The notes below the pieces were generated by a model. That model was not told the DNA's origin. It worked only from the letters and a program-made list of their open reading frames with translations, and did not search any database. Below, in pieces: positions 1 through 64,000 of a stretch of DNA of 64,000 nucleotides. The number at the start of each line of letters is the position of its first letter. The first letter of the stretch is position 1. The position numbers and the translations under genes were made by a program. The DNA is from Onchidella celtica (Eukaryota; Mollusca; Gastropoda; Systellommatophora; Onchidiidae): NCBI GenBank assembly GCA_963931925.1, contig OZ007569.1, positions 25,522,524-25,586,523 on the forward strand. The letters run 5' to 3'.

Positions 1-774
1 AAATGAATTGAAAATTTATAACCACTCAGAAGTCATCATTCAAGGATAGCTTTTCCATTCCGTCACTGAGCCTGGAGGTTTTTTTTAGAAGGGGGGGGGG
101 GGTGGTAAAATTGGACGGGCAAGGAGGATGGAGATTGATTGTGTGTGTGGGGGTGGGGGGGGGGGGTTGAATCAATTAGACGTCACCGTCCCTCTCCCGC
201 CTCCCCCGCTCGTCATTTTCCTTCTACTAATTCTTGGAGCAGGGAAAAAAAAGGGAGAAAAATAATTATTTCCTAAATAATTATTTGTTGAACATGGCGA
301 AGGATTTTTCGGAGGGGAGCAATCCGATAGTGTTGGGGCCTCCTTCTCTTTCTTTCTTCCCCCCCCCCCCCTCTCTCTCTCTCTCTGAGTCATCATTTTC
401 CTGCTTGGTAATTTTTTTTCTCATTTTTTTTTTTTTTAAATTTGGTGTGAAGTCCTAAACGATGGGTCCTCTTAGTCATTAGCACAAGAAGGAAGTTGGT
501 GAGGATGATGAGGGTGAGACAGGGCCCCGATTTTGAAAGGGGTCGGGGAGGGGGTGAGCAGGAGGGGAAAAAAGGAGGGGTGTGACAACTCAAGAAGCAT
601 GTGACAAAAGGCCCTGAGTAATTCACACATGCTTGTCTGGGATTATGGAAAGCGCCGAGTTACAGTGGTTGGGGAAGGGGTGTGGGCAGGAGTATTTAGT
701 GACTGTTGGTATTGGTGGGCGGAGGAGAAAGGAGAAGGAATGAAGGACGTCTGTTGTAACTGAAGAAAATGAGT
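1..774. other. Geneless, low-complexity leader
   Basis: I see no gene here. The stretch holds G-runs near 90-105 and 150-165, a C-run and CT repeat near 360-385, and T-runs. Short open frames are low-complexity and have no recognisable domain. Confidence 0.6.
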
Positions 775-807
775 GATCTATCTATCTATCTATCTATCTA
801 TCTTCTG

Positions 808-871
<64 letters not shown>

Positions 872-899
872 CTGTCTATCTATCTATCTATCTATCTAC

Positions 900-946
<47 letters not shown>

Positions 947-947
947 C

Positions 948-998
<51 letters not shown>

Positions 999-999
999 C

Positions 1000-1034
<35 letters not shown>
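775..1034. repeat. (CTAT)n microsatellite
   Basis: About 260 bp of CTAT/ATCT tetranucleotides with a few interruptions (TCTGTC twice, ACC three times). The long open frames across it only translate the repeat and are not genes. Confidence 0.97.
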
Positions 1035-4000
1035 CTGCTTCAAGATCACCCCTATGAGTAGGCCGATATTACATTCAATCGGTAATCAATCCCATCATTT
1101 AAAACGACAACAACATGACGTAAAATGCCACTTGCGTAAGTTGCAAGAAATATAATTATTGTCTTGTCCTTATCACGGGCTGACCTTTGACAGGAGTGAC
1201 AGCGTAACGGACATGACACCAGTGCTGTGACTGCTACGTTAGGGCTTGTGCTATTTCACCTACGCTGGTGTTTTTTCTGTACGGTACATAAATTATGATA
1301 TTCTAATCTTGGCACATCGCCAAATGGCTTGGTGTCATTTTTGACGTCACAGAAATTGCTTACTCCAAAGTTGTTCACAGAATGTGCGGTAGGGGCTTAG
1401 GCCACTCCAAATTTTTAGTGCCGACAATCTGGGTGAAGCATTGCATGACAATTTTCGTCACAATTTTGATGACGTCATTGAAACGGCATCGAAACAGGGT
1501 TCGGTTGGTTTCATTTGACGTCAAAAAAAAAAAAAAAACGTGTACTTTTCCAGTTTTAAAAGCTATTTGTACCCAAAATGACTGAGGAGCATCACATACT
1601 GGTCTGAATCACAATTTTACACTGATGGCCATATGAGTCAAATCTGTTTTTTCTTTTCTCGGTTGTGGTGTGACATGTGGACGATGGAGTTATAAGAAAC
1701 CTCTCGCATTGGCGAGACCTAAACAAGTCTGTGTTGATGCTTTGGCTGCGTCAAGAATGTTTTGAGTCAGCCAGCGGAAAGAGAGATCCTGCGCACTGAG
1801 TTTAAACCCTGCAAAAAACACTTGAGTCAGTGCGCCACCAGCTTCAGTGCAGGCTTGCCAGATTGAAACTTTAAATTTAAGCCAAACAATGCTAGAAAAA
1901 AGCCAAACAAATTCAAGCATAGTTTTCATACTAACATCACATGAAAAACTCCAGAACCAGGTCACCACCACTAGAATGAGTGGAACACCTGGCTTAAAAT
2001 TCGTCAGTTGTGATTTTTTTTTCCAAAGCATTTCTAGAGATGTAGTGAAAGCCTTTTCAACATTTTTGAAAGCAAGAATTCTGCCTGTTGACAGTCACCG
2101 GCAGAAATCTTGGCACATGTACATGCAACTGATCAAAACATAATAATTTCCTTGAAAGTAAATGTTTTTTAGAAAAAGTATGGTATGTTGTTTTCATACA
2201 GACAATTTTAGTCTGTATAGAAAAAAAAAGCCAGGAAAAAGCCAAAAAGCCATATGAATTTTCTGACGCCAATCACATCTTTTAAAAAGCCAATCTGGTA
2301 ACATTGCTTCAGCTGCGCTAATGAAACACAGTGCCAAATTCAGTTGACATAAACTTACAAGTGGTTGAGTAGAATAACAATTCATTTAGTAGTAAATTTA
2401 ATATAATCACAGTGCTAGGCAGGGCATTCATCTTTGATAAAGAATCGTTAGCGGCGATGGCTACGAAAAAGGGTTTGTGAGCTAGATCACAATCTCATAA
2501 GTTCTTACCTCTGAGGATCAGATAATAATGCATGTGGATGGATGGAGGCGGGGGAATTAACAGACAAACAAACAATCACTACAACAAATGTATAGAGTCA
2601 TACACACATGGACATTTATGGAGTTGAAATATGGCCAAAAAAAAAAAAGAAAAACTGTCTGTGGACAGAAGCATACGAAGGTTGGGTTTTTTTTTCTTTC
2701 TGTTTTTCGTTTACGCCACAGTTTAACGTTGTTTCAAGCCCTGCTATGATCGTATGGAGTTTCTGCACTTTTTTTTTTTTTTAATATTTTGTTCATATAG
2801 ATCAAGATGTGTTATACCCATTCATCTTGCCGTAGTATGCTCATGCACTAACTGGTAAACACTGAGCGTAAACAGCCTCAATCCCTCACAACACCCACTG
2901 TACAATATAATTATAGCATATCATTGCCTTTGGTCTTACCGGCCTACCTAGGACACAAATATCTTGACGTCTTCCCTACTACTTCCCTACCCCTACACCC
3001 CCTCCCCCCCACCCCAAACAAATCCTCCAGCGCCAAAAGCATTTCAACAAGTTCAACGTTAGGTTCAGCCACCTGAATTTGAAACATGACGACAACAGCA
3101 ACAACTGATGACGCAGTGATGCCCATGGCAAAGTTCTGGTATGTCGCCAAAAATGACGTGAGTCAGATCTGATTATACAAGCCATCGTTATGTTAAAGTA
3201 ATCTCTCTCCGTGCTCCCCCCCCCCCCCGCCCGTCTCCTCATTCTCACCCTCCCCCGGGCCACGGTGTAACTGTCCTCAGGTCTCACGGAGGTCAAGGTT
3301 ATATTTGTTATGTTCGCCATTTCATCTGTACTAATAGTAGAGAAACCTTATGTTTTTTTGGATTGCCTTTGTTTTAGTTTTAAACACAGTATGATTAGTT
3401 GAACATTTTAATACAGATTGCTTTCGTCGCAGATGAAAGATAGTAATAACACGAAACGTGTGTCTTTCACAGTAATCAAATAAAAAGTTTGGCATCATTT
3501 ACATTGTTGTTGTTGCTGTTGTGGTTTTCAGCGATTAAGTTGTAGAATTGTATAAAAGTTAACGAAAGAAAAAAACAAACCCAATCGCCGCCCATTTGAC
3601 ATACTGGCGTATCGATGGATTTGGTGGTTTGGAGTTATGATTAACTTATCATTGCTCCTAGTGAGATCTATATTATTCTCCCAAAATGACGGACTGATGC
3701 TATTTTTAACTGTTTTGAAATTTGATGCAGAAACGTTTTTGCTACATGCCTGTCAACTAATGTATAATTATTTTATAATTAATATTAATAAGAAATTTCA
3801 CTCTCAACAAAACCTTGAAACGCTGTCCTGTAAAATACGGAAATTGTTGATACGAAAGTACATGAGTTGTAGACGACGAAATTAATCCACATGAAAAGTC
3901 ACTTAATGTTTTCAAAGGCCAATGCTCTGTCATGTCGTGGACATTTACCATTCTGATGACATGCGAAGGGTTGTCGGAGCCAAGTGTTTGAAAAGCGTAC

Positions 4001-4389
4001 ACGGTGGAAGGGGTGGTAAAAAATGACGATAATACTTCATGGACGATCCTTACCTAAAAATGGATAATAATAAGAAGCATGTTTTTCTTGGGGGGGGGGG
4101 GGGGGGGGGTTGTTTTGTTTTTTGTTTCGAATAAAACAAAATTTTTGCCGTTTCTGTGAAATGAGGTGTATCTCACTTGTGAGATTTCATGACGTTGCCT
4201 GAGAAATGTCAGGACAAAGAAAATCAATAACTGTTAAATTTTGCTAGAGGGGGAAATGGGTGTTGCCTGACGTGCCTTACCTCAAGAAGGTTTTACAGTA
4301 GGGGTGCCAAGGGGCATAACTCAGTTTAATCTCTAAAGGTGATCGGCCCTTGAACTGGCAAACGCTTTACAGGTAGGATGGAAAAGACA
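1035..4389. other. Geneless stretch
   Basis: No coding exon can be supported. It contains a cluster of TGACGTCA octamers (entered separately), A/T homopolymers, a C-run near 3220 and a G20 run at 4090-4109. The region 1840-2300 has repeated AAGCCAAA-type words and may be an old degraded repeat. Confidence 0.5.
1342..1523. promoter_or_regulatory. Cluster of three CRE-like TGACGTCA palindromes
   Basis: The perfect octamer TGACGTCA occurs at 1342-1349, 1470-1477 and 1516-1523. This is the consensus cAMP-response element bound by CREB/ATF proteins. No adjacent transcript or TATA box was recognised, so regulatory use is only a possibility. Confidence 0.3.
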
Positions 4390-4395
4390 GAAATA

Positions 4396-4765
4396 TGAAA
4401 AAAGCGAATGGATGGAAAGAGAAAGAGAGAAAAGGAAAGAGGGAGAAAAAGACAAAGAGGGAGAGAAGGAGGGAGAGAGAGAGACAAAGAAGCGGAGGGA
4501 GAGAAAAGACAGAGAGGACACAAAGAAAAAAGAGATGGAAAAGAGGTAGAGAGAAAGCAAGAAGAGAGAGAGAAAGAAGAGGGGGACAGAAAATGAGAAA
4601 AGAAACCAAAAAAAAAAAAGACGGGGAAGGGGAGAAAGAGAGAGAGAAAGAGACGGGGAGGGGGAGAGAGGAGGAGAGAGAGGGAGGAAGGAAAGAGATA
4701 AAAAGAGAGAAGGAGAACAAGGAAAAGAAAAAGAGAGAAAGAAAGAAAGAGAGAGAAATATGAAA
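4396..4765. repeat. Purine-rich GA tract
   Basis: About 370 bp in which the plus strand is almost purely A and G (GAGA, GAAA, GGGA blocks). Reading frames on both strands are open only because of base composition. Such tracts can form triplex DNA. Confidence 0.9.
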
Positions 4766-4769
4766 GCAT

Positions 4770-5825
4770 AACCAACACAAGCGCCACCAGAGAGAGTCGA
4801 GAAGCAGACCAGACTACACGCGAGCATCATTGTCCCTGGCATTAGCCGATGTGTCATCTCTGGATTGCCGGGGGTCACATGATCAAGTTAATATTGAAGG
4901 GTCACATGATCGCGCTAAGCTGCGTGCGGCTGCACTAAACAAATCATGCTCTCGCCCCCCGCCCCCCCCCCCCGTCCTCCCCGAGCTTTGACGCCGCTTT
5001 CTTGTCCGTGGTCAGTTGGGTAGTCAAACTTGAACAAAAGGTGGAGGGACAATAAAAAAAAGAAAACTGTGTTCCGGTCTTTCTCTTCCTTTTTTGTCGG
5101 ACGTCCCACTTCAATTTGATAAAAGAAAAACTTGCGCCCCACCATGATCAAAGCCAATAATATTATTATAAGGAAGTGTATATCCGTACAACACGTTGTA
5201 TGGATGTAGATAGTGCATATCCTTTCAACATGTTTACCAAAACAGCGCGAATGGTGAAGGTTTGCTGAAACAAAACTTGGTATGGTGTTCATGAATTTAA
5301 AGTGACAACACACGGAATAGTCAGATGGACCTGGGGCCGGAGGGACTAGTCTTCAATGGGCGGTAGTCAGATTGACTAATCAGGCGAAAAGGGGTTGGGG
5401 TAGCCATTGGTGATCTACGTACACTCAAGTATATTATTAGCGCAGATCACGCAATCTCCGAGCAGCTGAAGTTGGATTGTTTTGCTACTAAGCCGATTCA
5501 TATTTTTAAAAACTATGCCAATTAACAAGGTCAGTAATATAGGTCATTGGTGCTGACTGTGAGTATTCCGGTGGGTGTTCTACGTCATTCAATTGTGCGC
5601 GTTGTACGGATATGCACTGTCCATTATTATAAATACAAAAAGATTAAAATACCCTATGGCTAGGTTGCGCACACCAATTTAAGGTCGTGCATCTGCGCAT
5701 CTGTTCGATGTTTTAACCCAAGCTAAACGAGGAAACCACCACCACAACATAAACAAACACTAGGAAATTAACATTTCTATGAAAAATCCCTGCACTCTGT
5801 TCTGAAGTCCCGCTCACTACCAAAA
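4770..5825. other. Geneless stretch
   Basis: No domain-bearing frame or convincing exon was seen. It contains a C-run near 4960-4975 and otherwise unremarkable AT-rich sequence. Confidence 0.5.
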
Positions 5826-5868
<43 letters not shown>

Positions 5869-5935
5869 ATATATATATATATATATATATAGTATATTGT
5901 ATATATATATATTGTATATAATTATATATATTGTA
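5826..5935. repeat. (CTAT)n followed by (TA)n
   Basis: CTAT tetranucleotides to about 5868 pass directly into TA dinucleotides and then TATATTGTATA variants, a compound microsatellite. Confidence 0.95.
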
Positions 5936-7320
5936 TCCTTAAGGTGTTGGTGTAGGGGTGGGAGGAGAGGCGCGAGAGAATTGTATCCACTAAAATCCCA
6001 AGCCCAGGCGTGTAGAACATAAAATTCAAATTTTACACAAAATGAATAAAAGTGGACGAGCCAAGTTAGGTAAGAACCACTAGCAGCAAGGGGCATAAAT
6101 CTAACGCACTTCCTTTTGCGAAGGGACTGAACTCATGTTTTGTTGGTCGCTAACAACAATGGAAATAAGTTATTCTACAGATTATGCAAAATTAATATTC
6201 TCAGATTTAACGCAGATCGCGAAATAAAATAATTCATTAGTAATTTGCGTTGTTTGTTGTTTTTTTTTCTGGATTTGAATTTTGTCAAACTCAAAACATT
6301 GTATTCATTTATCCCTTAGAAAACAGAAAAGTGGGTCTCAGATGAAGATTATAATGTGTCTGAAATACAAATTTAACTGTAGCAACAAAATTCCGCACCA
6401 TCTCTTCATATTCTTGTAAGTGCACTTAGGAAAAATACAACAAACAAACCGCGTCGACGTTACGTCACAGTCATTCCACCACTACCAAAGTCATGTTTTG
6501 GTGTTGCTGTTGTTGTTGTTTTAATCAAAGAATACTGTTTACTTCGAATATAGTGATAGCTGTTGTTAGGGGAGCGTAGTGTGTTACATAGAAAGCTGTA
6601 GCTGAACAGCAAACAGAACCCAGTATTTTATCTATTTGGCTTTGTAATTTGTCTACGCTTCCCTAACAACAGTCCAAAATGGTGGTTTAGGTGGATGTGG
6701 GGTTTTATTTAAAAGCTCATAAGTCAACGAAACAAAACAATGTCACTGTTGAACAGTGCAACGTGAGTGTGCGACTTAACTGAACATTTCATTTCATCTC
6801 AAAACACCTAAAAAATGAGTTAGGCAATTGTGGCATGGCAGTGACGATAAAATAAAGTGTTTATTCATGAATCTGGAGTAAAAAGTCGCATGTTTGTTTA
6901 AATAGCAATGCTTTTGTGACTTTTAGGGTTAATCAACCTTTCTCGACTTGTAAGGACAAACAGGATGAAATCTGTAACAAAAACATGATTAATTAATTAC
7001 TAAGCAATGGGAAAATCCAACCAGGTACCTTTTCACCACAGTATGAGCAAAACCCTGGCCAGAAGTGAGTCATAACTATTTAGTGTTCCTGTTTAAAACA
7101 TCCAACAAACAGTATCAGTAACTTAACCGTGTTGACTGTGTTCGTCTGCTTTTTTCCTCGGTTTTTTTCTTCTTTGCCGGCGAATTACGGACATCTACTG
7201 GCGGGGGAAAGTTCTGGTTCCCACGGTAGGCCCCGTCTCTGATGCATTAACCGTTGGTGAGTCAAAAAAAAAGCGTCAACGACTCATACCCGTATATCGC
7301 GAAATTTCCATTTCTTTCTT
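5936..7320. other. Geneless stretch
   Basis: AT-rich sequence with many stops in all frames and no recognisable protein, RNA gene or element. Confidence 0.5.
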
Positions 7321-7560
7321 TTTGTGTGTGTGTGTTGGGGGGGGGGGGGCGGCACTTATGATGACTAGCGCAAAGCCCTGAAAATTCCTCAGACTCATCA
7401 AACAGTTCGTTGTTAGGCGATACATACACGGACTTAAGATTTTTGCGCTTTTGGTGTGAGGGGGGGAATCATGAACACACACACACACATATATGGACGT
7501 ACATGCGCACACAAACAGTCATGCAGGCACATGCGCGCGCGCACACACACACACACACAT
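7321..7560. repeat. TG / G / CA repeats
   Basis: A short TG repeat and G-run (7323-7350) are followed about 120 bp later by CA repeats at 7474-7490 and 7535-7560. The overlapping open frames translate only repeats. Confidence 0.85.
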
Positions 7561-7799
7561 ACATAGTGTACATGCCTGGTTCCGCACCTGAATTCTATGC
7601 GTGAGTAAACATGACTAGCTGGCTGAAAGCGAGACAATCTTGTTTCTTTTTATGGTTGGAGGAGTTTTCTTTGGTTGAAAGAAATCAAATTTTTAGTTCG
7701 TTCTGTGCGATAGATCGTCGCTTTGGGAGATTTTCTTTCTTTTCATTCTGTTTTTTTTCCCCCTCATTTAGTTACATTCGTTGTTCGTTATCTTGTGTT

Positions 7800-7937
<138 letters not shown>

Positions 7938-8416
7938 ATATGTGTGTTTTAACTTTCTCACTTTTTAAAGTGTTCTGACGACTTTTCCCCTCACTTTTAA
8001 CTTACTTTTTGTTTTCTTTCTAAACCAATAAAATTGTGTCACTCACTAAAAATGAAGCCATTCGTGAATACAGTATCAGTTAACAACCTTATTTTACATT
8101 CCAGCTAAATAATTTTGATATTTATCGGGCCAGATTGGGATGTTGTTGTTGGAAATTGCTGTTGTTAATTTCTTCAGCATGAAAATTTTGGGAGAGAAGT
8201 GTAAGGATTTAAGTTACTGTCACCTTTTTTTTTTTTTTTATATATACTTTGCCGATCCATCGGCTTAGCGAGCTTGAGTCCGTCGGCCCGTTGATATGAC
8301 AAAGAATTCCCAGAATTTCAAATTATTTTGTTTTATTTTGTCTGCATTGGGGGTGTGTCCTGACATCTGGTGAGGTGGGTAGATAAGGTACTTTTGCGGG
8401 ACACTTAGAACAGGGC

Positions 8417-8584
8417 AAGAAAGAAAGAAGGGAAAGAACGAAAAAGAAATAAAAGGAAAAAAAGAGAGGAAGAAAAAGAAATTAAGAAAGATAGAAAGAA
8501 AGAAAGATAGAAAGAAAGATAGAAAGAAAGAAAGAAAGATAGAAAGAAAGATAGAAAGAAAGAAAGAAAGATAGAAAGAAAGAT

Positions 8585-8619
<35 letters not shown>

Positions 8620-8685
8620 AAGAAAGAAAGAAAGAAAGAAAGAAAGGAAGGAAGGAAGGAAGGACAAAAAGAAAGATAGAAAAAC
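8417..8685. repeat. (GAAA)n/(GATA) microsatellite
   Basis: About 270 bp of GAAA tetranucleotides with GATA variants spaced every 8-20 bp and a GGAA block near 8645-8665. Every frame is open on one strand because of composition. Confidence 0.95.
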
Positions 8686-9114
8686 ATTGAAATATGGACA
8701 CCACATCCTCCCATTCCTTACTTCTAATCTATAACTCGGATTTGATTTCAGACTCTAGACAAAACAAAAACAAATTAATGTACTCTAAATGATTGAGAAG
8801 ACCCGGGGGGGGGGGGGGGATAAAATAATGTCTGAGTGATACTGCATGACGTGTGTGAGCAATGCGGGGAAGTCCATGCGTATTTATAACATGTTAGTTC
8901 AGCCATTGGACAAATCATTAACTCTGATTCAGGGCTTTTACAGCATCCGAAATAAAAAATAGAAAGAAACTCACCACGACACGCTATCATTCAATTAATT
9001 AACTTTTCGCACTTTTCAGTGTTGTTTGTTATTGTTGTAGCGACAGCTGGGCGCGGCTTGGAATGATAATAAATGACGTCTGTTTACGTTTATTACAGAT
9101 CAGATTTTAATTAG

Positions 9115-9353
9115 GCCTCTTTCTCTCTCTTTCTTTGTTTCTCATTCTCTCTGTCTCTCTCTCATTCTTTCTTTCTCTAGTTCTCTCTTTCTTACTCTCT
9201 CTATCTCTCTCCCTCTCTCATGCGCGCTCTCTTTCTCTTTCCCTCTTTCTTTCTCTCTCTTTCACTCCCTCTCTCTCTTTATTTGTTTCTCATTTTCTCT
9301 CTCTTTCCCGCTCTTTCTCTCTCTTGATTTTTCTCTATCTTTCCTTCTTGCTT

Positions 9354-9436
<83 letters not shown>

Positions 9437-9785
9437 CGTGCGTGTGCTTTCTTTCTCTATCTCTTTTCTTTCTGTTTCTTTCACTCTTTCTCTGTCTCTT
9501 TCTTTCTTTCTCAGTCTCTGTCTTTGCCCCATTCTTTCTCCTCTCTTTCTCTCTGTCTCTCCTTCTTTCTTGCTTTTTCTCTCTCACTCCCTCTCTCACG
9601 CGCACACTATCTTTCTTTCTTTCTCTCATGCTGTCTCTCTCCCTCTTTCTCTGTCTCTCTCTCTCTCTTTGTCTCTCTCTCATCCCTTTCTCCTTTCTTT
9701 CTTTCTTTCTTTCTCTCCTTTTCTCACTTTTTTCTCTCTTCCCCCCCCCCCCCACCTTCCTCTCTTTATTTTTCTCTCCGTCTCT
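9115..9785. repeat. Pyrimidine-rich TC/TTTC tract
   Basis: About 670 bp of almost pure pyrimidine on the plus strand with a pure CT core at about 9355-9433 and a C-run at 9740-9753. The 239-residue open frame here consists of Leu/Ser/Phe repeats and is not a gene. Confidence 0.95.
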
Positions 9786-10680
9786 GTGTGTTTCTGCATG
9801 AATGTGAATGTGTATTTTAAATTTCGTGAAGACTGTAAGCATTGCTATATCTGATCGCCGTTTCCCCCTCAGTTCTTCTCTTTTAGGCCGTATTCCCGTA
9901 TTAACACTTGTCTCTTCAGAAATCAACATTTATAAGCACTGGTTTTACCTATAAGTCATCTGACCCTCGATCTCTGACTAAGCGCTAAGTAACGTGAGAC
10001 CTGGTCAAAGCCTCGCTAACTATCTCGATGTGAGTAACCCAGTACAAAAGACCCCCGTTAGTAATCGAGATAAGTTTGGCATATTATTCATGCCATAGGC
10101 AATTATTGACAGATGGTTGTCATTAGCACCCTGCGATATCAGAATCATGTTAGTATAAATACCAGTGCGAGGACTATGATGACTTGTCTAAATACACGAT
10201 TATTCACAATGAAGTCATATAGAGAGTTAGTTCTGCCTTTACCATTATTACTGTAAAAATGTAGGCTAATGGCATGGATGTTGTGGTATATGTGGGTGGA
10301 ATTGACAAAACCTTTGTCAAAGGTGAAACTTTTATACCTCTTTAAAAAATCAAAATCAAATATTTCAATGACGATTTCAAGCAAAATGGTATAACTGAAT
10401 GCAGAAAAATAGCAAATCTTTCATACTGGAAGCAAATCTTAATTTCTATAGAAAAAGTTTTGGATAAGTCAGTGACTCATGAACACAATGATTCAGTTAG
10501 TCAAAGAAATAGTTCAAAATGCTTGGTAGCAGGCCTAATCATAAAGTGTTTCTTTACCAGTATAGTCATCGATTGATCTTTAGTGGGTGGAGTTGTTGTT
10601 TAACTACCAATCCAGCAAGTGTCTAAAATGATTGGTGACTTATACACCCAAATGTTAATCAACCGTCAAAGCAGTTACTA
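9786..10680. other. Geneless stretch
   Basis: No supportable gene, RNA or repeat structure was recognised. Confidence 0.5.
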
Positions 10681-10682
10681 TG

Positions 10683-10701
10683 CACCCATCCATCCATCCA
10701 T

Positions 10702-10737
<36 letters not shown>

Positions 10738-10830
10738 CCATCCGCCCACCCTTCCGTCCCTCCCTCCATCCGTCCATCCATCCATCCATCCGTCCGTCCG
10801 TCCGTCCGCCTACCCATTCGTCCATCCGTC
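10683..10830. repeat. (CATC)n/(CGTC)n microsatellite
   Basis: CATC tetranucleotides drift into CGTC and CTTC variants. The Pro/His/Ser open frames are repeat translations. Confidence 0.95.
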
Positions 10831-10839
10831 TGTCTGTCA

Positions 10840-13800
10840 ATTACACCCACAGATCTATGATTACACCGCTGTTATACAGAGGCGTGTCGCAAGGGAGATA
10901 AAGCAATAAATTTCAGCAAGGGATATAACTTGAATAATCAACCGGAGAGAGAGAGTCTCCAGCTATTTCTATATTCTGTTATATTGGGCTGGCATGACTG
11001 TGTAGCTATAACGTCGAATCTAAATGTTTAACGATTTATTTGTCTACTCAGTCTGAAGTGTGTATTTCTGTGTGTGTGTTTGTGTATGTGCGGGTGTGTG
11101 GGTGCATGCACGAGAGTGTGTGTGTCAGCTCGCGTGCGCTCACCTAGGTTTTTAATGTAATCCTGACGGTGCTATTTTTGGTTACCGATACTTTAAAAGC
11201 TCCACTCCCCCCCCCCCCCCCCCCCCCGTGTACCCTTCGAGCATGTGAACCGTTTATGCAGCTTTGGCAACTGAATAGTTTCTCGGACTGGGCAACTGAG
11301 AAAGAAAAAAAAAAAAAAACATTCGTGTGCACCTGGCCCAACGCCTACTTGTTTGTCTATGAAACATACCATCGAACTCCCACCCCGTTTTGCTCGTCAA
11401 TGAAATATGATAGTAATCGATTTATTTTTAGGTCATTTATTGTCCATGACAGAGCCTCAAAGTAGCGGGTAAGATTTTCGAAATGTTTCAAGGGAAAAAA
11501 TTTTTTTTTATCATCTTCTGATTTGCTAGAATGTCATAAAACAAAACGAACGGACACCTTTAATTTCCAATTCTACGTAGGCTATGCATAATTCGCGAAA
11601 ATAGAACAATGGTCGGAATTCTTATTAAATTGATACATGTATTAAATTCATATCTATATCCGGGTGATACCGATCTGTGAATAAAATCAATTTAAATAGT
11701 GTATTCAAATTATGTTGCATAGCTATGATAATTAGTTATCTGTTACAATGATTTGTCTTCTGTTTTATAAAAACCATTATTTCTAGTTCTACATGATTCT
11801 GGATCCAAGCCTGATTTTGTCAATGACAGTGCAAACTATTTCCCCCTGGTTCCCACGTCGGGTCACTTAGTCACCACCAGAACATGAAGCCCGCAATCCC
11901 TCCATTCTGTTAACTCACTATCGTTGGAAACAATCATGCGCATGCATCCGTGCATGCGTTGACAGCTCATTCATAGAAGGGAATCAATAACCGCGTCACT
12001 CGGCGCTTCGGGAATGCGGCGCGGAGCGCGACAGGCCCTTGGCACTGGCTGATTCATGAAAGTGGGAGGGGCCTAAATTGCGTCTGGCTCCACCCTTGTC
12101 TTGGAAAAAGCGGTGATGATTGCTTGTGGGGGAAATTCTGTGTTAAACAGACAAAAACGAGCGTGACTCACTGTTTTTAAAATAAAGAAACAAAAAAGGG
12201 ATGAGCAAGACTGAAAAACAAAGACAGAGGACAAGCGCTTTAACGAGATTACTAAAAGTCCACTTTAACGAGCGGTTTTCTTGTCTTTTCAGTTTCTTGC
12301 AACAAAAGACCAAACAAAAAGAAAAAAAACGATACAACTTTGGCCCCGTATAAAGATTTTATGTGAAAGAGAATAAATACGTATAATATATTATAATGAG
12401 GAAGTCAAGAGACAGATAATTGAAACACATACAAAAATATTATTTCAAAGAAAGTGCCGTACACTTAACAAAGAGTTGAATGTCCTCAGAAGTTTGAAAA
12501 CAAAGACGAGAAAAGAAACTGGAATTGAATTATCAGTTGAAGTATTGTGCTGTTGCTTCAACGTTGTCGTGCTGCTCAGCCCCCACTCCCCGACTTGACA
12601 AAAAAATATTGACGATTACATAATTTATAAAATAGATAAACAAAAACAAACGAATAAACTAAACGAACAAACAGTTCAGAAAGACAGAATCTGACACAAA
12701 AGGCAAAGCCTCTATTTCCACTATTTAGTCTGAAGGCTTAGGGTAAATATAAAAGTAACAATAATAACAACAACAAATAGTTAACAGAAAAAAGAAATAT
12801 TATAAATTATATCGCGATAATAGTCGTGTCCGAAAAAAAGAAGGAAAGAAAGAAAACACTCGATTTCAGTCAAAGTTCCTGTCGGCATTTTTATTTATTT
12901 TAATAGATATTTTTATTTTACGAGACGGCCAGTCATGTGGGCGATTTACTGTAAATGAATCAGTTTTGGAAAAATTAGAATAAAGTCCTCTTTCACAGTA
13001 ATATTCCCACTGTGGAGATTGCGTTCTCTAATGGAAGGGGGATAACTTCTTTTTTTCTTTCCTCTAACTTTAACGATAGCGTCATTTCATTATTGCTGGT
13101 TTCTAGTATGAAAAATGATTGGAACTGTAGGTGTGGAGCTATCCGTGTACGGAACGTGTGCTCTGGAAGAGAAGGGTGGATGTTGGAGAGGGGAGAGTAT
13201 GAAAAAACGTATTCATGGAGACGGACACGAGAGAGGGGGAGAGAGATAGCGCATATGGAAAGTGTAGATAGCGGGGGGGGGGGGGAAGGGGGTGGGGGAG
13301 TTTCTGTGATAGGTCATACGTACACATTTAAGTTACAATGAATGAAAAAGTTTTATCTGTACTTTTCAACAAAATAGGTTGTAGGATTACAATGAAAGTG
13401 AATTCTAATATACAGGCGTATATTTGTAATGAGACAGTCACAATAAAATCATAAAGGGAGGTGGAAGCACAGACTAATAAAATACCCACACTGGATGAGC
13501 CCATTCTGTGACGTCACAAAACAGCGAAAGGTCCGCCATTGTAGGTTTACGGTTGCGACCGACGCAGCAGCATAGCTACAATGCAGCGGTCGCTAAAAGT
13601 CCATACGGTCATCATTTTTAAAAATAAAAAAAGGCAGATGTAGACAATAAAATGAAAGGATAGGCAAGTTAATGCATTATTAATACATGTACAACCAATC
13701 TTGACAAATAAAAAGAAATTTCTATTGCAGATAGGACTAGAATCGGAATTTCCCGAGCGGTGGCCATGTGGGTGGAAGTAAAAAAAATATCGCCAATTAG

Positions 13801-14150
13801 TGTGCGTACATTTTGGATGACCCCCTGTTGGTAATGCAATTTTTTTTTTTTAATGAAGGAAATTTTTAGGAGAATGCACGGGTTAAGAATCGATGAAAGA
13901 TTTCAGTGAAGTGTGATGGGGAGAAGAAATTTAATGAAGGAGGAAGGAAATAGAAGGAAAGAGAGGCAAGCAGAAAAAGAAGAATGACGGATGACGGATA
14001 CTAATAGGAAAGAGAGAAGGACTGGTGTAATGCAAAAGAGGAAGAAATGAAGAGTGTAAGAGAGGATGGGGAAAGATGGACGGAGAGGGGGTGAGGAAGG
14101 GGAGAAAGAAAAAAAGGTGTTACAAATAAGAATCTCTACATTCCTTTTTA
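10840..14150. other. Geneless stretch
   Basis: No gene can be supported. It holds a C21 run at 11207-11227, a GC-rich patch near 11995-12035, a TGACGTCA octamer near 13509, and AG-rich sequence at 13910-14115. Confidence 0.5.
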
Positions 14151-14179
14151 TAAATCTTGGGTGAAAATCGAAATTCTTT

Positions 14180-14470
14180 ATTCTTTTTCTTTCTGTCTGT
14201 CTGTTTGCCTGTCTGTCTTTCTTTCTTTCTTTCTGTCTTTCTCTCTTCCCTTCTTTTTTCCCTATTTTTTTTTCGTTCTTTCTTTCTTTCTAGTCTTTAT
14301 TTCCTTCTTTCTAGTCTATCTTTCTTTCTTTCTTTCTAGTTGGTCCGTCTTCCTGTCTTTCTTTCTCCCTTTTTTTTCATCTTCTTTCTAGCTGTCTTTC
14401 TGTCTTTCTTACATTTCTTCTTTCTGCCTTTCATTCTCCCTTCTCATTCTTTCCCCCTTTTTTCTTCTGT
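14180..14470. repeat. (CTTT)n-rich pyrimidine tract
   Basis: TTTC/CTGT tetranucleotides with TAGT interruptions across about 290 bp. Open frames are compositional. Confidence 0.9.
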
Positions 14471-15131
14471 TGACAAACCCAGTTCACTCCGACTGGGAGA
14501 AATCGTGATCATTAATTATTTTGATTGATGCGTGTAGTGAAAAGTAACTATTATTATTGATAACCATGTTCAGTATTGTTGTTATAGAATTTCAATTGAT
14601 CACTTATTAACCACACTATAGTTTGACAGTCGATAGTTGGTCGTTTATACCAAATATTCATTTTACAGAATGCCGCCCTAACAGACAAGGATTGTGACCT
14701 TATTAAAATACATGTATATATGCAGAGCGTAGGGTGTAGACCCGATCAGTTCGACAACGGCTCATTTGCACCCAGGATGGTTTATAAATCGATCAGGTGT
14801 CTGAACACTGCAACGTGACATCATGGAAGTATTACATGTAGTATGAAAGCTTCCCACTGAACGTGGATCCTGCAGCTCGAACCAGGCTCGAGTAAAGCGT
14901 TCGCGACATGTCACCTACACTGTCTATCGAGTTAACAGTTGAGTTTTTTCTCATTTGACAGATTATTCCTCGGTGGCGACTAATTGTGTGTACCGGTACT
15001 TATAGAGGGCTTTGAACCAGAGTGTGTTATGTCCACTTTTATTCATTGCTCTTAACTACCTGTAGATGTCCGAGAACCAAAGTGTGTGACGTTATTTCAT
15101 AACCCGATAAAACTATTCATGTGACCTTGTT

Positions 15132-16054
15132 GAAGTTGGGGAGTAACCCATGTAAACCAGTTTAAGACGATGGGGAGTAACCCATGTAAACCAGTTTAAG
15201 ACGATGGGGAGTAACCCATGTAAACCAGTTTAAGACGATGGGGAGTAACCCATGTAAACCAGTTTAAGACGATGGGGAGTAACCCATGTAAACCAGTTTA
15301 AGACGATGGGGAGTAACCCATGTAAACCAGTTTAAGACGATGGGGAGTAACCCATGTAAACCAGTTTAAGACGATGGGGAGTAACCCATGTAAACCAGTT
15401 TAAGAGGATGGGGAGTAACCCATGTAAACCAGTTTAAGACGATGGGGAGTAACCCATGTAAACCAGTTTAAGACGATGGGGAGTAACCCATGTAAACCAG
15501 TTTAAGACGATGGGGAGTAACCCATGTAAACCAGTTTAAGACGATGGGGAGTAACCCATGTAAACCAGTTTAAGACGATGGGGAGTAACCCATGTAAACC
15601 AGTTTAAGACGATGGGGAGTAACCCATGTAAACCAGTTTAAGACGATGGGGAGTAACCCATGTAAACCAGTTTAAGAGGATGGGGAGTAACCCATGTAAA
15701 CCAGTTTAAGACGATGGGGAGTAACCCATGTAAACCAGTTTAAGAGGATGGGGAGTAACCCATGTAAACCAGTTTAAGACGATGGGGAGTAACCCATGTA
15801 AACCAGTTTAAGACGATGGGGAGTAACCCATGTAAACCAGTTTAAGACGATGGGGAGTAACCCATGTAAACCAGTTTAAGACGATGGGGAGTAACCCATG
15901 TAAACCAGTTTAAGACGATGGGGAGTAACCCATGTAAACCAGTTTAAGACGATGGGGAGTAACCCATGTAAACCAGTTTAAGACGATGGGGAGTAACCCA
16001 TGTAAACCAGTTTAAGACGATGGGGAGTAACCCATGTAAACCAGTTTAAGAGGA
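15132..16054. repeat. 34-bp minisatellite, about 27 copies
   Basis: A unit beginning GACGATGGGGAGTAACCCAT repeats with an exact 34-bp period, for example GACGA at 15166 and again at 15200. The copies are nearly identical; the main variant is GAGGATGGGG in place of GACGATGGGG, seen near 15403, 15674, 15745 and in the last unit. Such homogeneity implies recent amplification or ongoing gene conversion. The unit contains a small self-complementary block, GGGGAGTAACCC. It ends directly against a foldback element at 16073. Confidence 0.98.
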
Positions 16055-16072
16055 AATCTTGAAGAGGCGAAA

Positions 16073-16320
16073 CGAAGGGCGTTTTTGCCAAACCGGGAAA
16101 GTTTAATTTAACATGAGTTATGGCCCCTTTCAGATAGCCATTCAAAATAAGTGTAAGACGCGGTGTAAGTGTTAAGTTAAATCCGAAGATAGAGACGGGA
16201 CATAGCAAGTTTTATCTGACTACTTACACCGCGTCTTATACTATTTTTGAATGACTGTCTGAAAGGAGCCGTAACTCATGCAAAATTTGATGTACCCAGT
16301 TTGGGAAAAACGCCCTTCAA
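16073..16320. mobile_element. Foldback (inverted-repeat) element, MITE-like
   Basis: Two arms of about 95 bp are reverse complements with scattered mismatches: 16073-16171 and 16219-16320, separated by a loop of about 50 bp. The outer ends share AAGGGCGTTTTT and the inner ends share ACTTACACCGCGTCTTA. It has no coding capacity. It may be a small non-autonomous DNA transposon; no clear target duplication is visible because its left side abuts the minisatellite. Confidence 0.75.
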
Positions 16321-16914
16321 TATTAATGTCTTAGGACTTCGTAAATTTGAGCAATTTATTTTTTTTGTACCCATTCGACAGGGATACTGCGGGCGATTCA
16401 ATGCAATCTGTCACTAACTGACCATAGCTGCTCTCGTATTGCTGACATGGGGACGGTTTAGAGACACATTAACCCTCGCAACGCCGGCCAGAGAATTGGC
16501 TTGGCCAAACGTGTCTTTAATGAGTCATGGTCATCCAAAGGGCGGACGACTAGCAGATTTCTTTGTGTGCAAAGCAGGGACCAATTGTTGGGCCCTTGTA
16601 AATTAATTTATCGCCCCTTTGTGTGTGGTTGATGAGCGCTCCCCCCCCCTCGCCGGTCGGGGGTGAGGTGGGGAAAGTCGCAAGGGGGGGGGGGGGGGGA
16701 ATCTTTTGTTGGTGTCGTTTGTTTATGGAAATTTGAACCATGGCAAGAAATTTCCTTTTTTTTTTTCCCTCTTCTGATTTCTTTGGGCTGGAAAAATTCT
16801 TGCAACTGAGGAACAAAATGGCTTCTTTTCTATCTCTTGCATTTTTTTGGATTTTTTAAAATTACATCATCCCCCCCCCCCCCGTTAATTCGTTCTCCCG
16901 TTTTGTCTGTCTGC
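16321..16914. other. Geneless stretch
   Basis: No gene seen. C- and G-runs lie at about 16640-16648, 16685-16699 and 16870-16883. Confidence 0.5.
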
Positions 16915-17110
16915 CTGTGTCTATGTGTATCACACACACACACCCACAAACACACACACACACTCAATGAGAGATAAACACTCACATACAGTGGCAGAGA
17001 AAGACAGACAGACAGACAGACAGACAGAGAGAAAAAGAGATAGAAAAAGACAGAGAGAGAGAGAGACAGACAGACAGAAAGAGACAGCGAAGTAGAGACG
17101 GAGGGATGCA
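16915..17110. repeat. CA and GACA/GAGA repeats
   Basis: Short CA repeats (16932-16965) followed by GACA and GAGA repeats to about 17110. The minus-strand Ser/Leu/Cys/Val open frame over it is a repeat translation. Confidence 0.85.
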
Positions 17111-17465
17111 GAGAGAAACGGACACGTTCACAAGGAAAGAGAGAAAGAGGAATTTTTTTTTTCTCTCTCCACCCGCTCGAAAATGTCTTGGCCACCCCTT
17201 TTTTTCACCGATTCCTCGCCCCCCCCCCCCCTTCCTAAAAAAATAATCCTCGTGCTCTGTCTGAATGAATGAATGAAACTAGGAACTAATTATTCAATAT
17301 TCATACGCGGACGGTACTGAGTCCCCTACTTGATCACGCGACACCGAATCTCACTACTTTTCACTCCATTAACCAGCAAGGATCACCCTCATTAAGGAGC
17401 TGTACTGTAGGGTATCTGGTCACCAGCTGAGGACTAACTGTAAAATCTTTCTCAATTATTAATCA

Positions 17466-17725
17466 TGAAATTGTCCCCTTAGAATGACAAGGTTCTATCT
17501 GCACTTTTGGGCTGAACTGAGTTACACACTACACACTACTTCTTACAGGCCTTCTCCATTGCGTGTCAAAATATCAGCGGATACGGTGTGTAATTTGTAA
17601 ATATTGCTAAAAAGATAGTAAGCCACTAAAAGCTATGAGTACACGAAACTTTAATCCTCGATTTCTTAAAAGTTGAAGGAAGGGAGTTAGAACCTTGTCA
17701 TTCTAATGGGACAAAATGTTCGAAG
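17466..17725. mobile_element. Foldback element, short inverted repeats
   Basis: The left arm near 17469-17498 and right arm near 17689-17716 are inverted copies sharing TTAGAATGACAAGGTTCTA at their core, about 190 bp apart. The interior is AT-rich and non-coding. This is MITE-like, but a target-site duplication could not be assigned. Confidence 0.6.
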
Positions 17726-17819
17726 CCACATCAGATTCACAGTAACGTATGTAGTTTATGGAATAATTGTATCGTTGTTTAGTTTTAGATGAAATAAACA
17801 GAGTTGCATTTTTTTAAAG

Positions 17820-18400
17820 TTTCCCTACGAAAAGAGGTCACTGGAAGACTTGACATTTAAAACAGCTAAAAACATTTAAACATTTAAAAAGAAATAATTT
17901 GGAGTTTTTGGGTGTTACTTCAAGTTGAGACGCAGTTTAAGCTTTCACAAGACAAACAAAAAGAAAGAAAAGAAATAATGGCACATTTCAACGTTAAACA
18001 GATTTAATATTGGAAATGGCTGAGAGTTTTTATTGGTTTTTACCTGAAACTGGGTTGTAGTTTAGGCTTCCACAGAAAATTGAAAATAATGCAATGTTTT
18101 TGGCATCATGTGAAATGTTAAGACTTCCTGCTTTAATATTGGAAATAGCTGAGAGTTTTTATTGGTTTTGACCTGAAACTGGGTTGTAGTTTAGGCTTCC
18201 ACAGAAAATTGAAAATAGTGCAATGTTTTTGGCATCAGGTGAAATGTTAAGACTTCCTGCGAAAGAGGAGACAATGGAAGATTTAAAACTTTCACAGCTT
18301 TAGCAGTAGAAATAGTTTAGATTTTTTGGCCCTACGTGAATTTGAGTTGTATTTTAAGCTTTCATAAGAAACCGGAAGCGTTGGAAGATAGACCGTGGCA
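17820..18400. repeat. Tandem repeat, two close and two diverged copies
   Basis: Two adjacent units of about 130 bp (roughly 18000-18130 and 18131-18260) are about 95% alike by eye, sharing words such as GAAACTGGGTTGTAGTTTAG. Flanking blocks at 17820-18000 and 18260-18400 keep the same order of words (GGAAGA, TTTAAAAC, GAGTTG, TTTAAGCTTTCA) and look like older copies of the same unit. Confidence 0.8.
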
Positions 18401-18904
18401 GGAAAATACTTACTGTTTCGATCTTATGCCTTAGATTTCCGTTAAATCACACCCCTGTGTTTGTTGCTTTCTGATTTATTTTGTTTTTTTATTGTTTGTT
18501 TTTCTCCGCACAATCTTTCTGTCTTCTGACTCTTGTTTCTTCGCTCTCTATCTCTGTCCGCACTAGGCCGTCCACCCCTCCCCTGTCCTGCTGGTTATGG
18601 TACTCACCACAGAATTCTAGAGATCAAGGCTATACTCTGACATTGACAAGGCTACCGATAAGCCGATTTGAATCACCGGCTCACGGCAATGCTTCATACT
18701 GACAAAATAGTACATGTACTCATCAGTGGATTGATTAGTGAGGGGACTTAAAATCCCCCACCCCCCCTTTTTTTTCCCTTCCGCTGGACTCCCACTGTGT
18801 CCAGGATAAAACACTCACAATCTTTTTTATCAGCCCGATCTTTGCGTGGGAGGGCCTCTCGGAGGATTTCCTTCATTCTTTTTGGCTTCCTGTAGTTCTT
18901 CACC

Positions 18905-19160
18905 GTTTTCATCTTACATTCATTTTTTTTTCACCCTCTTCTCCTAAGCCCCCCCCCTCCCCATCTCCTTCTTTCCTCATTTTCCTCCTCCTCTTCCTCA
19001 GTCTTCTTCGTTCGTCGCCTCATTCTCCGGTTTTCTTATTCCTTACTCCGGCTCCTCTTTCCATCTCATCCTCCTCCATTTCCTCTTTATCCGTCTGTTC
19101 TTCTTTATCTTCTCCTTCCTCTCTATCCTTTTTCCGTATCCACGTTTTCCGCACTTTATT
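18905..19160. repeat. Pyrimidine-rich tract
   Basis: Imperfect CTCCT/TTCC-rich sequence on the plus strand. It lies in an otherwise geneless region (18401-19319). Confidence 0.6.
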
Positions 19161-19319
19161 CTTCATGTCTCGAATTCTTCATGTCTCTGTCTTCACCCTA
19201 AGGCTTGTCTTCCCTGTGAAACAAAACTTACAAAAAACAATATCTATGAAACACAAGCACAGACCGATAGTGCGATACTCTGTCAGTTAGTAACGCTGTA
19301 TCTGTCTTTGTGCACAGTG

Positions 19320-19490
19320 AAGCTGGATTCTCATATGTACGGAAACGGCAAAAAATCCCTCATCTAGTAAAAAGAAAGAGTGTTTCCATGTGTACGGAAA
19401 CGGCATGCGGAAACATTGTATTTCACTACTTGAATGGTTTTTGGTGTTTCAGTTGCCCTCTCCGTTTCCGTATACATGAGAACCCAGCTT
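19320..19490. mobile_element. MITE with 29-bp terminal inverted repeats
   Basis: A 171-bp unit has inverted ends at 19320-19348 and 19462-19490 that agree at about 26 of 29 positions, both containing ACGGAAACGG. An internal direct copy of GTACGGAAACGG lies at about 19392-19404. The small size, clear inverted ends and lack of coding fit a MITE. Which superfamily mobilised it cannot be told by eye. Confidence 0.8.
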
Positions 19491-19619
19491 AACTATTTTT
19501 ATGAAAAAAAAATTCCACTGCAAACATGTTTTCACACGTCATACCAAGTTGTACAAGTTATATGACAATGTGTATTGTAGGTGATTTTCATATCATTCCT
19601 CATCTCACTTGTTCCATCC

Positions 19620-19975
19620 TTTTATCTGTCTCTGTCTTTTTGTCTGTCTGTCTCTCTCTCTCTATGCCTGTCTCTCTCTCTCTCTCTCCCACTTATTTTC
19701 TTTCCTCTTTCTCTCTCACCCTCCCTCTCTCTCACTTTTCTTTTTCTTTCTTCCTTCTTTTTTCTTTCTTTCTTTCTTTCTTTTTCCCTTCTTTCTCTCT
19801 ATCTCTCGCCTTCCTTTTTTCTTTCCTTCCTTCCTTCCTTCTTACATTCTTTCTTTCTCTTTTTTTCTTTGTTTCTTTATCGTTCTTCTGTCTTCCTTTC
19901 TTTTTCTTTCGTTCTTTCTTTTATATCGCTCCTTCGTTTCTTCCTTTCTGCTTCCTTTCTTTCGTTTTTCCCTTA
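19620..19975. repeat. Pyrimidine-rich TC/TTTC tract
   Basis: TCTG, TC and TTTC blocks across about 355 bp. All three plus-strand frames are open with Ser/Leu/Phe content only. Confidence 0.9.
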
Positions 19976-21273
19976 TTATTAATCAAGTTTCAAGTTTAGT
20001 TTATTATAGGCCTGGCGGCCAATTCGAAAACACACAAGAATCATGTGAACAATCTTAGAAAAGATTAAACAAACAAACAAACAGACAAAATGCGTGGTCG
20101 TTCACTCTCTCCGCTCCCTGCATCATTTATACACTTACTTATTATAGTATACAATCAAATACAGCTTGTAATTGCCAGCAACAGTCATCATTTTAAATTC
20201 CCCCCCTCTCCTACATAACCGATCTTTCCTCACCTTTATCTTTTATTAATACTGTACAGACCCACCCAATTCATCCTTGGTAGACTTTCTTTGAAGTTAA
20301 CGAATCTCGGGGGGTAGTATAAGGGGTGGGGGTGAAGGGGCATCACTACTATTTAAGGGGGTAACACACCACTACAGCAAATTACACCAGATGCACCCAC
20401 GTGCCGTGAGTCACGCACACCCCCCCCCCCGAGTTATCTCCTCCCACTCATAAGGAAACAAATAATCTCCGCCGTCTTTGCAAGAGTTCATTCCCTTGTT
20501 CACCCCACTGGTGATCTCCCTTGGTACGTGATCTCCTCACACTTGGTGCTGTGTGGGGTTTCATTTCAGGACATTTTAGCCAGAGTTTTTCATAATCATT
20601 CTTCCGTTATGTTTGTATGTAATCACGTAAATGTCCCGGGGGGGGGGGGGGGGACACGTATAACCCTGAGGTTATCGTAGTTTTATTAAGTGTGGAATTT
20701 CGAAGGTCAGTGATAAACTGTCGGAACTCGGTTTTTACACATTTTTCAGAAAAAGCAAACGAAAAAAAAAAAACTGAGTAACTTTTTTTTTTTTTACCAG
20801 ACTTAATACTCATGATATTAAAAAAAAAAAAAGGTAAGGAGGAGTATGAGAAAGAAAGAATGAAAGAAACAAGAACCGATGAAGTTAATAAATTCACAAC
20901 TGCTCAGGTTAATGTGATGAAGTATTTTGTTTCCTCTCGCTGTCAGTTGTATAAAGATACTTGTAAGTTATTCTATGCCCCCGTTCTTTCTCTCTCTCTC
21001 TCTCTCCCCTCCCTCTCTCGTTCTTCCTCTCCCCAGGGGGGGGGGGGGGAGACTCAAGAAGAACGGGAAGGGAGGAAACTCAACAGGAACTGGGTGACAA
21101 AAATCATTACAGGGGTCCGGTAATGCGCCTTTGTTCTCCACCTGTGCAGCTGATCCAAAATAATGAGATGTGGCCGAATGAATTGAAGTTGACAGTTGGA
21201 AGGGGAAAGGAGGAAGCAACGCTAAACTTGCGTGGGAGAAACAAAGAAAATGGTAATTAGGAATAAATTATGG
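19976..21273. other. Geneless stretch
   Basis: No supportable gene. It contains G16 at 20638-20653, A/T homopolymers near 20760-20835, a short TC repeat at 20985-21010 and a G-run at about 21036-21049. Confidence 0.5.
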
Positions 21274-21276
21274 TTA

Positions 21277-23181
21277 GGGACCGTTCACAAACCATGTGGA
21301 CAGCTAGGGGGGAGGGGAGGGTTTGTAAAATGTCCACACTCTGTCCACAGGAGGGGGGGGGGGGTGCATCAGTTTGTCCACGTGGCACATGTAGTGATGA
21401 AAAGTAAGAAAAAATTGCCATGCTTGCTTAAACTTGTTAAGTCAGATATGTCACGAGCAGGTGAGCTGGGATCAGTAGTTACGGGGGCAGGGGGTAGAGT
21501 AAAGTTAACCCACGGCCCACGGGTAATGAAAAGCGTGCATGTTGTGAGTGGGGGGGTCTGCATGAGGCGAGAGCGCTGTACTACTATCACTGCAAGTTAG
21601 AAGGTCCCAGGGGACGGACGTGAGTGAGAACAGTCGGGAGATTGTGACAGTGTTTTCCAGTGACGACTGGTAGGTGGAACGATGATTGATAATTATGATT
21701 GATGTATTATATTCGTCTACGACCACGATGTAAATAAGTATATGTGAGGAATGTGGAAGTCCTTGATACTGAATATAGCAATGTGCGCCATGAGCGATAG
21801 ATGGAAGTTAGCTTCATGGATTTGTAGCGAGAGTGAGTAGGGTGTAATACGGTGGAGGTGTTACCGTAAGATGTTTGGTGAGTGAAATGTGAACTATTGT
21901 GTGTACGCTTCATGAGTTGTAATGAGGGGTGAAGTGATTAGAAATGGTATGGTATTATACCAATGTAATGTTATTTTTGTAGGTGCCGAGGTCGGGCCGA
22001 AGAGCGCCGCCTACGGTGAGCACAGGGGATAGGCCAGCATAGGGCCGAAGGCCACACTTAGGCCAGGAGTGAAGCTGTCGGTGCAGGACAGTAGAGGCAC
22101 ATGAGTCGTGGCAGTCTGGCCACAGACAGGGATGTATATATGATCGTGAATGTGCTATTAAGATGTATTACTGTGACATGGATGGATTACTGTGCGAATG
22201 AGATATTCATGTGAATTGAAGTATTAACGTGCTATGGCCACGTGAAGTGTATAGGAGGCTAAGGTGTATTGCCATAGGGAGGCGCTATTGAGAGACTGTG
22301 GTGTGAAAGAATACTAGTGTGTCATTAAGACCCTGAGTGGAGAGGCTGAGGCGTCTTTAGAAGTAATTACCGGGTTGTGGACCCGAGGAAGTGTGCTTAC
22401 GGAAGAGGGCCGTGGACGGCAGTTAACTTGAAGGATATAATGTATGTATGTAATTGCACTGTATCCTTATCTTTATATTTATGTTTAATAAATGTGTGAG
22501 TCTGATGGGTTGTTCTGTTAAGTGTTATACTTGTTCGTTCGTGATTGTTGTCCTGTTATAACCATCGCATCTCCCAGTCTGGGATTTGTGACAAGATTCA
22601 CCTTTCGTTTTTTACTATATTTACAAGCAGAAGAAAGTGATGATGCCAGTGCTTGTGATGTCTTTATTTACAGTGGTCATGACAAAATGCCAATATACAG
22701 AAACATCTTTGATGCAATGCAGTGTCCTTGGAGTGGACTAATGAGTGAATGTTTCTGTGTACTGGTATTTTGTCTCTCGCTGTCAATGTGCCCAAAACCA
22801 AAATCTTTTTTAAGTTTACACAATTTTCTTAAGAGAACAAGCTATTTTAATTAGAATGTTTAGGAACCATTTTTCAATGTGAATTTGAATTGTAAAAGCA
22901 CTGGTTGGAGGTTCACTCCGTTGTGGTATGCTCAAAAAAAACATTATATGTATGCCTACAAGTTTGATGTCTTGCCAATTACTTGTTTTCATTTTTCAGG
23001 AACAATAAAGGTTAAAGAAATATTAGCATGTGGTGTTTCACAATGTGTTTTGATATCGGTACCATGGACATCCACAGGGTGGGGGGGGGGGGGGGGGGAA
23101 GACATTTGTCCACACCTGTCCACATTGGGGGCGGGTCCCAAAAACGGTCAAAATTTGTCCACATGGTTTGTGAACGGTCCC
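21277..23181. mobile_element. Non-autonomous DNA transposon, 26-bp TIRs, TTA target duplication
   Basis: The first 26 bp (21277-21302, beginning GGGACCGTTCACAAACC) are an exact reverse complement of the last 26 bp (23156-23181). TTA flanks both ends (21274-21276 and 23182-23184), a 3-bp target duplication. Inside each end are further TGTCCAC words and a long G-run, so the subterminal regions are also inverted and repeated. A TTA duplication and a GGG start are known of PIF/Harbinger-type elements; that assignment is tentative. No transposase motif was found in the 1.9 kb interior. A frame at 22522-22854 has one non-repetitive stretch but no recognised domain. Confidence 0.85.
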
Positions 23182-23984
23182 TTACGATGTGAAGCGAGAA
23201 CCTGAGAAAGTACAGTCATTTCCAAGTGAAGCCGAAGGGTGAAAATACTGAGATTTGTTCACTGTAAGTGTAAGTTCGGCTATAGTGACCTTAGTTCTTG
23301 TTTGTTCCAATTCCACTCTTTGAACAACTGAGAAATTCGATGTTCAACGTTTGCAGCTTTAGAATTATGAAAAGGAGTTAGAATAAATCGGAACTGTGAA
23401 ACAGCTTGATAAGTGCCACAGCGTGTTCTAAGCAAGTGTCGAAGTGGACATTTAATATAGGCCCACCTCTTATACCAAAATATATCAAGTTCTACGGAAG
23501 ATGGAGATAGAAAAAAAAAGAACTAAGGTCGCTATACGGGCACTGTTTTCTCTATTTGGTTTCATTTGAAAACTATTCATTCCTACCAAAGATCACTTGA
23601 AATGCGGCCAAAAAAGAAATGAAAGAAAAGAAAAATTACATTTTGCAAAGACTCATGCCAGAATTTGTACCCAGAGAAGGAAACTGTATGAATTCTAAAA
23701 CAAGCAGGAAAAATAATACTTATCAGTCAAACGCGTTTTTGATTCGTCAAGAATTTACGGCACATTTTCCTTATCTCTAACGCGGTGTATAGGGCTTGGG
23801 AAATACATTTTGTGTCCCATATTCAAAAGGTGCTCTAAGGCAAACTGAAAATTAATATACTCAATGTTATATCATTTCTATGCTGGTATGTTCCTTGGGA
23901 TATCAACTTTGCAGTTTTGACAGGGAGAACATAGTGTGATGCCTGTTTTGTTTGCTATCTTCAATTTTATAGCCCTGCCAAAAA
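23182..23984. other. Geneless stretch between two transposons
   Basis: AT-rich sequence with no recognised gene or repeat. Confidence 0.4.
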
Positions 23985-24330
23985 GTGTCTGATGTCACAT
24001 CTTAGAAACCCTCTAAAAACACATAATGTAGTTTTATAAGATAAAACTCTTTTGTTTTAGGTATCTCTGAGCTGGTACAAAGAAGAAAAATCTAATTCCA
24101 TGGCAGATGCAACCCAAAACAATGAAAAAATAGGAAGTGCTGGGTGTCACTTGTAACCTCAGACACTTGCACTGTGTGACAGTTCTATTCATTGATTTAC
24201 CGGTGACATTTCACAATATCATTTTCATTTTTGTAGCATTTTTAGGCAAAATAGCTGCAGAAAACAGCTTTGGTGTGACATTGTAGATTTCCATTTCGTT
24301 CAACAACATTTTCAAGGTCTGATGTTACAC
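23985..24330. repeat. Left subterminal motif cluster
   Basis: Variants of GTGTCTGATGTTACAC lie at about 23985-24000, 24143-24167 (two opposed half-copies) and 24317-24330. The last is followed by GTGACGGACAAT, which recurs near the right end at about 32226. Confidence 0.7.
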
Positions 24331-24842
24331 ATAGATACGTGACGGACAATATAGCAACATACAGAGTTTTGGAACTTTGAGACGAAATGAAAGGAAAACA
24401 GAGATTAATTCACTTTTTTCTTTTATTAACTATAAGTTTGAAACCAGCAGAGCACCTCAGAACAACAGAACATCTGATATAAACATTAAAATGTGACATG
24501 AATAATTTTGCAAAATCATTTCGGAATGTCATGAACATAAATTGTATGGAAAGCAATGCTACAAAATGATCCATAATACATAAGAATATTCCCTTGCTCT
24601 TACAAAGAAAGGAAGACAGATCACATATAATATCTAAAACAATGATTGTTATGGGCATTACTAGCAATTACAAAGGCCACAAAACTTATCTTTGAAACAG
24701 ACTACAAATCTGCAATGCAGTCACAGACACAAAAGGCACAAATTCCAAAGATAAAATTCAGCTCAACATGTCCTAGTGTGATGATGGCTGTATAAAAGTT
24801 GGTTGACATAAATTTCATAAATATTGTAATTATTTATTGTGA

Positions 24843-25391
24843 TTACCGTGAACTACTCTCAGAATAAGATGAATGATCTCTGGTATAATCTTCAAATGAT
24901 ACCATGATATCAGAGCTCATCGGCAACAAGGGAACAATATGGTTTGCCACCCAATAGCTGTCTGTCATGTCAGTTCTGTCAAAGGACCACATGATCGGTA
25001 CAGTGCGTTCTGGATGACATGAAAATCTAGAAGTAAAATACTGCTTGAACAATTTTCTGACAGAACGGGGACCCTTAGAAGGGTAAATAGAAAGAATGTT
25101 CACATTAACAACATTGGGAAAAGCCTCAAGTTGCCATAAACCAAGGCGCCGACCTAGTTTGATGGTCTCGAGAATTTCAGATTCAAAAATCGCCGGGAGA
25201 CAATTCTCATTCTCCAAGTCCAGTCCTTGACCACATGGAGATAGCAATGCAATTTGCATATTATAATTGGCAGGTTTCTTCAAGTAAAAGTTTTTGTTGA
25301 GCGTCAGTTCAACAACTGCCCTGCACCTTAATTCCAAGTGGAAGTCCTGACTGCCGCAGCAAGCCAGGCCCACAGCCCGTGGCATCTCCAA
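24843..25391 (-). pseudogene. OTU-protease-like C-terminal domain of the transposon protein
   Basis: This frame continues the transposon protein after a frameshift. It shows GSQDFHLELRCRAVVELTLN, then LGLWQLEAFPNVVNVNILSI, VPIMWS and NHIVPLL. The order, a helix after the catalytic Cys, a central LGLW..A block and a final NH-hydrophobic-PL strand with His, matches OTU-type cysteine proteases carried by some transposons. The expected DGNC nucleophile loop would fall at the frameshift; GDATGCG is seen just before it in the upstream frame. Protease activity therefore cannot be judged. OTU domains remove ubiquitin; a role in protecting the transposase is speculation. Confidence 0.5.
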
Positions 25392-27456
25392 TGGTCAAGG
25401 CTGGGTACAAACTCTCTAAACCCCTAGGGCATAAGGAACATGCTACTTTGTCAGCACTTGATCCAGTAGAAAGGAAACTGTGAAAATTACATGACAAAGG
25501 AAATTGAGACAGCATATGTTCAACATTCATACAAAGTTTCTCTACCTCGCAAATGTCCACACACAATGAAAACATTGACTGGAGCTGACAAAAGAAGGAA
25601 TCTCTATCTAAACCACGCAATTCCAATAAAGAAGAATTAAAAGTGTCATCTGGGAAGCAGGTCACTTCTTCGACCTGAACATGATCTGAAACAACAGAAT
25701 TCATAGTTTCACTTCCACGCTTCTTTCTAACTTGGACAGACTTCCACTCAAGCACAAAATCTTCATTCTCACATTTACCCTCCTCTCCAACAAGACACAC
25801 TGGACAGAAGCAAGACAATAACCTGGAATCCATAGCATCACTCCCAAATGAAAGCTTCAAACAATGCAAGTCTCTTCTTCCTTTCACACACAGCAATTGC
25901 TCTGAAGATATACTTCGATCCAAATCACAAGAACAAAATCCCTGACCATATGCCGACAATTATCATCAACAGCAGAACTAACAAACAATTTAGGCTTGCA
26001 AAATTCAAACATGTCTGAGGCATTCTGAATAATGGCTTGTCCATTTCTGACCGCAGACGAAGCACAGTTTTTGACAGTGCCACCGCAAGAGTCACAAAGG
26101 GATTTTCCATGGTTGGAACCAAAGAAATGCCTTCCAAGTCTCAGTGAGGGATGCAGAGCCTGCAACTCAGTCAGATGCAGAAAAGGTAGCTTACTCTTGT
26201 ACTGACTGCCGCATCCATCACTGAACACTTGGAGGGACACAATCCCTTTGGACTGTGCATAGGTGAAGCACGTCAAAAATGTGCTTTGTCATGTGGGCAT
26301 CATGCTTCAAGTCATCACTCAGAAACACCTGGTAATCTGTTACAATGTGATGACAGGTTGGAATCGGACATCTGTAAAAAAAAACACAAGGATGTACAGA
26401 AACTTGATGATAGCTCCAATGAGCGCTTTGAACTTCATGTTGATACTTGCACAGATAGTTTTCCGCAAAATCTACAGTTAAAATACCATGGCCATTTGGT
26501 AAATTTTCCTTCAACTTTTGATATAGTTTCCTTTGCCACTCTGCAGTTTTCAAGTGCTTACTCAATGGAATGAGATCTTGTCTTAGTTTGTCAATTATAT
26601 TATGAACTGTGTCAGACTGTTTGACGAGATCCTTCCTGCATGTGCTAGTCTTCTCCCACCTCCGCCACTCTCTCACTTCATTAATCCTGTCCCCCACAAT
26701 CTGCTTCACAAAACTGATTAGATTATCCACTCCACATTTCTCACACTTTCTTTCAACACATTCCCGCATCACATTCTCACACAAGGTCTTCCCAACAAGC
26801 TCTTCTACACTGGTCATCTTGCACAATCCCTCTCCCTCTGTTCCAGCATCACCTTTCTTGTACAAATAAGAATTGACAACATCTACAAGTAACATAACAT
26901 TAACACACTTTTCACATAAACATTGAACAAATTTTTGACTCCCTGAAAGTAAAATGTGGCTAGGGCGTCTCCTCTTGAATCTGGAAAAGGACACTTTTGT
27001 GCGGTGATGTTCTTTTTTGAAATCTAAGTACAGGTCTATCATAGACTTTGTTAGAACTTTCTTTGGCTTTCTGCCAGCCCTTTGGAAGGGTACATCCACA
27101 GCCTTTTTGGATAGAAAGTCTTGGACAACATGTGATAGTCGCTCAGCCCTCCTTTCATAATACACTCGGCTGGCCTCTGGCTGCTGGCCCACATTTCTGT
27201 TTAACACATTCTTCAAAAAGGCTAACTTTACTAGAGACACTTTGGACCTTTGCCTCTTCAAAAGGTCCTTTGTTTTTTTCAAAAAGCCTTTTAATGACAC
27301 TTTAAGGCACGGGGTAGCTTCCTCTGGTGTTGCTTTCTCCTTCCTTTTATTTCTCTTGCGTTGTCTTTCTCTCTCCCTCTCCCCCCGCAACTTTTGTGGG
27401 GTTTCCTTCAATTTTGCCCTTCTCTTGGCTTGTCGCAGCCTTGCCTTTTCCCTCAC
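24843..27456 (-). pseudogene. Main exon of transposase-like protein with OTU-like tail; three frameshifts
   Basis: Exon 4 starts after an AG acceptor (TTTATCCCCAG) at 27456. It begins with a Lys/Arg/Glu-rich segment. Next comes a Cys-rich zinc-binding-like region (CxxC near 26750 and 26920), then VDFAENY (about 26480), FSDGCGSQYK (about 26215), GRHFFGSNHGKS (about 26115) and a GGTVK motif. I read these as the acidic catalytic core of a DDE-type transposase, a family I know mainly from uncharacterised invertebrate proteins. The frame breaks near 26265, 25935 and 25370, so this copy is probably dead unless these are sequencing errors. Between breaks the frames are long and clean, suggesting a young copy. 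The C-terminal 24843-25391 part is described separately. Confidence 0.65.
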
Positions 27457-28034
27457 CTGGGGATAAAATATTACAGTGGGTGATCAGCAGAATATCAAAG
27501 ACTTAGGGAAAGCACAGAAAACCATTGGTGCATGGGTGCTACAGGCTTAGAGATCTGAATACTGAAAATGGTAGCTGAGTAGAACTGAATACTGAAAGTG
27601 GTCACAAAGTAAAAAAAAAAACCTTTCTTGCGGCTTGAACAGGCGTACAGACAGGGCTGACGAAGGAGTGCAGAGCACTCATTTGTTCTTCACCCCTTCC
27701 TCCACACTCTGGACCAAATAAACATCTTTGTCCTCCAAAAACCTCATTGTTACTGATTACTAGATCTAATGTTAAAATTGTTAAATGTTAGACCATCTTC
27801 TAGATCTATTCTAGATCAGAATGAAAGACAAGAAAATCTAAGTCCGGACCGAATCTAAGCTAGATTTCTAGATCTAGAATCTTGATTTTATTCTTTGCCT
27901 TTATTCTTATTTTATTTATTCTTTTCTTATTTAGTCTTTGCCACTTTTCCGTTATCGTAAATCCGTGAAGGCTTTGTACACTTTACTTTGTAGTAAAATC
28001 GATCTAAACTCTAAGCCAGTAAGTAGAGACAAAC

Positions 28035-28206
28035 AAAGAAACAAAATGGAAAAAGAAAGTACGAAAAGTAGTCGAGTTTCGATACCCGACGATACCTTGA
28101 ATAGGACGAGGACCGGCTTAAAAGAAACAAAATGGTTGAAGAAAGGACGAAAAGTATTCGTGTTTCGATACCGAACGATACCTTGAATAGAACGAGAACC
28201 GGCTTT
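28035..28206. repeat. Two-copy 86-bp tandem duplication
   Basis: Units starting AAAGAAACAAAATGG at 28035 and 28121 share GTTTCGATACC, ACGATACCTTGAATAG and ACCGGCTT. They sit in the intron between exons 3 and 4 of the transposon gene. Confidence 0.85.
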
Positions 28207-29060
28207 AATAAACATTTTTTTTCCTCACGCAAATGAGTTCCGGCTGTCTTCGTACTTCGCCTTTTTCACTATACTTGCGAATCAGAAAATTATTTTTCTG
28301 CGATTTTCTGAATTCTGAATGTTTTTTAGGGGATCGGCGAATACGGAAATCCGTCATATTACTGAAAAATAGCACCCATGCATTGGTGTAAAATTACCGC
28401 CTATGCCAGGTCTACAATAAAATTATGACCACCTGCTTTCAAAAGAATTTATCATTATCCACAAAGCCAGAGAGATACCTCAGCATAAAAACTAAAACAG
28501 GTTATCACTGTAAACCTTTTATTCCCTTTCTCACAAGAAATGTCTGCATCTGAATATGGCAGACCTACAACATAACAACAAGTCTGAGTTTTGTGTTTAA
28601 TATCCCTAGTGACATAAGTAGACCATTTAAGGGATGATGCTAGACAGACATCTGAAACGATGTATCGCCACATGGGGATAGCAAGTGTAGCACAACTCGC
28701 TCTTCCCACCCAGCCAAGTATACAGCGACTGGGCTACCAGTCCTACCACTAATACCCATACTGCTGATGCCCATTGCACAGCTGGCAGAATACCCATTTT
28801 TCTGTCTTTGGTTTGACCCAAATCTCGTCCTCCCTAATCCATTAGGTCACCGACTCCGGTAGAACAACAAGAAAATGTGCTATTTTTAAATGAATTAAAT
28901 GACATTTGCTCATGCACCACTGAATAAAACTGAATATTGTCTTTGAAACAGTGCCTGTGTATGTGTGAGCGTTAGGCAGCCTTAACTCGCTGCCCACCAG
29001 GCATTTGCTCCGAGATCATTCCCTATGTACCAGCCATAAAGTGTATCTTATCCATCTTAC

Positions 29061-29154
29061 CTCTACAGCTTTGGCCTCAGACTGCCTCGTAGCCCATCCG
29101 GGACTCTTGGTGGGCGTCTTGGTTTTCTGTTTTTGCTCCTGTTTATGTTTTTCT
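29061..29154 (-). CDS. Exon 3 of transposon gene
   Basis: It is bounded by an acceptor TTTTCAG (just above 29154) and a donor GAG|GTAAGA (below 29061). The 94 nt continue the reading frame of exon 2 (split Arg codon) and hand over in phase 0 to exon 4 at 27456. The residues are Lys/Gln-rich (EKHKQEQKQK), then a Pro/Ser/Trp segment. The exact phase match at both ends is the main support. Confidence 0.75.
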
Positions 29155-29972
29155 CTGAAAAGCAGAACAAATTTTCAGTGTACAGTAGCTGTCTTGAAAG
29201 TGTTGTCTCTTATTCGCACACATTTTTATTAGCGTGACGATTCAATAACGTGCCACAGAAACTGAGGAACATATAATATATATATCACAAAATAAATTAT
29301 TTGCAGATGTTAGTGGTACTAGGTACTTGGTAATCGCAAATCGATGTGATACCACAGTGATCATAAGAACCACAATTTATTCCGCTACCCCTATTGCCCT
29401 GTCCCACATTTGTAATGAAAATTGTGTCTGCACAAAGACAGTGGAAATTGCATTCAACAAAGTCGGCTTCCATGAGGCTATCGGAAATTTCTGTTTTTTC
29501 CCCTTGTATCTCTGTAAAATAATGCCACGTCCATTGAGGGTCAACGAGTAAAGTCTCATTCAAGCAGGTATTGTCATTCAAAATAAGGAAAACAACGATT
29601 TACAATGGCCCTGACTTGGCCTGGCCTTTCCTTTCATCCGCACACTTTGTCTCTCATCATACCCGAAGCCTTCGGAATTGAACTGTAATTAGCCTAGCCT
29701 ATGCAAGCCTGCCCCATGGTATACCGTACTGTGTGTACTGTGGCCATGCGGTGGAGAGGGAGCATGGCATGGAGTGGCTACTGTGTGATGTCTATGTTAC
29801 TTGATATTGATAACAAGCAGGCTGAATACAGTGGAACATGGTTCAACCGAAACAGTTGGGATTGAAGGTATTATTTCAGTTTAGGCATGTTATCTATTCC
29901 TGTCTGGTGGTTGGGCTGCAGACTCATGAGCTTACTCAAACATAGTCAATGCATAGGAAATTGGTATTTTAC

Positions 29973-30192
29973 CTGAATTTGCGGATCCGTAATCTTGCCA
30001 GCTCCTTACTCTTGGCCCTTTGCTCCTCTGTCTGCCCATCTCGCCAGTTCTTTGCCTGAAGGCAGTTTTGTCGTTTAAGCTCCGCACATTTCTCTGGTTC
30101 CTCTCTCTTCAACCTGTCACGGTAGTCTTTGCATTTTTCAGCATTTGTCTTTGGTGGCTTCTTTTGCTTCTTTGGCTGCCGAGGCCGAAGAC
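29973..30192 (-). CDS. Exon 2 of transposon gene
   Basis: It is bounded by acceptor TTTTACTTAG and donor CAG|GTAAAA. The 220 nt encode a Lys/Arg/Glu-rich helix-like segment with repeated KCKDYRDRLKRE and LKRQN-type words, probably DNA binding. It begins with two bases completing a Gly codon from exon 1 and ends with two bases of an Arg codon completed by exon 3. Confidence 0.75.
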
Positions 30193-30361
30193 CTAAGTAA
30201 AATACAAAAAATACAGAAACCTTGTCAGCAACACTCAGTTAACTTTAAGCAGCCACATTGATAAAGCAGACAAGACAAGTGCATTTACATAACTTCAAAA
30301 AAAAAACTAGAAAAGAAGAAGAAACAACCGGTAAATAAAAGTAGGCTGTCACATCCCTGCA

Positions 30362-32412
30362 TGTGTAACATCAGACACCAAATCACAAGTCCATTGAAAC
30401 TCGAATCAAGTATTGCCCGTTAAAAATGAAAAAGATGTACCAACCACCAACCCCCAGCTAAAACAAAAAAAGCACAATGACCATCATTGTCTTTTGTCTT
30501 GCACAGACAATTGTTGTGTCTGAAGTTACACATCAAGTTTGTGACAGGTTGTTACAAAAATGTGTGCAACGCAAGACACCAAAATTGTATTGATTATTGA
30601 CTAAACAAAAACGACATGTTTAACTATAAAAACCAAACCAAACACCACCTAATCTGTGCATCATCATTAATACTTTGATTTCATAAATCATATGATTCAT
30701 TAAACAACCACTTTTGGTGTCTGGTGTTTCAAAAAGCAAGTGGCAGCTTGTCACAGCTGATTATGTAACGTCAGACACCAAACCCAACTTCTAATGGAAT
30801 AACTGGCAGAAAATTGACAATTTCTCTGAGTGATCCCTCATAGTTTAAAACTAAATCAATTTTGAAGACAGAAAAATTTCCGAGTCAAGTCTTTTAACAC
30901 CAAGATAACATTTAAAGTATCTGATGTTACGAATCTATTCAAGTGACAATCTGTCACAGAACTGTGTCAGTGACACAAGATACTGAATTCATACTAAATA
31001 AACCTATTTTGATATGTTCAGTATGTATAGGTGTGTGGGAAATTATAGTTGAATTATCTTATCAATGATTTCAAGGTAAAAAATGAGGAACACACTATCT
31101 CAACTTTCAATTTATAGTAATGGTGTCTGATGTTACACAGAAATCAGTGAAAGCCTGTCACATGGTGATTTGAAGTGTCAGACACTAAAATCAGGGTACT
31201 TAAAATTCTGAGTAAGTTTACAGTCAATACAGTTCACAATTTCCTTTTTAACATACATGTACAATAAATTAATCTTTTCATGATCACAATAGGTAGTTTG
31301 GGCTATTTAATCCTAAACTGCCGTTTTAGGTTTCTGATGTTTCACTTTTTCCGGTGGAACATGATGTCACAAAATTATTTCGTAACAAAAGACACTCATT
31401 GTGCAGTTGTGAAATTTTTATCAGCTTACTAATACTATCCTTTCATTCTTCTTCTTCTTCTTTCATAGTTGGCACGTCTAGAAGACGATTCCCCCCATTA
31501 CATGATGCTAGCCCATTTTTCAAAGCTCGAGACCTATTTTCAGCAAAAGATCCTTTGAAACAACACATTGACAGCCATGTGTTCACTTTGGTGTTACATT
31601 CTTGCACGCAACAACAAAGTACAGGACGTCACAATGTGGAACGAAACGTCATACACCACATCTTTCTATAACTAATACACGTGGTCCTGTTCGGAATAAA
31701 AAAAATTAAAATCTTCACTTCAAAGATACATGTACTAACAAACACAATATTCCCTTAAACGGCGATATAAAGGTTCAAACTGAAGTTTTTAAACAAGCCA
31801 CAGTATCATTCGTTTCAATGTGACAACGCCGAAACTTGCAATCATTCCTAAGACCTCACTTGCTTTCATCGATGTTTCCTTTGTCAACCACTTTCTACGG
31901 TAGAGTTAGATCAATAATCCACCCATTATCTTATTTCAAAAGAAAACTGAACCAAGAAAATAAAGTACTTTCTTATCTAATTGTCTTAAAGCACAAAACA
32001 AAGCCGGAGATTTGACACAATAATGGCAATAGTGTCTGAAGTTACATATCACACTGTGCGTTACGGACAACTTCAACTTACCCTTTCTCGATGACAGCAT
32101 GCTGGGAAGTGAAACAACAAAGCCTGAGAGAACGAACTTCCGTTGCCCGTGCGAAAAGTTGGATCGGAATATTTTTCGGAACAAAACTTCGACGCGCAGG
32201 TCCACGGGTTTCTTCCGTTACATTGTGACGGACAATGTACAAGTCACAAGACTACCCATGTTGTCTGCTACTGAATTGTGGTTTTATATGAGACAGTTTG
32301 CATACAATCAATGTATTAACAGGGTTTGCACACATAAGCAGTGGGGTAAAATGGCCACAGCAACCTCTTCAATTTCAACTTCGGTGTGACGGAACGTGTA
32401 ACATCAGACACC
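30362..32412. repeat. Right subterminal motif cluster
   Basis: Copies or close variants of GTGTCTGATGTTACAC, in both orientations, lie at about 30362, 30516, 30717, 30764, 30919, 31122, 31331, 32032 and 32396. Most are followed within 10-30 bp by a GTGACAG or CTGTCAC word, giving a paired-box look. They flank the first intron and the presumed promoter of the transposon gene. Confidence 0.75.
32082..32100 (-). CDS. First coding exon of transposon gene
   Basis: An ATG at 32100 opens MLSSRK plus one base, followed by a strong donor G|GTAAGT. The single leftover G plus GT from exon 2 makes Gly, so the phase fits. It lies about 300 bp inside the right end of the element, where a promoter would be expected. 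Being short, it rests on splice signal and phase only. Confidence 0.6.
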
Positions 32413-32554
32413 GTATTTTTAAAAGCCAATAAACCATACAAAAATTCAGTAATTGTTGGGAATTTCACTTCTTGTTAACACTGAACTTTTCCTTCTTTAT
32501 GATGGAAACGCCTGGAGTTATAGAAATAAGCCATATCTCTTGTAGATAGAAAAG

Positions 32555-32725
32555 GATAGGGGAAGGGAGAAAGAGATAGGAAGGACAGACAGAGAACGAG
32601 AGAGAGAGAAAGAAATTGATTGGTGGAGAGGAGGGACAGACAGAGAGAAGAAGAGAGAGAGAGAGAGACAAAGTGTGTGCGGGTGTGTGTGTGTGTGAGA
32701 GAGAGTGAGAGAGAAAGACGGTATG
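32555..32725. repeat. Purine-rich GA and GT repeat
   Basis: GAGA-rich sequence with an internal GT repeat at about 32675-32697. Open frames on it are compositional. It lies in a geneless stretch from 32413 to 33477. Confidence 0.8.
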
Positions 32726-33477
32726 TGTGTAAGTAGTGGTAATAGTAGAGTTGTGATTCATGGCATTGGATTTACTGACCACGTCATTATTGTACTTCTC
32801 TTACTGCAGCACATCATTACATATTTACATAGCTGTATCAGTACCGCTTTCTACAAGAGCTAAATTTGCCTGTGTTTTATCATGCTGAAATAAGTGTATT
32901 CTGCTGTGACATAATATCTCCTTTTTATTGTCTCGATGTCATTACAATCTCTTGGTTCATCAAGGAGAAGACTTACTCTTTTCATCTTCACAACTCTTTA
33001 CCAGTTGCCAAAATAATAATTGAAGATCACAAAGTCATCTTCTTCATGTTAATTCCTGTCATCAAAAAATTGCATTTGGCTCGGAAAATATTGCGAAGTT
33101 TCCAACTGGATTCATTATTGATAGCTCTCACTGGCATTGGCAAGGAGAATTATAATTAACAGTTTTCATTTTCCCCCTTTCTTCATTCTCATCCGGATCT
33201 AGAATCACAGTTTTTAAGGCCAGCAGAATCGAAAGATAGAATGAAAGCCACACAAGATAATCCAAACAAATTGAACAACTATTCGGGGTTTGTTCTGGGT
33301 TGTTTCCAACTGGCATGTCTGTTACTTAATCAAGTTAATGGGTTAAGGTAGTCGTTCTTTATCTATTTTTCACCTTGAGCAAGGACTGAAGTTAGAATAA
33401 ACAACAGGGAGACAACAACAACAACAAATTAGCATTTGACTGTTTAGAAATTTCGCTTATAAGAAACGCTTTCCATT

Positions 33478-33609
33478 CATCCATCCGTCCACCCATCCAT
33501 CCATCCACGCATCCATTCATCCATCCACCCGTCCATCCATCTTCCTATCCATCCATCCATCTACTCATCCATCCACCCACCCATCCATCCATTCATCCAT
33601 CCATCCATC
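33478..33609. repeat. (ATCC)n microsatellite
   Basis: About 130 bp of CATC/CATCCA tetranucleotides with CACC and CGTC variants. Confidence 0.95.
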
Positions 33610-33731
33610 AACATTCACTGTGCTTGGGTGGCGCACAGTCACTCTGGTTTTTTCTTCCTCGATTATTCCTCAATCTTTCTTTTTCACTTTGCTCTCTTTT
33701 CGTTGTTCATTCTTTTGCTCCTGTTTAATAG

Positions 33732-34498
33732 GATCAAGGCAGGTCCGTCTCAACATCACTATGGGCCCCTGGGCAGATTCTTTTGTAATGCACGGGATTT
33801 TCTTCCTCGTTTCATGCATGCGTGCCCTTCCCCCCCGCCCACCCAAACCCTTGGGACCCATGGGCAACTGCCCAGTGTGCCCATGTGTTAAAATTGACGA
33901 AATAGTATAAAAACCATGGAAAAACTGTGGGGTCGCAGGAAGGCTTAAAACAAAATCAAAATGTGGCAAAAAGAAAAAGTTGCAGGTGGCCAAGCCTCGC
34001 GTAAGAAATAATAAAAGAAACGATGCAATAAAATGCAAAGTAAAAGGGAAGAAAAATCGATATTTCGGTTAGAAACTTTCTTCAGGGAAACAAAACAAAC
34101 AAACAAACAAAGATGGCAAATCTAACTGATAAAACAATTAAACAATACAAAACCAAATTGAAGAATATGAAATATTTGTAGAATATTACATCAATACGAC
34201 CACTTCGGGCTTAACACATTGGCGGACGTGCTGCGTTCCGGAAATACAAGTCAGGACCCGCAAGTGAGAGTAGACGTATGAATTTGATATTCTACAAAAT
34301 ATTTCATATTCTACTTTTTTTTCATTGTTCAGTTGTTTGCTCTGTTCAATTTTCCATTTTTATTTTTTGTTTGTTTTCATAAAGAAGGTTTCTAAACGAT
34401 TTATCAATTTGTCTTCCCTTTTTCTTTTCGCTTTATTTGCTGTACGCAACTTTTTATTTTTGCTATATTTTGCTCAGGCATTAGGACGGCCCTGGATC
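33732..34498. mobile_element. Diverged foldback element, long inverted arms
   Basis: The outer ends are inverted: GATCAAGGCAGGTCCGTC at 33732 against GACGGCCCTGGATC ending at 34498. Inside, about 33960-34186 and 34286-34475 are diverged reverse complements. They share AAAAAGTTGC, AAAGGGAAGA, TTAGAAAC, AACAAACAAA and, best preserved, AGAATATGAAATATTT at 34155 with its inverse at 34298. The loop is about 100 bp. It has no coding potential. It is an old, non-autonomous foldback-type element. Confidence 0.65.
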
Positions 34499-34645
34499 AT
34501 GGTGAACTTTTCTGAACTTTCAAACTGCCCAGCCATCAGAGAAGTGTTTTTATGTGTAAAATTCCTCTCTGTTCAGAGTTTTATTTGTAAGATGTAAAGC
34601 AGACCCGATTTAATTGTGGCACTTAAACATTAAGATGATGTATAC

Positions 34646-36414
34646 TGTTGGGTGAACTACGAGTGGGTAATGTGGTTACTGCGTGGGTTCAATAGTAACT
34701 CCCTTAAGGATACACAGGATTAACAAACACAGGGTTCTGCTGGCAATCTTATTTATTCAAAAGCCTAACAAAGGTATCGCGGCCCAAACCAAGAAAAGCC
34801 CCAGAAAAGAAGCCCAACCAGCCATAAGCTGGAACAAGAGAAAAAGACAAAAATATGATTAGGATATAATGACAACATTAATCAGGCAATCAATGGTGGA
34901 CATATATAGTGATAGTATTAAGTATTAAATCAAACAACATAATATAGAATTTAAGCAATAACCAACTGGATATGTATGCATGGAATAAAATAGCGCTAAG
35001 GTTAATGAATAACAACTACAAGTGGCTATATCATATACACAAGAAGTTTCCTAGTACACTGGCAACATAAACTAATTAATGTACTAATCAAAGTATGAAG
35101 GACATAACAAGTGAACGGGCAAGAACACAATAGTTTCGCTCCACTGAGCCGGTGTACAGCACATCCAGAGTGGCCATTCCATTAAATAATAACGCAGTGG
35201 CCAACATGGCCCACTGACCGTCCATAACACAGACACTGCATCCCAATGCAGGCCATCCTCATAGGCCCACTCCCATTATTAGTACTAACCCGCCCCAGGG
35301 CTATTGTATTGGTTACTTCCCTTCCCAATCGATACTGAAGGGTCATGCCCTTTGACCTTAGCCGCGGAGCTATGCAGCCAGGCTAACATGTGTATGACAC
35401 ACCACTAGATACATAAAGTAATGTGTACATTCCTTAAAATGAAACTGTCCTTCACACACTTACGAAACTCATAGAAGCATAATACATCTGGATAACCATA
35501 ATACATGCACATGATATATATATATAGGTCGGCGAGACTCATTGCAACATGTGTAGACTCACTGGAACATTGTTCATCCACCGCCGCACATAGAACAATC
35601 CTGGGGCTCACCCATGTGAGGCCCAACTAATATTATACATCTCCAATAGGCCTACATGTAATTAATTACACATCTTAAACATTAAACACACAATCACACT
35701 GCTCTCTATAGCATAGTGGTACTGGCAAGGTACACAAATACCCGTAATACAATCAAGTGTGTAGTGCCGCTCGCTATAACATAAGTCATCCACATCAACA
35801 TGTCAGGAAATCCTCACTGCCTACCACAACAAGGCAATGCTACACACACACTATATATATGCACACAAGCAAATCGTGATAGCTTGGTTAGCGAGCCATC
35901 ATTATCATCTAGCACCGCAAACGTTAACTTTGACAATAAAGTCACAATATCAAGACACTGCGCTGCATCGCGCATCTTACACGTCTAATGACAATGGCAA
36001 TTACCGTTGAGCCGGACTCATAATGGTCTCTGTAGATCAGCATTCTCTACGTGGCATCCAAGGAAGGGGGGGGGGGGTGCGCAAATTAAAGTCACTTCTA
36101 GTATAATAGTCTCCAACTTACCCAAGGTCTCTCCGGGTCCTGCGCTACCGCTACATGCCTTATGGGGCGGGGTGGCGATGGCAAGCGTCGGCAGGCCTCT
36201 GAGCTTCTACGGGCCCGGGTTGCTGGGCTGGGTTCACTGTGCTGTCGGCTCTTGTCTCTGCGTCTATGATGGAGTGTGCTGACCACTCGAACTCGCCTCT
36301 TATTTATGAGCCCGCGCGGACGTCCGAGAGGGCTATTACGTAGCCCGTGTTGCACAAGTGAAAGGCTCGGACATGGAGTCCAGCCGAACAACATAACCGG
36401 TTAGGGTCCTAACA
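34646..36414 (-). mobile_element. Possible solo LTR (or promoter-bearing repeat) with an internal intron
   Basis: Read on the minus strand, the unit starts TGTTAGGACCC at 36414 and ends CCCAACA at 34646. Near the start it has a TATA-like TCATAAATAAGAGG (about 36305), then a donor TTGG|GTAAGT at about 36115. Near the end it has an acceptor-like TTGTTCCAG (about 34830) and a poly(A) signal AATAAA (about 34755). TG...CA ends with ordered TATA and AATAAA signals suit an LTR. No matching target duplication was found, so it could also be the 5' part of a non-coding transcript. Confidence 0.35.
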
Positions 36415-37874
36415 CAATCGAATTTACAGTACGGTTAAAAGGGTGCACACAAAAGTCAATTAGATATTCCAGTAAACTGCAGAAATTACTCTAGCGTCCC
36501 CTCCAGCAATAATTGAATAAATTTGACCCGGGTTGGAATTATCGGGGATACCATGCGTCTAACTCGTGGTTTACTTTAAATCCGAGACCCTCTTATTAAT
36601 TATTTCAATAGGATATGTGCATCAAAGTACAACAAAATTGGTACCATTATAAAGTAGAAACTTGCTGCTAAAATTCTAACTGACTACTTATACCAGAAAC
36701 CCGGTAATAGTTTTAATATGAATTTTCAACGTGCCAGGACTAACAACATTCGACAATTTTGTGCGGGATACTTTCGTCCATTAATACGACGTATCTCCAT
36801 TGATAACAAACGTTATCATGAGTACCTATTTTGTACCGATAGGGTATTGTCTACTCTCAACAATGAATTCGGATTCCCGTCTTTCTGTCAGTGGATAACA
36901 ACGAATGAGCGAGTTGTAAGAAACTTAAAGCCATGATATAAGAGTTGGAAGCCTGGTGGTCAACATTTCCAACTGACCAATCAAAATGCGCGCTTTTCCT
37001 CGTGATGTGAATAACGGGTCCCGCGCTACTATTACAAGGGAAGTAACCCAATTAATGGTACTCGGCCAAGTGTCCATAAACTACTATGAGTGGCCGTCCC
37101 TCACTCACGCACCAGAGTTACCATGAAAGCACATATTGAAAATAGAAAATCGTTCATCCTCTCACAATACACTGGAGTTTGCTGACCTCATGAAACATGC
37201 TCCTGTCAAACAAAATGGTAATTCGGTGTGCCATAAAAAAAAGAAAAAAAAAAAACCCAAAGTCAGTGGTTTTCAAGCCGGAGTTAATTTACTGCACAGT
37301 GGCTTCAGTTTCGTTTCGCCTTTACCTCAATTTCTGTAGTTTTGTCGAAAAACTTCAGTCTCAACGAAAAAATCGAAACGAGAAGAAAGCGGAAGAAGCA
37401 CAATGCGCTCTAAGACCCTGTGAAGGTTTTGACATTATCTCGGCGTTTACTGATTCTGGATTTAAACAAAGTCTTTAAACAAATTTTTGGTGTTACTTCA
37501 TTAAAGCAGTGTCTAGCTGAGAAGAGCCTTTGAAGTAGGCCTATTTTGTATGATATTACGATAATGTGCTACCATTACTGTTACTGGTATTTGAACTTGA
37601 AATAATAATGTTAAAAACAGTATTTTAAAATTTCCTCTTTGTCAGCTGCTTTATTATGGTAAGGGTGCAAACTCAGATTATTGAACCAAACAGTACCGTA
37701 TAGGGTTTGATAATGAATTTTGGTTTTACGGCTCGTCGGTACGATATCGGCCGCATTGCAACTTTCATGGTCTATTTAGTTTCTTTGTTTATGTTTGGTA
37801 TTCAGAGTTTCATCAATTTAAATTTCACAAATAGAATTAAATATTTATGTATAAATTTTACTACATTGGTAAGA
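36415..37874. other. Geneless stretch
   Basis: No recognisable gene. Short frames lack domains, and there is an A-run near 37234-37255. Confidence 0.45.
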
Positions 37875-37928
37875 ATCGCTTCTCGGCCTTTTTGGCTAAG
37901 ATCAAGTGTATTTATCTGTTCTTATCAG
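37875..37928 (+). ncRNA. U2: U2 snRNA 5' fragment (pseudogene)
   Basis: Starting ATCGCTTCTCGGCC and running through GGCTAAGATCAAGTGTA to TCTGTTCTTATCAG, this matches the first 54-56 nt of U2 spliceosomal RNA. It has one extra T in the CCTTTT run and a TT for AG change. The match stops abruptly at 37928; the branch-point recognition and Sm-site regions are missing. It is therefore a truncated pseudogene, not a functional U2 gene. It sits about 60 bp from the broken end of a gypsy element. Confidence 0.9.
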
Positions 37929-37994
37929 CTCAAACACTGGCAAAATTCTCGAAGGTTGTTTTTGTGTAGAAGATCTGAAAAGCATTTTGTAGGG

Positions 37995-39486
37995 GAAAAG
38001 TCACCGCTCCTACCATCACCTCAGTATCAGGGTCGTACGGGTCCTTCGCTCCGTCCACGTTCCCGACTACTAGGTCGCAGATGGTCTCCGGGAGACACAG
38101 TGCCGTCACTCTGCCCGTCATGTAAGGCGTTCTCACGTCGATAATGGCTTCCTCCGCCGCTAGCAAGGAGTTATCGATCTTCGCGATAAGTTTCTTCCCA
38201 CCGGTGAGCTGTCCGTCGTCCACCAGTGATCGCCGCACCACTACACCTTCACAGCCGGTATCTCTTAGGACGTCTACTGCTCGATTTCCAATCAAGCCCT
38301 TCATCATTGGTAACTTCAGCTTCTCCACGGTCCTTCCGTCACTGCATCCTCCGCACGTAACAGGCACCGCTAACTGGAGCTTCCCGTCCTTCATTACCGC
38401 TTGAACGTTGATGCTGGTGTCAGCCGTCGTCGCATCCTGTCTCGACGACTCGTCCGCCGCTATAACTACGGCCGCTGCCGCCTTGTTCGGCTTGCCTCGC
38501 CCCGTATCCTTCTGGGCTGGACACATTCTCCGAACGTGGCCTGGCTTTCCACAAAGGTAACATTTCAACTCACCTTTGTCGTTTATCTTGGTACGACACT
38601 CCGTCGCCTTATGTCCCGGCCTCTGGCATCTATGGCAGACATGTAAACTTCTGTCTCCGTTGGGCCTCTGTCGCACTGGCCGGCTCTGCAGTCTGGCGCT
38701 TCCTCTGAGTGTCCGGTTCCTCGCTACCAGGAACGCCTCCGCTGAGTCTGCGACGTCCTGTAGCGTCTTTGGCTTCCTCTCCCTCACATGGGTCGCAAGG
38801 TCTGGTGGGCAAGCATCCATAAACTGCTCTCTTACAAACAGGTCCCTCACTCCTTCGTAGGTCTCCTCCGTCTTTGATAGCTTTATCCACCTCTCTAGGT
38901 AAGTCTTGATCCTAGTTAGAAACATCCCGACATCTTCTCCATCTTCAGGCTTACCTTGTCTGAACATGAGTCTGTAACCGTCCTCTGACAGGTTATACCT
39001 CTTCTGTAAAGCTTCCTTGACTTTGTCGTAGTCCTTGGCCTCATCGATCGGCAATCGACAGAAGCACTCCAGAGCTCTCCCAGTCAGCAGGGCAGACAGT
39101 GATGTCGTCCAGGTGGATCTAGGCCAGTCCGCTGTCTCGGCAAACCTCTCAAAACGAAGTAACCAGCTATCAAGGTCGTCCTTCTTGTCCTGAAATGCAG
39201 GTAGCTTGGGTCTCTTAGAACTGGCGTGGTCGCTGGTCCCCTGCGTCGACTCGCCTCCACCCTGATGGCTGATCCTCTCCATCTCCAGCTCGTGGTTCAT
39301 CTCCTTCTCCCGAGCCTGTCGTTGAGCCTCCTTCTCTTGAGCCTCTATCTTCAGTTGCTCCATGCGATCTTGCCTCTCTCTCTCTCTTTCCTCCCTTAGG
39401 CCTTCACGGATGTAATCCTGTCTCTCCTTCCCAGTGAGCTCCAAGGCGTCTGCTTCCTGGCTAAGCCTTCCAATAGCCTCTGACAT
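37995..39486 (-). pseudogene. Ty3/gypsy Gag-protease, truncated after the protease
   Basis: ATG at 39486 opens an uninterrupted frame. It has a charged coiled-coil-like N-terminus (Glu/Arg/Gln-rich to about residue 75) and a capsid-like domain (SWLLRFERFAETADW, GRALECFCRLP, VREQFMDACP). Two CCHC zinc knuckles follow (CHRCQRPGHKATEC and CYLCGKPGHVRRMC, residues about 285-320), then an aspartic protease active site DTG (VLRDTGCEGVVV). Gag packages the RNA and the protease cuts the polyprotein. After EVMVGAVT the similarity ends near 37995, so reverse transcriptase, RNase H and integrase are missing. The intact frame suggests recent insertion followed by truncation. Confidence 0.9.
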
Positions 39487-39574
39487 GTTGTAGATAGCTT
39501 GTCGATGATATTCCTACAATAAACTATGTAAATAAATCTAATAATTTTGATCGGGTCTGTTCGAATCTGGTCGG

Positions 39575-39592
39575 ATCCCGGACGAGCCCCCA
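39575..39592 (-). other. Primer binding site, tRNA-Pro
   Basis: On the minus strand, three bases after the LTR end, reads TGGGGGCTCGTCCGGGAT. It is complementary to the 3' end of tRNA-Pro and is the same 18-nt site used by tRNA-Pro-primed retroviruses. It fixes the LTR end and the direction of the gypsy element. Confidence 0.9.
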
Positions 39593-39595
39593 ATA

Positions 39596-40129
39596 TGTAA
39601 CAGCTGAGGTTGTTCTAGCACGTTATAGTAGTGGGGAGTTAGTTGATCTAACTGCAACCCTTTAGAAAACGAAACTATTACAGCTGTAGAATAAATAAAC
39701 ACGAGATCCGACGATAGATTAAATAACACTAAAGTTTAATAACTGAATACTGAACAATCAATACTAGGAAGGTACCAACGAACAAGTAAATATCCTACGC
39801 CCCAGAGAGGAAAACTCACTTACTCACCGACCAACCACTCACACAGGTCCATATATATAAACATTTCTACAGAAAGTTCCCGAAATAAACGTTACCTTTG
39901 CCCTCGCACAAACTAACCAATCCCGTATCAATACGTTATCAGGTTACATCACTCAAGGCCAAATCTGGCGTAAACATCCTTATCCACAATGTTATCGAAT
40001 GTTCGGGAACATACTAATATTTACTGAACGAGTCAAAACACCTGACAACAAGCGGGCGAGGAAAAAACTACTCACTAGGAAAAGAAGGTCAGGTCACGGA
40101 GTACAGTACACTCTGGCGGTTGTCAACAA
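39596..40129 (-). mobile_element. 5' LTR of the gypsy element
   Basis: On the minus strand the LTR runs from TGTTGACAACC (40129) to GCTGTTACA (39596), about 534 bp, with TG...CA ends. A TATA box TTTATATATATGG is at about 39850. The inner end is fixed by the primer site; the outer end is chosen from the TG and could be off by some bases. No second LTR is present because the element is cut at 37.99 kb. It lies inside or against the 3' end of an RTE-like element. Confidence 0.7.
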
Positions 40130-40134
40130 TAAAA

Positions 40135-42800
40135 TGAAAACAGAAATGAACACATGTTCACCAGTGTAACAAGAAAACGGGGGGAGGGCAAGGGATAGCT
40201 TGCAGATGCTACATGCACAATCATCAGCAAATAGTAGGTCACAGACTTGAGTACTTTTGGTTTTGGTTTTTGCCTGAAGTCTCCTGAGGTTGAATAGACT
40301 GCCATCAGTTCGGTACTTGATGCTTACCCCTTGAGGAGGAGAGCTAAAGGCTTCTTGTAGCATTGCAGAGAACATGATGCTGAACAGAGTTGTGGCTAAG
40401 ACACAACCCTGTTTTACCCCATTTGTGACAGCAAAGGGCTCTGAAACACTGCCGTTACTTTTGACTGCAGCTTGCATGCCATCATGAAACTGGCGCACTA
40501 TTGTGATGAATTCGGGTGGACACCCAAACTTAGCCAAGATTTTCCAGAGGCCTTCACGACACACTGTATCAAATGCTTTTGTGAGGTCAACAAATGTGAT
40601 GTACAGCGCTTTATTTTGTTCCATGCATTTTTCCTAAATCTGTCTGGCAGCAAAGATCATATCCGCCGTTCCCCTCTCTTTACGAAAGCCACATTGGCTC
40701 TCGGGAAGCAAGTCATTTGACGAGAGGTGATCAAGAAGGCGATTCAGAAGCATTCTTGCCAATATTTTGCCAGCAATTGAAAGTAGAGAGATTCCCCGAT
40801 GGTTGTCACAGACTTGGCTGTCCCCTTTGTTTTTGTACAGATGGATGATTGAAGCATCTTTGAAGTCCTGTGGCAGCTTCCCTGCTTTCAACATATGATT
40901 GAACAACTCGGTCAGCCTTTCAATAAGCTTTTCTCCACCGAAGGCATACACCTCAGCAGGAATTGAATCCACGCCTGGTGATTTGTTAAAGGACATCTGA
41001 TTTGTGGCAGTCCGGGTCTCATTTGCTGTGAATGGCTTGGCAAGAGCTGCATTAATAGGAGTCTGAGGGAGGCGGTCAATGGACTCAGTATTTATATTTG
41101 ATGGCCGATTTAGCACACCTCCGAAATGTTCTGCCCAACGCTGAATTATGGCATTCAATTCAACAATGCGTGTTGAACCATCTGACGCAAGAAGTGGCGT
41201 AGTGCCAGAGCGGGATGGTCCAAACACAGCTCGGAGGCTCTCAAAGAACTTTCTAGTGTTGTTTGTGTCGGCATATTTCTGAGTTTCTCTTACTCGCTCT
41301 TCTAGCCAGTCATTTTTCATTTTCCTCAGCTTCTTCTGGAGTACACCCTTACATGCACGCAGTGCATCAGCTTTTGCTGTGGAAGAGGGGTCACTGCAGT
41401 GAGCTTGGATGAGACTATTTTTTTCTTTGATGAGCACTTTGATTTCATTATCATTATCATTGAACCAGTCCTGGTGCTTGGTGACAGGAAAACCAACTGT
41501 GCTGCTGGCGCAAGAGTGTACAGTCGTATTTAGGTCAGTCCAGCTCTGTTCAATGTTCTCAGGGTCAAAAGTCACGCAATCCAATTTTGAGGAGAGTTCT
41601 GAGGAGAGCTCGCTCTGTTTCTCAGCTGAGCAGAGTTTTGAAACATTTAGGCGTTTAGGTGGCGCTTTCCCTTGAGGGCGTCTATTGCGCCTCAATGTTA
41701 GTCTGAGCTTGCAAACAATGAGTCTGTGGTCAGTTCCACACTCGGCCCCACACATCGCCTTTGTTACAAGGACATCCTTTCTGTCAGTCTTCCTCACAAT
41801 GACATAGTCTATGAGATGCCAATGCTTTGAGCGGGGATGCATCCATGACGTTCTGTTTCTCACGGGGAGACTAAAATTTGTGTTGGTAATGAACAGGCCA
41901 AATTCAGCGCACAAAGCAAGTAAGCGCAACCCATTGTTATTGCATGAACCAACTCCATGAGGACCCAAAACATTTGGCCACGCTGAGATTTCTGAGCCAA
42001 CCCTAGCATTGAAGTCCTCCAAGAGAATCAGCTTATCAGCTGCCGGGACAGAGCATATGACAGATTCTAGATCAGAATAGAACTTGTCTTTGGCTTCATC
42101 TGGGTTTGTCATGGTGGGCGCATATGCGCTAATGAGGGTGGCTGACTGGCTTTTCCCAACTGGGATCCTGAGTGTCATTAGCCTGTCATTTATTTCAATT
42201 GGCATGGACTGCAAGTTTCTGACAAGGTCATTTTTAATTGCAAACCCAACACCATGCTGTCTCGGTTCGACTGCACCCTTGCCTTTCCAGAAGAAGGTGT
42301 ATCCACCACTGAGCTCTTTGAGTTGGCCACTATCAGGGAGTCTGGTCTCACTGACTGCCACTATGTCCAGGTTGTACCTGCTGAGCTCAATGGCAATAAG
42401 TGCAGTGCGTCTTTCCGGGTTGTTTGAGTTGTCCTGTAGTGTGCGTATATTCCAGGCTCCTAGCCTGAGTAAGCTGAATTTCTTTTTGTTTCGACCGCAA
42501 AAAGGGATCCCCACTGGTCGCGGTATACCAGTCAGGGTGATGTGAAGTGGGCTTTCTTTAGGGCACCTTTTCTAGCCCCTTCCTCAGTTGAGGTGAGCAG
42601 TGCTATCCTTAAATAAGGCTGCCCAGCTACTGTGGGTGCTGCCTCCCCACGCCTCCACTTCAATCGACGATGAAGCGACCATAGCCCACAGCCACCAACG
42701 TGTAGGTCTGTGCTAACAGCTTCCAGTCTATCCAAACCTGCTGCCACCGCACTCGCCCATCGCCGTTGGAATTTTGAGAGGAAAGAAGACGAACGCAAAG
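40135..42800 (-). mobile_element. RTE-like non-LTR retrotransposon, 3'-truncated
   Basis: It includes a 5' leader (about 42550-42800), then endonuclease and reverse transcriptase on the minus strand. The recognisable coding ends at FADDCA near 40215, so the thumb region and 3' tail are missing. The gypsy LTR begins about 85 bp further on. Family placement is by eye; the N-terminal arrangement resembles elements often annotated as craniofacial-development-protein-like in invertebrates. Confidence 0.85.
40215..42550 (-). pseudogene. Endonuclease-reverse transcriptase of RTE-like element, one nonsense codon
   Basis: The apurinic-type endonuclease motifs appear in order: GAWNIRTL (about 42455), VSETRLP, an EDFNAR where GDFNA is usual, and TDHRLIVC. 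The reverse transcriptase follows: FNKSPGVDSIPAEV, FRKERGTADMIFAARQ, ITFVDLTKAFDT, NGVKQGCVLATTLF and LLFADDCA (the catalytic Asp pair). The frame is broken only by an in-frame TAG at 40634-40636, where Gln or another residue is expected between AARQI and EKCMEQN. The frame resumes without a shift. The protein nicks target DNA and copies its own RNA there. No ATG is certain; the frame is open up to about 42550 (RITLTGIPRPVG). Confidence 0.9.
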
Positions 42801-45170
42801 ATGAAAGAAGACGAGGTGAGTGTTAAGACTGGCGCAAAGAGTTTGTTTTTAGTGAAAAAGAGCTGCGCAAACATCAGACTCACTCTCTCGCCTGGACACA
42901 ACTTATCCAAGTGGCAAGACAAGATCAAGACGACTGGAAATGTATCCAGGTGCAGGAGAAATAATAGAAATAATACTGACTGAATAAAAAGACGAACAAA
43001 AAAAAAAACACTTTTGCCGGCATTTTTTCTTTTTAATGTATTTCCTGCTCAAGGTTACACCAGGGATTCCCAAACTGTACGCAGGAGCCCCTTTAGGCGT
43101 ATACCATGCTATCTCTTCAATTGACTCATGTGGTTAAAACCTCTTTGAAAAGACTCATAATTATTGTGAAAGTACCAACATTTGAAGACAAACAGTTTCT
43201 TTTTTTCTTTTTCTGAAATTAGAAGGTGTGCACGAAGTATTTGGTGAACTTTAGCGAAGCACATAAACCCGCAATGGGAGAATCCCTGAATGACTGAATG
43301 TCAAAGTAACATTCTCGTGTCTGGCGACACAAGACACTCGTGAAAGGTGAGTTCTGTCTCGGTCTCACGTCACTTCAACCATTCAAAACTTGTTTATTTC
43401 ATAGTGGTCACTGCTTTTATGATAGCTCTACTGATTTCTTCGTATCGAAATGACCATGCACCGGCAAACTGAAAATCAACTGGTTTCAAAACTGCGTTTC
43501 GAGTTAGTGACCCAATCAGCGAAGTCGTTGAATTGTTGGACGGTATCGATAGCATTTTATTGTTTGAATACGACCATCCAGTTGAATTGTTGACTCACTC
43601 CATTTCGTTCTTTTTCTCCCGACATCTGCAGTGAACAGACCGGCGTCGTGGAGATGGTTGCCGTGAGCACGTGTTTTGATGTGAATGTCCGTGAAGGCTC
43701 TCTGTGTGCAAGCCCACTGATCTTCTAGCAACCCAGGAAGGACATCACATTATCAGCCTGAGCAGCGCGACCCTTCATGTGTCCAGAATCATACAAAGCC
43801 GTGGCCGAATTAAATGTGAGTAAATTTGATAATGGTCAAGCTGTTCAGTGTGTATTTAGATGGATTACAACGGTTAGATCTACGTCCACCACCAATACAC
43901 TTGTGACGAGAGTTGTTGAACTAGAAAAAAGGCAGAACAGAGGGGAGGGTGAGGGAGATTTGAGGGGGGGGGGGAGGAGGGAGCCAGATCAGGTTTCCAT
44001 TCTCTGCAGTGACTTCAGGCAACTTGAATGGGGCACTTTTGCTTGTAATGTGGTTTTGAAATGTGTACCTCCTTTTATGCCTCTTTCCTCTTTATATCTT
44101 CAGTAGATTTCTGCATTGCATAATTTCCTCGTTTTGATGTGTAGCACGACCAGTTATGGGTTACAGACCATGTTATCTTGCATGTTAAACATGTCACTGG
44201 GTCTCGTGTTTTAATTACCTTTTATCTAAACTTATTTCGTGATGGTACACGCCATATCAGAAGTGTTCATAATAATCGGAGCACGTGTTCACGGCACCCA
44301 CGTGAATGTCGCCGATCTTTGTTAAAGATTCGATCCTTTGCAATTGTGTGGACAAGGAATGGTGGAGTCGCAAGCATCTTCCAAATGAAATCACCTTCCA
44401 TCCGTGTTAAAATTTAAGGATAATGAATAGCTTCCCTATTTGAAAAAGATTTAAAATTTTAAAAGTCCCCCTTCGATGTCCCTCTTCGATCTAATTTTTG
44501 ATTTGCTACTTGTATGCTGTTTTAACTTGCCAACGTATTGGTCCCACAAATCCATTTCAGGGGTCCTGAAACCAATTTACTGTTTGGAAAGAAAATTTAG
44601 ATGCTCTACACGAACAACGCTGTTTTCAGAATGTCTATGAAGTGTCCAGCCGGTTCTAAAGCGCACCAACAATGCACTGTATTGATTCCCCCGTAACTCT
44701 TTGCCGACCCCCGTCATCCAGTCGTGAATAAGCTTGTCAAAATGATTTATAATTAAATCTCTGAAGTTCCAAGCCAAATTAGAAAGGAAACGAAGTGAAC
44801 CAAACAGATGTACATTATTAGCACTCTAATAATCTTAGTAGACCAGTTAAGTGATTTCGTCTTCAAAAGGATTTTGCAATATTCCGGAAGGGGGCTGTGG
44901 TGATTTGTTCTATTCCGTAATAACTAATACTGTAATAGAGTGAGGAAAACATTTGACAGCTCTACTATGAAAGTACCAATGAGCACTGTTAATAAAGGGA
45001 TAACATACTTTAAACTTTAAGCATTTTAACATGTCGACGCGGACGGACGGAACAATAGAAAATATAGCTCTTCCTACCGACGGGTTTCTGGTACGTGTGC
45101 GTGTGAATCGATAGGATAGGTCAATTTTAATTGCTAATAGAGATACCCTAAACCCGAAAGGGTAAACACT
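42801..45170. other. Geneless stretch
   Basis: I find no domain-bearing frame or clear exon. There is a G-run in a short open frame near 43960-43975 and otherwise unique-looking AT-rich DNA. Confidence 0.45.
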
Positions 45171-45174
45171 TTCT

Positions 45175-47275
45175 TAGGAACTCGTCTCCAGTGTATAAGT
45201 GGGGAAGGAGGAGGGGGATACTTGCCGTTTTACTACCGAGGTCTCCGATATGATCAAATGTAATTACCAATTAATGGAGATGCGCTAAGCCACAAAAGGT
45301 TTCACTTTTTTCAAGAAACACCTTCCTCACATAAGTGAGGAAACTTAATATCGAAACTTAAGTCTCGGTGTACTCGTACAAGTGGGGAAGGGGTAGGTGT
45401 ACTTACCGCTATACTATCGAGGACTCGATATGGTGGATTATAAATACAAAGACACAGAACTTTTTCCAAGACGGCCTCCTTCCAAAATGCGGGAAATATA
45501 TAATGCACGAGTATGAGGAGCGGGTGGGTGTTAAAACGGTCACTAATTACCAATTGATGGATGGAGATGCAGTAAGCCACAATAGGTAACCTCCACGGAA
45601 CTTCTTTCCCCATACCAACGACCTCAACGTAGACGCGGGGAAGGGGTAGGGGTGCTTACCGTTATACTGAGGTTTCGATACGATGATTATAAGCACAGGG
45701 CCACATAACTTTTTCCAAGGCAGCCTCCCCAAGTCTCTAATGCACGAGTATGTGGAAAGGGGCTGGGGGTACTTACCGTTATATTACCGAGGTTTCAGTG
45801 TGATAAATTACCAATTAATGGAGATACACCCCTCCCCACACGAAGGAATAGCGTCTAATGTATGAGTGGGGAAAGGGGGGGGAGGTGCGGGATATTTACC
45901 GCTATACTGCCGTGGACTCCGATATGATGGATTATTAACACAAAGCCACAAATAGCTATTTCCAAGACAGCCTCCCCAATACATGGAACACTTAAGTCTC
46001 CAAGTCTAATGAATGTGTAGGGGGCTGGGGGTACTTTCCGTTATACTACCGAGGTTTCGAGATTGGTGTAAATACCAATTAATGGAGATAGTAAACTTAA
46101 CTCCTTTCCCATACGAGAAACTTAAGTCTCAAATATGTATATGCAAGGGATGGGGATACTTACCGTTATGCTACCGAGGAATCGATATGATAGATAAAAT
46201 TAAATTACCAGTTTATGAAGATCAGATACTCTTTCCAAGAAACTCCTTCCCCTTACAAGGAACTACTGAAAAGAGTGCTAATCTGTAATGTTACCTAGGG
46301 GGTGTTTTTGACGAATTTCTTAGCATTACCACACTTTATCTCATTCTATCCGGCATTTTCAGTAGCCCAGAATTGTTCTCCTAACATTTATAGCAAAATC
46401 AGTATATATTTTTGTGCAAGGTTCCCGGCCATTTGACGGCTTGGCCCCCTTACTATGTAATGTTTAAATGGGGAAGAGGTGGGGATACTTCGATAAACTT
46501 GTATGGATTATAAGCAGCCACAGAGCTTTTTCCGAGACAGCCTCTTTCCTTACGATAAACATGTCTCTAATGCTCGAGTATAGGGAAGAGGGCAGGGGGG
46601 TACTTGCCGCTATACTACCGATGTCTCTGATATGATCAATTTATGTAATTACCAATTATGGAGATAACGTCAAGCCATAATAGGTGAACTATATCCAAGA
46701 AACTCCTTCCCCGTACGGCGAACTGGTCTTCAATCTGTAAGATGTGTAAGTGGGGAAGAGGTGGGGGTACTTACCGTTGTACTAACGAGGAGTCGATATG
46801 ATGGATTAATGTAATTATAAATTAATGGAGATACACAAAGCCACCGGGTAAAACTGCTTTCCCAAGAACTTCTTCCCCGTGCGAGTACCAGTGTATAAGT
46901 GGGGAAGGGGTGAGGATACTTACCGTTATACTACTGAGGATTCCGACATACAATGTAATAAATGTTAATGTAATTATCAAATGGAAATACAATATGCCAC
47001 GTAAAACGAAAATTGTTTCCAAGAAAACTCCCTTATTCGATGAACTAGTATCTTATTCACGAGTAGGGCAGGTACTTACTGTCAACTACACGTCTTGATA
47101 CGATGGATTCTAATTACAAAATGAAAAGGAAAAAACACTAAACAAAAAAAAGGGAAAAACGCAAAAAAAACTGGTTCCACACTAGGAACAGTCTCCAGTG
47201 TGTAAATGGAAGGTGTGGGGATACTTGCCGTTATACTACTAGGTCCCGATATGATGGATTCTAGTAATCACTAGA
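45175..47275. repeat. Decayed tandem-repeat array, about 12 units
   Basis: An ordered set of words recurs about every 115-250 bp: GTGGGGAAGGGG, then TACTTACCGTTATACTACCGAGG, GATATGATGGATTA, ACCAATTAATGGAGAT, AAGCCACA, TTTCCAAGA and CTCCTTCCCC. Copies of the TTACCG word lie near 45222, 45404, 45655, 45771, 45896, 46034, 46158, 46603, 46770, 46919, 47074 and 47225. Units vary in length by internal deletions and are 70-85% alike by eye, so the array is old. Confidence 0.85.
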
Positions 47276-48086
47276 TGATGCTCTTAACCAGAGTTTTATG
47301 TACGAATCAAGGACTACATATAGTAGTCCTTGGTACGAATGTAAATTCTTTCCTTTTAACCTATTTTTATATTTGGTAAGTTATCCGGTCCCTATGGAGC
47401 ATTACGCCAGTTAACTGCCTTTTGTGATTATTTAAATGGGTGCCATCGAACAGGTCAATGTTTCATTTTTTTAAATAAGAAAATTATAATCCAAAAGGAA
47501 AGGCCATATAACGTAATAATAATCAGACATTTCATCGTGGTACAATTTGGTCTTTTTTTTTTTACATAGCTGCAGCATGAATGAGTTTCAAATAAATTTT
47601 CTCAAGTGCCAGATCTAACGCAGTCGCTTTAGTATCGACTTATTGTGCTCATTGAAGTTCCTTAAGCAATCTCTTAAAAAATGTGGCGGTAAAATTTTTT
47701 TTTGGCTGCCTTCAATAAGCCTACTGCATGGAAGACTGAATTCGACATGCTTTGAGCTTGAAACTTAAATTAGATGGGGGAGGTTTGCGGATAGAAAAGG
47801 AGAGATTGGGGAGAGGAACAAGACAGCGCCGACCAAACCAAGTCTAAGAGACTACGGTGAATAGAAATCTTTCTTTGGCCTGTGAAGTCGCGGGCCCTCT
47901 ACTAGTTTGGTTGAAAATGTTACGAAACAAATGCTGGGGGGAATCAGGTTTTTGAATTTCAATGGAAATGACTTTCTTCAGCTGTTACGGAGGTGTCTGC
48001 ATTGTCCATCAGAACAGGCAAATTGTAATACTGAGAAGTGCTTCCTAAGACAAATCCTCTACCAGCCATCATAACAATAGTACTGT
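47276..48086. other. Geneless stretch
   Basis: No supportable feature. Confidence 0.4.
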
Positions 48087-48372
48087 AATTCTACAACTAG
48101 CTAGAAATCCAGCTATGAGTTGTAACGTCGCTAGGAGGCTGCCAAAAGCCCTGCGGTCCTCGTACTGTTGCAATTCTACAACTGGGTGGAGATCCAGCTG
48201 TGAATTGTAACATCACTATGGGGCTGCCAAAACAATTCTACAGCTTGGTAGAGGTCCAGCTATGAGTTGTAACATCACTACGAGGCTGCCAAAAGCCCTG
48301 CATCCCCTGTTATAATTCCACAGCTGGGTGCAGATTCGGCGGTGAATTGTAACATCACTATAGGACTGCCAT
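48087..48372. repeat. Four-copy tandem repeat, 62-85 bp
   Basis: Units start AATTCTACAACT or AATTCCACAGCT at 48087, 48172, 48234 and 48314. Each contains CCAGCTATGAGTTGTAACAT or a close variant and ends GGCTGCCAAAA. Length differences come from presence or absence of a GCCCTGC... spacer. Confidence 0.85.
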
Positions 48373-48619
48373 TTTCTTTTTACCAATGGACAGTTTTGTC
48401 CTGCTGTGGCGGACATCCACTACGCACATTACAGGCTCTTGTCATTCTCCACCCGCTAGTTGAAATCGAGGGATGAACTGTGTGCACAGGAGGCTGCAGG
48501 TCACAACTATTGTGTCGTGCTCACGAAGAACATGAGCCAAAAAACGTTATTGCAGCAAAGACTACGCCGTTCTACTCTTCAGTTTCCATTTTGTGACGAC
48601 CAAAAGAGACTACTGACTA

Positions 48620-49620
48620 CCAAACATTTGGATTTTCAGTAACGAACTACCATGTGGAGTTCAAAGCCTACATTGAACAAAAAAATGTAAACGCACTTTT
48701 ATTCCACACTACCAGGTCACAATTTATAGTATTCATAATATGAATTACCAGAAACCAGCTGATTATAAAACACAGGCCTTCTTTCAAATCGGCAAAGGCA
48801 GTATGTGACTGCAACACTAAGCATTTCGAGTTTCCGTAACGAACTCTCCCGCGTGACACTCAAAATGTATGACTTTGATCGTGTCATCTAAGTTTTGGGT
48901 CGTCAAGTTCAAATGTAAAAATTGTATTGCATGCAAGTTTACTAACATCAGTGCAACTGATAAATATGTGTTCTTTCAGATCCGGGCTGCCGTACGTTAA
49001 TGCAACACTGAGCATTTCGAGTTTCAATAACGAACGCCCACGTGAAGCTCAAAGCCTATTGAAAATGTGGTCGTAGTTTTATTTCTTGCTACACGGCACC
49101 AAATCAAGTTCTGTAAATGTGAACTTTTTAAACCAAATGACAACAAAAGAAAAACTTTCGTTGAGATCGGCGTATGCCATTGAAACACAAAACATTTCGG
49201 GTTTACGTTACGAACATCCATTGATGTTATCATCCAATTTAGACTTATGATCACATCATTGTAGGAAATTTGTATTCATTATGTGTGACGGACACAAGTG
49301 ACACATTACGAATTTAATGTACAACAGGCTACCGTTTATTGATTTTTTCCCCCCTCAGTATGCAGTGCGTTATTAAACACCATGCAATATGTGTTGCCGT
49401 AACGAACTCCAGATGTAGCTACCGGGAAATAATTCAGTCATGTTCAGTATCGGGGCATTGGATGGGGTGATTTACAATAATGAGAAAGATATCCGCTGAG
49501 CGAAAGTCGCCTTTTAAATGCAAGAAATAAAAAAAATCTTTTTACAGCACGGCGTTCGTCACGTCAACACAACGCCATGTAGGGTTTCAATAACGCACGC
49601 ACTAGTGTAGCAATCTTCCC
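48620..49620. repeat. Decayed 190-bp tandem repeat, copy-1 array
   Basis: The anchor word TTTCAGTAACGAACT or variants recurs near 48641, 48838, 49029, 49209, 49402 and 49592, giving spacings of about 197, 191, 180, 193 and 190 bp. Between anchors the words CAAAGCCTA, TTTTATT, TTCAGATCGG and TGCAACACTAAGCATTTCGA recur in order. The period is close to a nucleosome repeat. Confidence 0.75.
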
Positions 49621-49952
49621 CGACTCGTCGCGCTGATCATTTGGCATGTTGCCAAGAAGTGTTTACACGGACTATACCTTTATTATGTTTAAGGCCAAAG
49701 CGCCTGATTTCCATTTCGCAAGTTTTACACACATTTGAGAGTCTGTTCGTTATTAAACACGAGGGCAATTATGAAAAGAAACGCTGTTTTGACCTTAAAT
49801 AATGCGTACACCATGCATTTCTGGTTTTTTAGCGCACATCTGATTCTCGCTGGATCCCACAGTCCAATAAATTCATTCAATATTGAAATTGCACATACTT
49901 CAGTAAGGAAGTGGGTGTACGTTATTTGAGTGATAATCAACACCAAACTTAC

Positions 49953-50015
49953 CCATCGTCTTGTTGCCGTTCTGCTCCATATCCGTTGATAGTGTTGAGT
50001 CACCTTTGAGATCAC
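49953..50015 (-). CDS. Candidate exon (copy 1), low support
   Basis: A 63-nt interval is bounded by GATTAG (acceptor-like, weak pyrimidine tract) and a strong donor GATGG|GTAAGT. In phase 0 it is open and would continue the frame of the exon at 51266-51357. In another frame it holds ATGGAGCAGAACGGC and could be a first exon. The nearly identical copy is at 62032-62094. I cannot decide between these. Confidence 0.25.
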
Positions 50016-51265
50016 CTAATCAGCTCTTGAAAATTCACCCGCGGACCTATCGCGACCGCATGCTTCGAGCCGAACGGCCACTTACCAGCAGCGTACGTTA
50101 CCGGTTATAAACACGATGACGGGTCTGCCGACTACCTGGCTCTGTAGGACAAAGACGGGCCACGTGCGTGATTCCGTTCTTTGTGTGAAGACAAAGGGGC
50201 TATTATGCAATAAAAATCACGCCGCTATTTAAAAGTCCAGCGGTCAGAAATTCACGTTTCCAGCAGAAAGCATCATGTTGACGAAAGTTAACACCAAAAG
50301 TAACTTACGAAGGGCGATCTTTTGACCCCGCCATACACACTCCTTGCCGAGAGAAGAGGCTAGCGCGCCATACACACATTTAGACTGTTATATCAGGATT
50401 GCTGTAGCCTGTTTACATTAAGTGTCAAGGTCTCCAGTTTTACGGAATATAGCTTTGATCACAACATCCCTAAAAATGTCACACTTTTTGTTACAAAATC
50501 CCGATCCATCCACCCACATTACATTTCAAAAGAATAATTATACATAGCTTTTAGTAGACACAGAGGATGTGAATGGAAAGATACACCATTTGTGCATCAT
50601 TTTTACCATTTTCTGTTGACAAACAAGTATTCTGTAGGAAAACAGACGAGGGACAAATAGATTGGTATGGTGAAAACACCAGTGTACAGCAAATCAGATT
50701 TTGACCCATATATTAATTATATTACGAAACAAACATGCAAAAATACAGATGTTACATGGCAATGAACATTGTTGTTTACTTCAAGCATACTTTTAATTAT
50801 AGCCATCGTCTTCCTTATCCCAATTGCCACCTTCCTGCCAAATTTAAGGCCTGAAGAGTGTATAGTTTGGTCAGTTCATCATCATCATTGCCTTTCTCAC
50901 CCTGGATCAGGGTATAGGCCACCAACAAACACTTTCCATCCCTCTCTATCATGGGCCAGCCTCTTCACATTACTCTACTAACCAATACATCTCAAGCACT
51001 TAGACAATGTACTAATTATAACAACACTGTGCTAATTATAACAACACTGCTAACTTTAACTCATTATCGAGCGTGATAGGGCATAGCAGCAAATGTTTTT
51101 ATACCGATCAACTACAAACTAAACCACGTGGACAGCAGTAGCGTGGTCATCGCGCATCGGCCAGGGTCAGTGTGACCCAGATATGATTCCCCATGAGTAA
51201 GGTCACTGACCGACCGGCCTGCGGGCTTTACAGGTAGTGCGTGGGGTATAGGTTAATATACTTAC

Positions 51266-51357
51266 TTTTTCTTTGGGTTTTGTCTTCTTAATTTTTGATA
51301 TGTTTGAAGGTTTGTAAGTCCTGCTAGAGCTCCTGTTGATGTCCAGTTCAGTCATGT
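51266..51357 (-). CDS. Exon of unrecognised basic protein (copy 1)
   Basis: Acceptor TTTTAATTACAG precedes 51357 and donor AAAAA|GTAAGT follows 51266. The 92 nt take a split Asp codon and encode MTELDINRSSS, then a Lys-rich end (KIKKTKPKEK). The phase fits exactly with the exon ending at 54722 (G|AC = Asp). I therefore place it as the next exon of the same minus-strand gene, across the inserted gypsy-basonuclin unit. Confidence 0.65.
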
Positions 51358-52150
51358 CTGTAATTAAAATACATGTAATTGTACAACCAATTACTAGTTA
51401 CTCAGACCGATTCCATTGCAATCAAATCTGTCCTCAATAACTGAAATTCCCCCAAATGTGAAATATTCTTGTGAAAAGAGCTTAAATTCAGCTAGGCAAA
51501 ATAATTAGCAAAATCTACATAAAAGATTGAAGAAATGTCTGATAGATTAATGCAAACACCTTAATCTGCTCCTTAAAATATAAGATAAAATGTTTCACAT
51601 TTGACAAAGTTTATTTCGCAAAAAAGAGAAGTTTCTTGATGAAAAATGGTGATTCAATGCTGGTGTGAGTGACCTGAAATGCACGGTAAAAAAGTCTGTC
51701 GTCACAGGACGGAGATTTGGTGAATGTTCTTATAATACAAGTAATACACCCTAACAGTAATAGCAGAAAGACTTGGTTGCCTTTTGTCACCTGCACCAAG
51801 CTGAATATAATTGTTTGATGGATATATGCAAAAGACAAACTGAAATAATTATGAAATAAATCAGCTTGTCTTTGACTGTCAAATCACAGTGTATTCTAAG
51901 ACTAACACCAATAGTGAAATTATTCACTGCTGTGCATTTCAAATTTTAGGTGAAATCAAAGGATTAGGGAGTTTTACAATAATATTATAATAAGCAACAT
52001 TTTATACTCGCATGGACATCCACATTAAATCACATTATTATTATTATATTATTATGCATGTTCCCATGTATAATGTAACAATACTTCATCACAGCATGAC
52101 TTAGGCAACCAACCCCCTCCCCACCCTCAATTATTAAATTGTTATTACCT

Positions 52151-52271
52151 TAAAGCGTGTTACCTTATCTCATGAATCCCACAAACTCTGTCTCGGTAGG
52201 GAAGTGGTGTAGCCTTTATACCAGAAATTTGTGCCAGGTATTGGCTGCCAAGTTGACTAATGTACGCCACA
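52151..52271 (-). mobile_element. 3' LTR of the composite element
   Basis: On the minus strand it begins TGTGGCGTACATTAG just after the polypurine tract. TATA sequence GGTATAAAGG lies about 48 bp in, and the LTR then contains GAGATAAG|GTAACA, a perfect splice-donor consensus. The end is placed before AGGT at 52147-52150; an alternative end at GGTAACA (52158) would give TGT...ACA termini. At 114-121 bp it is a very short LTR. Confidence 0.7.
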
Positions 52272-52284
52272 ATACTCCCCCTCT
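52272..52284 (-). other. Polypurine tract
   Basis: AGAGGGGGAGTAT on the minus strand lies directly before the LTR and just after the integrase stop codon. This is the primer for plus-strand synthesis in LTR elements, and it fixes the LTR start. Confidence 0.75.
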
Positions 52285-52286
52285 AG

Positions 52287-52907
52287 TTATGGAATAACGT
52301 AATCTTGCAGGAGTCGTTTGGGAAAGCGGACTTGTCGTCCTCGCTGTGTGACGTTTTGCTGCTGTTGAATGTTTTTGTCGGTACATATTGTACTTGATGC
52401 TGGTTGTTGTGGGTGGCCACTAGCGTGCGTGAAACGTTTGGTTTCCGCTAGGGGTTGCTGTCGCTCTGTGTAAGCGGCTTTGAGTCGGTCAATGGAAACG
52501 AACTCAGCGCGTCCATTTCGAGAAAGTTTATAACATTTCTTATTTCTCGATAGTACGAGAAACGGACCGTCGTAGGTGGGTTGAAGAGGTTTTCTTACAG
52601 CGTCGTGCCTTACGTAGACATGTGTTGCTTGCGGCAGGCTGTAGTCAATATGACTGTTGCGCTGTTGTACTCTAGTGGGGGTGGCAGTGATGCGGTTCAT
52701 GTGTTGTCGCAGTCTGCTAACATATGATGTTGGGTCTTCAACTGGTTCTGGAGATGTCTGAACGAAATCTCCGGGGACTCTCAGTGTAGAACCATAAACC
52801 AACTCTGCTGCAGAACATTGTAGGTCTTCCTATAGGGTGGTTCGGATTCCAAGTAGGACGAGTGGGAGAGTTTCGGTCCATTTGTCAGTTTCATGGCACT
52901 TGAGTGC
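52287..52907 (-). pseudogene. Ty3/gypsy integrase C-terminus, one nonsense codon
   Basis: The frame reads KGALKCHETDKWTETLPLVL, LGIRTTL, then an in-frame TAG (52830-52832) where Lys is usual, then EDLQCSAAELVYGS, typical of the end of the integrase core. A C-terminal DNA-binding barrel follows (GPFLVLSRNKKCYKL, VSIDRLKAAY), then a Gln-rich tail to a stop at 52287. The frame upstream is continuous with the basonuclin sequence with no intervening stop, so the chimera is in frame. Confidence 0.85.
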
Positions 52908-54610
52908 TCCTTTGCTATTACTTCTTTGGGTTCCATCTACTTTTTCTAGAGATGTAATATTTACCTTGCCAGTATCTGGTGTGCTTTCTCCATTACATGC
53001 TATAGCAGTGTTGCTGCCATGTCCAGGTGATGGCTTCCCTGTGGGATCTTTGTCATCAGAATTGTCATCACTAGCCATCCGACTCTCTCCTTGTTGTGCA
53101 CATCTCGTGGGAGCTGCATTCTTCCTTCTGTTTCCCCCTCTCATTCCACCTTCATTCTTCAGACTCGTTTCATCAGCTTCCACCTCCTCATCTCTTTTAT
53201 CTTCTTTGTCATCCGCCACAGCATCTAGATCTATCTCCAGCTTCATCTCTCCATCATACTTTTTAGTTAGATCACAGGGCTCTTCTTCTGAGCTGTTAGC
53301 TGAGGATATTTTGCTCAGATCAGTAGGTAGTTCCTCGTCTAGTTTAACCCTTTTCTCTGGGGGTGGCAGGAACGGAAACTGGGCAGACATCTCAATGAAG
53401 AAGCTGGAGTCTGGCCTTATAATACGTGGTGTATCCAGAATTGGAAGAACTTGTGTGGGGATGGCTTGGGCATTGGTGGGGTTTGTGATGGACATCGTAG
53501 GGGTGGACGAGGCTACAGGAGTCACAGAACCATTGCTGGATGAGAGGTCCAATTCCTCAGATACATCATGTTCATCTTTCCTCTTCTGAGGCATGTGAAG
53601 TTTGGGATTGGGGTTGGCACTATGCCTGTTCCTGCTTCTCCTTGAGCTGAACATCATATTACAACCTTCCACTGTGCATTTGTGCATCTCCTTGAGGTGG
53701 ACAGCGCTGTAATGGATCTTGAGAGCACCTTTATCACAGAATGTTTTATTACAAGCCGTGCACAGCACTCTCTTTTTACCATTAGGTCCTACAAAAGTGC
53801 TGCCGAAATTTGCTGAGGGTGTCCACTGGCGTTTGATGGGGTTGGTTGACTTTCGCATATGCTGTTTATTCTTCTTTTCTCCATCTGATGGTGAGTCAGG
53901 GTTATCTTTATTGGAGTAGTCCAGAACTTCTCCATCTTCCTCAGATCCTGATGCATATTGATCACCACCATCCACTTCATCCAATCCTTGAGGTTGGTGT
54001 TGCTGTGGCTGTAGGACCTGATGTGACGGTGATGTTGTGACTGAGGAGACCACGGTAGGTGTGGTGCTCAGGTTCTTTGGGCTGTCACATAGGGGAGATC
54101 GGCGGGCTGCTGACTTGTCCAAACTCCCAGGACTAAGGCTGATGGCAGGACTTGCTTGTTCTTTACGGGCATCAAATGGCTGCATAACCTGTAGGCGATT
54201 GAGGGGTGGGGTAGCCAGTGGGGTAGTAGAAGTGGTTGGGGTCTGGGGCAGGGTTACAGTTCTTGCATCTCTGCTGGGGCTGTAGGTGGGTGAGATGAGG
54301 GGAGAGGTTATCATCCGATTGCCTGGTGGGATGAAAGGAACAGCTCTGGTCCCAAACAGCTGACGTGTTGATTCATAAGATTTGATATAATTTTGCATAG
54401 ACAAGTTACTGCGCTCGATGAACTTCTTGATATCCGATTCTGCCCGTGAGGTTTGTTTGACCAAAACTTCATGTCGATCTTTGGTATCCTGGAGTCTAAT
54501 CTCCTGAGCTATGGCTTTGGTTTCTCCGAACCGCAAGAACTGCTGCAGCACGACCATCTCTTCCTCTCGAGTGGCCACACACCATTTGTCCAAGACACGC
54601 CCAGAGCTAT
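52908..54610 (-). CDS. Basonuclin/disco-type zinc-finger coding segment (partial)
   Basis: The frame is open from 54608. Near its start is EEEMVVLQQFLRFGETKAI, the conserved QQFLRFGETK block of basonuclins. About 280 residues on comes a C2H2 finger pair, CTACNKTFCDKGALKIHYSAVHL then HKCTVEGCNMMFSSRRSRNRH, highly conserved in basonuclin and disco proteins, which are nuclear DNA-binding regulators. A Ser/Thr/Pro-rich stretch, the signature EELDLSSSNG, PTDLSK and PCDLTKKYDG (CtBP-like PxDLS/T motifs) and an acidic region follow. It lacks the later finger pairs and passes in frame into gypsy integrase near 52908. It has no in-frame ATG at the 5' end before VATREEEM, as expected of an internal exon. 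The segment has one uninterrupted frame of about 567 codons. Confidence 0.85.
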
Positions 54611-54719
54611 CCTTATCTCATGAATCCCACAAACTCTGTCTCGGTAGGGAAGTGGTGTAGCCTTTATACCATAAATTTGTGCCAGGTATTGGCTGCCAAG
54701 TTGACTAATGTACGCCACA
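54611..54719 (-). mobile_element. 5' LTR of the composite element, truncated at a splice donor
   Basis: It matches 52163-52271 at 108 of 109 bases (ATAAATT versus AGAAATT). It starts TGTGGCG at 54719 and stops after GAGATAAG(G), exactly where the other LTR continues as the donor GTAACA. The next bases, GATAGCTCTGGG, begin the basonuclin frame (DSSGRVLDKW). The TATA box is retained. Confidence 0.8.
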
Positions 54720-54721
54720 AC

Positions 54722-54957
54722 CTGTTTCATCTGAATTTGAGTCTGAGAATAGAGATGGTGACCGTGGTTTCCCCTTGCCTGAATTTTCTAGAGAGGACTC
54801 AGATATAGCAGACAAACCAAGGTCTTTTGTCATATTCCTGAAGGGGGGTGGGGGGGGCAGATTCATCAGCTTGTAGTGAACGATAAGTATCTCTTGGTGG
54901 GGTGATGTTCCTTGGTGCTTTGGATTTCTTCAGCTGTTTTAGTTCATCAGTTTTACC
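54722..54957 (-). CDS. Exon of unrecognised basic Ser/Pro-rich protein, with a poly-C frame slip
   Basis: Coding-like residues run KTDELKQLKKSKAPRN, ITPPRDTYRSLQADES, then, after a C-run at about 54845-54861 that changes frame, MTKDLGLSAISESSLEN and PRSPSLFSDSNSDET. The last base is at 54722 before CAG|GT, where the LTR element is inserted. The C-run is a likely sequencing or replication slip rather than biology. Upstream lies a 26-base C tract on the coding strand (54958-54983), which may be the pyrimidine tract of the acceptor. Confidence 0.5.
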
Positions 54958-55009
54958 GGGGGGGGGGGGGGGGGGGGGGGGGGTTTTCGCAGTTGAATAT
55001 TGGAGAAGT

Positions 55010-55794
55010 GATAGAGTCAAAACCAAAAACAAGAATCCTCCATTTTCTGTGGAGATTCTTTGGTAAATTCCTCTGTCTTTTGCAGCAAAGCGGTCTGTAG
55101 CGGAATTGGGCTTAATATATATGTACTTTTCTTGTTTACGAAATATGAACCAAAAGCTGAAGTAAATTTCCCTTGTTCTTTCTTAATATTCTGCAGATTT
55201 CTCTTCCTCTTTTTACCATTCGTCGGTTCAAAGTCATCCATTTCAGGTGATGAATCTACTAGGTCTGAATTTTGGCGACTTTTCTTTGATACTGGAGACA
55301 ATCCAATCCCAGAGTCTCCTTGAGAGCTATAACTATAAGAAAGATGAGTGGATATGCCAGGAAGACGCTCAGGTTGTAAGCTGCGTTTTCTTGCAGATCT
55401 ACGAAACTGAGGGGTAACAAAACTCTTGTGGAGTTGTGCTGTCATAAGGTTTGAGTGGGAGGATGGGAGTCACCTCTGGAGTTACAGATAGTGAGTCTGG
55501 TGTGCTGAGGTCTTGTTGTTTTGGCTTTGAAACTCTTTCATTGAGAAGGACTGGGGTACTTGCAAGATTGTCTTTCCCCTTTCCTGTCTTTGAGTGACAT
55601 GCTGCTTTAGGGTGCCTTTTTGCTTGTTTCGATCTGCTTCTTTTCTTTGGAGCTGAGCCAGATTTCTTGCCAGTCTTTTGCCTGACATCTGGCACATCTT
55701 CAATCATGTCAATTTCATAGGGATCACTGCAATTTTGCTCAGGGCTTGTGTTGGCTGTGACTGATTCTTCATCTGCATCATAAGCAGAATCTGC
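55010..55794 (-). CDS. Main exon(s) of unrecognised nuclear-like protein
   Basis: It begins after acceptor CTTTTCCAG at 55794: ADSAYDADEESVTANTS, IDMIEDVPDVRQKTGKK, then a Lys/Arg cluster (PKKRSRSKQAKRHPK) like a nuclear localisation signal, and SVTPEVTPIL. Near 55400-55450 the frame must change to reach TPQFRRSARKRSLQPERLPG, SYSSQGDSGIGLSPVSKKS and NGKKRKRNLQ. A one-base indel or a small intron would explain this. The 3' border is unclear. The composition (basic, Ser/Thr-Pro sites, RRSARK) suggests a chromatin or mitotic regulator. I do not recognise the family; a sororin-like protein was considered without proof. Confidence 0.55.
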
Positions 55795-56094
55795 CTGGAA
55801 AAGAGAGATTGGACTTTGAATGAATAGCTTTTGAACAAGTACAGCTTGCATGTGCCCCACCAATTTCAAAGTAATCTGTTATCATGGCTGGCTTCCTTAA
55901 TTCCTTACTTCTGACAATTTATTTAGCAAAGCACCACTTTTGACGGAAAACATTTTAAGTTAATTCTTTGGCAATGGCATAGTGTGCGCATGTTTTCTTT
56001 AAAGATCGTTAAGACTTTTCCATCAATGACTGTTTTCGATTAAAATCAGGGTTATTAAAAGACTATTAAAAATTAAATGTCAATAGATTCCTAC

Positions 56095-56145
56095 CAAACC
56101 ACTGTCCATTTGTTTTGGAGTAATGGATCTCTTCTGACTCTGAAT
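56095..56145 (-). CDS. Small exon of the same gene
   Basis: Acceptor TTCCTTTCAG and donor TTTG|GTAGGA delimit 51 nt encoding IQSQKRSITPKQMDSGL. Both ends are phase 0 and agree with the exons on either side. Confidence 0.65.
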
Positions 56146-56509
56146 CTGAAAGGAACAAAGAAGTAAAAATTGTACATACTTGCAAATACATAATTTCACA
56201 TTACATGAAAAAGATATCAAACATGCTTACTCTGAAGAAACCGAAACAGACTGAAAAATAACAAGGTGTTTTCTTTTAAAATTTATATGTCAAACGACCA
56301 ACAAACCCTATAATCATACGCTCTTTACTTCAGATTTCTTTCTGGACTTTCACACTTCCCACAATTCATAGAAAATTCCAGCAGACAATTTCAGTCAAAT
56401 TTCATTAAATTGCATAGTGCCAAAAGTTCTGCGTTGAAAATAGGAAATGTTGAATGAGACTTCATTCGACCTGCTGATGATACTTGGTGCCGTGAAAAAT
56501 TCTACGTAC

Positions 56510-56574
56510 CCTAATTCTTTCAGACAGACGTCTTGGTAATTGATCTTGATTGTCAGATTCACTGGACCGGTTAC
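56510..56574 (-). CDS. Small exon of the same gene
   Basis: Acceptor ATGTCTATAG and donor TTAGG|GTACGT delimit 65 nt. After two bases completing a split codon it encodes NRSSESDNQDQLPRRLSERI and a final Arg, ending in phase 0. The basic, Ser-rich character matches the following exons. Confidence 0.6.
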
Positions 56575-57456
56575 CTATAGACATAATGATGAATGACATT
56601 AATTAAACAACATTGTAATAGAAACAATCTATATTTTTCTAATGACTGTACTGACCTTACTGTATTGTATCTAAATAGCACGGCAGTCCCATAAGAGTCA
56701 TTAAAACAAGAATTTTTTGTGTGCCTATCACCGATATATCGGTTCATCAGCTGGTCACCCATGTGCCAATTGCCGATGTATCGGTGTACAAAAGAATGCT
56801 AGGCTATTTTGTTTTTGGGATGAAAGAAAGTCAACTTTCTATTAATATAGATGATGCTGTAGTTAGTTTTCTTTCATCTCCCCCCTTTTCCTGTATTGGC
56901 AAGCTTGGAAAAATTCATGGCACACAAAGAGTTCATCAGAATCAGACTATTATATGACACTAGATGACCAACCGGGCCTTGCCCAGAATAAACAATAATG
57001 TGCTCCCCCCCTCCCCCCTCTCTCATATAATAAAAGTAATAAACCACAGTCTTGCTTCAGAACTCATGCGCACCACACAACAATACGCACCAAACTGAAC
57101 GCTTGATACGGGTTACGGTACTATATATGGGTCAGAATCTGATTTGCTGTACACTTTTTGTGACACAATGATGAATTTTAAAAATTGATATCCATGCTTG
57201 AAAACCAATACATCTCATTCTGTAAACAATTGTCTTTCATACTCTGTAGCTGCCTTTTAGCATTCCCTTTGGGTTTCAACAATATCACTCATTCTTGATT
57301 GACAGGATGTATGTTACATAAACACCGTCACAACACAAAAAACAACTCAAGCACTTGTAATTAGAAGGCCAGGAAACTAATTAAGCAAGTTCATTTCATA
57401 CTGTCAGAAGAACAATCTTGTGAGTCAATAATCATTTGTGACATTCAAAATGCCTC
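56575..57456. other. Intronic or intergenic stretch
   Basis: AT-rich sequence with no recognised exon. The near-palindromic words CACCGATATATCGGT and GCCGATGTATCGGTG occur at about 56728 and 56772. Confidence 0.4.
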
Positions 57457-59205
57457 TCAGATTTGCGATCGATTACTCCTGAAACCAGCTTGCTCCTCCC
57501 GAAGTTTTGGGTCTGTTGCATTCTGTATTCGCTTGAGAATAATCCGATTGAAAACCTTTCCTGGGATGGAGAGAAGTGTGATTCCTCTGTAGTTACTACA
57601 ATTGCTGAGGTCCCCTTTTTTTGGAAGCTTCACGAGGTGTCCTTCCTTCCAGTCCTTTGGAAACTTGCCTCCGATCCAAATCCTCCAGAATAGTGAGTGC
57701 AGACCCTCTGCAGCCCCAGCAGCATCTGCCTTCAGCGCCTCTGGTGGGATCTGATCTGGTCCAGCTGCCTTGCCCCGATTTAACTGCTTTATGGCATCAT
57801 TAATCTCTGCTTTAGTCGGAGGGGCGCAACTGATCGGTAAATCATTTCCTGCGGGTAGAATGTCGGGTGGGTTGCTTGGTGGAGGTCTGTTCAAGAGGCT
57901 GTTAAAATGTTCTATCCATCTTTTTGCCTGAGCTTCCTTTCCAAAAATAGCCTTCCTGTTGTAATCCTTGACAGGAACTTCAGGTTTTCCATATTTTCCA
58001 GTAAGAGTCTTTGTAGTCTGGTAGAGGATCCTCATGTGTCCTCCTGTTGCTGCCTTCTCTGCTAACATTCCTATGAACTCCTCTTTGTCTTTTTTAATTG
58101 ATTTTTTGACCTCTTTAGCTGATGCTCGGTACTCTTCCTGGTTACCAACTCTTGAGCTTCTTGTACGACTTGCATTTACCTGTTCTTTTAGGTCTCTTCT
58201 TATCCTTATCAAGTCCAGTGATTTTTGACTGATCCATTCCTTGTGTTCCACTTTCTTTTCCCCAAGAACATCCCGACATGTCGATGTAAATACTCCTTTT
58301 ACCTTAGCCCAGTGAGTCTCCAAATCTACTGTCTCTTCGAGGTCAACAAGAGGTTTGAATCTATTCCTCAGTGTCAGCTGGAACTCTTCCTTCTTGTCTC
58401 CATCCAGAAGGCTCACTTGAAACTTTCTCCTCTTTGTTCCTGCTCTGGTACCTTGTTTCTTGAGGCGGAGTTTTGAGTCTTGCCAGCAGCATGTGATGGT
58501 CAGATCCAACATCAGCTCCTCTCTGCACTATGACATCCTCCAGTGAGCGTCTGAATCGTCGGGTGATGCAAAAGTGGTCAATCTGGTTTTCAGTTACCGT
58601 ACTCCATCCGGTGAAATCCAAGTGGCCTTATGGATCCTCTTGTGTGGGAGTACTGAACCTCCAATCACATAGCTGTTAAATGCGCAGAAACTTGCAAACC
58701 GCTCTCCATTCTCATTCATTTGTCCCAAACCATTGCAGCCCATAATGTCCTCATACCCTGCATTGGCGTCTCCCATTATAATCACATCTTTTCTTGGCAA
58801 TGTGTCAACTATTTCCTGAAGCTGGTTGTAGAAATCGTCCTTGTCCTCATCGGTTGCTTCATTTGTTGGGGCGTATATCTGCACAATGTTCATGTTGATG
58901 TTCTTGTTCTTTGTAGTAAATGATGCCAATATAATTCTCCTTCCGTAGGGTTCCCATCCCCTCAGTGACCTTTGGGCGTGCTTGCTCAAGATGATCGCTA
59001 CTCCTTCTGTGTGCTTTTTGTCCTCCCTTCCAGAATACAAAATCTTTTCCCCAGAATTAAGTTGTTTCAGTCCGGACTGTATCCAGCGGGTCTCACCAAC
59101 TCCAAGTATGTGCAGTCTGTATCGCCTCATCTCCATTGTAACCTGGGCACTCTTTCCTGCTTCATACATGGAGCGGACATTCCACGATGTTTGATGAAGG
59201 AGCAG
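57457..59205 (-). pseudogene. Endonuclease-reverse transcriptase fragment, two frameshifts
   Basis: The endonuclease starts TSWNVRSMYEAGKSAQ (about 59195), with GVGETRW, IVQIYAPTNE, IIMGDANAGYEDI and, after a frameshift near 58610, QIDHFCITRRFR and GSDHHMLLARLK. A second frameshift near 58490 leads into a Lys-rich linker and the reverse-transcriptase N-terminus: LNRGKAAGPDQIPPEALK, LVKLPKKGDLSNCSNYRGIT and EEQAGFRSNRS. The YADD-type active site is missing. It is a different family from the 40-42 kb element, being clearly divergent in sequence. Confidence 0.85.
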
Positions 59206-59480
59206 TCAGGCCAGTGGAGTCCTTTCGGCTTTGTCCATTGTCCTTCATTGAATCTACAGGTGCAGATGCTCCCCCTTCTCCCAAGATAAAAGACTGATTT
59301 AAAGTATTTGCTTGTGTTTCTGTAACTGGTTTATTTTTACAGGGTGGGTAGTTGGCCCACCGCCAACTGGCTCTTCTCGGGAGACCAGGACCTTTGCACC
59401 TTTAGTCGCCTCTTACGACACGCAGTATCACGTCAGATGTATTCTTTGCTGTCCCTCTTCTGCAAGAGGGCCCCGCATCT
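57457..59480 (-). mobile_element. Second RTE-like retrotransposon, 3'-truncated
   Basis: It lies between candidate exons of the nuclear-protein gene, in the same orientation. The leader (about 59210-59480) contains CGTGTCGTAAGAGGCGACTA on the minus strand, a word I associate with the 5' ends of such elements in snails (from memory, unverified). Coding ends at GFRSNRS near 57465, before the catalytic reverse-transcriptase palm. Confidence 0.8.
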
Positions 59481-59747
59481 GCACGGGCGGCCCAGGACTA
59501 TTACTTTCAGTAAAAGTACTGTGGTTTGAAAACCAAAGTTAAAACATCATTGTGGCCTGTAAAAAATCTCCTTTATCTCAGCTGCATTTTCTGCAATCTC
59601 AACCTTTTCTCTGTGGCCTCTGACTAGCATGAACATCCTGCTACTTTAAACTCTTTAGAAAAGTCACTGAGGATTTGAGATCTAAAAATAATGGTATATT
59701 TAAAACACTTAAACATTCGCAAATCAAAGCATGAACTGATATTTTAC

Positions 59748-59810
59748 CTGGGCTGAAGCTAAATTATCATTGGTGTGGTGTAATGAATGAAACTCATCAG
59801 CCATAGCCAT
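59748..59810 (-). CDS. Candidate first coding exon
   Basis: ATG at 59810 opens MAMADEFHSLHHTNDNLASA plus a final Gln, followed by a good donor CCCAG|GTAAAA. It ends in phase 0, whereas the exon at 56574 needs one base carried over, so another exon must lie between or this belongs elsewhere. The intervening DNA is interrupted by the second RTE-like element. Confidence 0.4.
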
Positions 59811-60149
59811 GTTTGCAGATCTGCTTATTAACTGTGACTCAATAACAATTCATTGCATTATTACTGCGGTAACATGTCTGAGATGAAATTATCATTTGAT
59901 AATATCAAATATTTTACATAGATTGCATGCGTCTAAACAAAAAAGTTTCCCGTCCTTGCAGATCTAGATGTCCCAGCAACATGGAATGGCAATACATTAT
60001 TACAGACATGAGTTTCCATAATATGTATAGCCTACTATTATAAAGCTTTTTTATAAATAATTCTTCCATGATTACTGAAAGTTTCTAATAGCTGCAGAGT
60101 ATAGGCTACACAGATGGACGCTTAAGCCTAGATAAACAATGAAGATCAG

Positions 60150-61700
60150 AAGAAGGAAACCAAATCAGTTTCAGTAACGAACTCCTACGCGAAGGTCAAA
60201 GTCTAAGTTGAAAAATGTAGACAACCTACTTTTATTCCTTGCTATCAAGGCACAATTTAAAGTTTTCATCATGTGAATTACTTCTTTCAGACAAAGACCT
60301 TATGTGACTGCAACACTAAGCATTTTGAGTTTCAGTAACGAACTCCCCCACGTCACCCAAAATGTACGACTCTGATCGTGCCATCCAAGTTTTAGGTCTC
60401 GGTGTTCAAATGTAATCAAAATTTTATTGCATTCAATTTTACGAACATCAGTGCAACTGATATCAATGTGTGCTTTCAGATCCGGACTGCCCTACGTTAT
60501 TGCAACATTAAGCATTTCGAGTTTCACTAACAAACGCCCATGCGAAGATCAAAGCCTACCGAAAGCTGTAATCGTACTTTTATTTCTTGCTCAACAGCAC
60601 CAAAACAAGTTTTAATAATGTGAATTAGTTGAAACCCAATGACAACAAAAGAAAAGCCTTCTTTCAGATCGGCAACGGCCGTGTGTTACTGCAACACCAA
60701 ACATTTGGATTTTCAGTAACGAACTACCATGTGGAGTTCAAAGCCTACATTGAGAAAAAAAAATGTAAACGCACTTTTATTCCACACTACCAGGTCACAA
60801 TTTATAGTATTCATAATATGAATTACCAGAAACCAGCTGATTATAAAACATAGGCCTTCTTTCAAATCGGCAAAGGCAGTATGTGACTGCAACACTAAGC
60901 ATTTCGAGTTTCCGTAACGAACTCTCCCGCGTGACACTCAAAATGTATGACTTTGATCGTGTCATCTAAGTTTTGGGTCGTCAAGTTCAAATGTAAAAAT
61001 TGTATTGCATGCAAGTTTACTAACATCAGTGCAACTGATAAATATGTGTTCTTTCAGATCCGGGCTGCCGTACGTTAATGCAACACTGAGCATTTCGAGT
61101 TTCAATAACGAACGCCCACGTGAAGCTCAAAGCCTATTGAAAATGTGGTCGTAGTTTTATTTCTTGCTACACGGCACCAAATCAAGTTCTGTAAATGTGA
61201 ACTATTTAAACCAAATGACAACAAAAGAAAAACTTTCGTTGAGATCGGCGTATGCCATTGAAACACAAAACATTTCGGGTTTACGTTACGAACATCCATT
61301 GATGTTATCATCCAATTTAGACTTATGATCACATCATTGTAGGAAATTTGTATTCATTATGTGTGACGGACACAAGTGACACATTACGAATTTAATGTAC
61401 AACAGGCTACCGTTTATTGATTTTTTTCCCCCCTCAGTATGCAGTGCGTTATTAAACACCATGCAATATGTGTTGCCGTAACGAACTCCAGATGTAGCTA
61501 CCGGGAAATAATTCAGTCATGTTCAGTATCGGGGCATTGGATGGGGTGATTTACAATAATGAGAAAGATATCCGCTGAGCGAAAGTCGCCTTTTAAATGC
61601 AAGAAATAAAAAAAATCTTTTTACAGCACGGCGTTCGTCACGTCAACACAACGCCATGTAGGGTTTCAATAACGCACGCACTAGTGTAGCAATCTTCCCC
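60150..61700. repeat. Decayed 190-bp tandem repeat, longer array
   Basis: Anchors lie at 60176, 60337, 60529, 60718, 60916, 61107, 61287, 61480 and 61671, with spacings of 161, 192, 189, 198, 191, 180, 193 and 191 bp. The duplication junction at 60695/60696 falls inside this array and does not disturb the period. Confidence 0.8.
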
Positions 61701-62031
61701 GACTCGTCGCGCTGATCATTTGGCATGTTGCCAAGAAGTGTTTACACGGACTATACCTTTATTATGTTTAAGGCCAAAGCGCCTGATTTCCATTTCGCAA
61801 GTTTTACACACATTTGAGAGTCTGTTCGTTATTAAACACGAGGGCAATTATGAAAAGAAACGCTGTTTTGACCTTAAATAATGCGTACACCATGCATTTC
61901 TGGTTTTTTAGCGCACATCTGATTCTCGCTGGATCCCACAGTCCAATAAATTCATTCAATATTGAAATTGCACATACTTCAGTAAGGAAGTGGGTGTACG
62001 TTATTTGAGTGATAATCAACACCAAACTTAC

Positions 62032-62094
62032 CCATCGTCTTGTTGCCGTTCTGCTCCATATCCGTTGATAGTGTTGAGTCACCTTTGAGATCAC
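62032..62094 (-). CDS. Candidate exon (copy 2), low support
   Basis: Near-identical duplicate of 49953-50015, with the same splice signals and the same uncertainty. Confidence 0.25.
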
Positions 62095-63344
62095 CTAATC
62101 AGCTCTTGAAAATTCACCCGCGGACCTATCGCGACCGCATGCTTCGAGCCGAACGGCCACTTACCAGCAGCGTACGTTACCGGTTATAAACACGATGACG
62201 GGTCTGCCGACTACCTGGCTCTGTAGGACAAAGACGGGCCACGTGCGTGATTCCGTTCTTTGTGTGAAGACAAAGGGGCTATTATGCAATAAAAATCACG
62301 CCGCTATTTAAAAGTCCAGCGGTCAGAAATTCACGTTTCCAGCAGAAAGCATCATGTTGACGAAAGTTAACACCAAAAGTAACTTACGAAGGGCGATCTT
62401 TTGACCCCGCCATACACACTCCTTGCCGAGAGAAGAGGCTAGCGCGCCATACACACATTTAGACTGTTATATCAGGATTGCTGTAGCCTGTTTACATTAA
62501 GTGTCAAGGTCTCCAGTTTTACGGAATATAGCTTTGATCACAACATCCCTAAAAATGTCACACTTTTTGTTACAAAATCCCGATCCATCCACCCACATTA
62601 CATTTCAAAAGAATAATTATACATAGCTTTTAGTAGACACAGAGGATGTGAATGGAAAGATACACCATTTGTGCATCATTTTTACCATTTTCTGTTGACA
62701 AACAAGTATTCTGTAGGAAAACAGACGAGGGACAAATAGATTGGTATGGTGAAAACACCAGTGTACAGCAAATCAGATTTTGACCCATATATTAATTATA
62801 TTACGAAACAAACATGCAAAAATACAGATGTTACATGGCAATGAACATTGTTGTTTACTTCAAGCATACTTTTAATTATAGCCATCGTCTTCCTTATCCC
62901 AATTGCCACCTTCCTGCCAAATTTAAGGCCTGAAGAGTGTATAGTTTGGTCAGTTCATCATCATCATTGCCTTTCTCACCCTGGATCAGGGTATAGGCCA
63001 CCAACAAACACTTTCCATCCCTCTCTATCATGGGCCAGCCTCTTCACATTACTCTACTAACCAATACATCTCAAGCACTTAGACAATGTACTAATTATAA
63101 CAACACTGTGCTAATTATAACAACACTGCTAACTTTAACTCATTATCGAGCGTGATAGGGCATAGCAGCAAATGTTTTTATACCGATCAACTACAAACTA
63201 AACCACGTGGACAGCAGTAGCGTGGTCATCGCGCATCGGCCAGGGTCAGTGTGACCCAGATATGATTCCCCATGAGTAAGGTCACTGACCGACCGGCCTG
63301 CGGGCTTTACAGGTAGTGCGTGGGGTATAGGTTAATATACTTAC

Positions 63345-63436
63345 TTTTTCTTTGGGTTTTGTCTTCTTAATTTTTGATATGTTTGAAGGTTTGTAAGTCC
63401 TGCTAGAGCTCCTGTTGATGTCCAGTTCAGTCATGT
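63345..63436 (-). CDS. Duplicate of the 51.3-kb exon (copy 2)
   Basis: Sequence and splice signals match 51266-51357. In a tandem duplication it would belong to the upstream copy of the gene, most of which lies beyond the window. Confidence 0.6.
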
Positions 63437-64000
63437 CTGTAATTAAAATACATGTAATTGTACAACCAATTACTAGTTACTCAGACCGATTCCATTGCAA
63501 TCAAATCTGTCCTCAATAACTGAAATTCCCCCAAATGTGAAATATTCTTGTGAAAAGAGCTTAAATTCAGCTAGGCAAAATAATTAGCAAAATCTACATA
63601 AAAGATTGAAGAAATGTCTGATAGATTAATGCAAACACCTTAATCTGCTCCTTAAAATATAAGATAAAATGTTTCACATTTGACAAAGTTTATTTCGCAA
63701 AAAAGAGAAGTTTCTTGATGAAAAATGGTGATTCAATGCTGGTGTGAGTGACCTGAAATGCACGGTAAAAAAGTCTGTCGTCACAGGACGGAGATTTGGT
63801 GAATGTTCTTATAATACAAGTAATACACCCTAACAGTAATAGCAGAAAGACTTGGTTGCCTTTTGTCACCTGCACCAAGCTGAATATAATTGTTTGATGG
63901 ATATATGCAAAAGACAAACTGAAATAATTATGAAATAAATCAGCTTGTCTTTGACTGTCAAATCACAGTGTATTCTAAGACTAACACCAATAGTGAAATT

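Follow-up and report, generated by a model that had tools for sequence, protein, structure and literature searches.

LTR-mediated retroposition in metazoans (Tan et al., 2016, Genome Res., via PMC5408686 and PMC8232201) is described, in the cited parts of these papers, as template switching at short similarities. Retroviral oncogene capture is said to depend on a chimeric transcript of element and host gene, and where an insertion activates an oncogene, retroviral or cryptic donors are described as being spliced to the acceptor of the gene (both in the cited part of PMC515179). In maize, 425 intact LTR elements contain gene fragments, which represent at least 189 independent captures according to the cited parts of PMC13317346 and PMC2774510. 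The window analysed here, which is the whole stretch of 64,000 nucleotides from Onchidella celtica (contig OZ007569.1, positions 25,522,524 to 25,586,523), contains an LTR element carrying a piece of the basonuclin gene (BNC). This BNC element resembles the products of LTR-mediated retroposition (PMC5408686, PMC8232201) in having host sequence, probably copied from mRNA, between LTRs, and it resembles Bs1 and other maize LTR elements (PMC13317346, PMC2774510) in having a host gene fragment inside the element. LTR gene capture is usually inferred from short overlaps, whereas the 5' join of the BNC element goes beyond a short overlap and coincides both with a donor-like site within the LTR and with the acceptor of the exon that was captured; in addition, the element has no primer-binding site. 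Unlike the retroviral oncogene cases, the BNC element is an invertebrate LTR retrotransposon with the donor inside the LTR, and therefore removal of the intron would take the primer site with it. The maize cases belong to plants, and no splice-site footprint at the LTR is described in the cited parts of those papers. In the open-licence literature no report was found of an animal LTR retrotransposon in which a splice donor inside the LTR is joined to a captured exon, which is not proof of absence, and the literature on basonuclin with retrotransposons and on host capture, splice donors and primer sites, judged by titles and the beginnings of abstracts, describes no such element. The BNC join provides sequence evidence, in an invertebrate retrotransposon, for the route through a spliced chimera that retroviral oncogene capture is known to take, and the element suggests that the last round of copying is not necessarily blocked when the primer-binding site has been lost.

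Arrangement of the basonuclin element

The BNC element is located between 52147 and 54723 and shows, on the minus strand, the order AGGT, a 108-bp 5' LTR, 1,699 nt of BNC, gypsy pol with a polypurine tract, a 121-bp 3' LTR, and AGGT. The two AGGT copies, identified by sequence comparison at 54720-54723 (upstream) and 52147-52150 (downstream), form a target-site duplication of 4 bp, and paired LTRs with a duplication of this length are also found in its gypsy-type family. The shortened 5' LTR (54612-54719) contains positions 1-108 of the 121 according to the comparison of LTRs across copies, lacks GTAACACGCTTTA and is not followed by a primer-binding site. Its end, ..TGAGATAAG (54612-54620), reads GATAAG, and directly after it GATAGC is the start of the open BNC frame. 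In the 3' LTR, GTAACA comes after this AAG, and the site is splice-donor-like in donor scoring (7 of 9 consensus positions), and the LTRs of the family read the same. The complete 3' LTR (52151-52271; TGTGGC..CGCTTTA), delimited from family copies, shows a TATA-like GTATAAAGG at LTR positions 51-59, read by eye. The original prediction gave both LTRs 109 bp in common with one mismatch; the single mismatch stands, the shared length is 108 positions, and the full LTR has 121 bp and ends in ..GTAACACGCTTTA. The captured BNC segment (52913-54611) joins the 3' part of gypsy pol (52272-52914, integrase C-terminal region) with a common 2-nt CA at the junction (52913-52914). The fused frame stays open from 54617 until a TAG at 52830-52832, about 27 codons into pol, and the integrase-type pol part, assigned by its frames and protein relatives, ends with the polypurine tract AGAGGGGGAGTAT, followed by the LTR. 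The abrupt 5' LTR end, the donor-like continuation of the 3' LTR and the in-frame passage of BNC into gypsy integrase, polypurine tract and LTR had all been predicted, and all are seen in the sequence.

A 33-base core of the LTR has only two matches in the window and none in shuffles, and the LTR-BNC-gypsy structure is beyond chance. Relatives of the pol piece carry PF00665 or are named integrase or Pol, and the 180-aa piece itself matched no Pfam family; the Ty3/gypsy label, a probable assignment, is based on these features of the relatives together with the general features of such elements. Viral contigs scanned with the LTR piece gave no match, and those scanned with the integrase gave 11 stretches with no relative among them. 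Since the primer-binding site behind the 5' LTR is absent, the BNC copy is a defective derivative, which could hardly begin another copying round alone. It keeps roughly 30 nt between the likely RNA start, placed by means of the TATA-like motif at 51-59, and position 108.

The native basonuclin gene and the captured exon

The genome searched comprises 1.14 Gb in 43 contigs. Matches to the BNC segment lie at four places, namely in each unit of a tandem array of three in the window and at C1:96393301-96394991 (all four candidates scored). The protein match of the land snail Candidula gives six (31 of 31 candidates scored): the three units and three on C1, at 96452716-96452820, at 96411813-96412067 and, as a long match, down to 96392164. 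The searches thus gave a single native BNC gene, on C1. The capture locus is distinct from it, and the contrary case considered in the original prediction, this locus being the only BNC gene with its native exons contiguous, did not occur. The captured frame shows protein matches to E = 2.9e-272. The top ones are unnamed proteins, among them that of Candidula (73% identity over 92% of the query), and the next are basonuclin-2-like proteins of other molluscs, an order that by itself points to a gastropod host, perhaps a heterobranch; PDB and Pfam searches give zinc-finger similarity only. Like the basonuclin-2-like genes of molluscs, the captured frame contains a C2H2 zinc finger, but exons 1-2 and the C-terminal part are absent, and the frame finishes within pol sequence. 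It retains the first zinc-finger region, and the first ATG in frame comes at residue 21 of the open frame; this copy could conceivably give rise to a truncated protein or to an interfering RNA.

The last exon of the native gene starts at C1:96394992, directly behind TTTTTATTGTTTACAG. Since TTTTTATTGTTTACAG directly precedes the captured segment in the native gene, the join in the element corresponds to the first base of the last BNC exon. Exon 2 ends in CTGCAG/GTGAGT and intron 2 has 16,829 bp. An acceptor AG with a pyrimidine tract is located immediately before GATAGCTCTGGG, as foreseen in a test set in advance. Whether the captured segment spans native introns had been a further question, and it contains none: the 1,699 nt are the first part of one large exon, and only the 5' join at the exon edge points to RNA. 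Both exact ends of the join, the native exon boundary, the identity of the LTRs, the target duplication and the near-identity to the native exon are observed directly. Captured and native sequences are identical at 1,695 of 1,699 sites, and the four differences are at 54496 (I to R), 54212 (A to T), 54177 (silent) and 53455 (K to T). With these four differences from the gene and one in 108 positions between the LTRs, the capture looks young, and therefore the insertion that served as source, along with its RNAs, may still be present in the species.

The residues before the motif at the exon edge were compared in 120 listed matches out of 1,177: 44 proteins show the leader GYILQ or GYVLQ, 36 show another leader ending in Q, two start at the motif, four show something else and 34 do not contain the motif. 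The 36 other leaders include nine with the same MFVLQ, six of 2-3 residues and two with GYILQ and a short insert, so the independent cases are fewer than 36. The variable leaders of these proteins would imply the same BNC exon edge.

The LTR family and the origin of the 5' join

The search with the 3' LTR and the pol tail gave 43 matches, from the best 40 of 106 candidates; besides the three identical BNC units these comprise 37 further copies and three short pieces of LTR. Parent gypsy copies with the same LTR, which had been expected, thus number at least 37 besides the BNC ones. Stretches of 6 kb were taken for the 37 non-BNC copies, and the 27 with both LTRs placed were analysed; the ten left out include some without a 5' LTR inside the stretch and some with a split LTR, and L049, also split, was kept. 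The complete family element has about 4.34 kb. Among the 27 copies, which are not all independent (L018, L026 and L028 have common flanks), 26 show a 4-bp target duplication with both ends placed, the exception being L035, whose 3' end was placed wrongly; 25 show a complete 5' LTR, and 24 show the primer-binding site ATTGGTGACC directly behind it, which is absent from L013, L014 and L022. This primer sequence presumably resembles the 3' end of tryptophan tRNA. Copies whose flanks differ have GATAAGGTAACACGCTTTA as the LTR 3' end, and further copies have ACGCTTTA; GATAAG/GTAACACGCTTTA is readable in L004-L006 (three of the five other loci first compared), and the same LTR end appeared later in more copies. 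Because other copies have GTAACACGCTTTA before their own differing flanks, the donor-like GT after GATAAG is true LTR sequence. On the same ground, an LTR ending at GAGATA, with AGGT-AACA as host flank and the donor as an artefact, was rejected. Position 108 is the only GT site of the LTR with 7 of 9 donor consensus positions, and the five other GT sites score 3-5.

The LTR donor and the host exon acceptor match by sequence at both ends of the join, as in oncogene-type transduction. The best account, and quite probably the correct one, is that an RNA started in the LTR was spliced onto the last BNC exon and then recombined with gypsy RNA in reverse transcription; the original prediction had proposed this course, and the donor in the family LTR and the native acceptor at the join support it. 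From the joined ends we infer the order of events and the splicing itself. Transcription would have started in an LTR upstream of the last BNC exon, and the LTR's own donor (AAG/GTAACA, position 108) would have been spliced to the acceptor of this exon. In the particle, reverse transcriptase would have copied the 3' end of the gypsy RNA, switched at the 2-nt CA to the LTR-BNC RNA and proceeded to the R region at the 5' end of the latter. Because the primer site would have been removed with the intron, plus-strand transfer would have used the remaining R/U5 overlap, roughly 30 nt with the RNA start placed as above, and integrase would have inserted the product with a 4-bp duplication. The 3' join, with its overlap of two nucleotides, looks like a template switch.

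The main rival reading contains two template switches and no LTR splicing: the minus strand would pass from gypsy pol to ordinary BNC mRNA and, at the exon 2/3 junction, to gypsy R/U5 through a common AGG. Since the LTR (AAGG) and the BNC mRNA (CAGG) both hold AGG at the join, a template switch could yield the same join, and the stretches in common at the two joins (AGG at the 5' side, CA at the 3' side) are each short enough for chance. Three other copies speak for the same reading. L014 and L013 are internal deletions which join pol to a shortened 5' LTR, cut at position 101 (R/U5) with the overlap TTCACG in L014 and at about position 74 with the overlap CCT in L013. Both show target duplications, and integration in the gypsy family is thus possible for products that have no primer site; on this point L013, L014 and L022 also fit the splicing account. 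The predicted strand transfer through R/U5 despite the missing primer site agrees with the cut of L014; the route of L013 is less clear, since its cut lies at or before the likely RNA start (placed from the same TATA-like motif at 51-59), and this makes splicing slightly less probable. L022 is a second capture, with a target duplication and no primer site: a complete 5' LTR, about 1.4 kb matching C5:5781808-5783165 along its full length (99%), gypsy 461-1210 and then 3910 to the end, with the captured piece overlapping by 1 nt at its 5' join and by 8 nt at its 3' join. Its 5' join has one common base and retains the AG of an acceptor-like site, so L022 is not a splice product, and capture therefore also occurs without splicing. 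For the BNC join, however, two switches need a chance coincidence of the best donor-like position of the LTR with the exact exon boundary: among the 1,076 switch points where 3 or more nt are shared (LTR 74-121 against the tested stretch of BNC mRNA, all points taken as equally likely), a single one is the donor/acceptor pair, and 278 of these points share at least 4 nt. An origin by two switches is unlikely, and splicing is the better account.

An element upstream of the captured exon, as in oncogene-type transduction, was looked for in three ways and none was found: no family LTR lies near BNC at any of the 74 exact 28-mer sites of the genome or among the best 40 of 110 LTR candidates scored, and the 8.1 kb of the 16.8-kb intron 2 adjoining the last exon show no gypsy similarity. 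This result speaks against the splicing account and favours the two switches. Under the splicing account, a diverged copy is possible in the other 8.7 kb or so of the intron, and the insertion upstream of the captured exon may be polymorphic or lost. Trans-splicing of a gypsy RNA from elsewhere onto BNC pre-mRNA, with the same later steps, would account for the absent intron copy together with the same exact ends, but it would require something rarer than splicing out of an insertion that was lost or is polymorphic, and it is very improbable. Apart from the three BNC units, no place showed the exact pattern of the LTR donor followed by GG and a base other than T; no further spliced capture thus came to light. 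More tentatively, and doubtful at present, the 121-bp LTR with its promoter-like motif and splice donor could be a mobile exon trap, whose RNAs would splice onto downstream host exons, with R/U5 pairing in place of the primer site and reinsertion of LTR-flanked exon cassettes; if true, such an LTR would be a heritable route of exon shuffling in an animal.

Insertion site and tandem array

The block surrounding the BNC element is a tandem triplication of about 2.9 units of 12,079 bp, with one mismatch between units 1 and 2, and the LTR-BNC join is identical in the three units (2,601 bp at 100%). Since they are within a tandem array, the three BNC elements most plausibly go back to a single insertion that was multiplied afterwards. 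Three near-identical units of this length are unusual and could partly be an effect of assembly. An assembly error or a DNA-level rearrangement joining unrelated pieces is nevertheless hardly credible as the origin of the element, given the clean 4-bp duplication of the usual family length and a fragment of a single exon that begins at a splice site and differs from the native exon at four sites. The upstream AGGT is at the end of a predicted host exon (..GAAACAG/GT, with the exon deduced from open frames), and the site without the element would be predicted to read GAAACAG/GTAATAAC. The next predicted host exon is near 51267-51359, and its open phase would fit the GAAACAG/GTAATAAC donor.

Genomic setting of the BNC element

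The BNC element, a gypsy-type LTR retrotransposon with a captured piece of a basonuclin exon (52147-54723, minus strand), is located at one predicted splice donor of a low-complexity host gene of nuclear type, to which the predicted exons at 51267-51359 and 54723-56600 (minus strand) would belong. The element is flanked on both sides by the arms of a 33-nt inverted repeat (50681-50713 and 57123-57155), which are 97% complementary and 6.4 kb apart. About 2.9 nearly identical tandem units of 12,079 bp each extend from about 49250 to 64000 of the window and onward (genome stretches L009 and L010). The host exons and the BNC element are present in every unit of this array, which is either a recent triplication or an assembly effect.

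Other copies of the gypsy family

A second gypsy copy with captured host sequence is found in L022 (3211-5900; contig C2, 5.58 Mb), and its captured piece, of about 1.4 kb, has its source at C5:5781808-5783165. The first ~400 bases of this piece are a repeat, and 38 of the 40 scored matches are confined to them. In L013 and L014, two internally deleted copies with target duplications, the 5' LTR (121 bp when complete) is truncated, near position 74 in the first and at position 101 in the second, and is fused to pol without the primer site. In four copies (L043, L044, L045 and L049) the 3' LTR holds a repeat near positions 74-86, with a 5' length that varies among them. By eye this repeat looks tRNA-derived, and it reflects either repeated insertion at one site or template-switch copying near the RNA start. 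Since L018, L026 and L028 (C2:0.38-0.66 Mb) have identical flanks and the same GATG duplication, one duplicated block seems to carry all three.

Additional features of the window

A tandem array with a 68-bp period and units about 99% identical is located at 15137-16054. Two long frames at 57457-59205 (minus strand) resemble the reverse transcriptase and endonuclease of a non-LTR retrotransposon (LINE).
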